Shown here: positions 1 through 64,000 of the stretch, piece after piece
Position numbering within the stretch: the first letter of the stretch is position 1
Layout of the letters: each line of letters opens with the position of its first letter
Assembly (NCBI GenBank): GCA_015068935.1
Contig: SVJO01000001.1
Location: 62,001 to 126,000 of the forward strand
Origin: Oscillospiraceae bacterium
GTDB lineage: Bacteria > Bacillota > Clostridia > UBA1381 > UBA9506
Length of the DNA: 64,000 bases
Reading direction: 5' to 3'
Translations under genes and position numbers: made by a program
The notes under the pieces: model-generated
Databases searched by the model: none
The model's input: the letters and a program-made list of their open reading frames with translations, nothing else
Told to the model about the DNA's origin: nothing

Positions 1-147
1 AAGATACGCGGATCGAAAACGATAAATGGCTTTGGTATGCTATGTTATCAGGGTATTCTTGCTTTTGAGCATTTTACCGGTGAAAAATTCCCCAATAGTT
101 TTTTTGAAGAAATTTATGAGTTGTTTTTAAAAGAATTCAGGAAGTGA
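1..147 (+). CDS. aroE: Shikimate dehydrogenase, C-terminal fragment (truncated by window edge)
   Basis: Open frame from base 1 to TGA at 145-147: KIRGSKTINGFGMLCYQGILAFEHFTGEKFP..., resembling the AroE C-terminal GMLVxQGALAFELFTG motif. Confidence 0.7.
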   Translation, partial: KIRGSKTINGFGMLCYQGILAFEHFTGEKFPNSFFEEIYELFLKEFRK

Positions 148-1040
148 AACAAATGATAGACTTAATGCCGTTAACTTTAAAATCTAAGGAAATAGTTTCG
201 CCATATTTTAAAAATATAACAAATTCTGTATATAATTTTACTACGGCTTTTCTTTGGGGTGGCGAAAAATATGTTAAATACAGTATAATTGACGGTTCTT
301 TAGTGCTCTTTTATGAATATCCCAAAAGTCCTCTGTGTGCAAGTTACCCATTAGGAGATGGCGACAAAAGAAGCGCAATACTTTTTGCATGTGACTATAT
401 GAAATCAAAAGGAGTTACTCCTGTTTTCAGAAATTTATCTCCCTTTATGGCTGATGAATTAAAGTCACTTTTCCCAAATGAATTTGAATATATTCCTGAC
501 AGAAATGCCTTTGATTATATATATGAAACAAAAAAGCTCATTGATTTAAGCGGAAAAGAACTTCATTCAAAGCGAAATCATTATAATTATTTTAAAAAAA
601 CCTATAACTATAAATATTTGAAAATGACTCAGGATGATACAAGGGAATGCAAAGCATTATTTGATAAATGGATTGAAGGTAAGGAAAGAACAAAATGGCT
701 CGAAGCATCGAGAGAAGCTACTTTTAAGGCTCTTGATAACCTTAATGAATTAGCTTTAACCGGAGGTGTGATTAAAGTAGGCAATGAAATTTGCGCCTTT
801 TCTCTTGGAGAGGCAGTCTCTTTTGATACTGCTTTAATTCATTTTGAGGTTGCGCTCTCTGGTTTAAGAGGTGCATTTAATGCTATAAACTGTGAATTCT
901 GTGCTAATGAATGGAAGGATTTTACTTATATTAACCGCGAAGAAGACATGGGTATAGAAAATTTAAGAAAAACAAAAGAGGCATATAAACCTGTATTTTT
1001 ACTAGAAAAAATTAATGCAGTTTTGAAAAATTCCTGCTGA
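144..1040 (+). CDS. DUF2156 / GNAT-fold phosphatidylglycerol lysyltransferase-C-like protein
   Basis: 298-aa ORF; SKRNHYNYFKKTYNYKY and DMGIENLRKTKEAYKPVFLLEK motifs typical of DUF2156; GTG start overlaps aroE stop, ATG alternative at 153. Confidence 0.75.
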   Translation: MKQMIDLMPLTLKSKEIVSPYFKNITNSVYNFTTAFLWGGEKYVKYSIIDGSLVLFYEYPKSPLCASYPLGDGDKRSAILFACDYMKSKGVTPVFRNLSPFMADELKSLFPNEFEYIPDRNAFDYIYETKKLIDLSGKELHSKRNHYNYFKKTYNYKYLKMTQDDTRECKALFDKWIEGKERTKWLEASREATFKALDNLNELALTGGVIKVGNEICAFSLGEAVSFDTALIHFEVALSGLRGAFNAINCEFCANEWKDFTYINREEDMGIENLRKTKEAYKPVFLLEKINAVLKNSC

Positions 1041-1066
1041 AAATGCTTGAATAAAGGGGTGAACCT

Positions 1067-2185
1067 ATGCAGGCACAAAATAATGATAAAGAATCTGTAA
1101 AAGAACTCTGGGCTTATGCTTTTGATGAGCAGGAGCCTTTTTTATCCGAATTCTTTGATAATTTCTGGAAGGCTGAAGATGCTCTTGTCATCAAAGAAGA
1201 TTCAAAGCTTGCAGGCGCTCTTTTAATGATTCCATATTGCGTCTCTTTAAATTCATCACCTGTTATGTCTGCATATATTGTAGGTGTCAGTGTGGCAAGT
1301 GAGTTCAGAGGTAGGAAATTTTCAAAAAAACTCATGCGAGAATGTCTCATAGAGCAGAAAAATCGAAATATGGCTCTTAGCCTTTTAATTCCTTTTAACT
1401 ACGAATTTTATAACAAACTGGGTTACAGGATGTGCTATACTCTTGACATTTATGAACTTACTCAGGACAACCTCCCCTATATAGAAGACATCTCCCCCGT
1501 TAAACGGGTTCAGGTTTGTGATTATAAAAAGCTGAATTCTGTATATAATGATTTTTGCCGTGATAAAAACGGATATATCATCAGAACTAAAGACGACTGG
1601 GAATATATCTTTTTTGAGCAAAAACTATCAGGCGGAGGAATTTTTGCTGTTGAAAATGATAATTCATTCTCAGGTTATGCCTCCTTTTCGGAGAAAAACG
1701 GAGAAATTTTTGTACGTGAGCTTGTTTATAAAGATAATAACTCGCTCTTAAGCCTTCTGTCTGAATTTAAAAAATATAAAAAAATAAAAATAAGAACTGT
1801 CTCAGATAAACTCCTTTTAAAGCAGATTTTAAATCCAAAAAATGTTTTGAAAACTATCCCCACTGTCATGGCGAGGGTAACAGACATTGAAAAAGTTTTA
1901 TCTTTATATGACATCTCGGATTTAAAAATCAAAATAAAAGATGATTTAATTGAAGAAAACTGCGGAACATACGAAAAAATTGACAATAAAATTTTAAAAA
2001 CAAACAATAAATCTTTCGATGTTTGTTTAGACATAGGCTCATTTACTGAGCTTGCATTAGGCTTTTCTTCTGCTGATGAATTGTTATTTTCAAATAGACT
2101 TTCAGCAGATGAAAAAACTATAGAAAAACTAATTAAAATTTTTCCTAAACAAAACAATTATATTAATCACATTATGGAGGAATAA
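1067..2185 (+). CDS. GNAT family N-acetyltransferase (Eis-like)
   Basis: [22 protein letters not shown] acetyl-CoA binding motif; [15 protein letters not shown]. Confidence 0.8.
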
Positions 2186-2186
2186 C

Positions 2187-3497
2187 GTGAAAGCAATAGT
2201 TATTGGTGCAGGTCTTGCCGGCTGCGAGGCAGCATGGCAGCTTGCAAAATATAATATACATACAGAGCTTTATGAAATGAAACCACAAAAGAAAAGCCCT
2301 GCCCACAAATCTGATTTTTTTGCAGAGCTTGTATGCTCTAATTCGCTTCGTGCTGAGGGATTAGCAAACGGTGCAGGTCTGTTAAAACTCGAAATGGAGG
2401 CACTTGGTTCTATTTTAATTGAGTGTGCCAAAGCAACGCGAGTGCCCGCAGGGGGAGCGCTTGCTGTCGACAGAACAGAATTTGCAAAAGCTATAACTGA
2501 AAAAATAACTTCAAACCCATATATAGATGTAAAAAATGAAGAGGTAACAGAGATTCCCGAAGGCGATTGTGTTATAATAGCAACAGGACCTCTCACTTCC
2601 GATTTACTCTCTGAAAATATCAAAGATTTTTTCGGTTCAAGCAGTTTGTCCTTTTATGATGCTGCAGCACCTATTATCACATATGACTCTATTGATAAAA
2701 ATATTGTTTACAGAAAAGCACGCTACGACAAAGGCACAGCTGATTATTTAAACTGTCCTATGACAAAAGAGGAATACTCTGCTTTTTATAATGCTCTTAT
2801 ATCAGCTGAGACAGCAAAAGTCAAGGATTTCGAGGATGAAAAGGTCTTTGAAGGTTGTATGCCCGTTGAAGTCATGGCAAAACGCGGTGAGGATACTTTG
2901 CGTTTTGGTCCGCTCAAGCCCGTAGGTCTTGAAAACCCCAAAACAGGTCAGGAATATTACGCGGTCGTTCAGTTACGTCAGGATAACTCAACCGGTACGC
3001 TTTATAATATAGTCGGTTTTCAGACGCATCTTAAATTCAGCGAACAAAAACGAGTATTTTCCATGATTCCAGGACTTAATAATATAGAAATAGTCCGTTA
3101 TGGGGTAATGCATAGAAACACATACATTAACTCCCCTTCTCTGCTTAAAAATACTTATGAAACAGTGAAACGAAAAGGACTTTTCTTCGCAGGACAAATC
3201 ACAGGTGTTGAAGGATATGTTGAATCGGCATCATCAGGTATCGTTGCAGGAATCAATGGTGCTATGCATCTTTTAAACAAAGAACCTGTAGATTTTACAA
3301 CAAAAACAGCAATGGGTGCTCTGTCAGGATATATTTCCTCATTCAGCGGAAAGAATTTTCAGCCTATGAATATTAATTTTGGTATAATTGATTCCCTTGA
3401 TGAACGAATAAAAAACAAAAAAGAAAGATATGAAAAAATATCTTTACGAGCCTTAGAAACGTTGAAAGGAATAATTGAAAAATATGAACTTAGATAG
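2187..3497 (+). CDS. trmFO: Methylenetetrahydrofolate--tRNA-(uracil(54)-C5)-methyltransferase TrmFO
   Basis: N-terminal FAD motif [54 protein letters not shown] start. Confidence 0.95.
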
Positions 3498-5688
3498 ATT
3501 TAATCCAATGCAGAAAGAGGCTATTTTGACAACAGACGGACCTGTTCTTATTTTAGCGGGTGCAGGAAGTGGAAAAACCACCGTTGTTGTAAACAAGATT
3601 GCATACATATTAGAAAAACGTCTCTGCTTTCCATCTGAAATACTTGCCATAACCTTTACAAACAAGGCTGCAAATGAAATGAAAACACGTATTGAAGCAA
3701 TACTTTCTGATGATGCTGACGGCATGTGGATTAACACTTTTCACTCTGCCTGCATGAAAATATTAAGAAGAAATATTGAATATTTAGGCTATAGCAAAGA
3801 CTTTGTAATATATGATTCAGCAGACCAGAAAACACTTATAAAAAGATGCTTAAAAGAGCTTAACATCGACGAAAAACACCTTCCCTACAAGAGTGTGCTT
3901 TCAGAGATTTCTTCGGCTAAGGATAACCTTTTAGACCCTGTCGCATACACTGCTGCAAATGAGTCAGATTACAGAAAATCTCTTATAGCAAACGCATATA
4001 CACTATATCAGAAAAGACTTTTAGAATCAAACGCGCTTGATTTTGATGATATTATAATGCTCACAGTCCGTCTGTTTTCTGAATATCCCGAAGTGCTTTT
4101 ATATTACCAGAATCGATTCAAATATATTTTTGTTGATGAATATCAGGACACAAATAATGCTCAGTATCTTTTAAGCTCTGCGCTTGCTGGTGTACATCAA
4201 AACATCTGTGTTGTGGGCGATGATGACCAGAGTATTTATAAATTCAGAGGCGCAAATATTAACAATATTCTTGATTTTGAACGCGAATTTCCCGCCGCCA
4301 AGGTCATTAAACTTGAGCAGAATTACCGCTCTACACAAAGTATTTTAAATGCTGCAAATGCGGTTATTTCAAATAATTTGTCAAGAAAAGGGAAAAAACT
4401 GTGGACAGAAAACGGCGATGGAGAAAAAATCGACCTGTACAGAGCCGAAAACGAATATGACGAAGCATATTACATTGCAGATTCAATAAAAAATGCACTT
4501 ACAAACGGTTTTAAATATTCTGACTGTGCTATTCTTTACAGAACAAATGCACAGTCGCGCATCATAGAAACAACGCTATCAGGCTCCTCTATTCCATATA
4601 GAGTGCTTGCAGGCCTCAGATTCTATGACAGAAAAGAAGTTAAGGACGCACTGGCATATTTAAGACTTGTATTTAATCCTGCAGATAACATCAGCTTAAT
4701 TCGTGTTGTTAATGAACCTGCAAGGAAAATCGGCACACAGACTCTTGAAAAGGTTGCAAAAGTCGCAAATGAAAACGGACTCAGTATGTATGCTGCAATG
4801 CAAAATGCAGTACAATTTCCTGAGCTTTCACGTGTAGCTGAAAAACTTGTCTCATTTACAAATCTTATAGATGAAGTCCGCGAAAGAGCAAAAACAATGC
4901 TTCCTTCTGATGTTATTGAGCTTATTTTAATGAAAAGCGGATATATTGACATGCTCACAATGGAAGACACTGTTGAAAATCAGTCAAGACTTGAAAATAT
5001 TGAGCAGTTTAAGGCATCAGCATTAGAATATGAAAAAGAAACACAAGAACCTTCTCTTTCTGAGTTTTTAGAAACAACGGCGCTCGTTGCAGATGTTGAC
5101 AACTATGATGAAACTCAGGACTCAGTTGTCTTAATGACACTCCACTCTTCAAAAGGCTTAGAGTTTCCATATGTTTTTCTTTGCGGAATGGAAGAAGGGC
5201 TTTTCCCGAGTAGTCGTTCTATATTGGATATGTCGGAAATTGAAGAAGAACGCAGACTTTGTTATGTAGGCATTACAAGAGCAAAAAAGCGCCTTTCTCT
5301 TTCGTATGCAAACATGAGAAGACTATATAACGAATCACAGTATGCAAGGGAATCAAGGTTTTTGTCAGAAATTCCTGATGAATACATAAATCTGCTTAAC
5401 CCACCAAAAAATTCTCACAATTCATCTTTGCTGAATTCTGTGACGCAAACCCGCTCTCACAGAGATATGCTTACTGATATAATGAATAAAAAGGCATTTG
5501 ATGTCAGAAGCACACCGAAAAATATCGATTTTAAACCGGGTGATGTTGTAAGTCACAGAAAATTCGGCAAGGGAATGGTGCTTTCAATCACCCCTTCGGG
5601 CACAGATGTAAGAATAGAAATAGCATTTGATGACTTTGGCACAAAATCGCTCATGGGTGCTTTTGCAAAACTAAAAAAAGAAAATTAA
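3475..5688 (+). CDS. pcrA: ATP-dependent DNA helicase PcrA/UvrD family
   Basis: Walker [43 protein letters not shown]; start TTG 3475 or ATG 3484, overlaps trmFO stop. Confidence 0.93.
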
Positions 5689-5690
5689 TT

Positions 5691-5735
5691 AAAAAGGATA
5701 AAGAGAGACGAAAACAGTCTCACTTTATCCTTTTT
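5691..5735. terminator. Bidirectional Rho-independent terminator between pcrA and araC-family gene
   Basis: AAAAAGGATAAAGaGAGAC-gaaaaca-GTCTCaCTTTATCCTTTTT; overlaps the 3' end of the convergent gene. Confidence 0.85.
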
Positions 5736-6561
5736 GTCTGTATTCTCTTGGCGATACTCCAAACTGCTTTTTAAACGTTGTACCAAAATAATTTTGATTC
5801 TGGAAACCAACTGTATTTGAAATATCAAAAATTGTCATATTTGTTGTCTTAAGAAGTATCCCTGCCTCAACCATTCTCTTTTGATTTATAAAATCAATAA
5901 TTGTCATTCCTGTTTCCTTCCTGAAAATATGGCACAAATGGAACTTATTAATGAAGAACTTATCACTTAAAAAATCAAGCGAAATCTTTTCGTTATAATG
6001 ATTATTAATGTAGTTTGTTATTTGGGATATCACCATTGCATTTTTATTTTTTAAAATCTTTGTGACGGAAACTTCGTTATTATCTATCATTTCACTTATT
6101 GTAGCTATCAGCTCTGCAAAATAAATTTGCAGCTGTTCTTCTTTTTCTCCGTCTTTTTCATACAGTTTTGCTATTCTTATAAATTTATCACGGATTATTT
6201 TTTTTGAGTCACTTTTAAAAGACAGAGCGGCAACACTCTTTATGTTTGAAAGATAACGATAAATTGGCTCTTTGTCTTTAAATATATTGAAAAAGCTGTC
6301 TTTTAATATAATCAGGATACGTTCTTTTTCGTTATTTTTATAGCTGGTCTTATGATAAACGTGTTTATCAACAAAAACCAGGTCATATTTTTCAACATTA
6401 TAGCTGGTGTCATTCAGAAAAAAAGTCATAGCATCTCCTAAATAAAAATAAAACTCCCACGCACCGTGATAATGCTCTTTTTTGAAACGTTCCTGAAGCG
6501 GCTTTTCCTTATATTCAAGATAAAAATCTACATCAGCTATATCAAAACTGTATTCCTGCAT
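5725..6561 (-). CDS. AraC family transcriptional regulator with cupin-like N-terminal domain
   Basis: C-terminal HTH: ISLDFLSDKFFINKFHLCHIFRKETGMTIIDFINQKRMVEA...VGFQNQNYFGTTFKKQFGVSPREYR. Confidence 0.9.
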   Translation of the reverse strand: MQEYSFDIADVDFYLEYKEKPLQERFKKEHYHGAWEFYFYLGDAMTFFLNDTSYNVEKYDLVFVDKHVYHKTSYKNNEKERILIILKDSFFNIFKDKEPIYRYLSNIKSVAALSFKSDSKKIIRDKFIRIAKLYEKDGEKEEQLQIYFAELIATISEMIDNNEVSVTKILKNKNAMVISQITNYINNHYNEKISLDFLSDKFFINKFHLCHIFRKETGMTIIDFINQKRMVEAGILLKTTNMTIFDISNTVGFQNQNYFGTTFKKQFGVSPREYRQKG

Positions 6562-6634
6562 CAGTACACCCTCTTAAATTTAAATGCTATATTTTTATTA
6601 TATCAAAAATTAACTTAATGTCAACATATAAAAA

Positions 6635-6654
6635 GGCGGCATTTTTTTGCCGCC
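6635..6654. terminator. Rho-independent terminator
   Basis: GGCGGCA-tttttt-TGCCGCC hairpin. Confidence 0.6.
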
Positions 6655-6671
6655 ATAAATTTTCGAAAAAA

Positions 6672-6790
6672 GGAGCCTATACGGAATTGGAATTGTCAAA
6701 ACAAACATATAGTATTTATTACAGGAAGTAAATTTAACATGTTTCTTTATGATAGTTTTAGGCTTATATATAAAATTCCGTATTGGCTCC
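6672..6790. repeat. 119-bp element bounded by 17-nt inverted repeats (16/17 match)
   Basis: Left arm GGAGCCTATACGGAATT (6672-6688), right arm AATTCCGTATTGGCTCC (6774-6790). Confidence 0.8.
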
Positions 6791-6806
6791 CCTGATAGTC
6801 TTTATT

Positions 6807-7346
6807 TTATTTTGTAAGTTCTATTAAACCGTAGTTGCCATCCTTTCTCTTGTATACTACATTTGAGTCACCCGACTCTGCATTTTCAAAAACGAAGAAC
6901 TGATGACCAATTAAATTCATCTGCAAAATAGCTTCCTCAGGACTCATCGGTTTTATTTCAAATCTCTTTGTCTTTACAATTTTAAAATCAACTTCTTCTG
7001 CTACCTCTTCTTCATACGGAATTTCCTTCAGACGAGCCGCCTCAAAATATTCCTTTTTAAGTTTCTTTTCAATTCTTGTCTTATGTTTTCTTAGCTGTCT
7101 TTCAAAAGTATCAACCGCTGTATCTATAGAAACGTACATATCATCTGTAGCTTCTTCTGCTCTTAAAATCAGGTTACCTGATTGAATTGTCGCTTCAACT
7201 GTCTGATATTCTCTCTGTACGGACAAGGTAACGAATGCTTCAGTCTCTTTATGGAAATAGCGGTCAAGTTTAGAAAATTTCTCCTCCACCCTATTTTTTA
7301 GTGCATTTGTTAGTTCGATTTGTTTTCCTGAAATTGTTATCTTCAT
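6807..7346 (-). CDS. hpf: Ribosome hibernation-promoting factor, long form
   Basis: MKITISGKQIELTNALKNRVEEKFSKLDRYF; C-terminal EEAILQMNLIGHQFFVFENAESGDSNVVYKRKDGNYGLIEL. Confidence 0.95.
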   Translation of the reverse strand: MKITISGKQIELTNALKNRVEEKFSKLDRYFHKETEAFVTLSVQREYQTVEATIQSGNLILRAEEATDDMYVSIDTAVDTFERQLRKHKTRIEKKLKKEYFEAARLKEIPYEEEVAEEVDFKIVKTKRFEIKPMSPEEAILQMNLIGHQFFVFENAESGDSNVVYKRKDGNYGLIELTK

Positions 7347-7499
7347 TACTGTCCACTCCCTTATGTATTATTTTTACTTCCTTACTTATAATATAGTCTA
7401 AAATTTTCAGATTCAAACATCTAATTATAAAAAAATTAAAATTTTTAATTTATGTGAAATTTTCATATAAATTTTTTAATATTATTTTATTATCACATT

Positions 7500-8669
7500 A
7501 TGGAGGTAATAAAATTGAAAAGGTTTTTTGTATTCATGACAATCATTACTGTTTTGTGCAACTCACAGCCGTCCCTTAAGGTAAGCGCTTTAGGCGTTTC
7601 AGCAAGGTATGCCTGTGTGATAGATGCACTGACAGGAAATGTACTGTTTGAAAAAAATGCTCATGAAAGACATTCAATGGCAAGCACAACAAAGATAATG
7701 ACGGCACTTGTAGCACTGGAAAATGCTGAACTTTCAGATGTAGTAAAAGTCAGTAATAATGCCGCAGGAACAGAAGGCTCCAGCATTTATCTTAAATCGG
7801 GTGAAGAAATAACTTTAGAGCATCTTTTATATGGTCTCATGCTTGCATCAGGTAACGATGCCGCTATTGCCATAGCAGAACACGTTGGGGGAAGTGTCCC
7901 GAATTTTGCAAAAATGATGACCGACAAAGCAAAAAGTTTAGGTCTTAAAAACACTTCATTTAAAAATCCAAACGGACTTGATGCAGACGGTCACTATACA
8001 ACTGCATATGACCTTGCGATTATCACAAGGGCTGCACTTGAAAATGAAAAATTCAAAGAAATTGTTTCAACAAAAACTAAAAATATTTCAAACGGCAACG
8101 AAAGCTATATGCGCACACTTTCAAATCATAACAAGCTTTTAAGTCTATATAACGGGTGTATCGGTGTAAAGACTGGATATACAAAGAAAACAGGCAGATG
8201 TTTAGTTTCCGCTGCAGAACGGGACGGATTTCGTATAATTGCTGTAACGTTAAATGCACCTGATGACTGGAATGACCACAAAAATATGCTTGATAACGCA
8301 TTTAAAAACTATAGAAAAAAACCGCTAATTATCAAAGATATGATTTTAAAAACAATTCCTGTAGAAAACGGCTCATTAAAACGATTAGAGCTTTTGGCAG
8401 GAGATAATTTTTATATTACACTTACAGGAAAAGATGACCTTTCATCTATTGAACTCACCTACCAATCTCCCCAGAAAATTGAGGCACCAATTAAAAAAGG
8501 CTCTGTTATAGGCAACATAACTATTTCATATAAAGAAAAATTTTTGGGAAAAATCGACTTACTTGCAGGCGAAGATATTATCTATCAAGAGCCCCCAAAA
8601 CCAACCTTTGACGGTGTTTTTTATAAATTAATATCATATCTGATATCTCCTGAAGTTTTTCATGCATAA
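7500..8669 (+). CDS. D-alanyl-D-alanine carboxypeptidase (DacF/PBP5 family)
   Basis: SxxK motif HSMASTTKIMTALVALE, SGND motif LASGNDAAIAIAEH, KTG motif VKTGYTKKTGRC. Confidence 0.92.
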   Translation: MEVIKLKRFFVFMTIITVLCNSQPSLKVSALGVSARYACVIDALTGNVLFEKNAHERHSMASTTKIMTALVALENAELSDVVKVSNNAAGTEGSSIYLKSGEEITLEHLLYGLMLASGNDAAIAIAEHVGGSVPNFAKMMTDKAKSLGLKNTSFKNPNGLDADGHYTTAYDLAIITRAALENEKFKEIVSTKTKNISNGNESYMRTLSNHNKLLSLYNGCIGVKTGYTKKTGRCLVSAAERDGFRIIAVTLNAPDDWNDHKNMLDNAFKNYRKKPLIIKDMILKTIPVENGSLKRLELLAGDNFYITLTGKDDLSSIELTYQSPQKIEAPIKKGSVIGNITISYKEKFLGKIDLLAGEDIIYQEPPKPTFDGVFYKLISYLISPEVFHA

Positions 8670-8762
8670 TAAAAATAACACATTATATATTGAAAAATAA
8701 ATTGTTTTATCATATAATTATAGATGTGCTGATTGACACAATTAAAACTTTCGGAGGAATAC

Positions 8763-9482
8763 ATGAGCGAAAAAATCAGGTTGCAAAAATATATGGCAGA
8801 ATGCGGTGTTGCATCAAGACGTGCATGTGAGACAATTATCACTGACGGCAGAGTCACGGTAAATGGTTTAAAGGCTCAGGAGCTTGGCACAAAGATTGAC
8901 CCCGATTATGATGAAATCTGCGTTGACGGGAAGCTCATTAAAAAAAGCAAAAAAAAATATTATATTATGCTTAATAAACCCTCAGGCTATATTACCTCGG
9001 CAAGCGACCAATTTGGGAGAAAAACTGTGCTTGATTTAATCTCAAATGATATAAGTGAGAGACTATACCCTGTCGGCAGACTTGACTATGATACAGAAGG
9101 ACTGTTACTACTCACAAATGACGGTAATTTTGCACATAACCTTACCCATCCATCAAAAGAAACAGATAAAACATATATTGCAGTAGTTTCAGGAACAGTT
9201 TCAACACGTGAGGCAGGAATTTTATCTAAAGGTGTGTTTATAGACGGAAAAAAAACTGCTCCTGCTAAGGTGTCATTATCGCACAGACCTGATAATACAA
9301 CACAAATCACAATAACTATTCATGAAGGCAGAAACAGACAAATAAGGAAGATGTGCTCTGCTATTTCCCACGAAGTGCTCTATCTAAAACGTGTTGCAAT
9401 AGGCGATGTTATCTTAGGTAATCTTCCTATAGGAAAATGGCGTCACTTAAATCCCGTTGAAATAAATAAATTATTAAGATAG
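8763..9482 (+). CDS. Ribosomal large subunit pseudouridine synthase (RluB family)
   Basis: S4 domain RLQKYMAECGVASRRACE; catalytic PVGRLDYDTEGLLLLTNDG; start placed at ATG 8763 behind GGAGG, inside the longer track ORF. Confidence 0.92.
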   Translation: MSEKIRLQKYMAECGVASRRACETIITDGRVTVNGLKAQELGTKIDPDYDEICVDGKLIKKSKKKYYIMLNKPSGYITSASDQFGRKTVLDLISNDISERLYPVGRLDYDTEGLLLLTNDGNFAHNLTHPSKETDKTYIAVVSGTVSTREAGILSKGVFIDGKKTAPAKVSLSHRPDNTTQITITIHEGRNRQIRKMCSAISHEVLYLKRVAIGDVILGNLPIGKWRHLNPVEINKLLR

Positions 9483-9499
9483 AAACTATATTTATTAAA

Positions 9500-9527
9500 A
9501 AGGCACAGCATATAATTGCTGTGCCTT
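9500..9527. terminator. Bidirectional Rho-independent terminator
   Basis: AAGGCACAGCA-tataat-TGCTGTGCCTT. Confidence 0.85.
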
Positions 9528-9539
9528 AACTTTTAGTTT

Positions 9540-10790
9540 TTACTCTTCCTCTTCGGCTTTTTCGCCCTCTTTAATTATGATTTCTGTAACTCTGTGCGAA
9601 TCAATTCCGGTAATTGTAATTGAAAGATGTTCAAAATCAAATTTATCACCTTTTTCAGGCATTTTTCCAAGCTGTTCCATAACCCAGCCACCTACAGAAA
9701 CTCTGTCTGTCTCAAACTTAATACCGAAAAAGTCGCATAAATCATCAAAATTAACCGAGCCCTCTACCCTGTAGACATGCTCATCAATCTTTTTGAAATC
9801 CTCAACAACTTCGTCATGCTCATCCCATATTTCACCAACAAGCTCTTCTAAAATATCTTCCATTGTAACCATTCCGAATGTTCCGCCGTATTCATCTACA
9901 ACAATAGCTATATGTGATTTATTAGTCTGCAGAATTTTAAGAATGTCATCAATCTTTTCAGACTTTTGAATAAATACAGGCTTTGTCATTATGTCTTTGA
10001 GATTTTTCTTTGTTACACCGTTTGCCGTGAAAAAGTCTTTCAAGTGAATAACTCCGATGATATTGTCAATGCTTCCGTCATATACTAAAAGTCTTGAAAA
10101 ACGTGTTTTAATAAATGTATCAGCAATCTCCTCTTTTGAATCTTCAATAGAAACAGCCTCGATATCAACTCTGTGTGTTAATATATCCTCTGCTTCCATA
10201 TCAGAAAACTCAATTGCATTTCTAATAAGCTCACCGTCATCAGAATCCACGCTTCCGTCCTGTTCAATTTCTTCAACAAGCATTAAAAGCTCTTCCTGAG
10301 ACATTTTTGAGTTGTTTTCAATTTTAAAAATTCTTGACAGCAGTTTTTTCCACAAAGTAAACAAAAAGTTTACAGGTGTTAACAGAAATATAAGTCCTCT
10401 GATTATTTTTGATGAGAACATTGCAAACTGTTCAGGACTGTCTTTTGCAATACTCTTTGGAGATATTTCACCGAAAATCAAAACAACGACAGTAACAACA
10501 ACTGTTGAAATAGTTGCTCCATGCTGCTCGTTGATTTTCATAAACATAACTGTAGCAATTGAGGCAAGAGCAATATTTACGATGTTATTACCTATAAGAA
10601 TTGTTGAAATCAGCTTATCATATTCTTCTGCAAGTTTTAATGCTAACTTTGCTTTTTTATTATCTTCTTCTGCTAATGCTTTAAGTCTCGTTTTGTTTAG
10701 TGATGAAAATGCAGTTTCTGTTGCTGAAAAATATGCTGACATGAAAACAAGCAAAATCATCACAATAGTATACGGAAGTATCGTTTCCAT
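9540..10790 (-). CDS. CNNM/CorC (hemolysin C-like) family transporter with CBS domains
   Basis: DUF21 N-terminus MSAYFSATETAFSSLNKTRLKALAEE; CBS pair; C-terminal transporter-associated VSVGGWVMEQLGKMPEKGDKF. Confidence 0.92.
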   Translation of the reverse strand: METILPYTIVMILLVFMSAYFSATETAFSSLNKTRLKALAEEDNKKAKLALKLAEEYDKLISTILIGNNIVNIALASIATVMFMKINEQHGATISTVVVTVVVLIFGEISPKSIAKDSPEQFAMFSSKIIRGLIFLLTPVNFLFTLWKKLLSRIFKIENNSKMSQEELLMLVEEIEQDGSVDSDDGELIRNAIEFSDMEAEDILTHRVDIEAVSIEDSKEEIADTFIKTRFSRLLVYDGSIDNIIGVIHLKDFFTANGVTKKNLKDIMTKPVFIQKSEKIDDILKILQTNKSHIAIVVDEYGGTFGMVTMEDILEELVGEIWDEHDEVVEDFKKIDEHVYRVEGSVNFDDLCDFFGIKFETDRVSVGGWVMEQLGKMPEKGDKFDFEHLSITITGIDSHRVTEIIIKEGEKAEEEE

Positions 10791-10863
10791 TTAATCCTTT
10801 TCTCCTTAATTTTTAATAAAATTTGTTTAAATTTTCAAATTATAATCAAATTAACACCTTTTT

Positions 10864-11003
10864 AAAACACAAAAAGACACACCTGCGTATTTTTATATAA
10901 ATCCGCAGATATGCCTCATATAACAAATTTACACAAACTCCGGCGTTGTTACTATCGCTCTCGTCAGAATCCATGGATTGTTTCCTCGCTTTCAAAATGA
11001 TAC
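10864..11003 (-). ncRNA. Unidentified structured 5' leader (candidate cis-regulatory RNA) upstream of the CNNM/CorC gene
   Basis: Good promoter on minus strand (see 11010-11038), about 140-nt untranslated leader, hairpin at 10878-10913 (CATATCTGCG/CGCAGGTGTG) followed by TCTTTTTGTGTTTT. Confidence 0.55.
10878..10913 (-). terminator. Leader terminator hairpin upstream of the CNNM/CorC gene
   Basis: 10-bp stem with G-U pairs followed on minus strand by U-rich tract. Confidence 0.6.
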
Positions 11004-11009
11004 ATACAT

Positions 11010-11038
11010 ACTATAACACAACTTTGCCTTTAAGTCAA
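11010..11038 (-). promoter_or_regulatory. SigA-type promoter for leader/CNNM gene
   Basis: Minus strand TTGACT-17 nt-TATAGT. Confidence 0.7.
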
Positions 11039-11108
11039 CAATTTTTATGTATTTTATGAATTAAATCAAAAAAATATGGAATTATAAAAACAGAAAAGTT
11101 GAAAAGAG

Positions 11109-12611
11109 GTGCTGGATATGGGAGAAACCATTCTGACCATGGAGCATATAGAAAAAAGATTCCCCGGAGTTCATGCTCTTAGCGACTGTCATTTTGATTT
11201 ACGTGCAGGCGAGGTTCATTCCATAGTGGGAGAAAACGGTGCTGGAAAATCTACACTGATGAAAATCCTCACCGGAGTTTATAAAAAAGACAGCGGAAAT
11301 ATAACGTATATGGGAAAAAGTTTAGAACCTGAAAATCCACGACACACACAAGATGCAGGAATTTCAATCATTCATCAGGAATTAAACCTTATGCAGCATC
11401 TTTCCGCGGCGCAAAACATATTTATTGGCAGAGAGCCGAGAAAAGCAAAGATATTCACTGATGACAAAGAGATGGTCGAAAAAACCAAAGAGCTTTTTAA
11501 GATGCTAAATCTTAATTTAAGTCCCAGAGCAAAAGTAGCCGACATAACTGTTGCCAAACAACAGATGGTCGAAATTGCAAAAGCTCTCTCTTTTGATTCA
11601 AAAATTTTGATAATGGACGAACCTACGGCAGCTTTGACTGAAAGTGAAATAGCCGAGCTTTTTAAAATTATTGAGTCACTGAAAAAGCGCGGTGTAGGAA
11701 TAGTTTATATTTCTCACCGAATGGATGAACTTATGAAAATAACAGACAGAATTACTGTCATGCGTGACGGAAAATACATTAATACTGTAAATACAAACGA
11801 CGTCTCAAAAGACGAAATAATAAATATGATGGTTGGAAGAACAATCTTTGAAGAGCCCAAAGAAGAAAGCACTGCTCTATCTGATGATGTTGTTCTTTCT
11901 GTTCAGAATCTGTCTGACGGTGGGCTCTTAAAAGACATTTCTTTTGATTTAAAACACGGCGAAATTCTGGGCTTTGCAGGTTTAATGGGGGCAGGCAGAA
12001 CTGAGGTTGCTAGAGCAATTTTCGGTGCTGACAAGAAAAAATCAGGTGACATATTCATTAAAGGAAAGCTGGTAAAAATCAATTCGCCTCAGGATGCCGT
12101 AAAAAACGGAATAGGCTACCTTTCTGAAGACAGAAAACGCTACGGAATGATGGTTGGTATGGATGTTGAAACAAACACAGTTATTGCCTCAATGGAAAAA
12201 TTCAACCGCTTTGGTTTTATAAGTTCAGGCAAAACTGCAAAAGTTTCAAAGGAATACGTAGAAAAACTTAAAACAAAGACACCCGGCATAAGGCAGATTG
12301 CAAAAAATCTTTCGGGCGGAAACCAACAAAAAGTCATTATAGCAAAATGGCTTGTGCGAGACTGCGATATTTTAATATTTGACGAACCGACAAGAGGTAT
12401 TGACATAGGTGCAAAAAGCGAGATTTACTCTCTTCTTACAGAGCTTGCCGCATCGGGAAAGTCAATTATTATGATTTCATCTGAGCTCCCTGAAATTTTA
12501 AGAATGTCAGACAGAGTTGCAGTCATGTGCGAAGGAAGAATAACAAAAATTTTAGACATAAATGAAGCAAATCAGGAAACAATAATGCATTATGCAACAT
12601 TAAGAGAATAG
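11109..12611 (+). CDS. Sugar ABC transporter ATP-binding protein (RbsA/MglA family)
   Basis: Two ABC domains: VGENGAGKSTLMKILTGVY and LSGGNQQKVIIAKWL; initiation context gaaaagaggtgctggatATG, track start 11109 (in-frame alternatives nearby). Confidence 0.95.
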   Translation: MLDMGETILTMEHIEKRFPGVHALSDCHFDLRAGEVHSIVGENGAGKSTLMKILTGVYKKDSGNITYMGKSLEPENPRHTQDAGISIIHQELNLMQHLSAAQNIFIGREPRKAKIFTDDKEMVEKTKELFKMLNLNLSPRAKVADITVAKQQMVEIAKALSFDSKILIMDEPTAALTESEIAELFKIIESLKKRGVGIVYISHRMDELMKITDRITVMRDGKYINTVNTNDVSKDEIINMMVGRTIFEEPKEESTALSDDVVLSVQNLSDGGLLKDISFDLKHGEILGFAGLMGAGRTEVARAIFGADKKKSGDIFIKGKLVKINSPQDAVKNGIGYLSEDRKRYGMMVGMDVETNTVIASMEKFNRFGFISSGKTAKVSKEYVEKLKTKTPGIRQIAKNLSGGNQQKVIIAKWLVRDCDILIFDEPTRGIDIGAKSEIYSLLTELAASGKSIIMISSELPEILRMSDRVAVMCEGRITKILDINEANQETIMHYATLRE

Positions 12612-12614
12612 GAG

Positions 12615-13625
12615 TTGAGCATTTTGAGTGAAAACAGTTCGGGCAAAGCGTCAAAAAAAATGATGAATTTTTCTTCTATAGGCGCTCAAAAACTGATAAT
12701 TTTTTTAACATTAATAGTACTAATTATCATTTTTACAATACTATCACCCAACTTTCTTTTAGTAGATAATATCATTTCCATACTGCTTGCAACTTGTGTT
12801 AACGGACTTTTGGCACTTGGTGTCACGTTTGTTATCATTACAGGCGGAATTGACCTTTCTATAGGAACAGTCATGACTTTTTCAGCTGTAATATCGGGAT
12901 TGTGCGTAACAGGTCTTAACCTTCCGCTATGGCTTGGCAGTATAATATGTATTTTAGTAGGAACAATAATCGGAACGCTTACGGGTCTAATGGTATCACG
13001 TCTGAAAATCCCCGCATTTATTGCAACTTTGGGTGTTATGATGATAACATCAGGACTTTCATTAGTTGTCACAGGCGCGCGCCCTGTTTACTTCCCGAGC
13101 GAATATAAAGAAATTGCAGTCGGTTCGCTCTTTGGTAAGTTAATACCGGGATTTCAGCTCCCTAATGCTGTTTTAATATTATTCATAATGGCGATTATTG
13201 CGAGCATAATTTTAAATAAAACTGTCATGGGAAGATACAATTTTGCAATCGGGTCTAATACTGAAGCAACAAGACTCTCAGGTGTTAATGTTGCCGGCTG
13301 GCTTACAGGAATACATGCTCTTGCAGGTGCGTTTTTTGGTATTGCAGGCATTATTATATCCTCACGTCTCGGTTCAGCACAGCCTGCTATCGGTCAGGGA
13401 TATGAGCTCGAAGCTATTGCAGCAGTCGTAATAGGCGGAACATCGCTTGCAGGCGGTCAGGGTACTATTTCAGGTACTATAATCGGTGCTTTTATCATGA
13501 GTGTTTTAACAAACGGATTAAGAATTGTCGGCGTCGCTCAGGAATGGCAGACAGTTGTTATCGGTGCTGTAGTAATTTTAGCTGTATTTATTGATACGTA
13601 CAGAAGAAAAAAACAAAATATATAA
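12615..13625 (+). CDS. Sugar ABC transporter permease (RbsC family)
   Basis: VTFVIITGGIDLSIGTVMTFSAVI; AVVIGGTSLAGGQGTISGTIIGAF. Confidence 0.94.
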   Translation: MSILSENSSGKASKKMMNFSSIGAQKLIIFLTLIVLIIIFTILSPNFLLVDNIISILLATCVNGLLALGVTFVIITGGIDLSIGTVMTFSAVISGLCVTGLNLPLWLGSIICILVGTIIGTLTGLMVSRLKIPAFIATLGVMMITSGLSLVVTGARPVYFPSEYKEIAVGSLFGKLIPGFQLPNAVLILFIMAIIASIILNKTVMGRYNFAIGSNTEATRLSGVNVAGWLTGIHALAGAFFGIAGIIISSRLGSAQPAIGQGYELEAIAAVVIGGTSLAGGQGTISGTIIGAFIMSVLTNGLRIVGVAQEWQTVVIGAVVILAVFIDTYRRKKQNI

Positions 13626-13647
13626 TTATCAGAAAGGAAAACCATAT

Positions 13648-14631
13648 ATGAAAAAGCAATCAAAAATTCTTTGTATCTCTCTCCTTCTCTGCTTTGTTTT
13701 ATTACTGACAAGCTGCAACAGAGGCGGGCAGTCAGATAACTTAAATGAAATAACAGGTGATAAGCCCTATATTGCAGTTATAGCAAAAGGCTTTCAGCAT
13801 CAGTTCTGGCAAACGGTGAGAAAGGGTGCCGAAATGGCGGCAGAAGATTACGGAGTCCAGATAACCTTCCAGGGTACTGACACTGAATCACAAATTGACA
13901 AGCAGACAGAAATGCTTGATGCCGCTCTTTCAAAAAACCCCGTTGCAATATGTATTGCGGCGCTTGATTCAAAAGCAATCCTGGGCTCGCTTGAGAAGGC
14001 TCATCAAAGAGGCATTCCTATTGTAGGCTTTGATTCAGGTGTTGATTCAGATATTGTTGCTGCAACAGCTGCAACAGATAACAAGGCTGCAGCAGCGCTT
14101 GCTGCTGATAAAATGGCAGAGGCTATCGGCGGCAAAGGCGAAATTGGCATGATTGTTCAGGACCAGACAAGCATGACTGGCAGAGACCGAAGAGATGGTT
14201 TCAAGGAAAGAATTGAATCAAAATATCCCGATATAAAAATTGTCGATATCCAATATGGTGAAGGCGACCACACAAAATCAGCCGACGCAGCAAAAGCTAT
14301 TATATCAGCAAATCCTAATGTAGTCGGAATGTATGGCGCAAATGAAGGCTCTGCGATTGGTGTTGTGCTTGCACTCTCTGAGCTTGGCAAAACAGGTAAG
14401 ATTCAGGCAGTAGGTTTTGACTCAGGCAAACGTCAGATAGATGCAGTGCGCGACGGCGAAATGTACGGTGCCGTTACTCAGAACCCAATACAGATAGGTT
14501 ACAAAGCTGTTGAAGCAGCCTATAAGGCATACAAGGGCGAACAGGTTGAAAAAGAGATTGATACAGGCTTTAAATGGTATGATAAGTCTAATGTAGACTC
14601 TGAAGAAATTAAACAGCTTCTTTATGAATAA
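13648..14631 (+). CDS. Sugar ABC transporter substrate-binding lipoprotein (RbsB family)
   Basis: Lipobox LLLTSCNRGG; periplasmic-binding domain; start re-placed at ATG 13648 behind AGAAAGGA. Confidence 0.93.
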   Translation: MKKQSKILCISLLLCFVLLLTSCNRGGQSDNLNEITGDKPYIAVIAKGFQHQFWQTVRKGAEMAAEDYGVQITFQGTDTESQIDKQTEMLDAALSKNPVAICIAALDSKAILGSLEKAHQRGIPIVGFDSGVDSDIVAATAATDNKAAAALAADKMAEAIGGKGEIGMIVQDQTSMTGRDRRDGFKERIESKYPDIKIVDIQYGEGDHTKSADAAKAIISANPNVVGMYGANEGSAIGVVLALSELGKTGKIQAVGFDSGKRQIDAVRDGEMYGAVTQNPIQIGYKAVEAAYKAYKGEQVEKEIDTGFKWYDKSNVDSEEIKQLLYE

Positions 14632-14663
14632 TTCTCTTAATTGATATAATCCTTCCTCCTTTA

Positions 14664-14699
14664 ATAGGAAAAGAGGGCCTTTTGGCCCTCTTTTCCTAT
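14664..14699 (+). terminator. Terminator of rbs-type operon
   Basis: ATAGGAAAAGAGGGCC/GGCCCTCTTTTCCTAT hairpin. Confidence 0.9.
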
Positions 14700-14800
14700 T
14701 ATCTTTATAATTCTTTAAATAAAAAAATATCTTTTTTTAAAAAAAACTTGCTTTTTTACTATTACTGTGTTATAATATCATCTGTTGTAAAAAAAGATAG

Positions 14801-14877
14801 GCGCCTTTACCTCAGCCGGATAGAGGACTCGGCTACGAACCGAGGCGTCGGGGGTTCGAATCCCTCAAGGCGCGCCA
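14801..14877 (+). tRNA. tRNA-Arg (anticodon ACG), CCA encoded
   Basis: Cloverleaf: GCGCCTT/AAGGCGC acceptor, CTCGG-CTACGAA-CCGAG anticodon arm, GGGGG-TTCGAAT-CCCTC T arm. Confidence 0.96.
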
Positions 14878-14903
14878 AGCCGAAGCAAACTTTGCTTCGG
14901 CTT
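14877..14903 (+). terminator. tRNA-Arg terminator
   Basis: AAGCCGAAGCAAA/CTTTGCTTCGGCTTTTTT. Confidence 0.85.
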
Positions 14904-14970
14904 TTTTATTTTTTTATAAAATCTTTTGTGATATAATGGATTTTATAAAATCCGCTATATCACTGTTTCT

Positions 14971-15042
14971 TTATTTAATCTTCAGAATTGCCTTAAGTAT
15001 TCCCGTTATCGCCTTTGGAAATTTTACAACCATAATCTTCAT
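14971..15042 (-). CDS. spoVM: SpoVM-like stage V sporulation peptide, 23 aa
   Basis: Hand translation MKIMVVKFPKAITGILKAILKIK*, a short cationic amphipathic helix with conserved Pro like Bacillus SpoVM; RBS AAGGAGG 7 nt upstream; absent from ORF track. Confidence 0.8.
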   Translation of the reverse strand: MKIMVVKFPKAITGILKAILKIK

Positions 15043-15054
15043 AAAAAAACCTCC

Positions 15055-15198
15055 TTAACCGCACAACCAGCAAAATGTTATAAAGATAATAAGTATACCC
15101 TCTGCTATAACAAGAAAAAGCGGAGGCAGAATAAGTCCTGCGAATACTCCTACGCAAAATGATGTTGCCACAGCACCCCACAGCTTATATCTAAGCAT
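15055..15198 (-). CDS. Small (47 aa) membrane protein in operon with spoVM-like gene
   Basis: Hand translation MLRYKLWGAVATSFCVGVFAGLILPPLFLVIAEGILIIFITFCWLCG*; RBS AAGGAG; stop overlaps the spoVM RBS; absent from ORF track. Confidence 0.75.
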   Translation of the reverse strand: MLRYKLWGAVATSFCVGVFAGLILPPLFLVIAEGILIIFITFCWLCG

Positions 15199-15336
15199 AT
15201 AACCACTCCTTAACTTATTATAGATTCAGGCTTTACACCAACATAATATTCATATTCATAAAATGTGTTACTTTTTTGTACTCTGAATAAAGGTTTATAC
15301 ATATAATTCATATATAAACCGCTAAGGAGAATCAAA

Positions 15337-16857
15337 ATGCGCAAAAAACGTTTTATAATAAATGCGGCTATAACATCATCATCCTCTGCAATAATGAATC
15401 TTGTCGGGATTTCTTTTAATGTATATATTTCAAACAAAGTAGGCCCGGCAGGTGTCGGTCTGTTTCAGCTTATCATGTCAGTATATGGCTTTAGTGTGAC
15501 TCTTGCATCATCAGGAATTAACCTTGCCGCGACAAGAATGGTTGCTGATGACCTTGCCCGTAAAGAAAAAAATGCCACCGATTACATAATGAAAAAATGT
15601 TTAGCATACAGTGCATTTTTTGGTTTTTTGTCTTTTATTTTATTGTTTACGATGTCTGATTATTTAGCAACAAATATTTTAAATGACAAAAGGACTTTGT
15701 TATCATTAAAAGCACTTAGTATAAGTATGATTCCAATAGCAATGTCATCTAGTATGAGCGGATATTTTATTGCAGTAAGAAGAGTTTATAAAAGTGCCTC
15801 CGCACAGCTGTTTGAACAATTTGTAAAAATCACTGTCAGCATAATCACGCTTGAATTATTCAGTAAAAAAGGTATAGAATATGCCTGTCTTTGCATGGTG
15901 CTTAGCGGCAGTATTTCAGAAATTGCATCATTTTTATATCTGTATCTGCTATTTTATATAGACAAAAAGCGTTACAAAACAAACAAAAAATATGATAATG
16001 CAATGTTTTCTCTTTGTAAAATTGCTATACCCGTTGCATTTAGCGCCTATCTCCGCTCTGCCCTGATTACAATCGAACACATACTTATACCAAAAAGTTT
16101 AAAAAAATCAGGACTTGATTCTGAAAGTTCTTTAAAATGTTATGGTATAATTCATGGTATGGCTCTTCCCCTTTTATTGTTTCCGTCGTCCGTTTTAAAA
16201 TCTTTTTCAGGATTATTGGTCCCTGAACTTTCGGAATGTGCCACACTTGGACACAGACGGCAGATTAACCACATTATCTCTAGAATGATAAAAACAACAA
16301 TGCTTTTTTCTATCTGTGTCAGCGGTCTTTACTTTACATTTGCAGACGAAATTGGATATATAATTTATAAAAATGCTAATGTAGGGCTGTATTTAAGATT
16401 ATTAGCCCCTCTTTGTGTAGTTATGTATGTTGACGGCATAGTTGACGGAATGTTAAAAGGACTTAATCAACAGGTTAATTCTATGTGGTATAATATCATT
16501 GACTCTGCCGTAAGTGTTATTGCTGTTATAACTCTGCTTCCCCGTTATGGCGCAGGAGGATATGTTGCAGTAATTTTTATAAGTGAGCTTTTAAACGCAT
16601 TTTTAAGTTTAAACAGACTTATTAAAATAAGTGATTTTAAAGTGCAGTTCTTTTCATGGATTTTAATTCCTACAGTCACTATTTATACTGTCGGAACATT
16701 GGTAAATAAATTAATATCTGCAAACATCAATGCAATATACCTTATTATAAAAATTTTATTTTGCATTGTTTTTTATCTTGCAATGCTTATCGTCTTTTCA
16801 ATAATAAACCTTGCACCCTTAAAGACAATAAAACGAAACCGACCTGCCAGCAATTAG
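15337..16857 (+). CDS. spoVB: Stage V sporulation protein B-like / MVF-MOP superfamily flippase
   Basis: ~500-aa polytopic protein; VGPAGVGLFQLIMSVYGFSVTLASSGINLAATRMVADD typical of SpoVB. Confidence 0.87.
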   Translation: MRKKRFIINAAITSSSSAIMNLVGISFNVYISNKVGPAGVGLFQLIMSVYGFSVTLASSGINLAATRMVADDLARKEKNATDYIMKKCLAYSAFFGFLSFILLFTMSDYLATNILNDKRTLLSLKALSISMIPIAMSSSMSGYFIAVRRVYKSASAQLFEQFVKITVSIITLELFSKKGIEYACLCMVLSGSISEIASFLYLYLLFYIDKKRYKTNKKYDNAMFSLCKIAIPVAFSAYLRSALITIEHILIPKSLKKSGLDSESSLKCYGIIHGMALPLLLFPSSVLKSFSGLLVPELSECATLGHRRQINHIISRMIKTTMLFSICVSGLYFTFADEIGYIIYKNANVGLYLRLLAPLCVVMYVDGIVDGMLKGLNQQVNSMWYNIIDSAVSVIAVITLLPRYGAGGYVAVIFISELLNAFLSLNRLIKISDFKVQFFSWILIPTVTIYTVGTLVNKLISANINAIYLIIKILFCIVFYLAMLIVFSIINLAPLKTIKRNRPASN

Positions 16858-16894
16858 ATTTTATAATCAATTTCTGGAGGTCGGCTTAATTTCT

Positions 16895-17410
16895 CTACTT
16901 ATTTAATGTGAAAATATCATTTAGCTTGCAATGTTCTTTAATTATCTCTTGTGTCTCTTTAATATACTTTTGAGTAACTTCATTTTCCATCAGCTTTTTA
17001 AAAACTTTTGTGACATTTTCTATAAAAAGTGGGTCGTATTGGTCAAATTCAATATTTGCTGTCACAAGCGGACATAGCCATTTGCCGCGAGCATCAGGAA
17101 CAAGTTTTCCTTTTTCATCTATGAAAAGCGGAAAAATTCTGCATGAAAGAGGTCTCTTTTTTCTCTCGCATGTTCCGTCACATATTGCAATTTTTACAGG
17201 TTTGTTTTCAAAAACAAAGTCGCTTTCATATATTTTAAGCCACTTTTCACTGCCGTCATACTCAGCCTCTTCTCCCGGGAAAAGGTACATTCCCGTTTCA
17301 CCGTCACCTTTGCAACACGCACCGTTGCACAATCCACCGCAATCTACCATAAGCGGTGTCACATTCTCTAAAAGCTCATATAATTCATCATAAAACTCTT
17401 TTGAAACCAT
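16895..17410 (-). CDS. YkgJ-like cysteine-cluster protein
   Basis: CGGLCNGACCKGDGETGMYLFPGEE ... CDGTCERKKRPLSCRIFPLF metal-binding Cys cluster. Confidence 0.7.
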   Translation of the reverse strand: MVSKEFYDELYELLENVTPLMVDCGGLCNGACCKGDGETGMYLFPGEEAEYDGSEKWLKIYESDFVFENKPVKIAICDGTCERKKRPLSCRIFPLFIDEKGKLVPDARGKWLCPLVTANIEFDQYDPLFIENVTKVFKKLMENEVTQKYIKETQEIIKEHCKLNDIFTLNK

Positions 17411-17479
17411 GATATTCTCCGTCAGTTTTTATGCAAAAAAGTGCGATTAATATTTAACCGCACTTTTTGTTATTGTTTA

Positions 17480-18541
17480 CTACTCAGCAATAAACTTTAA
17501 ACCATATTTTTCTAAGTCAGCACTTACACCGACAACTGTTCTGTCCTCTATTATCTGCGGAGCTGCTGCAAGTGTAATTTCTTCGCCTGAAACTACAGCC
17601 TTATCACTTCCGATTTTAAGCTCAGCTTTAGTGCCGTCCTTATCTATTGTGATTGTGCCAAGTGCTCCGTCCCATGCTACAGATGCACCTGTTGCCTCAC
17701 AAATAGCACGAACAGGAATATAACAAACCCCGTTTTCAATTTTAGGAAGAATATTTCCATATTTTTCAAAATCAATAGCTATGCCATTAATTTCTGCACC
17801 GATTATTACCTTCTCTTCATCTTCTTCAGAAGGAGTTACTTCCTCAGGCAGAATCATTATTTTTGTTGCTAAAGCCTGTTCAGGAATACTTTTTGTGCTT
17901 ATGTCGTACCACGCAAAAACCTTTGAGCCTTCTTTTAAATCTGCTGATGTTACAATATTTCTTGTCTTATATGGAACAAATTCTGTTGTTTCATCAAATG
18001 CAATCAAATAATTACCGTCAGTGCTTTCAAAAGCAGTTTTTCCATCAGTTTCTGTGATTTCTTTAATCTCCATATATTTAGGCAAAGCTTCATTTTCTCC
18101 TGAAATTACAATAGCAAAAGCCGCTGACTGTGGCGGTATGCTCATTGTCTGAGCCATGCTGTGTGCTGCATAAACTTCAGTTCCGGCTGTAAGTGCCTCA
18201 AATCCGACAGGTGTGCCATTTGCGTCAATTATAGCAGTGTTTTCATATGAAATATTAAGCTGTAATTCTTCGCCCTCACCAATATTTACAAGCACTGACT
18301 TAACTATACCATCTTCTGTAACAGTGCTTTCTGTGATTTTACCGCTGATAGTTACATATGTAGGTATTGCCTGAGCCGGAGCTTCATCAATGAGCATTAT
18401 TCCATACTCACCTTTTGCCTGCTCGCCGATTTCATAATGAGTAGTACCGTCTAAAACAACCTCATCTGCACTTACTGCTGATATCTGCGTTGCTAAAAGT
18501 GTTCCTGCTATAATAAAAGCAGATAATTTTCTTAATTTCAT
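17480..18541 (-). CDS. Secreted protein with C-terminal copper-amine-oxidase-N1-like (stalk) domain
   Basis: Signal peptide; IENGVCYIPVRAICEATGASVAWDGALGTITI. Confidence 0.8.
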   Translation of the reverse strand: MKLRKLSAFIIAGTLLATQISAVSADEVVLDGTTHYEIGEQAKGEYGIMLIDEAPAQAIPTYVTISGKITESTVTEDGIVKSVLVNIGEGEELQLNISYENTAIIDANGTPVGFEALTAGTEVYAAHSMAQTMSIPPQSAAFAIVISGENEALPKYMEIKEITETDGKTAFESTDGNYLIAFDETTEFVPYKTRNIVTSADLKEGSKVFAWYDISTKSIPEQALATKIMILPEEVTPSEEDEEKVIIGAEINGIAIDFEKYGNILPKIENGVCYIPVRAICEATGASVAWDGALGTITIDKDGTKAELKIGSDKAVVSGEEITLAAAPQIIEDRTVVGVSADLEKYGLKFIAE

Positions 18542-18646
18542 TTTTGTTTCCTCCTCTAATTAGCTTTATGTATTTTTTGTTTACACTACTATAGACGGGA
18601 AATAAATAATTTTGTTCCAAATTTTTTATATTTTTTTTACAAAAAT

Positions 18647-19423
18647 TTATATCGTAATTATTCTTGGTTTTCCTATATAATTAAGATTATATTCCTTTAC
18701 AAGAAGTTTTGCTTCATTTAATGACTCTTCATCATAAGCACTATTTACATCATGTGCATCAAATCCAAATGTAACAGGACACTTTTCCTTCCCTGCAATT
18801 TCCCAAAACCTTCTGTCAGGATATGCTCTCTTTTCTCTTATCCCCAGGAAATTTATTTCTAATGGAATATCTTTCTCTCTTGATGCAACACATAATTTTG
18901 TCATTTCTTTATTATATAACACGATATCCCCTACATAGTTAAAAATATCAGGGTGAGCAACATAACTGAAAACACCGCTTTTAATTCCGCTTATTACACA
19001 ATTTACGTATTCAGACAAATCTTCGCAACTGGAGTTTTTAAGCAAAACATAAGAGCCGTCACCATTTCCTTCTTTCTGATTAATAAAATGCTGACCTAAA
19101 ATAAGGAATTCTGCACCGTAGTTTTTGGCACCTAAAAGCATTTCATCAAAATATAAAGGATAATACTCCATCTCAAAACCAATTTTTATGTCAATCTGGT
19201 TTTTATATTTTTCCCTTAATCTATAAAGCTCAGAAAAATAAACCTCAGCCTGCGTGGTATGCAATCTGTAAAACGATTCAGTCCCATCAGGAAAAGTAAA
19301 CGGAATATGTTCTGAAAACCCCATATATTTTATTCCGCTATCTATTGCTCTTTTAATATATTCCTCACACGTCCCCCATGCATGGTTGCAAAGAATTGTA
19401 TGTGTGTGATAATTATAATTCAT
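18647..19423 (-). CDS. Histidinol-phosphatase, PHP family (HisJ-like)
   Basis: MNYNYHTHTILCNHAWGTCEEYIKRAID...GFSEHIPF; HPDIFNYVGD. Confidence 0.9.
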   Translation of the reverse strand: MNYNYHTHTILCNHAWGTCEEYIKRAIDSGIKYMGFSEHIPFTFPDGTESFYRLHTTQAEVYFSELYRLREKYKNQIDIKIGFEMEYYPLYFDEMLLGAKNYGAEFLILGQHFINQKEGNGDGSYVLLKNSSCEDLSEYVNCVISGIKSGVFSYVAHPDIFNYVGDIVLYNKEMTKLCVASREKDIPLEINFLGIREKRAYPDRRFWEIAGKEKCPVTFGFDAHDVNSAYDEESLNEAKLLVKEYNLNYIGKPRIITI

Positions 19424-19438
19424 CTTCCGCCTTCTTTT

Positions 19439-20830
19439 CTATTTTATAGCCTTTGTCTCCCATTTACCCAAACGATAGAAAATCACTGTAAGCACAGCCC
19501 CTATAACCCATGATAAAAGCAAGGAAATCTGAATACACTCATATCTTCCTACAGGTAATTCAGGTGTTCTTGTTAGATAAGATATTCCGTATGCTATCGG
19601 AACTCTGATTATAACCGTCGTGATAAGCGAAATCCACATTGGAGTCATTGTGTCTCCTGAGCCTCGCATAATTCCTGATAAACTTTGTGTTACCGCTACA
19701 GCAAGATAACCTGCAGCCAGTATTTTCATAAGATAATAACTCATTTCTGCCGTACTTTCGACTTCTGTAAATGCTCCCATAAGTTTTTTCCCAAAAAGCA
19801 GAATAATAAATGTTATAACGGCAGAGCAGCCGAAAGCGATAAGAGTTCCTTGCTTCGCCCCTTTTTTTACTCTGTCATATAACCCCGCACCGACATTTTG
19901 TCCTGCATATGTTGTAAGAGCCATGCCAAATGAAAAGTTCGGCATCATAGCAAATCCGTCAACCCTCATTATTATAACATTTGATGCAATAAATTGTTCG
20001 CCAAACTGATTGGTAAGAGACTGCACTATAATCATTGCTGATGAAAAAATTGCCTGTGTCAGTCCTGAAGGAAGTCCGAGCTCTATTATCTTTTTAATAT
20101 ACGATTTTTCAGGCTTTAAGAAACTGATTCCAAAGTCAAAATATTCAACCATTCTAGAGAGTCTTAATAAAGATAGAACAGAAGAAACAATCTGCGCAAC
20201 AACTGTAGCAATTGCAACACCTGCTACTCCCATATTAAGCCCTGCAACAAAATATATATCAAGTACAATATTTATTACTGTTGCGACAATAAGATATAAA
20301 AGCGCCGAAAATGAGTCGCCCATACCTCTTATTACTCCACTTAAAATGTTGTAATATGCCAGGCCCAATATACCGATTAACGAAATAATAAGATAGTCCG
20401 CACAATCATCTATAATTGTTTCAGGCGTGTTGAGTATCTCAAGCAACGGCCTTACAAGCGGAGTTGCAACAATCATTAAAAACACGCATGAAACAGCAGT
20501 AATCGTAATACAATTTCCAATGGTGTGAGAAAGGCCCTCTCTGTTTCTTGCTCCAAAATATTGTGCAACCATTACACCTGCACCCGTAGAAATGCCTATA
20601 AATAAAACTAAAAGCAGATTTACAATAGGAACTGCACTTCCAACTGCAGCAAGTGCATTATCGCCAACATATTTGCCAACAACAATAGAGTCAACCGTAC
20701 TATATAGCTGCTGCGCAATATTGCCGATAAGCATCGGCAGAGTAAATGAAACAATACCTTTCCATGGCGCCCCTTCTGTCATGTCAGTAGGCGCAAATAA
20801 TTTTTTTAAAATCACTTTATCATACCTCAT
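19439..20830 (-). CDS. MATE family efflux transporter
   Basis: LPMLIGNIAQQLYSTVDSIVVGKYVGDNALAAVGSAVPIVNLLL. Confidence 0.94.
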   Translation of the reverse strand: MRYDKVILKKLFAPTDMTEGAPWKGIVSFTLPMLIGNIAQQLYSTVDSIVVGKYVGDNALAAVGSAVPIVNLLLVLFIGISTGAGVMVAQYFGARNREGLSHTIGNCITITAVSCVFLMIVATPLVRPLLEILNTPETIIDDCADYLIISLIGILGLAYYNILSGVIRGMGDSFSALLYLIVATVINIVLDIYFVAGLNMGVAGVAIATVVAQIVSSVLSLLRLSRMVEYFDFGISFLKPEKSYIKKIIELGLPSGLTQAIFSSAMIIVQSLTNQFGEQFIASNVIIMRVDGFAMMPNFSFGMALTTYAGQNVGAGLYDRVKKGAKQGTLIAFGCSAVITFIILLFGKKLMGAFTEVESTAEMSYYLMKILAAGYLAVAVTQSLSGIMRGSGDTMTPMWISLITTVIIRVPIAYGISYLTRTPELPVGRYECIQISLLLSWVIGAVLTVIFYRLGKWETKAIK

Positions 20831-20951
20831 TTTCTATACTTTTCCAACGAGAAAGTATAACACAAACTGCTCCCATATTCAAGCATTTATTTTAAAAAAT
20901 ATGCATTAGCCTGAAATTTATGGATAAGCAGAATTTGCAGCCAATAAAAAC

Positions 20952-21752
20952 TTAAGGCCTGAGCCCCATTCCGCCTTCAAGGGTAATAGTTTCTCCATTC
21001 ATAAATTTAAAATCAGGTGAAGCAAGCTGCACACACACTCTGCCGATTTCAAGTTCTGAATCGCCAAAATGACCTGCAGGAGGTATTTTTACATTTGCCT
21101 TAAATGCTTCAGGATATGCTTTTTCAAAATTCTCAAGCTGTGCAGTCCATGCAAGAGGACAAATAACATTTGTATTAATTCCATATTTCGCCCATTCTGT
21201 TGCTGCAACACGGCTCAGTCCCCTGATAGCTTCCTTTGCAGCAGCATAAGAACACTGACCATAATTACCAAACAGCCCCGCACCTGAGGCAAAATTTATA
21301 ATACTTCCCTTAGTTTGTTTAAGATAAGGGAAACATGCTTTCATATAATAAAATGTTGCATATAAGCCTGAATACATAGCGAGATTAAACTGCTCAGTTG
21401 TATGTTCCTCAATAGTAACTCCTGATGCAGATGCCTGCGCGTTATTAATTAAAACATCAATTCTTCCAAAAGTCTCAATTGTTTTGTTGACAACCTCTTT
21501 TGTTATTGCCTCATTGTCGTTACCCTCTGAAACATCAGCAGAAAGAGCTAAAACCTTGATTTTATATAACTTTTCAAGTTCCTCTTTTGCCTTTTCGAGT
21601 TTAGCTGTATTTCTCCCTGTAATAACAAGATTTGCCCCTTCCTTTGCATATGCTGTTGCAATACCATAACCTATTGAACCGCATCTGCCGTCAGAAAGAA
21701 CTGCATATCCCGCACCTGTAATAATCGCTGTCTTGCCTTTTAGAAAACTCAT
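20952..21752 (-). CDS. SDR family oxidoreductase
   Basis: Rossmann motif, NNAQAS, YAAAKEAIRGLSR catalytic YxxxK. Confidence 0.9.
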   Translation of the reverse strand: MSFLKGKTAIITGAGYAVLSDGRCGSIGYGIATAYAKEGANLVITGRNTAKLEKAKEELEKLYKIKVLALSADVSEGNDNEAITKEVVNKTIETFGRIDVLINNAQASASGVTIEEHTTEQFNLAMYSGLYATFYYMKACFPYLKQTKGSIINFASGAGLFGNYGQCSYAAAKEAIRGLSRVAATEWAKYGINTNVICPLAWTAQLENFEKAYPEAFKANVKIPPAGHFGDSELEIGRVCVQLASPDFKFMNGETITLEGGMGLRP

Positions 21753-21818
21753 ATTAATTCTCCTTTTATTTTATAATAAATTTATCCTTGAAATTTTATA
21801 ATTCTTTTCTGATATAAA

Positions 21819-22619
21819 TTATTTAACTAAATCTTTATAAATACACCTTATGTTATCGTATATAAATTCAGGTTTAAAATCGCTTTTCTCAACATCTTCT
21901 AATGTACCTTCTCCGCTCAACACAAAAATTGTACTTATTCCTGCATTTATGCCACATGCTATATCTGTATAAAGTCTATCTCCCAAAAGAACAGTTTCTT
22001 CTCTTGAAAATCCCGCATTTTGCATTGCAAGGTATGCCATTTCAGGCTCTGGCTTTCCGATAAATTTCGGACGTTTTTTTGTTGCATTGAAGATAATATC
22101 TGCAAATGAGCCGCAATCAGGCACAAAGCCGTACCACGTAGGACATACCCAGTCAGGATTGGTTGCGATATAGTCAATATTTTCTCTAAGCAGAATACAG
22201 GCATCATCGAGCTTTTTAAATGTAAGCTCTGTGTCATTTGAAAGGCAAAGACAATCAATGCCTTCTTCCCTTTCCGTTGTAACATTTAGCCCCATAGATT
22301 TTAGCTGTTTTACAAAAGACTCAGTGCCAAACGCATAGATTTTCTTATATCCTTTTTCTTTAAGATATATAATTGTTGCATCGGTAGACGTCAGAAAATC
22401 ATCAGCAGTTGAAACAATGCCCATTTTTTCCAGTTTTTCAATATACTTATCAACGCCTTTTGAGGAATTATTGGTAAGAAAAATGTATCTTCCTCCAACT
22501 TTTTTCACATAGCTGAGAAAATCAATTGTTCCGTCAAAAAGATTATTATCAAGATATATGGTCCCGTCCATATCAAGCAAAAAAAGTTTTTTGTTTTTTA
22601 ATTCACTCATCAAACGCAC
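21819..22619 (-). CDS. HAD-IIA family hydrolase (NagD-like)
   Basis: LLDMDGTIYLDNNLFDGTIDFL; FLTNNSSKG; LLGDRLYTDIACGINAGI. Confidence 0.92.
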   Translation of the reverse strand: MRLMSELKNKKLFLLDMDGTIYLDNNLFDGTIDFLSYVKKVGGRYIFLTNNSSKGVDKYIEKLEKMGIVSTADDFLTSTDATIIYLKEKGYKKIYAFGTESFVKQLKSMGLNVTTEREEGIDCLCLSNDTELTFKKLDDACILLRENIDYIATNPDWVCPTWYGFVPDCGSFADIIFNATKKRPKFIGKPEPEMAYLAMQNAGFSREETVLLGDRLYTDIACGINAGISTIFVLSGEGTLEDVEKSDFKPEFIYDNIRCIYKDLVK

Positions 22620-22831
22620 TCCTAAAATCTGCTTTTTACTACAACCACATTAAATAAAATTATAAAAACGTATATCCTATTATAACATTTTTCGTAGTTT
22701 TTATCAATATCGACATTATTTATTTATGCAATTTATTATCTGGAAACAATAATTTTAGATAAAAGTAGAGAGATAATAACGAAAAGATAAGAATAAAAAA
22801 AGAAACATCACCCTATGGTAATGTTTCTTCT

Positions 22832-22923
22832 TGGCGGAGAAGGAGGGATTTGAACCCTCGCGCCAGTTTCCCGACCTACACCCTTAGCAGGGGCGCCTCT
22901 TCGGCCAACTTGAGTACTTCTCC
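22832..22923 (-). tRNA. tRNA-Ser (anticodon GCT), CCA encoded
   Basis: Minus: GGAGAAG...CTGCTAA...long variable arm...CTTCTCCGCCA. Confidence 0.95.
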
Positions 22924-22960
22924 ATGTTCCGAATTATTAAAATATTTTTAGATAAAAAAA

Positions 22961-23047
22961 TGGCGGAGAGGGTGAGATTCGAACTCACGGTGCTCTCGCA
23001 TCACTGGTTTTCAAGACCAGCTCCTTAAACCGCTCGGACACCTCTCC
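22961..23047 (-). tRNA. tRNA-Ser (anticodon TGA), CCA encoded
   Basis: Minus: GGAGAGG...CTTGAAA...long variable arm...CCTCTCCGCCA. Confidence 0.95.
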
Positions 23048-23135
23048 GTTTGTGTTGCTTACAACGATATATATTATAGCAACATAAATATCATTTGTCA
23101 AGTGTTTTTTTTATTTTTTTAATATAAATAAATTA

Positions 23136-23167
23136 AAATACCGCAGCATATTCCTGCTGCGGTATTT
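23136..23167 (-). terminator. Terminator of hydrogenase operon
   Basis: AAATACCGCAGCA/TGCTGCGGTATTT. Confidence 0.8.
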
Positions 23168-23178
23168 TTAATAGTATA

Positions 23179-24915
23179 TTAGAACAAATCTCTCTTTGTA
23201 TAATGTGTATGCAAAAGCTCATGTGATTTATGTGAGCCCGGTTTTTCAAGGAACTCATCATATAATTTCTTAATATATGGATTTTCATGACTCTTTCTGA
23301 CAGAGAGTGCTTTATCCTCAGTATAAAGAGCCTTTGCTCTTTCAGCTTTAAGGTCAATATCCATGTGAATCTTAGCTGACCTGATAGGCTGACCGCCGCC
23401 TGTTACGCAACCGCCCGGACAAGCCATGATTTCAATAAAGTGATAATCTGCTTTTCCTGCTTTAATATCTTCTAACAGTTTTCTTGCGTTACCAAGACCA
23501 TGAGCCACAGCAACCTTAATGTCCATACCTGCAACATTTACAGTTGCCTCTTTAATTCCCTCTGTTCCGCGGACCTCTATAAATTCAATATTATCAAGCG
23601 GTTTATTTTCTAAAACCTCAGCAACTGTTCTGAGCGCCGCTTCCATAACACCTCCTGTTGCACCAAAGATAACAGCAGCACCGGTTGATTCACCACACGG
23701 GTCGTCGAACTGTTCATCTTCGAGCTCATCAAATCTGATGCCTGCCTGTTTAATCATTCTTGCAAGCTCTCTTGTTGAAATTACTGTATCAACATCACGG
23801 TATTCATTACCCATTTCAGGACGCGATGCCTCGAATTTTTTAGCAACACATGGCATTACAGAAACAACATATATATTTGCAGGGTCAATTCCTGCCTGCT
23901 CAGCATAGTAAGTTTTTAAGAGAGCACCAAACATTTCGTGTGGTGATTTGCATGTAGATAAATTATCTAAAAATTCAGGGAAATTATGCTCGCAGAATTT
24001 AATCCAACCTGGGCTGCATGATGTAATCATCGGGAGCTTACCGCCATTTTTAATTCTTTCAATGAGTTCTGTTCCCTCTTCCATAATTGTTACGTCAGCA
24101 CCTGTATTTGTGTCAAATACCTTATCAAAGCCCAGTGCTTTTAATGCTGCAACCATTTTACCTGTAACAGGAGTACCGATTGCCATGCCGAATTCTTCAC
24201 CAAGTGCTGCACGAACAGCAGGAGCTGTCTGAACAATAACATGCTTTGTTTCGTCTGCAAGTGCTGCCCATACATCATCTGTGTTATCCTTTTCACGCAA
24301 AGCACCAACAGGACAGGCTGCAATACACTGACCACAGTTTACGCAGGCAGTCTCAGCTAACGGTTTATTAAAAGCTGTTGCAATTTTAGTGTTAAAGCCT
24401 CTTTCTGTTGCATCTATAACACCTACTGTCTGGATTTCTTTACATGCACTTACACAACGGCGGCAAAGAATACACTTGTTATTATCTCTTATAATTGAAG
24501 GTGATAAATCATCAATTGCATGTTCATTTCTCGCACCTTCATATGCAATATCAGTCACACCAAGCTCTTCACTCAAAGTCTGGAGCTCGCAGTTTTTGTT
24601 TCTGATACATGTGAGACATTTGCGTTCATGATTTGAAAGGAGAAGCTCTAAAGTTGATTTTCTTGCATTTCTTACCTTTTGTGTGTTTGTAAGTATTTCC
24701 AGTCCCTCGGAAACAGGATATACGCAGGCAGCCTGAAGATTTCTAGCGCCCTTAATTTCAACAACACACATTCTGCATGAGCCTGTTTTGCTCACATTTT
24801 TCATATAACAAAGAGTAGGTATATCTATTTTAGCAGCTCTGGCAGCTTCTAAAACTGTATAGTTTTTTGGCACACTGATTTCTCTGCCGTTTATAATTAC
24901 ATTAACCATATCCAT
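23179..24915 (-). CDS. hndD: [FeFe]-hydrogenase catalytic subunit (HndD/HydA type)
   Basis: H-cluster motifs TSCSPGWIKFCE, MPCVAKKFE, MACPGGCVTGGGQP; N-terminal 2Fe-2S and 4Fe-4S ferredoxin domains. Confidence 0.95.
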   Translation of the reverse strand: MDMVNVIINGREISVPKNYTVLEAARAAKIDIPTLCYMKNVSKTGSCRMCVVEIKGARNLQAACVYPVSEGLEILTNTQKVRNARKSTLELLLSNHERKCLTCIRNKNCELQTLSEELGVTDIAYEGARNEHAIDDLSPSIIRDNNKCILCRRCVSACKEIQTVGVIDATERGFNTKIATAFNKPLAETACVNCGQCIAACPVGALREKDNTDDVWAALADETKHVIVQTAPAVRAALGEEFGMAIGTPVTGKMVAALKALGFDKVFDTNTGADVTIMEEGTELIERIKNGGKLPMITSCSPGWIKFCEHNFPEFLDNLSTCKSPHEMFGALLKTYYAEQAGIDPANIYVVSVMPCVAKKFEASRPEMGNEYRDVDTVISTRELARMIKQAGIRFDELEDEQFDDPCGESTGAAVIFGATGGVMEAALRTVAEVLENKPLDNIEFIEVRGTEGIKEATVNVAGMDIKVAVAHGLGNARKLLEDIKAGKADYHFIEIMACPGGCVTGGGQPIRSAKIHMDIDLKAERAKALYTEDKALSVRKSHENPYIKKLYDEFLEKPGSHKSHELLHTHYTKRDLF

Positions 24916-24931
24916 TTTTCTTACTCCTCCC

Positions 24932-26728
24932 CTATTTTCTTATTATTGCCTTCTTAGGACACTTGCCTTCACACACGCCGCACTTAATACACTTATCTGT
25001 ATTAATTGTGAAGGGATGCTTAATCTCGCCTGTAATAGCGCCAACAGGACAATTCTTAGCACAGATGCTGCAACCGATACACTTATCTTCAATTATTGTG
25101 TATTTAAGAAGGTCTTTACATACACCTGCAGGACAAACCTTATCCCGTACATGAGCTTCATATTCATCTCTGAAATATCTAAGCGTGCTTAAAACGGGGT
25201 TTGGAGCCGTCTGACCGAGACCGCAAAGCGATGATGCCTTAATATCATTACAAAGCTTTTCAAGCTTATCTAAATCCTCCATTGTACCCTGTCCCTTTGT
25301 AATTTTATCAAGAATTTCATAGAGTCTCTTTGTTCCGATACGGCAAGGTGTACATTTTCCGCATGATTCGTCAACCGTAAACTCTAAAAAGAACTTGGCA
25401 ATATCTACCATACAGTTATCCTCGTCCATAACAATAAGTCCGCCTGAACCCATCATCGAGCCGATACTGATAAGTGAATCGTAGTCAATAGGTGTATCCA
25501 TAAGTGATGCAGGAATACATCCGCCTGACGGACCGCCTGTCTGAGCTGCCTTGAATTTTTTTCCGCCAGGAATACCTCCGCCGATTTCTTCAACAATTTC
25601 ACGGAGAGTTGTTCCCATAGGAACTTCAACAAGACCTGTGTTATTAATCTTTCCGCCGAGAGCAAAAACCTTTGTTCCTTTACTCTTTTCTGTCCCTATG
25701 CCTGCAAACCAGTCAGCACCTTTATTAATAATAACGGGGATATTTGCATATGTTTCAACATTATTTAAAAGAGTTGGTCTTTCCCAAAGACCCTTAACTG
25801 CCGGGAACGGAGGACGCGGACGCGGTTCTCCCCTGTGTCCTTCTATAGATGTTATAAGCGCTGTTTCCTCACCGCAGACAAACGCACCGGCACCAAGTCT
25901 GATTTCAAGGTCAAAACAAAAATCTGTGTCAAAAATATTTTTACCTAAAAGCCCATACTCACGAGCCTGGTCAATAGCAATCTGAAGTCTGTTAACAGCA
26001 ATTGGATATTCTGCACGGATGTAGATATAACCCTGGTCGGCACCAACTGCATAAGCGGCAATAGCCATAGCCTCAATAATACTGTGTGGGTCACCCTCTA
26101 ATACACTTCTGTCCATAAATGCACCAGGGTCTCCTTCGTCAGCATTACATGCAACGTACTTCTTGTCACCCTCTGCCTTATATGTAAAATCCCATTTCAT
26201 ACCGGTAGAAAAACCGCCGCCGCCACGGCCTCTTAGTCCCGACTTTTTAATCTCATTAATAACATCTTCCTGAGACATTTCGGTTAAAACCTTAGCCAAC
26301 GCTTTATAACCGTCAAGGGCAATATATTCATCAATATTTTCAGGGTTAATAACACCGCAGTTGCGAAGTGCTAAACGGAGCTGTTTTTTGTAGAATTCTA
26401 CATCATTTAAGCTTTTAATATTATCTCCGTCTGCAATTGTCTCCTGATAAAGAAGTCTTTTCACAATACGGCCCTTTAAGATATGCTCCTCTACAATCTC
26501 TTTGACATCTTCTTTTTTAACCATGCTGTAAAAGGCACCTTCAGGATAAACAATTACAATCGGACCTAAGGCACAAAGTCCGAAACAACCGGTTTTGATA
26601 ACTTTGATTTCCTCATCAAGACCGTTTTCTTTTAACTGGAAATTCATTTCCTTTATAATTTCTTCACAGCCCGACGATGTACAGCCTGTACCGCCGCAAC
26701 ATAAAATCTGTCCTCTGACTTTATCCAT
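24932..26728 (-). CDS. hndC: NuoF-like subunit of electron-bifurcating hydrogenase (HndC/HydB)
   Basis: GLRGRGGGGFSTGMKW, CNADEGDPGAFMDR, ESCGKCTPCRIGTKR, C-terminal 2x4Fe-4S. Confidence 0.95.
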   Translation of the reverse strand: MDKVRGQILCCGGTGCTSSGCEEIIKEMNFQLKENGLDEEIKVIKTGCFGLCALGPIVIVYPEGAFYSMVKKEDVKEIVEEHILKGRIVKRLLYQETIADGDNIKSLNDVEFYKKQLRLALRNCGVINPENIDEYIALDGYKALAKVLTEMSQEDVINEIKKSGLRGRGGGGFSTGMKWDFTYKAEGDKKYVACNADEGDPGAFMDRSVLEGDPHSIIEAMAIAAYAVGADQGYIYIRAEYPIAVNRLQIAIDQAREYGLLGKNIFDTDFCFDLEIRLGAGAFVCGEETALITSIEGHRGEPRPRPPFPAVKGLWERPTLLNNVETYANIPVIINKGADWFAGIGTEKSKGTKVFALGGKINNTGLVEVPMGTTLREIVEEIGGGIPGGKKFKAAQTGGPSGGCIPASLMDTPIDYDSLISIGSMMGSGGLIVMDEDNCMVDIAKFFLEFTVDESCGKCTPCRIGTKRLYEILDKITKGQGTMEDLDKLEKLCNDIKASSLCGLGQTAPNPVLSTLRYFRDEYEAHVRDKVCPAGVCKDLLKYTIIEDKCIGCSICAKNCPVGAITGEIKHPFTINTDKCIKCGVCEGKCPKKAIIRK

Positions 26729-26749
26729 TTTAAACTCTTCCTTTCTTAA

Positions 26750-27115
26750 TTACTCTGCAGCATCGATAGTATACTCTGTTACAACATTCCCTTTAGCGAT
26801 ATGTTCCTGAGTTACCTTTGAAACCTTATCGGGTGTCATATTTACATAAGTAATTTTTTCGCCGTTTGGGTTATAAACCTCAACAATAGGCTCTAAACGG
26901 CACATGCCGATACAATCTGTCTGTGTTATTGTCACATTACTTAAGTTATTCTTTGCAATCTCATCTAAAAAAGCCGACATTACAGCACGAGCTCCTGCTG
27001 TAATACCACATGTTGCCATACATACAACCACTCTGTATCCTTCTCTGTTTTTCCTTAAATCAACACTTTTAATTGTCTTTTTTCTTATTGCTTCAAGTTC
27101 TGCTATGCTCTTCAT
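26750..27115 (-). CDS. 2Fe-2S thioredoxin-like ferredoxin (HndB-like)
   Basis: VVCMATCGITAGARAVMSAFLDEI...QTDCIGMCRLEPIVEVYNP. Confidence 0.88.
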   Translation of the reverse strand: MKSIAELEAIRKKTIKSVDLRKNREGYRVVVCMATCGITAGARAVMSAFLDEIAKNNLSNVTITQTDCIGMCRLEPIVEVYNPNGEKITYVNMTPDKVSKVTQEHIAKGNVVTEYTIDAAE

Positions 27116-27146
27116 ACTTTAACCTCCGCAAATTAATTTTCAATTA

Positions 27147-27689
27147 TCAGTTTAAAATTTCGTTTTCTCTCTCTTCGAAATAGTTTTTTATCCAAATATA
27201 TACATCAGGCTCAGAAAAACTTTTAATCCCTAAAGTATTTTTTAAATCTTTAGTGTCAATCACAAAACTTTTGCTGTTTACTGAATGTGTATATACAAAA
27301 TCTGTATCACTGTTTGATACAATAGCACAAAGCATTGTGCCCGCTATGTCGCCTAAGGGCTGTCTGTCTATATGGTCATGAACAAATGTTGCCATAACCA
27401 TAGTCCCCGCTCCTGGCGATGATTTAATTGAAAGGTCTCCTCCTGCTCTATGAGCTGACTGTTTAAAAAGCGGTATACCAAGACCGACCCTTCTTGTTTT
27501 TCTGCTCGTTGTAAATGGGTCAGCTGCGCTAAGTAAAAGCTCTTTACTCATACCTTTGCCGTTATCTTCAACAGATATCTTCAATATATTTTTTTTGATA
27601 TCCTCAATAATAGCCACCTTAACAACGGAAGCTCCCGCAACAATTGAATTTTGAATTATATCTGCAATATGCAGAGAGAGTTCTTTCAT
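27147..27689 (-). CDS. ATP-binding protein, HATPase_c (histidine-kinase-like/anti-sigma) fold
   Basis: DIIQNSIVAGASVVKVAI; VEDNGKGMSKELL; GLGIPLFKQSAHRAGGDLSIKSSPGAGTMV. Confidence 0.85.
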   Translation of the reverse strand: MKELSLHIADIIQNSIVAGASVVKVAIIEDIKKNILKISVEDNGKGMSKELLLSAADPFTTSRKTRRVGLGIPLFKQSAHRAGGDLSIKSSPGAGTMVMATFVHDHIDRQPLGDIAGTMLCAIVSNSDTDFVYTHSVNSKSFVIDTKDLKNTLGIKSFSEPDVYIWIKNYFEERENEILN

Positions 27690-27691
27690 AA

Positions 27692-28177
27692 TTAATATTT
27701 TTTAATAATCTCTTCTATATCATCAACTGAGAGTCTTCCATAGACATCGTCATTTATTGTAATTACAGGAGCTAATCCGCAAGCGCCGATACAACGTGTT
27801 GCATCAATAGAAAATTTACCATCGGGTGTACATTCACCGACATCTATTCCAAGTATTTGCTTTATTTTTTCAAGAATATCGCCTGAGCCCTTAACGTAGC
27901 ATGCAGTACCAAGACATACACCAATCTGATACTGGCCCTTCGGATTAAGACTGAACTGACTGTAAAACGTAACCACACCATAAATTTCTGCAAGCGGAAT
28001 ACCGAGATTCTGAGCTATTATCTTCTGAACTTCTATTGGAAGATAACCATAAATTTCCTGAGCTTCGTGAAGAACCTGAATGACGGCACCCTTTTCTCCC
28101 TTATGCTTAGCGATTACAGTGAGGAGCTTTTCCTCTTGTTCCTTTGTGCCTTTAAACGGCATAGTTTTTTGATCCAT
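27692..28177 (-). CDS. hndA: NuoE-like 2Fe-2S subunit (HndA/HydC)
   Basis: GVVTFYSQFSLNPKGQYQIGVCLGTACYVKGSGDIL...IDATRCIGACGLAPVI. Confidence 0.92.
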   Translation of the reverse strand: MDQKTMPFKGTKEQEEKLLTVIAKHKGEKGAVIQVLHEAQEIYGYLPIEVQKIIAQNLGIPLAEIYGVVTFYSQFSLNPKGQYQIGVCLGTACYVKGSGDILEKIKQILGIDVGECTPDGKFSIDATRCIGACGLAPVITINDDVYGRLSVDDIEEIIKKY

Positions 28178-28297
28178 AAACTAAAACCTCCTGTTTTGTT
28201 GTTGATAAACTCTTAGGTTTATTATGGTTGCGCAAATGCAACCGATGCTAAATTTTATCTGCATTTTATATCACACTGAAACAACTATAGCAAAAGA

Positions 28298-28315
28298 ATG
28301 TTAAATAATTGACAA
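28298..28315. promoter_or_regulatory. Candidate Rex operator upstream of hydrogenase operon
   Basis: ATGTTAAATAATTGACAA, close to palindromic TTGTTAANNNNTTAACAA; overlaps candidate -35 TTGTCA. Confidence 0.5.
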
Positions 28316-28410
28316 TGTTTCAGTACATTTATTTAATTATAACAAATTTTAAAATAAAAATCTACTAATTTTTCAAATTCTCCCAAAAAAACTTCACGAA
28401 AAAAACAAAA

Positions 28411-28436
28411 TATTTTTGTGACACATGCACAAAAAT
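28411..28436 (-). terminator. Terminator after DRTGG gene
   Basis: Minus ATTTTTGTG-CATGTGT-CACAAAAAT followed by ATTTTGTTTTTTT (coordinates approximate). Confidence 0.6.
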
Positions 28437-28479
28437 CTTTACCGCTCATCAATATATTTTAACATAAATGAATTAATTT

Positions 28480-28803
28480 TTATATCATTTTATCGATTAT
28501 GACGCAGAGCTCATAAGCAGTTTTATCAGATGATAATATATACATATTCTCACTCTCGGCTCTTTCTCTTGCCTCTTTGTCAGGCTTTAAACCCTTTGGT
28601 AACAAGATACATGATGCCTCTTTATGAGATGCGACTGCAACAGCATTTATGTTAGTCTGCACCGTTACCCAGATATTACCTTCAAAAATGTCTGATAAAG
28701 CCAAACTCATCAGGTCACCAATATAGCACCCTGTTATTTCCCTGTCACTGCCTTGTGTTTCTACACTAAGTCTCATTTTTTCAATCAGTTCAGTAACTTT
28801 CAC
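28480..28803 (-). CDS. DRTGG-domain protein
   Basis: ITGCYIGDLMSLALSDIFEGNIWVTVQTNINAVAVASHKEASCILLPKG. Confidence 0.75.
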   Translation of the reverse strand: MKVTELIEKMRLSVETQGSDREITGCYIGDLMSLALSDIFEGNIWVTVQTNINAVAVASHKEASCILLPKGLKPDKEARERAESENMYILSSDKTAYELCVIIDKMI

Positions 28804-28934
28804 GATTTTGCTCCTTCTTATCTTGAATAAATTCCCTCTTTATTTTATTATACAAAAAATTTAAGCAAGATGCAATAATCAAATGAAAAGCCATCATATA
28901 ATACGGACAAGCTCCATTTATATGATGGCTGATT

Positions 28935-30350
28935 TTATTTTGTATGAGCTAAAGGCAAGGTGAAATTAAATCTTGTAAACTCACCCGGCTCACTTTCTGC
29001 CCATATTTTTTCTCTGTGAGCCATAATTATACTTTTCACAATATAAAGCCCAAGTCCTACTCCTGTTTTGTCAAGACTTCTTGATTTATCGCTTTTATAG
29101 AAACGGTCAAAGATATGCTCTAAATCTTCTTTTTCTATTCCTGCTCCTGAATTCTGAACAGAAACATATGCTTTTCCGTTAGCTGTTCCTGTTCTTATAT
29201 CCATAAACCCATTTTCCTGAGTGAACTTAACTGCATTGTCAAAAAGATTAATAACAACTCGCTGTATACTGTCTTTATCAGCTATAACGCGCTGACTTTC
29301 GCTCTCAAAATTAACTGTAAGGCTTATATTTTTGTCGGTAATTCTTTTTTCCATTTTTATAATCTGAAGACGTATCATTTCATTTATATCAAACTCTCTC
29401 ATCTCAGGAATATATTTTCCCTGCTCAAGTTTATTCATATCCATGAGGTCATTGATAAGTCTTGACAGTCTCTTGCTTTCATCAAGCACTATTGATAAAA
29501 ACTGGCTATGTTTTTCTTCAGGAATCGTACCATCTATAATTCCTTCAACAAATCCTGTTATCGTTGTCATGGGAGTTCTCAGTTCATGTGCAATATTTGC
29601 TAAAAAACTACTCCTTGCCGATTCATGTCTTTCTATTGCCCCTGCCATGTAGTTAAATGTTTCGCAGAGCTGTCCTATCTCATCATCATTCTCAAGTTCG
29701 ACGCGTTTTTCAAACTCTCCCATTGCTATACTTTTAGCTGCATTATTAAGCTTTTTTATCGGGTTTGTTATCCTTTTTGAGATAAGGTACGTAAAAAGAA
29801 CAACAAATACAAAAACTATCGCCGCAATCAACCCGAACCGAGTTATAATGGTCGAACGAAGCTCATCTATCTCAGGAACGGGCAGACTCATAAGTACACC
29901 GCCGAAAACACCGTCTTTTGTTTGCATAGGGACACCGACTGTCAGCATTGTTGTATTAAAAAGTCCTCCGAGTGTCCCTGTATATTTTACAGTATTCCCC
30001 TTTAAAATCCCGTTAATAAACTCACGTTTTATGGAGAAATCACTTTCTGCACCACTTACAACTACAGTGTCTCCTTCCCCGTTTACAATCAGGATTGTCG
30101 TCTGTGTCGCCGCCGCAATAACATCAATATTTGCCTGATATGTCTGTTTTAGAATATCAGGCTGAACCTTATTAAGATCAACGGTAAATTTAACAATTCT
30201 GTTTGCTATGCCCGTTAAATCATTTACCTGTTGTTTAGTAAGATGGCTCCCTAAAAATGTATATAGAAACGTTCCTATCATCAGAAAACTTACCATCATT
30301 ACTACTGTAACCAAAGCAAAGAGCTGCCCGAAAATACCCCTTTTTCTCAC
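28935..30350 (-). CDS. Two-component sensor histidine kinase
   Basis: HAMP; FLANIAHELRTPMTTITGFVEG; N box; GVGLGLYIVKSI. Confidence 0.94.
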   Translation of the reverse strand: MRKRGIFGQLFALVTVVMMVSFLMIGTFLYTFLGSHLTKQQVNDLTGIANRIVKFTVDLNKVQPDILKQTYQANIDVIAAATQTTILIVNGEGDTVVVSGAESDFSIKREFINGILKGNTVKYTGTLGGLFNTTMLTVGVPMQTKDGVFGGVLMSLPVPEIDELRSTIITRFGLIAAIVFVFVVLFTYLISKRITNPIKKLNNAAKSIAMGEFEKRVELENDDEIGQLCETFNYMAGAIERHESARSSFLANIAHELRTPMTTITGFVEGIIDGTIPEEKHSQFLSIVLDESKRLSRLINDLMDMNKLEQGKYIPEMREFDINEMIRLQIIKMEKRITDKNISLTVNFESESQRVIADKDSIQRVVINLFDNAVKFTQENGFMDIRTGTANGKAYVSVQNSGAGIEKEDLEHIFDRFYKSDKSRSLDKTGVGLGLYIVKSIIMAHREKIWAESEPGEFTRFNFTLPLAHTK

Positions 30351-30372
30351 TTTATATCACTTCCCAAAGCAA

Positions 30373-31068
30373 CTATTTAACATCAAATTTATAGCCAACG
30401 CCCCAGACCGTCTTGAGCTGCCATATCTGGTCAGGACCTGCAAGGTCAAGTTTCTCACGAAGTCTTTTAACATGAACATCAACTGTCCTTGAGTCACCGA
30501 AATAATCAAATCCCCAGACAGTTTCCAAAAGCTGTTCACGTGTAAACACTTTATTGGGATTGGTTGCCAGAAAATAAAGCAGTTCAAGCTCTTTAGGGGG
30601 AATATCAATTGATTTTCCGTTAATCTTAAGCTCATAATTGGAAAGATTTATTACAATGCTTGGATATACAATTTCCTTATCTGCATTGTCAGTTTGTCCG
30701 TATCTTCTCAAAACTGCCTTTATTCTTGCAACAAGCTCTTTGTTTTCAAATGGTTTTACAATATAATCATCAGCACCAAGCTCTAAGCCTAAAACCTTAT
30801 CAAAGGTTTCTCCCTTTGCTGTGAGCATTATTATTGGAATATTGCTTATTCTCCTTATTTCTCTGCAAACCTGAAAGCCATCCATCTTAGGAAGCATCAC
30901 ATCAAGCAGAACAACTGCAGGTGAGCTTTCCTTAAACAGATTAACGGCAGTCTGACCGTCATGGGCAAGCGTTACTGTAAAACCTTCTTTTTCAAGGTAC
31001 AGTCTGATAAGCTCACAAATATTTTTATCATCATCTACAACCAAAACTCTCTGATTATTCATAGTCAA
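30373..31068 (-). CDS. OmpR-family response regulator
   Basis: RVLVVDDDKNICELIRLYLEKEGF; LLDVMLPKMDG; winged helix VFTREQLLETVWGFDYFGDSRTVDVHVKRLREKL. Confidence 0.95.
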   Translation of the reverse strand: MTMNNQRVLVVDDDKNICELIRLYLEKEGFTVTLAHDGQTAVNLFKESSPAVVLLDVMLPKMDGFQVCREIRRISNIPIIMLTAKGETFDKVLGLELGADDYIVKPFENKELVARIKAVLRRYGQTDNADKEIVYPSIVINLSNYELKINGKSIDIPPKELELLYFLATNPNKVFTREQLLETVWGFDYFGDSRTVDVHVKRLREKLDLAGPDQIWQLKTVWGVGYKFDVK

Positions 31069-31328
31069 ACCCCTCTCCTTTTCAGCCTATGTTTTTCTAA
31101 AATATACCAATTATTTATGTTTACTACATTTTAACACTTTCTTAAAATTAAGTCAATCTACTATTCAAAGTTTAAACAAAAAATTCATGTTTTATTTATA
31201 ACCTTAATTTTTAATTAACAGATTCACCATTACCACGCCTGTTTCATAATATGGTTATATAACGCAAACCCTCAAATATCCAATTATAAACAGGTCTTTC
31301 CCGACGGACAGACAGAAAGGCGCAAACT

Positions 31329-32207
31329 ATGAAAATATATAATTTTTGTGTAATAGGCGGTGACTTCAGAACAATCGCCTGCTCCAACAAGCTGGCAGGC
31401 CTTGGAAACAATGTAAAAGTCTTTGGTTTTGATGACACCTCATCATTTGATGAAAAAATAACAATCACAAGTGATATAAAAGAATCCTTAAATGATGCAC
31501 AGTATGTTTTGCTTCCTCTTCCCTATTCATCCTCAAACGGAGTAATCAGTGCACCTCTTTTTAAGAAAAAAATTGAAATTGATGAACTCATTTCTCATCT
31601 GGACTCTCGGCAAACTATACTAGCAGGCAAAATTGATGATTCTCTTTCATCGGTTTTAGATGCACGTAAAATAAAATACTTCGATTATTTTAACTGCGAG
31701 GACTTTTCTGTAAAAAATGCAGTGCCGACAGCAGAGGGTGCAATTGAGATTGCCATACGTGAGCTCCCTATAACACTAAGCGGTTCAAACTGTTTAGTCA
31801 CAGGTTTCGGAAGAATTTCAAAACTGTTGTCGTCTCTTCTTAAAAGTTTTGGTGCACATGTCACGGTCTCTGCAAGACGTCACAGCGATATTGCATGGAT
31901 AACTGCAATGGGATATGAAGCTCTCTATATAAATGAGCTTTCTGATAGCATACATAAGTATAATGTGATTTATAATACCGTTCCCCACAAGATATTCCAT
32001 AAGGAATTACTAAAGAAAATAAACAAAGACTGTCTTTTAATAGACCTTGCATCAAAACCTGGCGGAGTTGATTTTGATGCAGCTCAGAAGCTGGGATTAA
32101 ATATTATATGGGCTCTTTCTCTTCCGGGAAAGGTTGCTCCGCTTACTGCAGGTGAAATTATTACTGATACTGTTTTAAATATTATTAAGGAACAGGAGGT
32201 GAAGTAA
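31329..32207 (+). CDS. dpaA: Dipicolinate synthase subunit A
   Basis: NFCVIGGDFRTIACSNKLAGLGNNVKVFGFDD; GFGRISKLLSSLLKSFGAHVTVSARR; immediately followed by dpaB-like gene. Confidence 0.9.
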   Translation: MKIYNFCVIGGDFRTIACSNKLAGLGNNVKVFGFDDTSSFDEKITITSDIKESLNDAQYVLLPLPYSSSNGVISAPLFKKKIEIDELISHLDSRQTILAGKIDDSLSSVLDARKIKYFDYFNCEDFSVKNAVPTAEGAIEIAIRELPITLSGSNCLVTGFGRISKLLSSLLKSFGAHVTVSARRHSDIAWITAMGYEALYINELSDSIHKYNVIYNTVPHKIFHKELLKKINKDCLLIDLASKPGGVDFDAAQKLGLNIIWALSLPGKVAPLTAGEIITDTVLNIIKEQEVK

Positions 32208-32785
32208 TGGATTTAAAAGACAAAAAAATAGGTTTTGCCATGACAGGCTCATTTTGCACATTTAAAAAAGTTATAGAAGAACTTAAAAAACTCTGCAATA
32301 CGGGAGCAGAAATTTTCCCTATAATGTCTCTGCCCTCCTCGTCCTTTGATACAAGATTCGGAAGTGCAGACGGATTTATGACAGAAATCAGAAATATAAC
32401 AAAAAAAGAAATTATAACAACAATTCCCGGTGCAGAACCAATCGGCCCGAAAAATTACTTAGACGCTTTAGTTATCTCTCCATGTACAGGAAATACTCTT
32501 GCAAAACTTGCCCTTGGAATAACCGACACTCCTGTTGTCATGGCAGCAAAGGCAACGCTGAGAAATAAAAAACCGGTTATTATTGCAGTATCTACAAATG
32601 ACGGGCTAAGCGCATCTGCAAAAAATATCGGACTCCTTTTAAACACTAAAAATATTTACTTTGTACCCTTCGGTCAGGACGATTGCATAAATAAGCCTAC
32701 CTCTATAGTTGCAGATATGACAAAAATCACGCAGACTGTTACAGAGGCATTATCAGGCATTCAATTACAGCCCGTTATATTTTAA
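32207..32785 (+). CDS. dpaB: Dipicolinate synthase subunit B (flavoprotein-like)
   Basis: KKIGFAMTGSFCTFKKVIEELKKL; SPCTGNTLAKLALGITDTPVVMAAKATLRNKKPVIIAVSTNDGL. Confidence 0.92.
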   Translation: MDLKDKKIGFAMTGSFCTFKKVIEELKKLCNTGAEIFPIMSLPSSSFDTRFGSADGFMTEIRNITKKEIITTIPGAEPIGPKNYLDALVISPCTGNTLAKLALGITDTPVVMAAKATLRNKKPVIIAVSTNDGLSASAKNIGLLLNTKNIYFVPFGQDDCINKPTSIVADMTKITQTVTEALSGIQLQPVIF

Positions 32786-32879
32786 TATAATCTGAGCACA
32801 ATTATTTGACTTTATTATGATATTATGTTATAATCCCTTTTTGTGAAGTTTTTTGCAAAATGAGGAGATGTAATAAATT

Positions 32880-33977
32880 ATGAAACTTGGAATAGTAGGA
32901 CTTCCAAACGTTGGAAAATCAACATTATTTAATGCGATTACACAGGCAGGAGCAGAATCTGCCAACTATCCGTTTTGTACTATTGAGCCCAATGTCGGTG
33001 TCGTTTCAGTTCCTGATGAAAGGCTTGATATTTTAGAAAAAATGTATAACCCAAAAAAAGTTACTCCTGCAATAATCGAGTTTGTAGACATTGCAGGTCT
33101 TGTTAAAGGTGCAAGCCGCGGCGAAGGACTCGGAAACAAATTCCTCTCTCATATAAGAGAGGTTGATGCTATTGTTCATGTTGTCAGATGCTTTGAGGAT
33201 ACAAATATAGTTCATGTAGAGGGCTCAATCTCTCCGACACGTGACGTTGAAACAATCAATCTGGAGCTTATTTTTGCTGATATTGAAATGCTCGACAAAA
33301 GGATTGACAGAACTAAAAAAGCAATGAAATCCGGAGACAAAAAATATGTGGCTGAGCTTGCATTGTTAGAAGATATGAAAAATATCTTAGAATCAGGAAA
33401 ACCTGCCAGATGCAGAGAATATTCAGAAGAAGAGGCAGAGCTCATTAAAGACCTTCCGCTTCTTACATTAAAGCCTGTATTATATGCAGCAAACGTTTCA
33501 GAAGATGATTTCATAAATGGTATTGATGACAATGCTCTCGTCAGAGAACTGACAGAAATTGCTGAGGCAGAAGGTTCTGAGGTTATGCCAATTTCAGCTA
33601 AAATTGAAGAAGATGTTTCAGCTCTTGACAACGAGGAAAAAATAGAGTTTTTAAATGAACTGGGAATTACAGAATCAGGACTTGACAGACTTGTAAAAAA
33701 AAGCTATAAACTTTTAGGATTGATTAGTTATTTAACTGCAGGCGAGCCTGAAGTCAGAGCATGGACTATCACACAAGGCACTAAAGCTCCGCAGGCGGCA
33801 GGTAAAATCCATACCGACTTTGAAAAAGGTTTTATCCGAGCTGAAGTTGTCGCTTTCTCTGACCTTATTGAATGCGGAAGCTATAATGCTGCAAAAGAAA
33901 AAGGTCTCGTTCGTTCCGAAGGAAAGGAATATGTTATGCATGACGGAGATGTTGTCCTTTTCAGATTTAATGTGTAA
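32880..33977 (+). CDS. ychF: Redox-regulated ATPase YchF (OLA1 family)
   Basis: GLPNVGKSTLFNAITQAGAESANYPFCTIEPNVG; C-terminal TGS domain. Confidence 0.96.
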   Translation: MKLGIVGLPNVGKSTLFNAITQAGAESANYPFCTIEPNVGVVSVPDERLDILEKMYNPKKVTPAIIEFVDIAGLVKGASRGEGLGNKFLSHIREVDAIVHVVRCFEDTNIVHVEGSISPTRDVETINLELIFADIEMLDKRIDRTKKAMKSGDKKYVAELALLEDMKNILESGKPARCREYSEEEAELIKDLPLLTLKPVLYAANVSEDDFINGIDDNALVRELTEIAEAEGSEVMPISAKIEEDVSALDNEEKIEFLNELGITESGLDRLVKKSYKLLGLISYLTAGEPEVRAWTITQGTKAPQAAGKIHTDFEKGFIRAEVVAFSDLIECGSYNAAKEKGLVRSEGKEYVMHDGDVVLFRFNV

Positions 33978-33991
33978 TAAACTAACATATA

Positions 33992-34023
33992 AAAAAAGCT
34001 GTGGCAAATGCCACAGCTTTTTT
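33992..34023. terminator. Bidirectional terminator
   Basis: AAAAAAGCTGTGGCA-aa-TGCCACAGCTTTTTT. Confidence 0.85.
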
Positions 34024-34908
34024 CTATGCACGCGGGTGCGCCTTTTTATATACATTTTTAAGTTTATCGTTTATAAGATTTGCATAGACCTGTGTGCTCG
34101 ATATGTCAGAATGACCGAGCATAACCTGAATTGAGCGAAGGTCTGCTCCGTTTTCAAGCAAATGTGCTGCAAACGAATGTCTGAGTGTATGAGGGGTTAT
34201 AGATTTTGTTATTCCAGCTTTTTCTGCATATGATTTTATAAGTTTCCAAAAACCCTGTCTTGACATATTTTCGCCGTTCATATTCACAAAAAGCATAGTC
34301 TGTGTATTATCCCTGATTAATATCTTTCTTGATGTATTTATGTAATTTATGAGCGCTTCCGTACAAATTTTTCCTATCGGTATTATTCGTGTTTTTGTTT
34401 CCGTATGACAATTTACAAACCCCATATCAAGATGAACATCATCAATTTTCATACTGATTAATTCACTCACTCTCATTCCGCTTGCATACAAAAGCTCAAG
34501 CATTGCCTTGTCGCGGCACCCTTTAAGCTCGTCAGCTTTAGGAAACGAAAGCAATCTCTCAATTTCCTCAAACGAAAGAATTTCAGGAAGCCTTTTTGTA
34601 ACTTTCGGAGATACAACTTCGTCTACAGGATTTATATCTACTAATCCCTTCTTTTTCAGATAAATATAGAAATTCTTAACAGATTCAAAATTTCTGAGAA
34701 TTGTTGTATCAGCTCTGCCACCCGTCTTAAGAAATTTTATATATCCGTCTATATCCGAGGTCTTTACAGCCTCAAAGCTTTCCACTTTATTTTCTTCCAG
34801 AAAATCACGGAAAAACCTTATGTCACGCATATATGAAATAAGTGTATTTTTAGAAAGTTTTTTATAGTTTTCCAGATATTCTATGTACTGCTCCATTATC
34901 TTTGGCAT
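34024..34908 (-). CDS. xerD: Tyrosine recombinase XerD
   Basis: Catalytic R...HTLRHSFAAHLLENGADLRSIQVMLGHSDISSTQVYANL. Confidence 0.92.
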   Translation of the reverse strand: MPKIMEQYIEYLENYKKLSKNTLISYMRDIRFFRDFLEENKVESFEAVKTSDIDGYIKFLKTGGRADTTILRNFESVKNFYIYLKKKGLVDINPVDEVVSPKVTKRLPEILSFEEIERLLSFPKADELKGCRDKAMLELLYASGMRVSELISMKIDDVHLDMGFVNCHTETKTRIIPIGKICTEALINYINTSRKILIRDNTQTMLFVNMNGENMSRQGFWKLIKSYAEKAGITKSITPHTLRHSFAAHLLENGADLRSIQVMLGHSDISSTQVYANLINDKLKNVYKKAHPRA

Positions 34909-35004
34909 GAATATTTCTCCTCTGCAAAAGATTTTCTTTCATTATATATATTAAAACATTTGTACTTAAAAGTAAATGTTAATTTTATCCTCTTTAAATA
35001 CGCC

Positions 35005-35631
35005 TTAAGATACTGTTAAAAAAAGCGGAGACATCATCTCAAGAAAAATGGGTTCTACATACGACTCAAGCAAGGCAGAAAATAGCGAAACTAAAAAAAG
35101 CGCTGTCATTTTAATTAAAAAAGGAGGTAATACTGTTTTCATATCTGATTTCCCTTTAAAAAGAGAAACAGAAAACTGAAGACAAGTCAAAAGTGTAAGT
35201 GCATAACACGGCAGTAAAATCAGCTGATGAGGCAACATTGCGCCAAACACAAACACCATTGCCCTGATGCCGTAAATTTTAAAAACAAAAAACAAAGTGA
35301 ACCAGAATGAATAACCGAGTACAGATGAAACTATAACTATAAACGGCGAGCCGACAACCATTACAGAAAGCAATATAAGAAGAATATACAGCTTCAGGTT
35401 AGATTCAACTGCCATTTTAAAAATATTAAAAGAATCTGAGCCTGATGAGTTTATGCTTTTAAAAAAATCATCAAAATATATTGAAAGCTCTTTAAGGCTC
35501 AGTTCGGACAATCCTAAAACACAAGCGGCGGCAACAATGCCGCCGCACACAAAAGCACACAAAATCAAAACATAATATGTAATATTACTTTTAATATGAA
35601 AAATGCATGTCCTTCGTATATTTGTAATCAT
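35005..35631 (-). CDS. spoIIM: Stage II sporulation protein M
   Basis: ~208-aa polytopic protein, FVFGAMLPHQLILLPCYALT; adjacent to xerD, as in Bacillus. Confidence 0.8.
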   Translation of the reverse strand: MITNIRRTCIFHIKSNITYYVLILCAFVCGGIVAAACVLGLSELSLKELSIYFDDFFKSINSSGSDSFNIFKMAVESNLKLYILLILLSVMVVGSPFIVIVSSVLGYSFWFTLFFVFKIYGIRAMVFVFGAMLPHQLILLPCYALTLLTCLQFSVSLFKGKSDMKTVLPPFLIKMTALFLVSLFSALLESYVEPIFLEMMSPLFLTVS

Positions 35632-35696
35632 TTTATCACTCTTCCCATGTAAATTTTTATATTAATTTATATGAGAAGAAAACGCAAAAAATTACA

Positions 35697-36989
<1,293 letters not shown>

Positions 36990-37149
36990 TCACAAATATA
37001 TTTAATCCTGAATTCAGACGTGAGCTTATCCTTTTCAGTTCATAATCTGTCAAGACCTATACTTTAATATAATACCAAACATTAAGCCAAAAATCAAGTT
37101 TTTTTAATAAAATAATATAATAATTTTCTTTATCTTTTTTAAAAAACAG

Positions 37150-37179
37150 TTGACAAAATACTTTTCTTTGTGTTATAAT
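37150..37179 (+). promoter_or_regulatory. SigA-type promoter of rplU operon
   Basis: TTGACA-18 nt-TATAAT. Confidence 0.75.
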
Positions 37180-37185
37180 TCTAAA

Positions 37186-37262
37186 TAGCCGCGTGTGAAA
37201 GGTCTCAAACGGTCTATTTTACCTACCTTGAATTTATAACACAGCGAGCAAGGATGGAGGAG
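37186..37262 (+). ncRNA. Ribosomal protein L21 leader
   Basis: GCCGCGTGTGAAAGGTCTCAAACGGTC...CAGCGAGCAAGGATGGAGGAGGTGC directly upstream of rplU. Confidence 0.6.
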
Positions 37263-37269
37263 GTGCGAT

Positions 37270-37581
37270 ATGTACGCAATTATTGAAACAGGCGGAAAAC
37301 AGTACAAAGTAGCTGAGGGTGATACAATTTTTGTTGAGAAGCTCGGAGCAAGCGAAGAAGAGACTGTTTCTTTCGACAAAATCATAGCTGTAGGCGAAGG
37401 TGCTGACTTAAAGGTTGGTGCTCCTTACGTTGAAGGTGCTAAGGTTTCTGCTAAGGTTTTAAAGGAAGGCAAAGCTAAGAAAGTTATTGTCTTTAAGTAT
37501 AAGCCGAAGAGCGGTTACAAGAAAAAGCAGGGACACAGACAGCCCTACACAAAAGTTGTAATTGAAAAAATAGAAGCGTAA
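37270..37581 (+). CDS. rplU: 50S ribosomal protein L21
   Basis: [49 protein letters not shown]. Confidence 0.98.
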
Positions 37582-37583
37582 TC

Positions 37584-37922
37584 ATGATTAAAGTTACGAT
37601 TTTCTATCAAAAGAAAAATTCTGTCAGCGGTTTTAAAATCGAAGGTCATTCAGGCTATAGCGAAAAAGGCAGCGACATTGTTTGCTCTGCTGTCACCACT
37701 GTTGCAATGACTGTTGTAAACGGTCTTACCGACGTTGTCGGCATAAGAACAAAAGCTAAAGTCTGTGACGGTTTTTTGGAATGTATATTCCCAAAGAAAT
37801 TAAGTGCTGAACAAGAGTACGGTGCTAAAGTGCTGACAGACAGTATGTATTTAACTTTGAAAAACATCGAACAACAGTATAAAGATTATATTGTTATTAT
37901 TGAACGGAGGTGCAGCAAATGA
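37584..37922 (+). CDS. prp: Ribosomal-processing cysteine protease Prp
   Basis: [33 protein letters not shown] with His/Cys dyad, between rplU and rpmA. Confidence 0.95.
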
Positions 37923-38203
37923 TCAGATTTGACATTCAGCTTTTTGCTCATAAAAAGGGTGTCGGCAGCACAAGAAACGGCCGTGACAGCGAGGCAAAAC
38001 GTCTTGGTGTTAAAAAGGCAGACGGACAGACAGTTCTCGCAGGAAATATCCTCGTAAGACAGAGAGGAACAAAAATTCACCCTGGAGTGAACGTCGGCAA
38101 AGGCGGAGACGATACATTATTTGCTTTAGTAAGCGGTCAGGTAAAATTTGAACGCAAAGGCAAAAACAAAAAGCAGGTAAGTGTTTACGAAGTAACTGCT
38201 TAA
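37919..38203 (+). CDS. rpmA: 50S ribosomal protein L27 with N-terminal extension
   Basis: [35 protein letters not shown] overlaps prp stop (ATGA). Confidence 0.97.
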
Positions 38204-38219
38204 TTTTTTGAAATTTTAG

Positions 38220-38258
38220 GGTGTTTTTAAAATACGGTCCACGTTTTTTAAAAACACC
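38220..38258 (+). terminator. Terminator of rplU-prp-rpmA operon
   Basis: GGTGTTTTTAAAA...TTTTTAAAAACACCTTTTTT. Confidence 0.85.
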
Positions 38259-38320
38259 TTTTTTATTCCCTTGCATTTTTAAGTGTCAGGGTTTTTTCAA
38301 TCTATACAGGAGATAAACTA

Positions 38321-39004
38321 ATGGCCATATTTGCAATTTCTGATTTACATTTAAGTTTTTCGGTTAATAAGCCGATGGACATTTTTGGCAGCCAATGGGA
38401 AAATTACACTGATATTTTAAAACAAAACTGGATAAATTCAATCGGTGACGATGATATCGTTCTCATGCCCGGTGACATCTCCTGGGGTACTTATTTAAAA
38501 GATGCGCTTGATGATTTTAAGTTTATTGACAATCTTCCTGGCAAAAAAATTATTACAAAAGGAAATCATGACTATTGGTGGGAAACAATAACAAAAATGA
38601 ATTCGTTTTTAAAAGCCAACAATTTAAAAAACATTCAGTTTCTCCACAACTCAGCTGTTCTTTATAAAAACACTGCAATTTGCGGGACAAAGGGTTATCC
38701 TGACAATCTAACTAAGGCTGATGATGAAAGGCTTTTCCAAAGAGAGCTGTTTCGTCTTAGCTTGTCTTTAGATGAGGCAAAAAAACTTAACCCCGAAAAA
38801 ATTATTGTAATGCTCCACTACCCGCCTGATCTTCATTCAGATTTTGCAAATGTTATGAAGGAAAAAGGTGTTGACTTTTGTGTATATGGCCATCTGCATG
38901 CCCAAAGCACAAAAAATGCATTTACAGGCACAGCAAAAGGTATTAGGTATGAACTTGTTTCATGCGACCATTTAAAATTTAATCCTGTTCAAATTGTTTT
39001 ATAA
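38321..39004 (+). CDS. Metallophosphoesterase
   Basis: AISDLHLS, MPGDISWG, ITKGNHDYWW, YGHLHAQ. Confidence 0.92.
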   Translation: MAIFAISDLHLSFSVNKPMDIFGSQWENYTDILKQNWINSIGDDDIVLMPGDISWGTYLKDALDDFKFIDNLPGKKIITKGNHDYWWETITKMNSFLKANNLKNIQFLHNSAVLYKNTAICGTKGYPDNLTKADDERLFQRELFRLSLSLDEAKKLNPEKIIVMLHYPPDLHSDFANVMKEKGVDFCVYGHLHAQSTKNAFTGTAKGIRYELVSCDHLKFNPVQIVL

Positions 39005-39050
39005 CTATTAATTTTGACAAAACGATAACACAAAGGAGGTGCTCTCGGCT

Positions 39051-39623
39051 ATGGAAAATGAATTTATGCTTATTCAAAAAGCTTCAAAAAACAACGTGGA
39101 AGCCTTTGAAAAACTAATACAACCCTACACTGCCCGACTGTTAAATCATGCATACAGAATGTTAAATAATCGCGAAGATGCCGAAGATGCACTTCAGGAG
39201 GCTTATCTTAAGATATTTACTTCACTGTATAAATTTGAGGGACACTCCTCATTTAAAACGTGGGCATACCGAATAGTTACAAATGTTTGTATTGATATGC
39301 TCAGAAAACAGAAAAAAACTTGTGAAACAAGCTTAAATGTGACAAACGAAGACGGAGAACACGAAATCGTAATTCCAGATTATACATATTCTCCCGAAAT
39401 TTCAGTTCAGAAAAAATCGGCATCTGATGCCTTGAAAAACGCTCTTGAAAACCTCAACGAAGAGCATAAAATCGTTGTTGTTCTACGTGATATTGACGGA
39501 CTTTCCTATGATGAAATAGCACACGTCACTTCTACTAACGTCGGAACAGTCAAATCAAGGATAAACAGGGCAAGAATTCAATTAAAAAAACTTTTGGAAA
39601 AAAACAGGGAACTTTTTACTTAA
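39051..39623 (+). CDS. ECF-type RNA polymerase sigma factor
   Basis: NREDAEDALQEAYLKIFTSLYKF; sigma4 IDGLSYDEIAHVTSTNVGTVKSRINRARIQLKK; start re-placed at ATG 39051 behind AAAGGAGG. Confidence 0.94.
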   Translation: MENEFMLIQKASKNNVEAFEKLIQPYTARLLNHAYRMLNNREDAEDALQEAYLKIFTSLYKFEGHSSFKTWAYRIVTNVCIDMLRKQKKTCETSLNVTNEDGEHEIVIPDYTYSPEISVQKKSASDALKNALENLNEEHKIVVVLRDIDGLSYDEIAHVTSTNVGTVKSRINRARIQLKKLLEKNRELFT

Positions 39624-39659
39624 ATTAACGTCTATAATTATTGAAAGGAGGCTTTCTGA

Positions 39660-40598
39660 ATGAAAACTGATTGCAGTGAAATCAATAAATTAATACCGCT
39701 TTATGTTGATGATATGCTCACTCATATTGATGCTGCATCTGTCAGAGAACATTTAAGCGAATGTGAGGATTGCCGCCAGGAGTATGAGTTCCTTAAAAAT
39801 ATTATAGCTACCGCTTCAGAATTGCCTAAAATTAAACCATCAGACGATTTTAATGAAAGATTACATAATAAACTTATTGAAGCAAGAAAAAACAACTACA
39901 AAACTGCACTTTCTAAGTTCAGAAAAATTTCAGCTGCAGCTCTTTCAGCAGTAGCCGTTATTGCAATTTCTGTTGTTTCGTTAAATGTTTTAGATGAAAA
40001 GGATATTTCTGTTTCACCTGATTCGTCCGTTTCGACGGTTGAGCCGCTCGAGATTGCTTCGGAGAGAATGGCAGTTTTACCTCAAGAATCTGAGGCGCCT
40101 GAAAAAACAAAGAATGAAACAGAACAGGTTGTTAAGGAAGAAAAGAACAATAAGACATCTGAGACAGAAAAATCAGACAAACAAGATAAAACAACTCAGT
40201 CACATGTTGCTCAGCCTGCAAACATTTTACCAATTGAAGAAGATGCATCATCAGGCAGCAGAACTGTTACTCCCAGAGTTTCTGTGCCTCCAAAGGTTAA
40301 GGTAACTGTCAATGTAACAGTTGAGCGTTCGCTCAGGCCGTTAATTAAGGAAATACTTTCAGTTTATCCTTATTCAAATGGTGCCTACTCTCTTCCAACT
40401 GCTGATTATAATAACGTTATGGCAGACCTTGAAGCTTTTGGAGCAACGACAAGCACAACACGCGAGGATAAAACGTCGACTTATGCACAGCTTACAGAAA
40501 AGCTGATGACGTCTCAGGCAGGCGAAAAAGATTTAATCCAGAAAAAACTTGACCAGATTGATTCAGAAATTTCAAACAGATATATAATTCTAAACTAA
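39660..40598 (+). CDS. Anti-sigma factor, zinc-finger (zf-HC2) type
   Basis: CSEINKLIPLYVDDMLTHIDAASVREHLSECEDCRQEYEFLK, one TM segment; downstream of ECF sigma. Confidence 0.88.
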   Translation: MKTDCSEINKLIPLYVDDMLTHIDAASVREHLSECEDCRQEYEFLKNIIATASELPKIKPSDDFNERLHNKLIEARKNNYKTALSKFRKISAAALSAVAVIAISVVSLNVLDEKDISVSPDSSVSTVEPLEIASERMAVLPQESEAPEKTKNETEQVVKEEKNNKTSETEKSDKQDKTTQSHVAQPANILPIEEDASSGSRTVTPRVSVPPKVKVTVNVTVERSLRPLIKEILSVYPYSNGAYSLPTADYNNVMADLEAFGATTSTTREDKTSTYAQLTEKLMTSQAGEKDLIQKKLDQIDSEISNRYIILN

Positions 40599-40600
40599 AA

Positions 40601-40634
40601 AATATGCTAAGTGACTAAAGTTACTTAGCATATT
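40601..40634. terminator. Terminator of sigma/anti-sigma operon
   Basis: AATATGCTAAGTGAC-TAAA-GTTACTTAGCATATTTTTTT. Confidence 0.88.
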
Positions 40635-40646
40635 TTTTTAAATATA

Positions 40647-40851
40647 ATAATCCCGCAATGCCGTGTAGATACGATTAATTTTTACCTGCAGATGCAGGTG
40701 GGTATTCTGCCGTTTGCTTTATATGTCCCCTGACCTTATATAAAGGGGGGCGTATATGCCACAAACGAACGCAAATTCCCGTATTAAACGTGTTGGTAAA
40801 TTAAAAATCGCTTATCACGAACACCGCAGGATTTAATGTGTTTGTTCCTAT
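40647..40851 (-). ncRNA. ssrS: Likely 6S RNA
   Basis: Minus strand AATCCTGCGGTGTTCGTGATAAGCGATTTTTAATTTACC...AAAAATTAATCGTATCTACACGGCATTGCGGGATT: ends pair to form a long helix around a central open region; own consensus promoter; no ORF. Confidence 0.68.
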
Positions 40852-40857
40852 GAATAT

Positions 40858-40886
40858 ATTATACCACCGCCTGCAAAAAATATCAA
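40858..40886 (-). promoter_or_regulatory. SigA promoter of 6S-like RNA
   Basis: Minus TTGATA-17 nt-TATAAT (extended TGG before -10). Confidence 0.8.
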
Positions 40887-40990
40887 TAATTTTAATTCAA
40901 AAAAAATTATTAAATTACAGTGAAAAGTCTTTTATTTTTCTCTAAAATATGGTATGATTATATAGAATATGTATTTGGAGGCATGATTTT

Positions 40991-42910
40991 ATGAAAGAAA
41001 AATTTTATATAACAACTGCTATTGCTTATACATCACGTAAGCCTCATATCGGAAATACTTACGAAATTGTATTAACAGATGCTATTGCAAGATATAAAAA
41101 GATGCTGGGCTATGATGTTTATTTTCTCACAGGCACAGACGAACATGGTCAGAAAATTGAGGAAATAGCAAAAGACGCAGGGGTTTCACCTAAGGAATAT
41201 GTTGACGGTGTTGCAGGGGAAATCAAGAAAATCTGGGATTTAATGAATACTGATTATGATAAATTTATCAGAACAACTGATGACTATCACGTTGAGGCTG
41301 TTCAGAAGATATTTAAAAAACTCTATGACCAGGGTGATATTTATAAGGGTGAGTATGAAGGTCTTTATTGTGTTCCCTGCGAGTCCTTTTTCACAGAAAC
41401 ACAGCTTGTTGACGGCAAATGCCCTGACTGCGGACGTGAAGTAGTTAAAACAAAGGAAGAAGCATATTTCTTTAAAATGAGTAAATATCAGGACAGACTT
41501 ATTAAATACATCGAAGAAAATCCTGAATTTATTCAACCTGAAAGCAGAAAAAAGGAAATGATTAATAATTTCTTAAAACCGGGACTTCAGGATTTATGCG
41601 TTTCAAGAACGTCATTTAAATGGGGCGTTCCTGTTACATTTGACGATAAGCACGTTATCTATGTGTGGATTGATGCTCTTTCCAACTATATTACGGCTCT
41701 TGGCTATTCTCCTGACAAAAAATCAGAATTATACGAAAAATACTGGCCTGCCGATGTCCATATCATAGGAAAAGATATTCTTCGTTTCCATACGATTTAC
41801 TGGCCTATAATGCTTATGGCACTTTCCCAGCCGCTACCAAAACAGATTTTCGGTCATCCATGGCTGCTTTCAGGAATTGATAAAATGAGTAAATCAAGAG
41901 GAAATGTTCTTTATGCTGATGATTTAGTTAGTCAATTCGGCGTCGACGCAATCAGATATTATCTTTTAGCTGAAATGCCCTACGCACAGGACGGAACAAT
42001 TTCCTATGAAAATATTATATCCCGCTATAATGCCGACCTTGCAAATAATTTAGGAAACTTAGTCAGCAGAACTGTTGCAATGAGCAAAAAATATTTTGAC
42101 GGCAAAATTATGCCTCAGTTTGAAGGCGAATTTGATGCTGATTTAAGAGACTGTGTATTTAAATGTGTCAAAAATTTCAAAGAAAAGATGGATACATTCC
42201 ACACAGCTGATGCTTTAGCGGAAATATTTGCCCTGTGCAGACGTTCAAATAAATATATTGATGAAACAATGCCTTGGAGCTTAGCTAAAGACGAATCCCA
42301 AAAAGAACGCCTTGGAGGTGTTCTCTACAATCTCATTGAAACTATCAGAATTATAGCTGTTATGTTACAGCCCTTTATGCCGCAAACAGCTGAAAGTATC
42401 TTTGAGCAGATTAATGCAAAAGAAAAATCATGGGACTCTGTTCAGGGTTTCGGTTTAACAGAAGAAGGCTCATCAGTCGGCGATAGCAAAATGCTTTTTG
42501 CACGTCTCGACGAAAAAAAGCTGCTTGATGAGCTTACAAAGGAAGAAACATCTAAAGATAAAGAAAAAGAGACTTCAATTGATGCAAATCTTATAACTAT
42601 TGACGATTTTGCAAAACTTGAAATCAAAGTAGGTCTTGTAGTTAAATCAGAAAAAGTAGAAGGCTCTGACAAACTCTTAGTCTCTCAAATTAAAATAGGC
42701 GACGAAACAAGACAGATTGTCTCAGGAATTGCTAAATACTACACTCCTGATGAATTTGTCGGCAAGAAAGTCTGTGTTGTTACTAACTTAAAGCCTGTTA
42801 AACTCTTTGGTGTTCTCTCAGAAGGAATGGTTTTAGCAGGAAAAGATAAAAAGGATTTATCTGTAATAACCTTAGATAAAGATATTCCTGACGGAACGCG
42901 TATAAGCTAA
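40991..42910 (+). CDS. metG: Methionyl-tRNA synthetase with C-terminal tRNA-binding domain
   Basis: TTAIAYTSRKPHIGNTYE; CPDCGREV; KMSKSRGNV; C-terminal EMAP/Trbp111 domain. Confidence 0.97.
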   Translation: MKEKFYITTAIAYTSRKPHIGNTYEIVLTDAIARYKKMLGYDVYFLTGTDEHGQKIEEIAKDAGVSPKEYVDGVAGEIKKIWDLMNTDYDKFIRTTDDYHVEAVQKIFKKLYDQGDIYKGEYEGLYCVPCESFFTETQLVDGKCPDCGREVVKTKEEAYFFKMSKYQDRLIKYIEENPEFIQPESRKKEMINNFLKPGLQDLCVSRTSFKWGVPVTFDDKHVIYVWIDALSNYITALGYSPDKKSELYEKYWPADVHIIGKDILRFHTIYWPIMLMALSQPLPKQIFGHPWLLSGIDKMSKSRGNVLYADDLVSQFGVDAIRYYLLAEMPYAQDGTISYENIISRYNADLANNLGNLVSRTVAMSKKYFDGKIMPQFEGEFDADLRDCVFKCVKNFKEKMDTFHTADALAEIFALCRRSNKYIDETMPWSLAKDESQKERLGGVLYNLIETIRIIAVMLQPFMPQTAESIFEQINAKEKSWDSVQGFGLTEEGSSVGDSKMLFARLDEKKLLDELTKEETSKDKEKETSIDANLITIDDFAKLEIKVGLVVKSEKVEGSDKLLVSQIKIGDETRQIVSGIAKYYTPDEFVGKKVCVVTNLKPVKLFGVLSEGMVLAGKDKKDLSVITLDKDIPDGTRIS

Positions 42911-42963
42911 ATAATAAAAGAAACTGTCCTAAAAATCGGGCAGTTTCTTTAATAGCACCTGTT

Positions 42964-43137
42964 TCAGTTATCTCCTCTCAGGAGATTTTCTGCATAATCT
43001 TTTAAGCTTTCAAAAGAATTAACACCGCCTGAGCGCGACTGAATCTGTTCTCTGACATAGTCAGGAAGTGTATTGAAATATTGTCTTGCCTCAGATTCAT
43101 TTTCTAAGACTTCATTTAGTCCGGGATATTTTTGCAT
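42964..43137 (-). CDS. Small acidic protein, 57 aa, function unknown
   Basis: Hand translation MQKYPGLNEVLENESEARQYFNTLPDYVREQIQSRSGGVNSFESLKDYAENLLRGDN*; RBS GGAGAGG; absent from ORF track (<60 aa). Confidence 0.75.
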   Translation of the reverse strand: MQKYPGLNEVLENESEARQYFNTLPDYVREQIQSRSGGVNSFESLKDYAENLLRGDN

Positions 43138-43269
43138 AACGTATCCTCTCCTTCTTTTGTAAATTTGCTTATATTTTATGCAGAAAAGGATTTTTAATAC
43201 ACTTTTTTACTAATATTTAATCAGAAAAAAGATATAATAATCTCATAACAATATATAAGGAGAAAAGAC

Positions 43270-45060
43270 ATGTTTATAACAGAGGATATAAAATATATTG
43301 GTGTAGATGACCACAAGGTTGATTTATTTGAAGGTCAGTATGTTGTCCCAAATGGTATTTCCTATAACTCCTATGCTATTTTAGATGAAAAAATCGCAAT
43401 TATGGACACCGTTGACCAGAACTTCACTCATGAATGGCTTGATAACATACAAAAAACTCTTGACAGGCGCACTCCTGATTATCTTATCATTCAGCATATG
43501 GAGCCTGACCATTCAGCAAATATTTTTAATTTTATGAAACTTTATCCTGATGCCAAAATTGTTTCTTCTTCAAAGGCTTTTACTATGATGAAAGGATTTT
43601 TCGGCACAGAATTTGAAGAAAGACGAATTGTTATAAGCGAAGGAGATACTCTTTCCCTCGGCAAACACAATTTAACATTTGTGACAGCCCCAATGGTTCA
43701 CTGGCCTGAAGTAATTGTAACATATGATAGAACAGATAAAGTTCTTTTTTCAGCTGATGGTTTTGGTAAGTTTGGGGCATTAGATGTCAGCGAAGACTGG
43801 GCATGTGAGGCAAGACGCTATTTTATCGGTATTGTAGGCAAATATGGCGCTCAGGTTCAAAACCTTCTTAAAAAGGCATCAGGACTTGATATAGAGAAGA
43901 TTTGTCCGCTTCACGGTCCCGTATTATCTGAGAATTTGGGATATTACTTAAACTTATATAATATTTGGTCCAGTTATCAGTCCGAATCTGAAGGAATTGT
44001 AATTGCATATACATCAGTGTACGGAAATACAAAAAAGGCTGTAATGCTTTTAGCTGAGAAACTGAAAGAAAACGGCTGTCCCAATGTTGTCTTAAATGAT
44101 TTGGCAAGATGCGATATGGCAGAAGCTGTTGAAGATGCATTCAGATATAATAAAATAGTGTTTGCAACAACCACATACAATGCCGAAATATTCCCGTTCA
44201 TGAGAGAATTTATCAATCATCTCACAGAACGTAATTTCCAAAATAAAACTGTTGCATTCATTGAAAACGGAAGCTGGGCACCGTGCGCAACAAAAGTCAT
44301 GAAGGAAATGCTTAAAAAATCTAAAAATCTGACTTATGCTGAAAATACGGTTAAGATTATGTCAGCATTAAATAATGAAAGCACAGAGGAGCTTAATAAC
44401 CTTTCTAAAGAGCTGTGCAAAGAATATCTTGCCCAGCAGGATGAAACTGCAAACAAAAATGACCTTTCTGCACTGTTTAACATTGGATACGGTCTGTATG
44501 TAGTCACGTCAAACGACGGAAAGAATGATAACGGGCTTATAGTCAACACAGTTACTCAGGTGACAAACACACCAAACAGAATTGCTGTTACAATAAATAA
44601 AGATAACTACTCGCACCATATTATAAAACAATCAGGCAAGATGAATATAAACTGCCTCAGTACAGATGCCCCCTTCTCTGTTTTTGAAAATTTCGGGTTC
44701 CAGAGCGGAAGAAACACAGATAAATTCAAAAATATGGAAGTTATGCGCTCGGATAACGGACTTATTTTCCTCCCAAGACACATAAATTCGTTTATGTCAT
44801 TAACAGTTGAACAATACGTTGATTTGGACACACACGGAATGTTTATATGTTCCGTAACAGAATCAAGAGTTATGTCATCTCTTGAAACAATGACATACAC
44901 GTATTACCAGAACAACGTTAAACCAAAACCTCAAACTGATGGTAAAAAAGGGTTTGTCTGCAAAATCTGCGGATATGTATATGAAGGTGAGACGCTTCCT
45001 GATGATTATGTATGTCCTCTCTGCAAGCATGGGGCATCGGATTTTGAAGAGATAAAATAA
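43270..45060 (+). CDS. Flavodiiron protein fused to flavin-reductase-like and rubredoxin domains
   Basis: HMEPDHSANIF diiron motif; flavodoxin AYTSVYGNTKKAV; flavin reductase NGLIVNTVTQVTNTPNRIAVTINKDNYSH; rubredoxin CKICGYVYEGETLPDDYVCPLCKHGASDFEEI. Confidence 0.93.
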   Translation: MFITEDIKYIGVDDHKVDLFEGQYVVPNGISYNSYAILDEKIAIMDTVDQNFTHEWLDNIQKTLDRRTPDYLIIQHMEPDHSANIFNFMKLYPDAKIVSSSKAFTMMKGFFGTEFEERRIVISEGDTLSLGKHNLTFVTAPMVHWPEVIVTYDRTDKVLFSADGFGKFGALDVSEDWACEARRYFIGIVGKYGAQVQNLLKKASGLDIEKICPLHGPVLSENLGYYLNLYNIWSSYQSESEGIVIAYTSVYGNTKKAVMLLAEKLKENGCPNVVLNDLARCDMAEAVEDAFRYNKIVFATTTYNAEIFPFMREFINHLTERNFQNKTVAFIENGSWAPCATKVMKEMLKKSKNLTYAENTVKIMSALNNESTEELNNLSKELCKEYLAQQDETANKNDLSALFNIGYGLYVVTSNDGKNDNGLIVNTVTQVTNTPNRIAVTINKDNYSHHIIKQSGKMNINCLSTDAPFSVFENFGFQSGRNTDKFKNMEVMRSDNGLIFLPRHINSFMSLTVEQYVDLDTHGMFICSVTESRVMSSLETMTYTYYQNNVKPKPQTDGKKGFVCKICGYVYEGETLPDDYVCPLCKHGASDFEEIK

Positions 45061-45183
45061 TTTATAGAGCATCGAGGAAAATTTTTCCCTTGATGCTTTT
45101 ATTATTCACTTTATTATTACCTTTTGCATAGTATATTGTAACAGAGACAAATTTTGTTTCTAAAATTTCAGGAGGTAATTTTA

Positions 45184-46026
45184 ATGAATGAAAAACAAAG
45201 AGTAAACCCTTTCTCACCATGCAACGACATAAAGGATTCAGTATGCATACATACCGATAAGGTTTACGATTCATGCAAGGATAAAGACTGCATTGAAGAT
45301 GCAAGGGTATTTTTTACTGCCTGCGACCAGGAAACTATTGACAGAGCAGTAAACGTAAAGGCAAGGAAAGCTGAAATCATATGGGTATTTTCGGACGTTG
45401 AGCCTGTCCCCTTTAACGGTGGATATTACACAGTGGATTTAAAATTCTTTTTCAGAATAACACTTGATGTGTTCCTCGGAGTCGGCAAACCAACAAAAGT
45501 TGAAGGTCTTGCTACATTTGATAAGAAAGTTATTCTCTACGGCTCAGAGGGTAATGCAAAAGTCTTTGAATCAAAATACAGCTATGACAGCTTTGATGAA
45601 CAACTCTGGCAGAAAACAAATATGCCAAAAGCTGTTGTTGAAGTCGTTGACCCGCTCGTTCTTTCTGCAAAACTTGTTGATATAAATGACAAGATGTGTT
45701 GTTGCACAGATGATATCGACTTCTCAACTGTCCCTGAATGTATTTGCAGAGTATTTGATAACTCATTGGTATTAGGCGGCGAGCGAAAGAGAGTATTTGT
45801 CACTATTGGTCTTTTCTCTATCGTAAGAATTGAAAGAAGTGTTCAGCTGCTTATTCCTGCATATGATTTCTGTATTCCTCAGAAAGAGTGTGTAGGTGCG
45901 AGCGAAGACTGTCCGTGTGACATCTTTGAGAAAATTGATTTCCCATTTGAAGAATTTTTCCCACCCGAGAGAACAGACTGTTGTCTTTCTGCTCCCGAAC
46001 ACGACCACGGCTACTGCTGCAGATAG
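45184..46026 (+). CDS. Cysteine-rich hypothetical protein
   Basis: 280 aa from ATG 45184 behind GGAGG; clusters CCC, CIC, CPC, CC; no recognised enzyme motif. Confidence 0.7.
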   Translation: MNEKQRVNPFSPCNDIKDSVCIHTDKVYDSCKDKDCIEDARVFFTACDQETIDRAVNVKARKAEIIWVFSDVEPVPFNGGYYTVDLKFFFRITLDVFLGVGKPTKVEGLATFDKKVILYGSEGNAKVFESKYSYDSFDEQLWQKTNMPKAVVEVVDPLVLSAKLVDINDKMCCCTDDIDFSTVPECICRVFDNSLVLGGERKRVFVTIGLFSIVRIERSVQLLIPAYDFCIPQKECVGASEDCPCDIFEKIDFPFEEFFPPERTDCCLSAPEHDHGYCCR

Positions 46027-46039
46027 TAATTAAATAGAT

Positions 46040-46067
46040 ATCCGTACAGAAAATTTTCTGTACGGAT
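46040..46067 (+). terminator. Terminator
   Basis: ATCCGTACAGAAAATTTTCTGTACGGAT. Confidence 0.85.
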
Positions 46068-46108
46068 ATTTTATTTAAGAATTATTTTTGTTTTTTTCAA
46101 AAAATGTA

Positions 46109-46137
46109 TTGACAAACAAGGAAAAACATGCTATTAT
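46109..46137 (+). promoter_or_regulatory. tRNA-Leu promoter
   Basis: TTGACA-17 nt-TATTAT. Confidence 0.7.
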
Positions 46138-46147
46138 ATTTTGGTAA

Positions 46148-46235
46148 GCTCGAGTGGCGGAACTGGCAGACGCCCGGGACTTAAAATCCCGTGGGACCAA
46201 ATCCCGTACCGGTTCGATTCCGGTTTCGAGCACCA
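46148..46235 (+). tRNA. tRNA-Leu (anticodon TAA), CCA encoded
   Basis: GCTCGAG...CGGGA-CTTAAAA-TCCCG...long variable arm...TTCGAGCACCA. Confidence 0.95.
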
Positions 46236-46237
46236 CG

Positions 46238-46262
46238 TCGGAACAAGTTATACTTGTTCCGA
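46238..46262 (+). terminator. tRNA-Leu terminator
   Basis: TCGGAACAAGT-tat-ACTTGTTCCGATTTTTTT. Confidence 0.85.
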
Positions 46263-46338
46263 TTTTTTTATTTAATAAACACTCAGCTTTTCTGCTCCAA
46301 GTAAAAAAGTTTAAATTAAAAGGGAATAAGCCAAAGGC

Positions 46339-47319
46339 TTATTCCCATTCGATTGTTCCGCTCGGTTTTGGTGTTAAATCATATAATACTCTGTTTACAT
46401 TTTCAACTTCAGTTGTAATTCTTTTTGTAATATGATTTAAAATATCATATGGTATCTCTTCAATTGTTGCTGTCATTGCATCAACAGTGTTGACTGCACG
46501 TATAATAACAGGATATGCATAAGTTCTCATATCGTTTTTTACGCCTACCGATTTAAAGTCAGGAACAGCTGTAAAATACTGCCAAACCTTTCCTTCTAAT
46601 CCGTTCTTTTCAAATTCTTCTCTTAAAATTGCATCAGACTCGCGGACAGCCTCTAATCTATCCTTTGTGATTGCTCCAAGGCATCTTACACCAAGTCCGG
46701 GACCTGGGAACGGCTGACGGTAAACCATGCTGTCAGGAAGTCCTAAAGCAGTACCTACTTCTCTTACTTCATCTTTATAAAGGAATTTAAGCGGTTCTAC
46801 AAGAATAAACTGCAAATCCTCAGGAAGTCCTCCTACGTTATGATGTGCCTTAACAGGACCGCTTTCTATAATATCAGGATAGATTGTTCCCTGAGCCAAG
46901 AACTCAATACCCTCCTGCTTTCTTGCCTCTTCTTCAAAAACACGTATAAATTCAGCACCGATAATTTTACGTTTCTTTTCAGGCTCCTCTACTCCTGCAA
47001 GTTTATCTAAGAATCTGTCTGCACATTCTACATAAACGAGGTTTGCATCTAACTGATTACGGAAAACCTCTACTACCTGCTCAGGCTCGCCTTTTCTTAA
47101 TAAACCATGGTTAACATGGACACAAACAAGGTTTTTACCTATTGCCTTTATTAAAAGTGCCGCTAAAACAGATGAATCAACTCCGCCTGAAAGAGCTAAA
47201 AGCACCTTTTTACCTCCAACCTGCTCACGTATAGCAGTTATCTGCTCGTTTATAAATGCATCGGCAAGCTCTCTTGTATTGATGCGTGCCATTGTCTCAG
47301 GTCTTACATTATTTGACAT
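46339..47319 (-). CDS. guaA: GMP synthase ATP-pyrophosphatase subunit, no glutaminase domain
   Basis: [43 protein letters not shown]; ends ...GTIEWE; about 326 aa from ATG 47319. Confidence 0.9.
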
Positions 47320-47427
47320 AACAAATTCCTCCTGTATCATTTAATCGCTTTCGTTTTATTATATAACAACATTTGCATAAAGTCAAGCAAATAGATATAT
47401 GTCTATATAAGTATTTAAAATAAATTT

Positions 47428-48840
47428 TTATCTTTTTTTACCAAATTCTTTGCATATTTTCACAACTACAGGACAAAGCACAATAATTGCAAGTACGTTT
47501 GGAATAACCATTAAATAATTAAATGTGTCAGTCAAAGCCCACACAAGGTCATTTGACGCAACCGCACCCAAAAATACACAAACTGTTGCAACCATCGAAT
47601 AAACAGGAATTGATTTCTTACCAAAGAGGTATTCAAAATTTAGTTTACCGAAAAGATTCCAGCCAATAATAGTTGAAAATGCAAAAAACAGTAAACATAT
47701 TGCCACAAAAATACTTCCAAAGGTTTTTCCGAATACACTTGAAAAAGCAACCTGTGCCATGTTTGAGCTTATAATTCCCTGAGGAAGTACATCCTTGCAA
47801 AGCAGACCATTTTCTGCAATACCTGTTCCTGCATAAATTGTTGAGATAACAACTAAAGCCGTCATTGTCAAAACGATAAATGTATCTATAAAAACACTTA
47901 TCATAGCAGATACCCCCTGTTTATGAGGGTTTTCAACATTTGCCATAGCATGAGCATGAGGAGTTGAGCCCATACCTGCTTCGTTTGAGAAAAGACCTCT
48001 TTTAGCACCCTGAGTTATTGCTTTTTTGAGCGCAAAGCCCAGCGCACCGCCTATTGCGGCATCAGGTCTGAAAGCAAACTTGAAAATTAACGCAAACGTT
48101 TCAGGAATATATGTTATTCTGGCAATTATTACCGCCAGCGAACCCAATATGTATATTACAGCCATTACAGGAACAATTTTTTCAGTGACCGATGCCAGAC
48201 GCTGAATATTTCCGAGGAATACAAAAGCACACATTCCTGCAATTATTATACCTGTTATCCAGCTTTTTACACCAAATGCTGAAAAACACGTTCCTGCAAT
48301 AGAATTTGACTGAACCATTCCTCCGACAAAGCCCAGGGCTATAACTGCGGCAACTGAGAAAAAAACAGCTGAAAATTTACCGAATTTTCCTTTAAAAGCC
48401 TCTTTAATATAATAGACAGGACCGCCCGAAACTGAGCCGTCTTCATTTACAATTCTTGTTTTTTGTGCAAGTACGGCTTCGGCATAAATAGTTGCCATAC
48501 CAAAAAAGGCTATAACCCACATCCAGAAAATTGCGCCTGGACCGCCGACTAAGATAGCACTGCAGGTACCAACAATATTTCCCGTGCCGACTTGTGCTGC
48601 AATAGCAGTTGCAATAGCCTGAAAAGAACTCATTCCGCTTTTTTGCTTTTCTCCGTTAAAATTAAAATTTCCGAAAACCTCTTTTAGTCCTTCTTTAAAA
48701 CAACGTACCTGAACAAATTTTGTCCTTACTGTAAAGATTATCCCTGCTAAAAGCAGCAGAATCAGCAAAATATAATCTGCAAGATAATTGTTAATTTTAT
48801 TTACAATTTCAAGCAATGTTACATTAAAAAAATTATACAT
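47428..48840 (-). CDS. Alanine/glycine:cation symporter (AGCS family)
   Basis: GTGNIVGTCSAILVGGPGAIFWMWV; GLFSNEAGMGSTPHAHAMA; start at ATG 48840 behind GGAGG; track ORF extension reads through the riboswitch. Confidence 0.93.
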   Translation of the reverse strand: MYNFFNVTLLEIVNKINNYLADYILLILLLLAGIIFTVRTKFVQVRCFKEGLKEVFGNFNFNGEKQKSGMSSFQAIATAIAAQVGTGNIVGTCSAILVGGPGAIFWMWVIAFFGMATIYAEAVLAQKTRIVNEDGSVSGGPVYYIKEAFKGKFGKFSAVFFSVAAVIALGFVGGMVQSNSIAGTCFSAFGVKSWITGIIIAGMCAFVFLGNIQRLASVTEKIVPVMAVIYILGSLAVIIARITYIPETFALIFKFAFRPDAAIGGALGFALKKAITQGAKRGLFSNEAGMGSTPHAHAMANVENPHKQGVSAMISVFIDTFIVLTMTALVVISTIYAGTGIAENGLLCKDVLPQGIISSNMAQVAFSSVFGKTFGSIFVAICLLFFAFSTIIGWNLFGKLNFEYLFGKKSIPVYSMVATVCVFLGAVASNDLVWALTDTFNYLMVIPNVLAIIVLCPVVVKICKEFGKKR

Positions 48841-48858
48841 GGTTTTTCCTCCAAAAAA

Positions 48859-48880
48859 AGAGTTGCCCGAAAGCAACTCT
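48859..48880 (-). terminator. Expression-platform terminator of glycine riboswitch
   Basis: AGAGTTGC-TTTCGG-GCAACTCTTTTTTT on minus strand. Confidence 0.8.
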
Positions 48881-48899
48881 GAATAAACACACGAAAATA

Positions 48900-49017
48900 T
48901 CGCTCTGTCCTTTTGCCTGAGAGATTCGGCTCTTTTGCCTTGCACCTTCGGCACTCAATTTAATGAGTTCTCCAGAGTCCCCTCAATGTTCGGTCTTAAA
49001 TAATTCCGAACATTTCA
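48900..49017 (-). ncRNA. Glycine riboswitch (apparently single aptamer)
   Basis: Minus GGGGACTCTGGAGAACTC...GTGCCGAAGGTGCAAGGCAAAAGAGCCGAATCTCTCAGGCAAAAGGACAGAG upstream of AGCS gene. Confidence 0.88.
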
Positions 49018-49042
49018 TCGGTCTGTAAAGTATTACCTGTTA

Positions 49043-49071
49043 AGTGTAACATATATTGTACGGTATGTCAA
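49043..49071 (-). promoter_or_regulatory. SigA promoter of riboswitch/AGCS gene
   Basis: Minus TTGACA-17 nt-TACACT. Confidence 0.65.
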
Positions 49072-49099
49072 TATTTTATCATTTGTTTTCCTTTTGAAA

Positions 49100-49858
49100 T
49101 TACTCAAATTCTATATATTTTTCAGGGTCAGCATATATTCCTTCCTCAACGACTGAAAAATGTAAATGAGCATCATCTAAAAGCTCACCCTTTGCAGTGT
49201 TTCCCACGCATCCTATTGCCTGCCCTGCTTTAATTGCATCCCCTTCTTTTACCATGTCGTCTCCAGCAATATTTGAGTATTCAGTCTTTAAAGTGTCACT
49301 ATGAGCTATAACAACTGTCAATCCAAGTAAATTATCTTCATAAATACGCTCTACTGTACCATCTGCTGAGGCATAAACACTTGAACCAACATCAGCTTTT
49401 ATATCAACTCCCTTATGAATTCTGAAATCTCCCATTGTTTTTGACTTTAATGGCTTGTCAACCGAAAACCTTTTCAGTATGTTGCCTTCGCACGGAGCTG
49501 TAAAGGTAATTGCCTTTTCAGTTTGTATTACTGCACTGCTTACTGCCTTTACACTCTCTTCTTCAAGCTCTTTTGCCTCAGGTTTTTCCTGACTTTGAGG
49601 TATATCTTCTTTTGTTTCATTATTTATTTGATTTTGTAGCTCTAGAATTTTTTCATTTTCCTTAATTATCTCTTCATATGACGGAATAATAATTTCATTT
49701 TCATTATACTCTAAGGCTGAACGCGTAATATTTCCCGCTATTCCAAGAGAAACAATACCTATTATAAAACTCAGCATACACGCACCGATATATAGCTTTG
49801 CTCCTTTTGATAATTTTATTTTTTTCTTTTTTTCATTCTTTTTTTCTGACATCTCCAC
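49100..49858 (-). CDS. M23 family metallopeptidase-domain protein (SpoIIQ-like)
   Basis: N-terminal TM; HKGVDIKADVGSSVYASADGTVERIYEDNLLGLTVVIAHSD. Confidence 0.85.
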   Translation of the reverse strand: MEMSEKKNEKKKKIKLSKGAKLYIGACMLSFIIGIVSLGIAGNITRSALEYNENEIIIPSYEEIIKENEKILELQNQINNETKEDIPQSQEKPEAKELEEESVKAVSSAVIQTEKAITFTAPCEGNILKRFSVDKPLKSKTMGDFRIHKGVDIKADVGSSVYASADGTVERIYEDNLLGLTVVIAHSDTLKTEYSNIAGDDMVKEGDAIKAGQAIGCVGNTAKGELLDDAHLHFSVVEEGIYADPEKYIEFE

Positions 49859-49960
49859 TACCTCCGCTAAATATTATATTCCTAATATTTCCAACAAAAA
49901 AATTTTTTATTCACACAAAGAGATAATTCACATATTATAGTCTAAAGGGAGTGATTTATT

Positions 49961-50878
49961 TTGAATATTGTTTCAACAGCATCAAGATATAGCTATTCTG
50001 TTTTAAACAGGGATTGTAAATGTCTTATGAATGAATATTCATTCATAAAGAAAATTAAAATTGGAAAATCTGTTTTAGGAAAGGAATTATTTTGTTTGCG
50101 GTTTGGTGAGGGAGACAAAAAGGTTTTCGTCAATGCATCCCACCATGGAAATGAATGGATAACTTCAATTCTTGTTATGCGTATGCTTGAAGAAATGTGT
50201 TATCTCTATAGAAATGATATGTCTTATAGGTTATATAACATAAAGGAGATATACAAAAAAGTGTCTCTTTATGTATGTCCGATGGTTAACCCTGACGGAG
50301 TTGACTTATCAGTTTCAGGACTTACAGATGACCTTCCCCCTATTATTAAAACGCGCCTCATTTCATATAACGGAGAAAGTAAAGATTTTAAAGATAAATG
50401 GCAGGCAAACATTAACGGAGTTGATTTAAACCATAATTATGATGCAGGCTTTAGTAAAGGCAAAGCCTTTGAGGCCAGCGAAAAGATTTTCTCACCTGGA
50501 CCGACACGTTATTCAGGAGCATACGCATTCAGTGAACCCGAGACAGTTTCCATAAAAAATTTTATGCTTAACCTGTCTCCTGATATTGCAGTCGCTTATC
50601 ATTCTCAGGGCGAAGAAATATATTTTGACTATGAAGGAAAAGCATGCCAGGAGGCAAGATCATTGGCTCACTTCATGGCAGAAATTTCAGGCTACAAGGC
50701 ATGTTCCCCCGAAGGAATGGCAAGCTATTCAGGGTTTAAGGACTGGATTATTGAAAAATTCAATATCCCCGCTTTTACAATAGAAGTCGGACTTGGTAAG
50801 AATCCTCTCAGTCTGTCGCAATTCGACGATATTCTGCAAAAAAATTTCCCTATGCTCTTGTTTTTGCTTAATAAATAG
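49961..50878 (+). CDS. M14 family zinc carboxypeptidase
   Basis: NASHHGNEWITSILVMRMLEE; CPMVNPDGVDLS; INGVDLNHNYD; FTIEVGLGKNPLSL. Confidence 0.92.
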   Translation: MNIVSTASRYSYSVLNRDCKCLMNEYSFIKKIKIGKSVLGKELFCLRFGEGDKKVFVNASHHGNEWITSILVMRMLEEMCYLYRNDMSYRLYNIKEIYKKVSLYVCPMVNPDGVDLSVSGLTDDLPPIIKTRLISYNGESKDFKDKWQANINGVDLNHNYDAGFSKGKAFEASEKIFSPGPTRYSGAYAFSEPETVSIKNFMLNLSPDIAVAYHSQGEEIYFDYEGKACQEARSLAHFMAEISGYKACSPEGMASYSGFKDWIIEKFNIPAFTIEVGLGKNPLSLSQFDDILQKNFPMLLFLLNK

Positions 50879-50992
50879 TGTTTTATTTTTACAAAAATGT
50901 TAAATTGTGCTCATAACTCTTGACTGTAAAATATTTATGTTATATCATATAGTTATTAGATATTACTAAATGTATTTATAGGAGGAGTTAAT

Positions 50993-51223
50993 GTGAACAC
51001 TTTTAACATTATGTTAGGCTCGATTAACGACGTAAAGAACTTTGTAAATATCGTAAGCAAATATGATTTTGATATTGACCTTACATCAGGGAGATATGTC
51101 GTTGATGCTAAATCAATCATGGGAATATTCAGCCTTGATTTAAGCAAACCAATCACGGTAGATGTACATAATGAAAACGGCGAAAAGCTTGTGGAAGAAT
51201 TAAAGCCCTTTATATGTGAGTAA
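50993..51223 (+). CDS. HPr-like protein lacking the active-site histidine
   Basis: SKYDFDIDLTSGRYVVDAKSIMGIFSLDL aligns to HPr including the Ser46 region, but no GIHARPA motif. Confidence 0.85.
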   Translation: MNTFNIMLGSINDVKNFVNIVSKYDFDIDLTSGRYVVDAKSIMGIFSLDLSKPITVDVHNENGEKLVEELKPFICE

Positions 51224-51251
51224 ATATATAAAAATTTGGTTTTCAAGCAAA

Positions 51252-51289
51252 AAAAATCCCGTAATATCAAAAGATATTACGGGATTTTT
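51252..51289. terminator. Bidirectional terminator
   Basis: AAAAATCCCGTAATATC-aaaa-GATATTACGGGATTTTT. Confidence 0.9.
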
Positions 51290-51323
51290 AATCGCATAAA
51301 AAGTCAGATTTACAAAATTAACA

Positions 51324-51671
51324 CTAAAATTTTTCTCCGCACGATGCACAAAAGCTCGCGTCTTCATCGCACACCTTCCCGCATGACGGACATTTTTTCT
51401 GGCTTTTTAATGAACCCATTTCGCTCTCCAATTTAGCCAGTTCTAAAAAGAGTGCATCTATTTCAGCAATAATTCCATCAATTGCCTGTGCATCCTCACT
51501 GCCATTTTTATGAGCAGTATATAAAGCTTGCCCTAAATCCTTATACTTTTCATCAATTTTTCCTTTTGCATTTGACAGAGCAAACTTTAATTTTCCTATT
51601 TCAACAAGCTCCCCTGTTTTCTGTGCTGCAGAAATTGCAGTTTTCTTTAAATCAGAAATAATCTTTTCCAA
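51324..51671 (-). CDS. Zinc-ribbon protein
   Basis: C-terminal CPSCGKVCDEDASFCASCGEKF; TTG start (MEKIISDLKKTAI) behind GAGGGGTGA. Confidence 0.75.
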   Translation of the reverse strand: MEKIISDLKKTAISAAQKTGELVEIGKLKFALSNAKGKIDEKYKDLGQALYTAHKNGSEDAQAIDGIIAEIDALFLELAKLESEMGSLKSQKKCPSCGKVCDEDASFCASCGEKF

Positions 51672-51699
51672 AAAAATCACCCCTCTATAAATTATGTTA

Positions 51700-52137
51700 T
51701 TATTCTGTGATTTCTTCAACCATTTCAGCTACTTCAATGGTTTCTTTCTTTTTAGCTCGTTTTTTGCTGATAAATTCTGTGAATTTATCAATAAGAGATG
51801 GTACCTTTTCAATAATACCATCATAAGGTGACGGCATTAAATCCACCGGCATCAGCTTAATCTGACCGTTACCCACAACTAAGAAAGCGATAGGCTCTAT
51901 TGAAGCGCCGCCGCCTGCTGCTCCGCCGAAGTTTGAATTTGCTTCAGGTGCAATCTGAGATTTAGGACCAAACTCCGAACCACCTGATGCAAATCCGAAT
52001 GAAACCTTTGAAAGCGGAATAATAACTGTTCCGTCAGGTGTTTCAACAGGATTTCCTACTATTGTGTTTACGTCTACCATGTCCTTTATACTTTTCATTG
52101 CCGTTTCCATGAGACCTTTAATTGGATGTTCTGCCAT
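51700..52137 (-). CDS. ytfJ: GerW/YtfJ family sporulation protein
   Basis: VGNPVETPDGTVIIPLSKVSFGFASGGSEF; GGGASIEPIAFLVV. Confidence 0.93.
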   Translation of the reverse strand: MAEHPIKGLMETAMKSIKDMVDVNTIVGNPVETPDGTVIIPLSKVSFGFASGGSEFGPKSQIAPEANSNFGGAAGGGASIEPIAFLVVGNGQIKLMPVDLMPSPYDGIIEKVPSLIDKFTEFISKKRAKKKETIEVAEMVEEITE

Positions 52138-52167
52138 TTTAAAGCACCGCCTTTTCTTTATTTGTAG

Positions 52168-52791
52168 TTATTTTTCTTCACTTTTATTTATATGTTCTTT
52201 GAATATATTAATCACAAGCCTTATTTTAGCCAGTATAATCATAATATTTACAAGTCTTAATTTTAATATACCCTTAAACTGACCGCTGAAATGCTTTTTG
52301 TCAAAGTATGGTGTTACATTTACCGTAAATTTTCTCACACCGAATATTCTGTCTAAAATACATACGAAAATGTCCGTTGCTGACCAAACTGCCCCTGTCA
52401 TAATCCCCGTGCTTGCTGCATTCCCTGTACCAAATCCAATATCGAATATCACTTCTTCAAATGTAACTTTTTTTATTACTCCGTCTAAAATTTCCTTAAT
52501 TAAGTCCTTGCTTTCCTTATATGCCTTCATAGAACCGGATGCAGTCTTGATATATTTTTCAAGGGTCATTTTTTCTTTTTTCTTCTTTTTTTCTTTCTTT
52601 TTGTCTGTTTTCAACCATATTTTAAAAGGAATTATCCTGAATATCCTCAGAATAATATATCCCCTTTTAACATCATTTTTTATGAGATATTCTGCCCCGA
52701 CATACACAGGAATAAACATAAGCGCCGCAATTAAGAGCACAAATGCAATTAATATTAAAAATATTATAAGGAGCGCATTCAATTTTCTCAC
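52168..52791 (-). CDS. DUF2953-like protein
   Basis: N-terminal TM, FDIGFGTGNAASTGIMTGAVWSATD; next to ytfJ as in other sporulators. Confidence 0.78.
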   Translation of the reverse strand: MRKLNALLIIFLILIAFVLLIAALMFIPVYVGAEYLIKNDVKRGYIILRIFRIIPFKIWLKTDKKKEKKKKKEKMTLEKYIKTASGSMKAYKESKDLIKEILDGVIKKVTFEEVIFDIGFGTGNAASTGIMTGAVWSATDIFVCILDRIFGVRKFTVNVTPYFDKKHFSGQFKGILKLRLVNIMIILAKIRLVINIFKEHINKSEEK

Positions 52792-52811
52792 CTCTGAGCA
52801 TATCAGTTGTT

Positions 52812-53423
52812 TTAATCACCTTTTAAAGTTTCTTCTGAATCATCAATACTGAGCTCAAGCTGTAAATTTTCTTCTTTAGCCTTCTCAATATCATCAGGAA
52901 GCTCAAGCTGAACAGCCTCAAGCTCAGGTAAATCCTTAAGCGAACGAAGGCCAAAGCTCCTTAAAAACTCAAGCGTCGTTCCGTAGAGAATAGGTCTTCC
53001 TGGAGCATCAAGTCTGCCCCGCTCTTCAATGAGACCGCGTTCTATGAGTTTATTTACTGAACCGTCAGAATTTACACCTCGAATAAATTCTATGCTCCCC
53101 CTTGTGACAGGCTGATTGTACGCCACTACCGAAAGCGTCTCAAATGCTGCCTGAGAGAGCCCCTGTCTTCTTTTCGGCTCTTTTATACACTGTATGTATC
53201 TGAAATTTTCTTCAACGGTGCAAAGCTGATATTCGTCGTCTATTTCAATAATTTTAAATCCTCTGTTGTTTTCCTTATAAAACCTTTTAAGATTTTCTAT
53301 CTGCTCTTCTACTTCTTTTTGTGAAATTTGGAGTATCTCAGCAAGCTGAGCTTTAGGAAGACTGTCACCCGCGGCAAACAGAATACTTTCAATTATCGAA
53401 TCGTACTTGTGGCTCATGTTCAT
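52812..53423 (-). CDS. scpB: Segregation and condensation protein B
   Basis: ESILFAAGDSLPKAQLAEIL; ETLSVVAYNQPVTRGSIEFIRGVNSDGSVNKLIERGLIEERGRLDAPGRPILYGTT. Confidence 0.95.
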   Translation of the reverse strand: MNMSHKYDSIIESILFAAGDSLPKAQLAEILQISQKEVEEQIENLKRFYKENNRGFKIIEIDDEYQLCTVEENFRYIQCIKEPKRRQGLSQAAFETLSVVAYNQPVTRGSIEFIRGVNSDGSVNKLIERGLIEERGRLDAPGRPILYGTTLEFLRSFGLRSLKDLPELEAVQLELPDDIEKAKEENLQLELSIDDSEETLKGD

Positions 53424-54162
53424 ACTCTCCGTCTTTGAGTTTTGTAATAAAAATATTATTATTTACTGTTTCTGCAATAATAAACTGGCCCTTAATCATT
53501 TCCAAAAGTGCTAAAAAAGTAGCAACTAAAACGGGGCGAGACTCTATACCTGAAAAGAGTTTTTCAAATTTCACTTTTTTACCGATTTTAAGTTTTTCCC
53601 TGATATATTTAACTCTGCCCTCAACAGGGACTATTTCATGGGGCACAATAGCCTTAAATGCACTTTTTGGGGGCGGGGTTTTTCTTTCTGCTTTATCTGC
53701 TATATCTAAAAAAGCTGAAATTAAGATGTCCAAATCAAACATCTGTCCACTGTAATCAGCAGGCTTTGACTCAATATACTCAGGCTCTTTGAAATAATTA
53801 TATCTTGTTGAAAACTCATTTTCTTTAAGGAACTGAGAAAGTTTTTTCATTCTCTCATATTGAAGGAGCCTGTCCACCAAATCCTGACGAGGGTCTTCTT
53901 TTTCTTCTTCAGGCTTTGGAAGGAGCATTTTCGATTTTATCATGAGAAGCTCAGATGCCATAACCAAAAAATCGGACGAAAGCTCTATGTCAAATTTTTT
54001 GCAGTCAACAAGATATTGTATAAACTGCCCTGTTATTTTGACAATAGGTATATCTAAGATACTTACTTTATTTTTTTTTAAAAGATGCAAAAGAAGCTCC
54101 AAAGGGCCTTCAAAGACCTCGAGCTTAAAAGCAATCTTATCATCAGTCAAAGGAGCATCCAT
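53389..54162 (-). CDS. scpA: Segregation and condensation protein A
   Basis: FEGPLELLLHLLKKNKVSILDIPIVKITGQFIQYL; FLALLEMIKGQFI. Confidence 0.95.
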   Translation of the reverse strand: MDAPLTDDKIAFKLEVFEGPLELLLHLLKKNKVSILDIPIVKITGQFIQYLVDCKKFDIELSSDFLVMASELLMIKSKMLLPKPEEEKEDPRQDLVDRLLQYERMKKLSQFLKENEFSTRYNYFKEPEYIESKPADYSGQMFDLDILISAFLDIADKAERKTPPPKSAFKAIVPHEIVPVEGRVKYIREKLKIGKKVKFEKLFSGIESRPVLVATFLALLEMIKGQFIIAETVNNNIFITKLKDGEYEHEPQVRFDN

Positions 54163-54186
54163 TAATTTAAACCTCTCATAAAATTT

Positions 54187-54828
54187 TTAGACAGGCACAC
54201 CTGTCAAGAAGAAAATTGCTCTCAAAACAATATTATTTAATGTTCCTAAAATCGGGTCCAGCACTCCAAGAGCAAGTGCGACAACAAGCAAAATCCACCC
54301 AATATGTTCATATTTCATTATATCATAATACAGTCTTGACGGCATAAGCGACAAAAAGATTTTTGAACCGTCAAGCGGCGGAATAGGAATAAGATTAAAC
54401 ACACCAAGGCCTACATTAATCGTTATCAAAACAAGCATGAATTGCCAGAGTATGCTGATACCGCAATTAGTAATGTACAAAATTTTAATTATAACTCCTG
54501 CTATAAGCGCCAGAAGAAAATTTGCCAATGGTCCCCCTAAAGCTACCAGAGACATTCCTTTTTTTGGGTTTTTAAATCTGTAACTGTTCACCATGACAGG
54601 TTTTGCCCAGCCAAATCCGAAAACCAAAAGACACAGTGCACCGACAGGGTCAATGTGCCGCATAGGATTGATGCTTATTCTTCCCATGTTTTTTGCTGTT
54701 CTGTCACCAAGAAGATAGGCAACAAAGCCATGAGCCGCTTCATGAACACTAATGGCAAGCAAGACTGCAACTGCTCTTAAAATCAGCATCTTTATATTAA
54801 TATTTCCTATAAAAGGCAAATCGCTCAC
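54187..54828 (-). CDS. Site-2 protease family (M50) metalloprotease
   Basis: AISVHEAAHGFVAYLLGDRTAKNMGRISINPMRHIDPVG; FNLIPIPPLDGSKI. Confidence 0.92.
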   Translation of the reverse strand: MSDLPFIGNINIKMLILRAVAVLLAISVHEAAHGFVAYLLGDRTAKNMGRISINPMRHIDPVGALCLLVFGFGWAKPVMVNSYRFKNPKKGMSLVALGGPLANFLLALIAGVIIKILYITNCGISILWQFMLVLITINVGLGVFNLIPIPPLDGSKIFLSLMPSRLYYDIMKYEHIGWILLVVALALGVLDPILGTLNNIVLRAIFFLTGVPV

Positions 54829-55021
54829 TTCTTTTCATAAATTAATTTTGCTACAATTATATTATACATAATTTTTTGCCCTCTGTAAATAGTTTTATTC
54901 ATTTTTTACAGCAAATTCAAATATTAGCCATAGCTTTTAAATACTGGAATTTTAAATTAAATTTTCTGTATTGCTTTTTCAATCTTTTTCTGTTAAAATA
55001 AATCATAAAGGATGTGATTGA

Positions 55022-55396
55022 TTGAAAATACATGAATCTGGCGAAAATTATCTTGAAACTATACTTATATTAAGACAAAGACTTGTAAATGTACGCTCTG
55101 TTGACATTGCGAACGAGCTTAACTATACTAAACCCAGCGTCAGTGTTGCCATGAAGCTGTTAAAAGAAAACGGTTTGATTGCAATAGATGAAAACGGTTT
55201 TATTACACTTACAGAAGATGGATATAAAATTGCAGACAGAGTGTATAACAGACACACACTGCTTACAAAAGCACTTGTGCGCATCGGTGTTAGCGAAGAA
55301 ACTGCCAAAGACGATGCTTGCAGAATTGAGCATGATATTAGCGATGAAACTTACGATAAACTCAAAGAATTTTGTATGAAATATGAAATAGTATAA
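55022..55396 (+). CDS. DtxR/MntR family metal-dependent transcriptional regulator
   Basis: SGENYLETILILRQRLVNVRSVDIANELNYTKPSVSVAMKLLKENGLI; TTG start. Confidence 0.92.
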   Translation: MKIHESGENYLETILILRQRLVNVRSVDIANELNYTKPSVSVAMKLLKENGLIAIDENGFITLTEDGYKIADRVYNRHTLLTKALVRIGVSEETAKDDACRIEHDISDETYDKLKEFCMKYEIV

Positions 55397-55400
55397 AAAA

Positions 55401-55420
55401 AACGGTGCAGCTGCACCGTT
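55401..55420. terminator. Bidirectional terminator
   Basis: AACGGTGCAGCTGCACCGTT flanked by T/A runs. Confidence 0.8.
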
Positions 55421-55426
55421 ATTTTT

Positions 55427-55696
55427 TTATTCAACTTCCTGCTTGGTATCTAGAATAGTAACACTCACGTTTTTTATGAGTATATCTGAATAATTGAAAG
55501 AGATTGTTCTGCCGCCTGAAGCAAATTCTGAGACACTGTCTAAAACTACGATAAAAAGTGAAGGATATGTAGACTTTATATACCCCTGTCTGACAACAAC
55601 ACGTTTTCTTCCCTTTTTTGCAGTTAATCGTATTCTCTTGCCAACATTTTCGGTTAAAATATTACGGACTCTTTCTATATCCGCTCTCTCTATCAC
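55427..55696 (-). CDS. veg: Veg family protein
   Basis: IERVRNILTENVGKRIRLTAKKGRKRVVVRQGYIKSTYPSLFIV; GTG start at 55696 behind GGAGGTG, shorter than track ORF. Confidence 0.9.
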   Translation of the reverse strand: MIERADIERVRNILTENVGKRIRLTAKKGRKRVVVRQGYIKSTYPSLFIVVLDSVSEFASGGRTISFNYSDILIKNVSVTILDTKQEVE

Positions 55697-55745
55697 TTTC
55701 TTACACCTCCAAGCAGTTACTACATATATAATACCATAAATGTAA

Positions 55746-56960
55746 TTATTTGTCAATAGTTGTAAGAAGAGGCATGATTTTACATCCCTTATCAACAAAT
55801 AAACCTGTCTTTTCAGCATTTTTCTCAGTATATGACATTCCTGATTTTTCTTTTCCGTTACTTCTGTAAATCGCAAACGGAACAGCATCTCTGACATGAG
55901 TCTTGAGAGAAAGCGGTGTCGGATGGTCAGGCATCACCAAAACTGCATACTCTTCTGATGTGTTTTTAAGGTACTCCATAACGGGACCGATAATTTTTTC
56001 ATCTATCAGCTCTATAGCGCGGATTTTATTTTCAATCTCGCATCTGTGACCACACTCATCAGGCGCCTCGACATGAATATAAACAAAATCCTGACCGTTT
56101 TTAAGTTCATTTATTGCAGCACTGGCTTTTCCTTCAAAGTTTGTGTCAACATTTCCCGTTGCACCTTCGACTTCAGGCACATTCATTTTCGCACCCTTTC
56201 CTATTCCTTTTAAAAGGTCAACGGCAGAGATTATGCTTCCCTTAAGCCCGAATTTTTCCGAAAACATATCAAGTCTGGGTTTTTTGCCCTCTCCCCATAT
56301 CCAGAGCGAATTTGCAGGGTGCTTGCCGTCTGCTTTCCTCTTCTGATTAATGGGGTGGTTTCTTAAAAGCTCATAGCTTTTTTTCATTATCTCTAATAAA
56401 ACGTCGGCATTATCGCCTTGGGGAAGGTATTCTGTAACCTTTCGGTCTGAAATATCATGAGGCGGTGTAAGCTTAATATTTGTACTCCCTCCGTCATGCA
56501 CTAAGAGATGTCTGTAGCTTATTCCGCTATGAAAGCTATAGCCGTCTTTTTTTATATTTTCACTTAAAAATTCTATTAAAACCTTAGATTCTGCCGTTGT
56601 TATTTCATCCGAGCTGTAATCTACCATCGTTTTTTCTTCATACGGCTCATCTTCTGACAGAGTAACAAGGTTTGCCCTGAAAGTTACATCGCTTTCCTTT
56701 AAATCAACACCGATACTAAGCGCCTCCAGTGGAGAACGACCCGAATAGTAAACAATAGGGTCATATCCGAGCACGGATAAGTTTGCCACATCACTCCCGG
56801 GACTGAGTGAGTCGTCAACAGTTTTGCAAAGCCCCATTATTCCATTTTTTGAGATGGCATCAATATTGGGCTTTACCGCAAGTTCCAGCGGTGTCTTTCC
56901 GCCGAGCTTTTCATTTGGATAATCTGCCATACCGTCGCCTAAAAAAACTACATACTTCAT
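55746..56960 (-). CDS. Cofactor-independent phosphoglycerate mutase (archaeal ApgM type)
   Basis: MKYVVFLGDGMADYPNEKLGGKTPLELAVKPNID; LSPGSDVANLSVLGYDP. Confidence 0.93.
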   Translation of the reverse strand: MKYVVFLGDGMADYPNEKLGGKTPLELAVKPNIDAISKNGIMGLCKTVDDSLSPGSDVANLSVLGYDPIVYYSGRSPLEALSIGVDLKESDVTFRANLVTLSEDEPYEEKTMVDYSSDEITTAESKVLIEFLSENIKKDGYSFHSGISYRHLLVHDGGSTNIKLTPPHDISDRKVTEYLPQGDNADVLLEIMKKSYELLRNHPINQKRKADGKHPANSLWIWGEGKKPRLDMFSEKFGLKGSIISAVDLLKGIGKGAKMNVPEVEGATGNVDTNFEGKASAAINELKNGQDFVYIHVEAPDECGHRCEIENKIRAIELIDEKIIGPVMEYLKNTSEEYAVLVMPDHPTPLSLKTHVRDAVPFAIYRSNGKEKSGMSYTEKNAEKTGLFVDKGCKIMPLLTTIDK

Positions 56961-56990
56961 ATTCATCACCTATATTCTAACTATTATTAT

Positions 56991-58481
56991 TTATTTATTT
57001 TGTGTTATATCAATAACTTGGTCAGGTACATTTATTTTCCCATAATTTACTGTTTCTTTCGATACTGATTTTGCATTTATATTGATACTTGCAGATAAAC
57101 GCACATTTTCTGTATCAGGGATAAATAAGTCATTTATTTTAATAAAAGCATTAATATCCTGCGACTGATTAACTGCATCTTTTGCGTCGACATATCCCTT
57201 TATCGCCAAATCAACCTTGCCAAAAGATTCAAGCATTTGTTTTTTCTGCTCCTCAACAAACTGTATTTCAGTCTCATGCAAGCCTTCATATTCCCATATT
57301 GCATCAGTCAAATTTTCCATAGCCTTCATATAATCATCTTTTGTTACATCAAAGGTTATTTTATATCCGCCGTTTGCTTTTTGTTCAACTCTCACACTTT
57401 CCTCTGAATATAAATCTCCCAAAACATCAATGATATACCCTATCATAACGGCATCTTCTGTTGTAAGTGTTTCATTATTTAAAGCCATTGTCTCAAGATA
57501 TGACCAGAGCGTCGCAGATTCTAATGGCTCGTTAATTTCTACAGGATAAGGAATTTTAATATAATTATCCCCTATCATTTCTGCTGTTTCTTCTCCTCCA
57601 AGCTCTTTAATCAAGTCCATGATTTCTCTGCTCTTTATATAAACATTTTTATCTTTATCTGTTATAATCTCGATATTGAAATTATGGAGCTTTAATATGT
57701 CTGACATAACCAAAAGGTCTACATCTGAAAGAGAAGAATCCATCTCTTTAATAAAATTATAAAGTGATGAAAGGTCAATTGCTACGGCACTTTTTGAAAT
57801 GGCATTTTCGCCGTCAAATTTTTCCTCCGAGCTAATTTTAAAAGTAATATTTGCATCAATGTTTTGAGGCGCTTTTTCTCCCTCATCCAAGAGTTCATTT
57901 GCATTTTCAATCCCAAGGCTTACTTCTATGTCAACATTTTCTGTTGCCTGCATTGGCTTTTCATAAACCATTGCTGAAAGAGGCATGTCTAAAAGCATAT
58001 TTATAAAAGGAGATTTTTGTTCAATCTCTCTTTTCCATGCATCAGTATCTATGATTACAACTTCTCTGTAAAAATCATCCCAGATTACCTTAAGGCCCGA
58101 GCTTTCAGCTACAAATCTGACAGGAACAAGTGTATAATCGTTAACTATTACAGGAGCAGAATCAATCGGAATGATTTCTTTTCCGCCAGATGTTTCCAAA
58201 ACTGCCTCATACTCCCCGATTACAAATGAAAGTTTTTTCCCTCCAAGCAGTGATGAAACTGTTCGTGTCGCTCCGTCAAACTCAACAGTGCCTCCCAGTG
58301 TTTCAAATATAGCTCTGAACGGAACCATCGTTCTGTCATTTATTATCTGGGGCTGGGTCTCAAAATCAATTTTGTCTCCGTTGTAGCTAACTGTAATTTC
58401 CTGTTCCCATCCGTCTGCAAAAACAACTGCTGATGAAATAATCAGCATTATAGTAAGTAAACCTGCAATAATTTTTTTCAT
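56991..58481 (-). CDS. Secreted protein with N-terminal copper-amine-oxidase-N1-like (stalk) domain
   Basis: Signal peptide; INDRTMVPFRAIFETLGGTVEFD; VNDYTLVPVRFVAESSGLKVIWDD. Confidence 0.85.
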   Translation of the reverse strand: MKKIIAGLLTIMLIISSAVVFADGWEQEITVSYNGDKIDFETQPQIINDRTMVPFRAIFETLGGTVEFDGATRTVSSLLGGKKLSFVIGEYEAVLETSGGKEIIPIDSAPVIVNDYTLVPVRFVAESSGLKVIWDDFYREVVIIDTDAWKREIEQKSPFINMLLDMPLSAMVYEKPMQATENVDIEVSLGIENANELLDEGEKAPQNIDANITFKISSEEKFDGENAISKSAVAIDLSSLYNFIKEMDSSLSDVDLLVMSDILKLHNFNIEIITDKDKNVYIKSREIMDLIKELGGEETAEMIGDNYIKIPYPVEINEPLESATLWSYLETMALNNETLTTEDAVMIGYIIDVLGDLYSEESVRVEQKANGGYKITFDVTKDDYMKAMENLTDAIWEYEGLHETEIQFVEEQKKQMLESFGKVDLAIKGYVDAKDAVNQSQDINAFIKINDLFIPDTENVRLSASININAKSVSKETVNYGKINVPDQVIDITQNK

Positions 58482-58585
58482 AGATTATGTCCTCCTTGAA
58501 GTTTAATTATCCGCTATGTATTATTTATTTGAAAACAAAAAATAAATAAATCGTGTTTATAACTGCAGAAAAATATAAAAAACAT

Positions 58586-58614
58586 TTGACAAATGTAAGT
58601 TTCTATAGTATAAT
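58586..58614 (+). promoter_or_regulatory. tRNA-Pro promoter
   Basis: TTGACA-17 nt-TATAAT. Confidence 0.8.
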
Positions 58615-58624
58615 ACTTTAGGAA

Positions 58625-58700
58625 CGGGGTGTGGCGCAGTTGGTAGCGCACATGACTGGGGGTCATGGGGCCGCAAGTTCAAGTCTTGTCACTCCGACCA
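58625..58700 (+). tRNA. tRNA-Pro (anticodon GGG), CCA encoded
   Basis: CGGGGTG...CATGA-CTGGGGG-TCATG...CACTCCGACCA. Confidence 0.95.
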
Positions 58701-58701
58701 C

Positions 58702-58729
58702 GTCGAGGCAAAGTCCGCTTTGCTTCGAC
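58702..58729 (+). terminator. tRNA-Pro terminator
   Basis: GTCGAGGCAAAG-TCCG-CTTTGCTTCGACTTTTTTT. Confidence 0.88.
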
Positions 58730-59176
58730 TTTTTTTATGTAAAAAAGTCATTCGCCTGCTTCCTTGCCTCTCCTTTTCACAAAAAGTCACGCTCCGCTCG
58801 TCTGTTCGGTTGCAAGCGCCCTCTCGACGACTTGCTGTCACTATCAACTTTTTGTGAGTTAATTTTGCTTTCTATTTCTCTTAACATTATTATTATTATT
58901 TTGTTTTGGCAAAGTCCGCTTTGCTTCGACTTTTTTTATACAAAAAAGTCATCCGCCTGCTTCCTTGCCTCTCCTTTTCACAAAAAGTCACGCTCCGCTC
59001 GTCTGTTCGGTTGCAAGCGCCCTCTCGACGACTCACTGGTGCTAACAACTTTTTGTGAGTTTTTTGTTCTCTCTTACCCTTTAGTCCCTAATTACTTTTT
59101 TCCAGGCAAAGTCCGCTTTGCTTCGACTTTTTTTATACAAAAAAGTCATCCGCCTGCTACGTTGTCTCTCCTTTTT
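58707..59176. repeat. Direct repeat array derived from tRNA-Pro terminator region (two ~153-bp copies and one ~70-bp partial copy)
   Basis: GGCAAAGTCCGCTTTGCTTCGACTTTTTTTAT begins at 58707, 58908 and 59105; copies contain internal inverted repeats. Confidence 0.9.
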
Positions 59177-59184
59177 ATTCTCTT

Positions 59185-60033
59185 TTATATAGGCTCTGTG
59201 ACAGCAACAAAATAATTTTTAAAGTGATTCTTTATTTTTTCCTCATCAAAATCTTTTTTGAATATACCAAAGCATGTAGGACCGCTGCCACTCATCATAC
59301 TATGTATAGCACCAAGCTCTTTTAAGTCATCTATTATACCATTAATTTCGGGACAAATCTCACCTGTTACCGACTGCATGATATTTTTAAGTGCAAATTC
59401 AAAACTTCCAAAGTCTTTACTCTCAAGAGTTTTAAGCGCAAACTGTTCATCTATCGTTTTAAAAGCACATTTTTTATCTACAAGCTCATATATTTGTTTT
59501 GTGGAAACAGATATTTTCGGGTTTACTATAACAATTTTTACATCTCTGAGCCCTTCTGCACTGCAAAGCTCTTCCCCTATTCCGCGGGCCAGGGCACATT
59601 TTTCATAAATACAAAAAGGAACATCGGCTCCGAGTTTTAATCCAATTCTCATGAGGCTTTCCGTTGACTGTGAGAGTCCGCAAATAATATTAACAGCTTT
59701 TATCGCCGCTGCCGCATCGGTGCTTCCTCCGCCCATTCCGCCTGCTATCGGAATATTTTTTCCTATCGATGCCTTAAATCCGCACGTAAGGGAAAACTCG
59801 TTTTTCATTAGCTCCAGCGCCTTATAGACTATATTATCACGAGGCGCAACGCAATCGTCAAAATTTGTTTGAAGAGTTATCAATCCGTCATCAGTTTTTT
59901 CAACTGTCACTCTGTCTGAGAGTTTAACTGACTGCATAATTGTTACTATATCATGATAACCATTTTCACGTTTTGCTGTAACATCCAAAAGCAGATTTAT
60001 TTTTCCTTTTGCATCCAATGTAATTTTATTCAC
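59185..60033 (-). CDS. ispE: 4-diphosphocytidyl-2-C-methyl-D-erythritol kinase
   Basis: AKGKINLLLDVTAKRENGYHDIVTIMQ; IPIAGGMGGGSTDAAAAIKA; SGSGPTCFGIF. Confidence 0.96.
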   Translation of the reverse strand: MNKITLDAKGKINLLLDVTAKRENGYHDIVTIMQSVKLSDRVTVEKTDDGLITLQTNFDDCVAPRDNIVYKALELMKNEFSLTCGFKASIGKNIPIAGGMGGGSTDAAAAIKAVNIICGLSQSTESLMRIGLKLGADVPFCIYEKCALARGIGEELCSAEGLRDVKIVIVNPKISVSTKQIYELVDKKCAFKTIDEQFALKTLESKDFGSFEFALKNIMQSVTGEICPEINGIIDDLKELGAIHSMMSGSGPTCFGIFKKDFDEEKIKNHFKNYFVAVTEPI

Positions 60034-60045
60034 TATATCACTCCA

Positions 60046-61317
60046 TTAGTTTACAAACTCGAATTCTATTTCGTAAATCTTAACCATGTCGCCCTCGTTT
60101 ATTCCTGCATCTATGAGCATATCAATAACACCAATTTCACGAAGTGAGCGCTGGAAAAACTGAAGTGATTCATAATCGTCAAAATTAGTGCTGTCAATAA
60201 TTCTCTCAACTCTCTTGCCTTCCACAACAAATGCACCATTTTCACGTTTAACTGTAATATTGTCATCAGAAAGCGCCTCATTTTTGAACGTATCCTCACA
60301 AACTAAAACCTCAGGAACAGGAAGCGTATCTAAAAGCGCTGACACATGCTTCATCAGTTCTTTCACACCTGAATGAGAAGCGGCAGAAATTGTAAATAGC
60401 TCATATCCTCTGTTCTTTATTTCATCACAAAAATTTTTAAAAAGCTCCTCGTCTGTTATTATATCTGTTTTGTTTGCTACAACAATCTGTGGTCTTTCTG
60501 AAAGCTCAGGATTAAATTTTTCCATTTCGGCATTTAAAATATCAAAATCCTCAATAGGGTTTCTTCCCTCTATTCCCGAAACATCTACAACATGTAAAAG
60601 CAGTCTTGTTCTTTCAACATGTCTTAAAAATTCAAAGCCTAAACCGACTCCTTCGGCTGCTCCCTCAATTATTCCCGGAATGTCAGCTAAGACAAATCCT
60701 TTTGAGTCTCCTGTGTCAACGACACCGAGATTCGGCTCAAGAGTAGTAAAATGATAATTTGCAATCTTAGGTCTTGCCCCGCTCACAACAGAAAGAATAG
60801 TAGACTTTCCAACATTAGGAAAACCCACAAGACCGACATCTGCTAAAAGTTTAAGCTCTAAAATTATCTTTCTTTCAATTCCCGAAATACCAGGTTTTGC
60901 AAATTTGGGAATCTGTCTTGTAGGTGTTGCAAAATGGCTGTTGCCCCAACCGCCTGAGCCTCCGCGCGCTGCAACGAATTCCTGACCGTCTGTTTTAAGG
61001 TCTGCAATAATATTTCCCGTTTCGCCGTCTTTTACTATTGTACCTTGCGGAACTTTGATAGTAATACTTTTACCATCTTTACCAAACCCGTTTTTTGCCC
61101 TTCCGTCACCGCCGTTTTCTGCTTTATATATTCTTTTATATCTGAAATCAAGCAACGTTAAAAGTTTTGAATCCGCCTGAAAAATAACGTCTCCGCCTCT
61201 TCCGCCGTCACCGCCGTCAGGTCCTCCTGCCGCAACATATTTCTCTCTGTGAAAAGACACAAGGCCATTTCCGCCATTACCTGATTTTATCGTAATTTCC
61301 GCAATATCAGCAAACAT
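60046..61317 (-). CDS. obg: GTPase Obg
   Basis: MFADIAEITIKSGNGGNGLVSFHREKYVAAGGPDGGDGGRGG; VGFPNVGKSTILSVVSGARPKIANYHFTTL; OCT domain. Confidence 0.97.
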   Translation of the reverse strand: MFADIAEITIKSGNGGNGLVSFHREKYVAAGGPDGGDGGRGGDVIFQADSKLLTLLDFRYKRIYKAENGGDGRAKNGFGKDGKSITIKVPQGTIVKDGETGNIIADLKTDGQEFVAARGGSGGWGNSHFATPTRQIPKFAKPGISGIERKIILELKLLADVGLVGFPNVGKSTILSVVSGARPKIANYHFTTLEPNLGVVDTGDSKGFVLADIPGIIEGAAEGVGLGFEFLRHVERTRLLLHVVDVSGIEGRNPIEDFDILNAEMEKFNPELSERPQIVVANKTDIITDEELFKNFCDEIKNRGYELFTISAASHSGVKELMKHVSALLDTLPVPEVLVCEDTFKNEALSDDNITVKRENGAFVVEGKRVERIIDSTNFDDYESLQFFQRSLREIGVIDMLIDAGINEGDMVKIYEIEFEFVN

Positions 61318-61332
61318 AATCCTAACTCCTTA

Positions 61333-62145
61333 TCAATATTCCTCTAAAATGTACTGCTCGTTTTTATCTCCTGTCACAGCATGAACGGGATATGCACAAA
61401 CCTCTGCGCCGTCGATGTATTGTGACGGTATGTAATAAACTGCTTTAATATCCTTGATTTCAAGTCCGTTATAATCAGGATTATAAATCATATTAACAAG
61501 CAAAGATGTTACATCAGGAAGTTTTTCATATGTGTTTTCCACTCTTTTTAAGTCAAACAGGCGTCCGTGCATTTTTATGATTCCGAGGTTATCTGCCTCA
61601 ATTATCATTTCGGTTCCGTTTACTTCTATACCTTCATATTTTTGCATTAATTGAACATAGCAAACACCGTTTTTTATATCTCCGCTTTTTAATATAATCT
61701 CATCTTCGTTAAATCCAAATTTTTTCAAATCAAAAAGAACTGCTTTTTTTATCTGTTCAAAACTGTTACACGGACTGATTTTGCGATTATTTTCATATAA
61801 AATGGTGCTTTTTTCTATTGTCACAGACTCTTCCATGTTTGAATATACCTTACAATTATTTTCGACTGATGCCTTGTAATTTTCTCCAAAGAACAATTCA
61901 GCCGCCTTTTCGGGAGTGGCTGCAAGGTTTTCAAAATACAAAATCTTTTTATCAACTCTCCTTAGCGGAATCTGCTCTTTTTTTACTTTTATATTATGCG
62001 CATTTAACACTGCTGTTGTGTCGCGTGCCGTCTCCTCATTTATGTAGTTTGCACCGTTTTTTACTACGAAAAGAAAGCCCAGAAGCAACACATCAATTAA
62101 AAGAAACAATATTATAAGTATTGTCTTTGCTCTGCCCCAATTCAT
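61333..62145 (-). CDS. yycI: YycI-like two-component regulatory protein
   Basis: MNWGRAKTILIILFLLIDVLLLGFLF; adjacent to yycH-like gene. Confidence 0.82.
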   Translation of the reverse strand: MNWGRAKTILIILFLLIDVLLLGFLFVVKNGANYINEETARDTTAVLNAHNIKVKKEQIPLRRVDKKILYFENLAATPEKAAELFFGENYKASVENNCKVYSNMEESVTIEKSTILYENNRKISPCNSFEQIKKAVLFDLKKFGFNEDEIILKSGDIKNGVCYVQLMQKYEGIEVNGTEMIIEADNLGIIKMHGRLFDLKRVENTYEKLPDVTSLLVNMIYNPDYNGLEIKDIKAVYYIPSQYIDGAEVCAYPVHAVTGDKNEQYILEEY

Positions 62146-62156
62146 AAAAAAACTCC

Positions 62157-63641
62157 TTATCTGTAAAGCCCGTCCATACCTTCAATTTCAAAAACCCAGT
62201 CAGAGGCAGGCAGATTTTCTTTTGAATCAACAAAACATTCGTAAGCCTTACTTATTTTCATCTGGCTGTTATCAACGGACATCTTATCTACTAGCTCATC
62301 TGCTGCAGCAAGCATTGTCTGCTGCACAGTTTTTTCTTCGATATAATCATATGTTCTCAAATAGTGTTTATAATATTTAAGGTAACCGTCTTCAACCCTT
62401 GCTACAACCGAGTTTATAACTTCCCCGCTTTTTTCATCAAGCTGGAAAACGGGCACACCTCCGATATAGTAATCATACTTGATTGTATATTTTCCGGGAG
62501 AATCGCCTTCTATTAAATCTCCGCTTATTCTGAGCATCTCGTTTCCTGAATTTTCAAGCAGATTATAAATCTCATTCACAAAGCCTGATGTTACAATAGT
62601 TGCAAGTCCTACATCAAAGCTCTTGTTTTCGCTGAGCTCTGTGAGCAGAACTCCTTTTTTCTCATCAGTTGAAATATATTCAATAAAACCGTCTGCCCCG
62701 ATTTTAAGGGTTGCATTATTTTCCACAAAATTTTTACTGCCGTCTATATCTGTATATTTTCCTGCCGACATAGTATTTATGTTAAATAATTTCAGTATTT
62801 GCGACTCATTTTCAAACTCTTCTCCATTTAAGCCATGTTTATATGAGATTATTCCCTGTCTCTCCTCAGGCATTAATGCAACAGAGGTCATGGGGTAAAA
62901 CAAAACCTTTGCAGGCGAGCCGTCCTCGTTTTCTTCAACATGGAAATTAAGCTCAAATGAATAAAAATATGTACCAGGCGAAGGATTTTCTGCAAGCCTC
63001 GTATTGAGCAGTCCTTCAAGAACTGTTTTATCCATATTAAGCATATATTTATATACTTTCCCGTCATTATAATCCATAATGTAAAGTGCTGTATAATTAA
63101 GCACATTTTCAGGCATGCTTATGATTATTTCCCTGAACACAGATGAATCTGTCATGAGCCTGGATTCGCCGACAACATCTGTAACAGCGGTCAAAAGATT
63201 ATAGTCATATAATGTATCATAATCAACAAGCACTGATTTACTCTTAAGAGACGCATAATAATCACTTTGAGAAACGTTTTCAACACTCTCGATTTTTATT
63301 TCGCCCGATTCTGTTTTTCTCAGAATTTCAAGAAAATGCTCATAGAAAGCGAAGAAATCGTCTTCGTTACTTTGCATAATACTTCTTTTTTCATCATAAT
63401 TCACAACAATACGTTTAGGACTTAAAACATATTTAAGATTTTCAAGCGAGCTGTCATCTTCTCTGTCAAAGAGATTTATAAACGGCTTCTTTATAACCCT
63501 TGCTATATTGCTTATACTCTGCGCCAGTCCGTCACCAAAATAATTACTCACAGACCAGAGACGGAACACCAAAAAAAAGCTCAAAGCAATCAAAAATATA
63601 AGTAAACTGTTTTTTAAATACCGCTTATATTCTTTGTGCAT
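62157..63641 (-). CDS. yycH: YycH-like two-component system activity regulator
   Basis: N-terminal TM LIFLIALSFFLVFRLWSVSNYFG; position upstream of yycI. Confidence 0.75.
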   Translation of the reverse strand: MHKEYKRYLKNSLLIFLIALSFFLVFRLWSVSNYFGDGLAQSISNIARVIKKPFINLFDREDDSSLENLKYVLSPKRIVVNYDEKRSIMQSNEDDFFAFYEHFLEILRKTESGEIKIESVENVSQSDYYASLKSKSVLVDYDTLYDYNLLTAVTDVVGESRLMTDSSVFREIIISMPENVLNYTALYIMDYNDGKVYKYMLNMDKTVLEGLLNTRLAENPSPGTYFYSFELNFHVEENEDGSPAKVLFYPMTSVALMPEERQGIISYKHGLNGEEFENESQILKLFNINTMSAGKYTDIDGSKNFVENNATLKIGADGFIEYISTDEKKGVLLTELSENKSFDVGLATIVTSGFVNEIYNLLENSGNEMLRISGDLIEGDSPGKYTIKYDYYIGGVPVFQLDEKSGEVINSVVARVEDGYLKYYKHYLRTYDYIEEKTVQQTMLAAADELVDKMSVDNSQMKISKAYECFVDSKENLPASDWVFEIEGMDGLYR

Positions 63642-63749
63642 TTTTATTTCTCCCTTCCGTCTGCAGATTTTACTAAAAATAAAACAAAAAGGAGCTAAAG
63701 GGTTACCGAATACCAGTTCCTTACATGCTCCTTATTTCTCTATTAATCT

Positions 63750-64000
63750 TTAAAAGTTTAACTCAATTATGCTTTTTATTCTTTCCATGAAGTCTTTACT
63801 CAGCAAGGAAACATCAAAATGCACAACTGTCGCAGACCCGTCAACTGCTTCGCCGCGGATAATAAATTTATTAGCTCCGCTTGCCAAATCAACTTGACCG
63901 GCAAAAAGCATTGTAGAACCAACAACAGCCTCAACAGGAGCATCATTTAAATATGCTTTATGGTAAAGACCTGAAGCTGCATCATAGCGATATACAGTTA
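63750..64000 (-). CDS. Hypothetical protein, C-terminal fragment (truncated by window edge)
   Basis: Open frame on minus: TVYRYDAASGLYHKAYLNDAPVEAVVGSTMLFAGQVDLASGANKFIIRGEAVDGSATVVHFDVSLLSKDFMERIKSIIELNF*. Confidence 0.6.
   Translation of the reverse strand, partial: TVYRYDAASGLYHKAYLNDAPVEAVVGSTMLFAGQVDLASGANKFIIRGEAVDGSATVVHFDVSLLSKDFMERIKSIIELNF

Follow-up and report, generated by a model that had tools for sequence, protein, structure and literature searches.

The window analysed here, a 64,000-nucleotide stretch of an Oscillospiraceae bacterium contig, carries on its minus strand (9540..10790) a gene for a CNNM/CorC-type transporter of 416 aa, which we propose to be the regulated gene of the leader described below. 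Its product combines a CNNM transmembrane domain (PF01595, 1.3e-50), a CBS pair (PF00571) and a CorC_HlyC domain (PF03471), and its relatives include solved CorC/CNNM structures. By family membership the protein is a probable Mg2+ exporter; since the polyamine exporter PaeA is also a member of the CNNM family, Mg2+ is only a putative substrate. The gene is preceded by the Shine-Dalgarno sequence AAGGAGA (10801..10807, minus strand). Divergent from the leader lie sugar ABC transporter-like genes (ATPase, permease and binding protein; 11109-14631, plus strand), and elsewhere in the window we found matches to a single-aptamer glycine riboswitch (48895-48985, minus strand, 58.9 bits) and to 6S RNA (40646-40835, minus strand, 103 bits).

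Upstream of the transporter gene, on the same strand, is a sigma-A type promoter, TTGACT-17-TATAGT, at 11010..11038 (-35 at 11038-11033, -10 at 11015-11010, spacer of 17 nt), followed by the Shine-Dalgarno sequence GAGGA (10983..10987), which stands 8 nt ahead of the ATG of a small ORF. A first-pass annotation of this DNA had recognised the promoter and a hairpin with a U-rich tail, and both were borne out; its report of about 140 nt without an ORF was wrong, because a Shine-Dalgarno-led frame of 42 codons (10846..10974, minus strand; ATG at 10974, TGA at 10846), encoding the leader peptide MDSDESDSNNAGVCVNLLYEAYLRIYIKIRRCVFLCFKKVLI, runs through the hairpin and the U-tract. Codons 2-8 of this frame form an acidic block, DSDESDS (10951..10971, minus strand), the proposed ribosome-destabilising segment. 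The hairpin of the intrinsic terminator (10874..10917, minus strand) is strong, with a dG of -21.3 kcal/mol and a stem that covaries in 20 relatives, and its interrupted U-tract, UUUGUGUUUUAA, lies at 10862..10873 (minus strand), also within the ORF. The hairpin ends 83 nt before the transporter ATG at 10790, and the leader ORF stops 55 nt before the same gene. The leader RNA is more stably folded than its shuffles (z -3.1) and a -35/-10 pair with a spacing of 16-18 nt recurs in 30 of 37 related leaders, ~30-60 nt ahead of their ATG, so that neither the promoter nor the fold is due to chance.

These relatives were sought in related genomes and in named contigs, by scanning the 320 nt upstream of each CNNM gene for acidic ORFs led by a Shine-Dalgarno sequence. 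A strict filter found such an ORF ahead of 22 of 120 CNNM genes; among the 24 genes with at least 55% identity to the query, 16 had one. These counts come from related sequences and are therefore not independent. The 22 include two ORFs with a TTG start that end where the gene begins (L059, L098) and that we judged spurious. Applied to controls, the filter gave 0.6 hits per set of shuffles and 2 in 449 regions upstream of other ORFs, both of them the same ORF. By hand and by profile search we gathered 37 CNNM leaders from across Clostridia (for example MDTDDGDCNN, MESDDDNANN, MDGDSSEDD and MDDADCDED, as well as MDDADADADC ahead of a distant paralogue); because these were picked partly by eye for the features discussed, counts inside the set are descriptive. 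As a blind test, we searched 391 genomes of the class with a profile built from the leader peptide alone. All 12 matches covering the N-terminus at E < 0.003, the window included, adjoin a CNNM gene, and those other than the window come from several families outside its order. Matches without the N-terminus (e.g. L135, L138) were weak, did not lie beside CNNM genes and were discarded. The leader is thus conserved and tightly linked to CNNM genes. Viral contigs held one full-length CNNM relative and one fragment, and we found no leader at the full-length one. In the 0.99 Mb of the 1.3 Mb own genome that was scanned, the window included, there were 26 acidic Shine-Dalgarno-led mini-ORFs, four of them with an adjacent terminator, the CNNM leader among these. 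The other three were judged, from their sequences only, to be gene 3' ends or chance, and the CNNM leader appears to be the only convincing unit of an acidic ORF plus terminator in that 0.99 Mb.

An SD-like purine-rich sequence and an ATG are present in all 37 leaders. Their first 57 nt are open in frame 0 in 36/37, compared with 17/37 and 2/37 for the other frames. Among the 16 closest leaders the in-frame codon-substitution score was 1.10, against -0.49 (sd 0.45) after permutation of columns, a value reached in 0 of 500 permutations. As judged from these alignments the leader ORF is well supported and under clear coding selection, and we would expect it to be translated in vivo. Nearly all 37 leaders begin acidic: D/E make up 40% and K/R 3% of residues 2-10, against 4.5% and 16% of the remainder. 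Acidity is retained while the residues themselves drift (MDSDESD, MESDDDN, MDGDSSED, and MDDADADAD before the distant paralogue). The weakly acidic members are L044, L050, L051 and L048, the last of which (MKGDSNGR) has one acidic residue in 12.

The position of this frame relative to the terminator is similarly constant. A terminator-like hairpin with a U-rich tail is found in 37/37 leaders. In 27 of them the stop codon falls past the U-tract, in 8 it falls inside the hairpin, and in 2 it lies 6 nt short of the 5' arm. A ribosome finishing the ORF would sit on or past the 5' arm of the terminator in every one of the 37, and, if a 15-nt leading edge is assumed, a ribosome at the last acidic codon of the first 12 residues would clear that arm by at least 9 nt, again in all 37. 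Since the intrinsic terminator lies within the ORF or at its end, completed translation should prevent, not enable, termination.

Based on these findings we propose, with a probability of roughly two in three, that the leader is a ribosome-operated transcription attenuator of a CNNM-family probable Mg2+ exporter, ON at high Mg2+. RNA polymerase would start ~30 nt ahead of the leader ORF, and the first 5-9 residues, which are acidic, would tend to make the translating ribosome dissociate, as is known for nascent chains of this type, with a stronger effect at low Mg2+. At low Mg2+ the ribosome would drop off, the terminator hairpin would form and transcription would stop before the exporter gene (OFF). 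At high Mg2+, or with another ribosome-stabilising cation, the ORF would be completed and the 5' arm occupied or the hairpin traversed; masked by the ribosome, the terminator could not form and the exporter would be made (ON). The ribosome itself, in short, probably senses magnesium and switches the exporter on, in a layout common to dozens of Clostridia. In B. subtilis, RNA polymerase leaves the ribosomes behind (PMC7858274, PMC9226507), and masking of the terminator by a ribosome may therefore need a pause.

The closest known counterpart is MgtL, the leader of enterobacterial mgtA, on which low Mg2+ causes the ribosome to drop off at acidic residues (PMC11282234). Both MgtL and the clostridial leader are short ORFs with an acidic start, Pro-rich in MgtL, upstream of a gene for Mg2+ transport, a predicted function in the clostridial case, and in MgtL it is ribosome drop-off on the nascent chain at low Mg2+ that sets transcription termination, as we propose here. 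However, MgtL controls an importer, and its completed translation leads to OFF via Rho, whereas the leader described here overlaps an intrinsic terminator and its completion would turn an exporter ON. This ON-at-high-Mg2+ polarity, the reverse of that of MgtL, suits an exporter. The two systems occur in enterobacteria and in Clostridia, respectively, and share no evident sequence homology. High Mg2+ induces both corC and mgpA in Salmonella, and for E. coli CorC a ribosome-destabilising N-terminus has been reported (PMC12421838). CorC of E. coli and Salmonella (YbeX, MSDDNSHSSD) also has an acidic start, but this belongs to the main gene and not to a leader that overlaps a terminator. Clostridial CNNMs that lack a leader tend, like CorC, to have acidic starts too. 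When we compared CNNM N-termini across L001-L123, at least two acidic residues were present in the first 7 for 36/86 proteins without a detected leader (e.g. MDSDSI, MDDSLS) and for 1/35 with one, a contrast that is confounded by relatedness. These counts fit a destabilising stretch that may be placed either in a leader or in the CNNM gene itself.

Other leaders share parts of this anatomy. The Salmonella mgtQ uORF (PMC8092293) is likewise an acidic mini-ORF that aborts translation and tunes a Mg2+ transporter, but it acts on the initiation of mgtB translation, whereas the clostridial leader overlaps an intrinsic terminator. In the Bacillota, vmlR (PMC9226507) likewise has a uORF and an intrinsic terminator upstream of the gene; it differs in being antibiotic-responsive, in the three codons of its uORF and in its antiterminator structures, which we did not see in the clostridial leaders. 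The M-box (RF00380) is a Mg2+ transporter leader with a conditional terminator, as is proposed here, but the leader has no M-box match, and neither the window nor any of 41 related genomes yielded an M-box. E. coli YoaL is not acidic and was set aside.

The alternative that best survives keeps the same leader-peptide attenuator anatomy and changes its signal, which could be general translation stress, polyamines, EttA-like ABC-F factors or a shortage of aspartyl-tRNA; we consider it unlikely. The ABC-F factor EttA is also required for translating acidic nascent chains (PMC11282234), PaeA, which exports polyamines, is a CNNM relative, and tRNA attenuators use repeated codons. However, trp-type attenuators combine a run of one codon with an antiterminator. 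In the clostridial leaders D/E codons are mixed with those for Ser, Gly, Asn and, at some loci, Pro, which argues against codon specificity, and no antiterminator was found in the consensus fold of 20 leaders. The tight linkage of the leader to CNNM genes also speaks against a signal of this kind.

Much less probable is that the ORF encodes a small protein with a function of its own, possibly as a partner of the transporter, with an incidental overlap of ORF and terminator. A C-terminal motif, AYLR...RRCAFLRF, is conserved in many members, but these residues are what the terminator stem and U-tract encode. Furthermore, members of 12-28 codons (L086, L047, L044) keep just the acidic start and the overlap, and the leader peptide has no protein-family match.

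We regard it as very improbable that a structured ligand-binding RNA, that is, a new riboswitch, controls the terminator. The order of promoter, leader and terminator ahead of a transporter, and the folding of the leader relative to shuffles, would be expected of one, and the first-pass annotation had accordingly suggested a candidate ion-responsive regulatory RNA. A conserved cis-regulatory leader, plausibly ion-responsive, was upheld; a structured ligand-binding RNA was not. The homologous leaders of CNNM genes that the annotation had called for proved to be conserved, with covariation confined to the terminator stem. In the consensus fold from the alignment of 20 leaders this stem is the only conserved structure, with two-sided changes in 8 of 12 pairs, and the alignment contains no covarying aptamer besides it. 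A hairpin suggested earlier as a competitor of the 5' arm, ATATG-AGG-CATAT, is missing from this fold, and its sequence is not kept in relatives (e.g. TATATAAGGCATAC). The leader is also under coding selection, and its 5' UTR of only ~30-60 nt between promoter and ORF leaves no room for an aptamer. Searches of Rfam at gathering and permissive thresholds gave no relevant match for the leader (M-box, yybP-ykoY, NiCo and others), in agreement with the earlier failure to recognise a known class.

Nor do we give appreciable weight to the view that the terminator merely ends background transcription and that the leader is translated without regulatory effect, given that the stop codon is placed in the same kind of position relative to the hairpin in 37/37 leaders and that ORF and hairpin are kept together across several families.

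Attenuation by a ribosome that survives its acidic nascent chain at high Mg2+ thus remains our preferred reading. We lean, by a small measure, towards the broader view that these leaders form a widespread, undescribed clostridial leader-peptide class in which the ribosome is the direct Mg2+ sensor, its survival past the acidic chain antiterminates, and the destabilising stretch appears to alternate in location, being either in the leader or at the N-terminus of the exporter. Our search of the open-access literature turned up no account of a leader like this ahead of CNNM genes in Bacillota. Acidic nascent-chain leader peptides are a known kind; what would be new is a logic inverted relative to MgtL. 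Destabilisation of ribosomes by acidic nascent chains as a Mg2+ sensor has so far been described mainly in enterobacteria, and, if our model is true, Clostridia use it with inverted logic to control an exporter. The model would also offer a simple candidate explanation for the control of CNNM exporters in bacteria that lack M-box riboswitches. In addition, the model needs close coordination of ribosome and RNA polymerase in a Gram-positive lineage, where coupling becomes directly testable.

Several CNNM loci showed other arrangements. Upstream ORFs of an Asp/Pro type that recalls MgtL precede the CNNM genes of L071, L055, L061, L087, L089, L108, L007 and L030, with starts such as MDEPPLPD, MDDPSKRR, MDEPPPSPEP and VDPLPRSR. 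Among them only L071 has a convincing overlapped hairpin; no terminator was detected in several of the proline-type leaders (L087, L089, L007, L030). The L071 leader is the MgtL-like MDEPPLPDNPNDRRRR, its hairpin overlapped by the ORF, and its likeness to E. coli MgtL may reflect convergence. At L015, L021, L022 and L024 the place of the leader, directly before the CNNM gene, is taken by a different small conserved ORF (MKxVTKDMIIRxVL...GMHCLGCPSA). At two loci the CNNM gene is followed closely by an RNase P RNA gene on the other strand (L003, 2782-3123; L004, 2824-3165).
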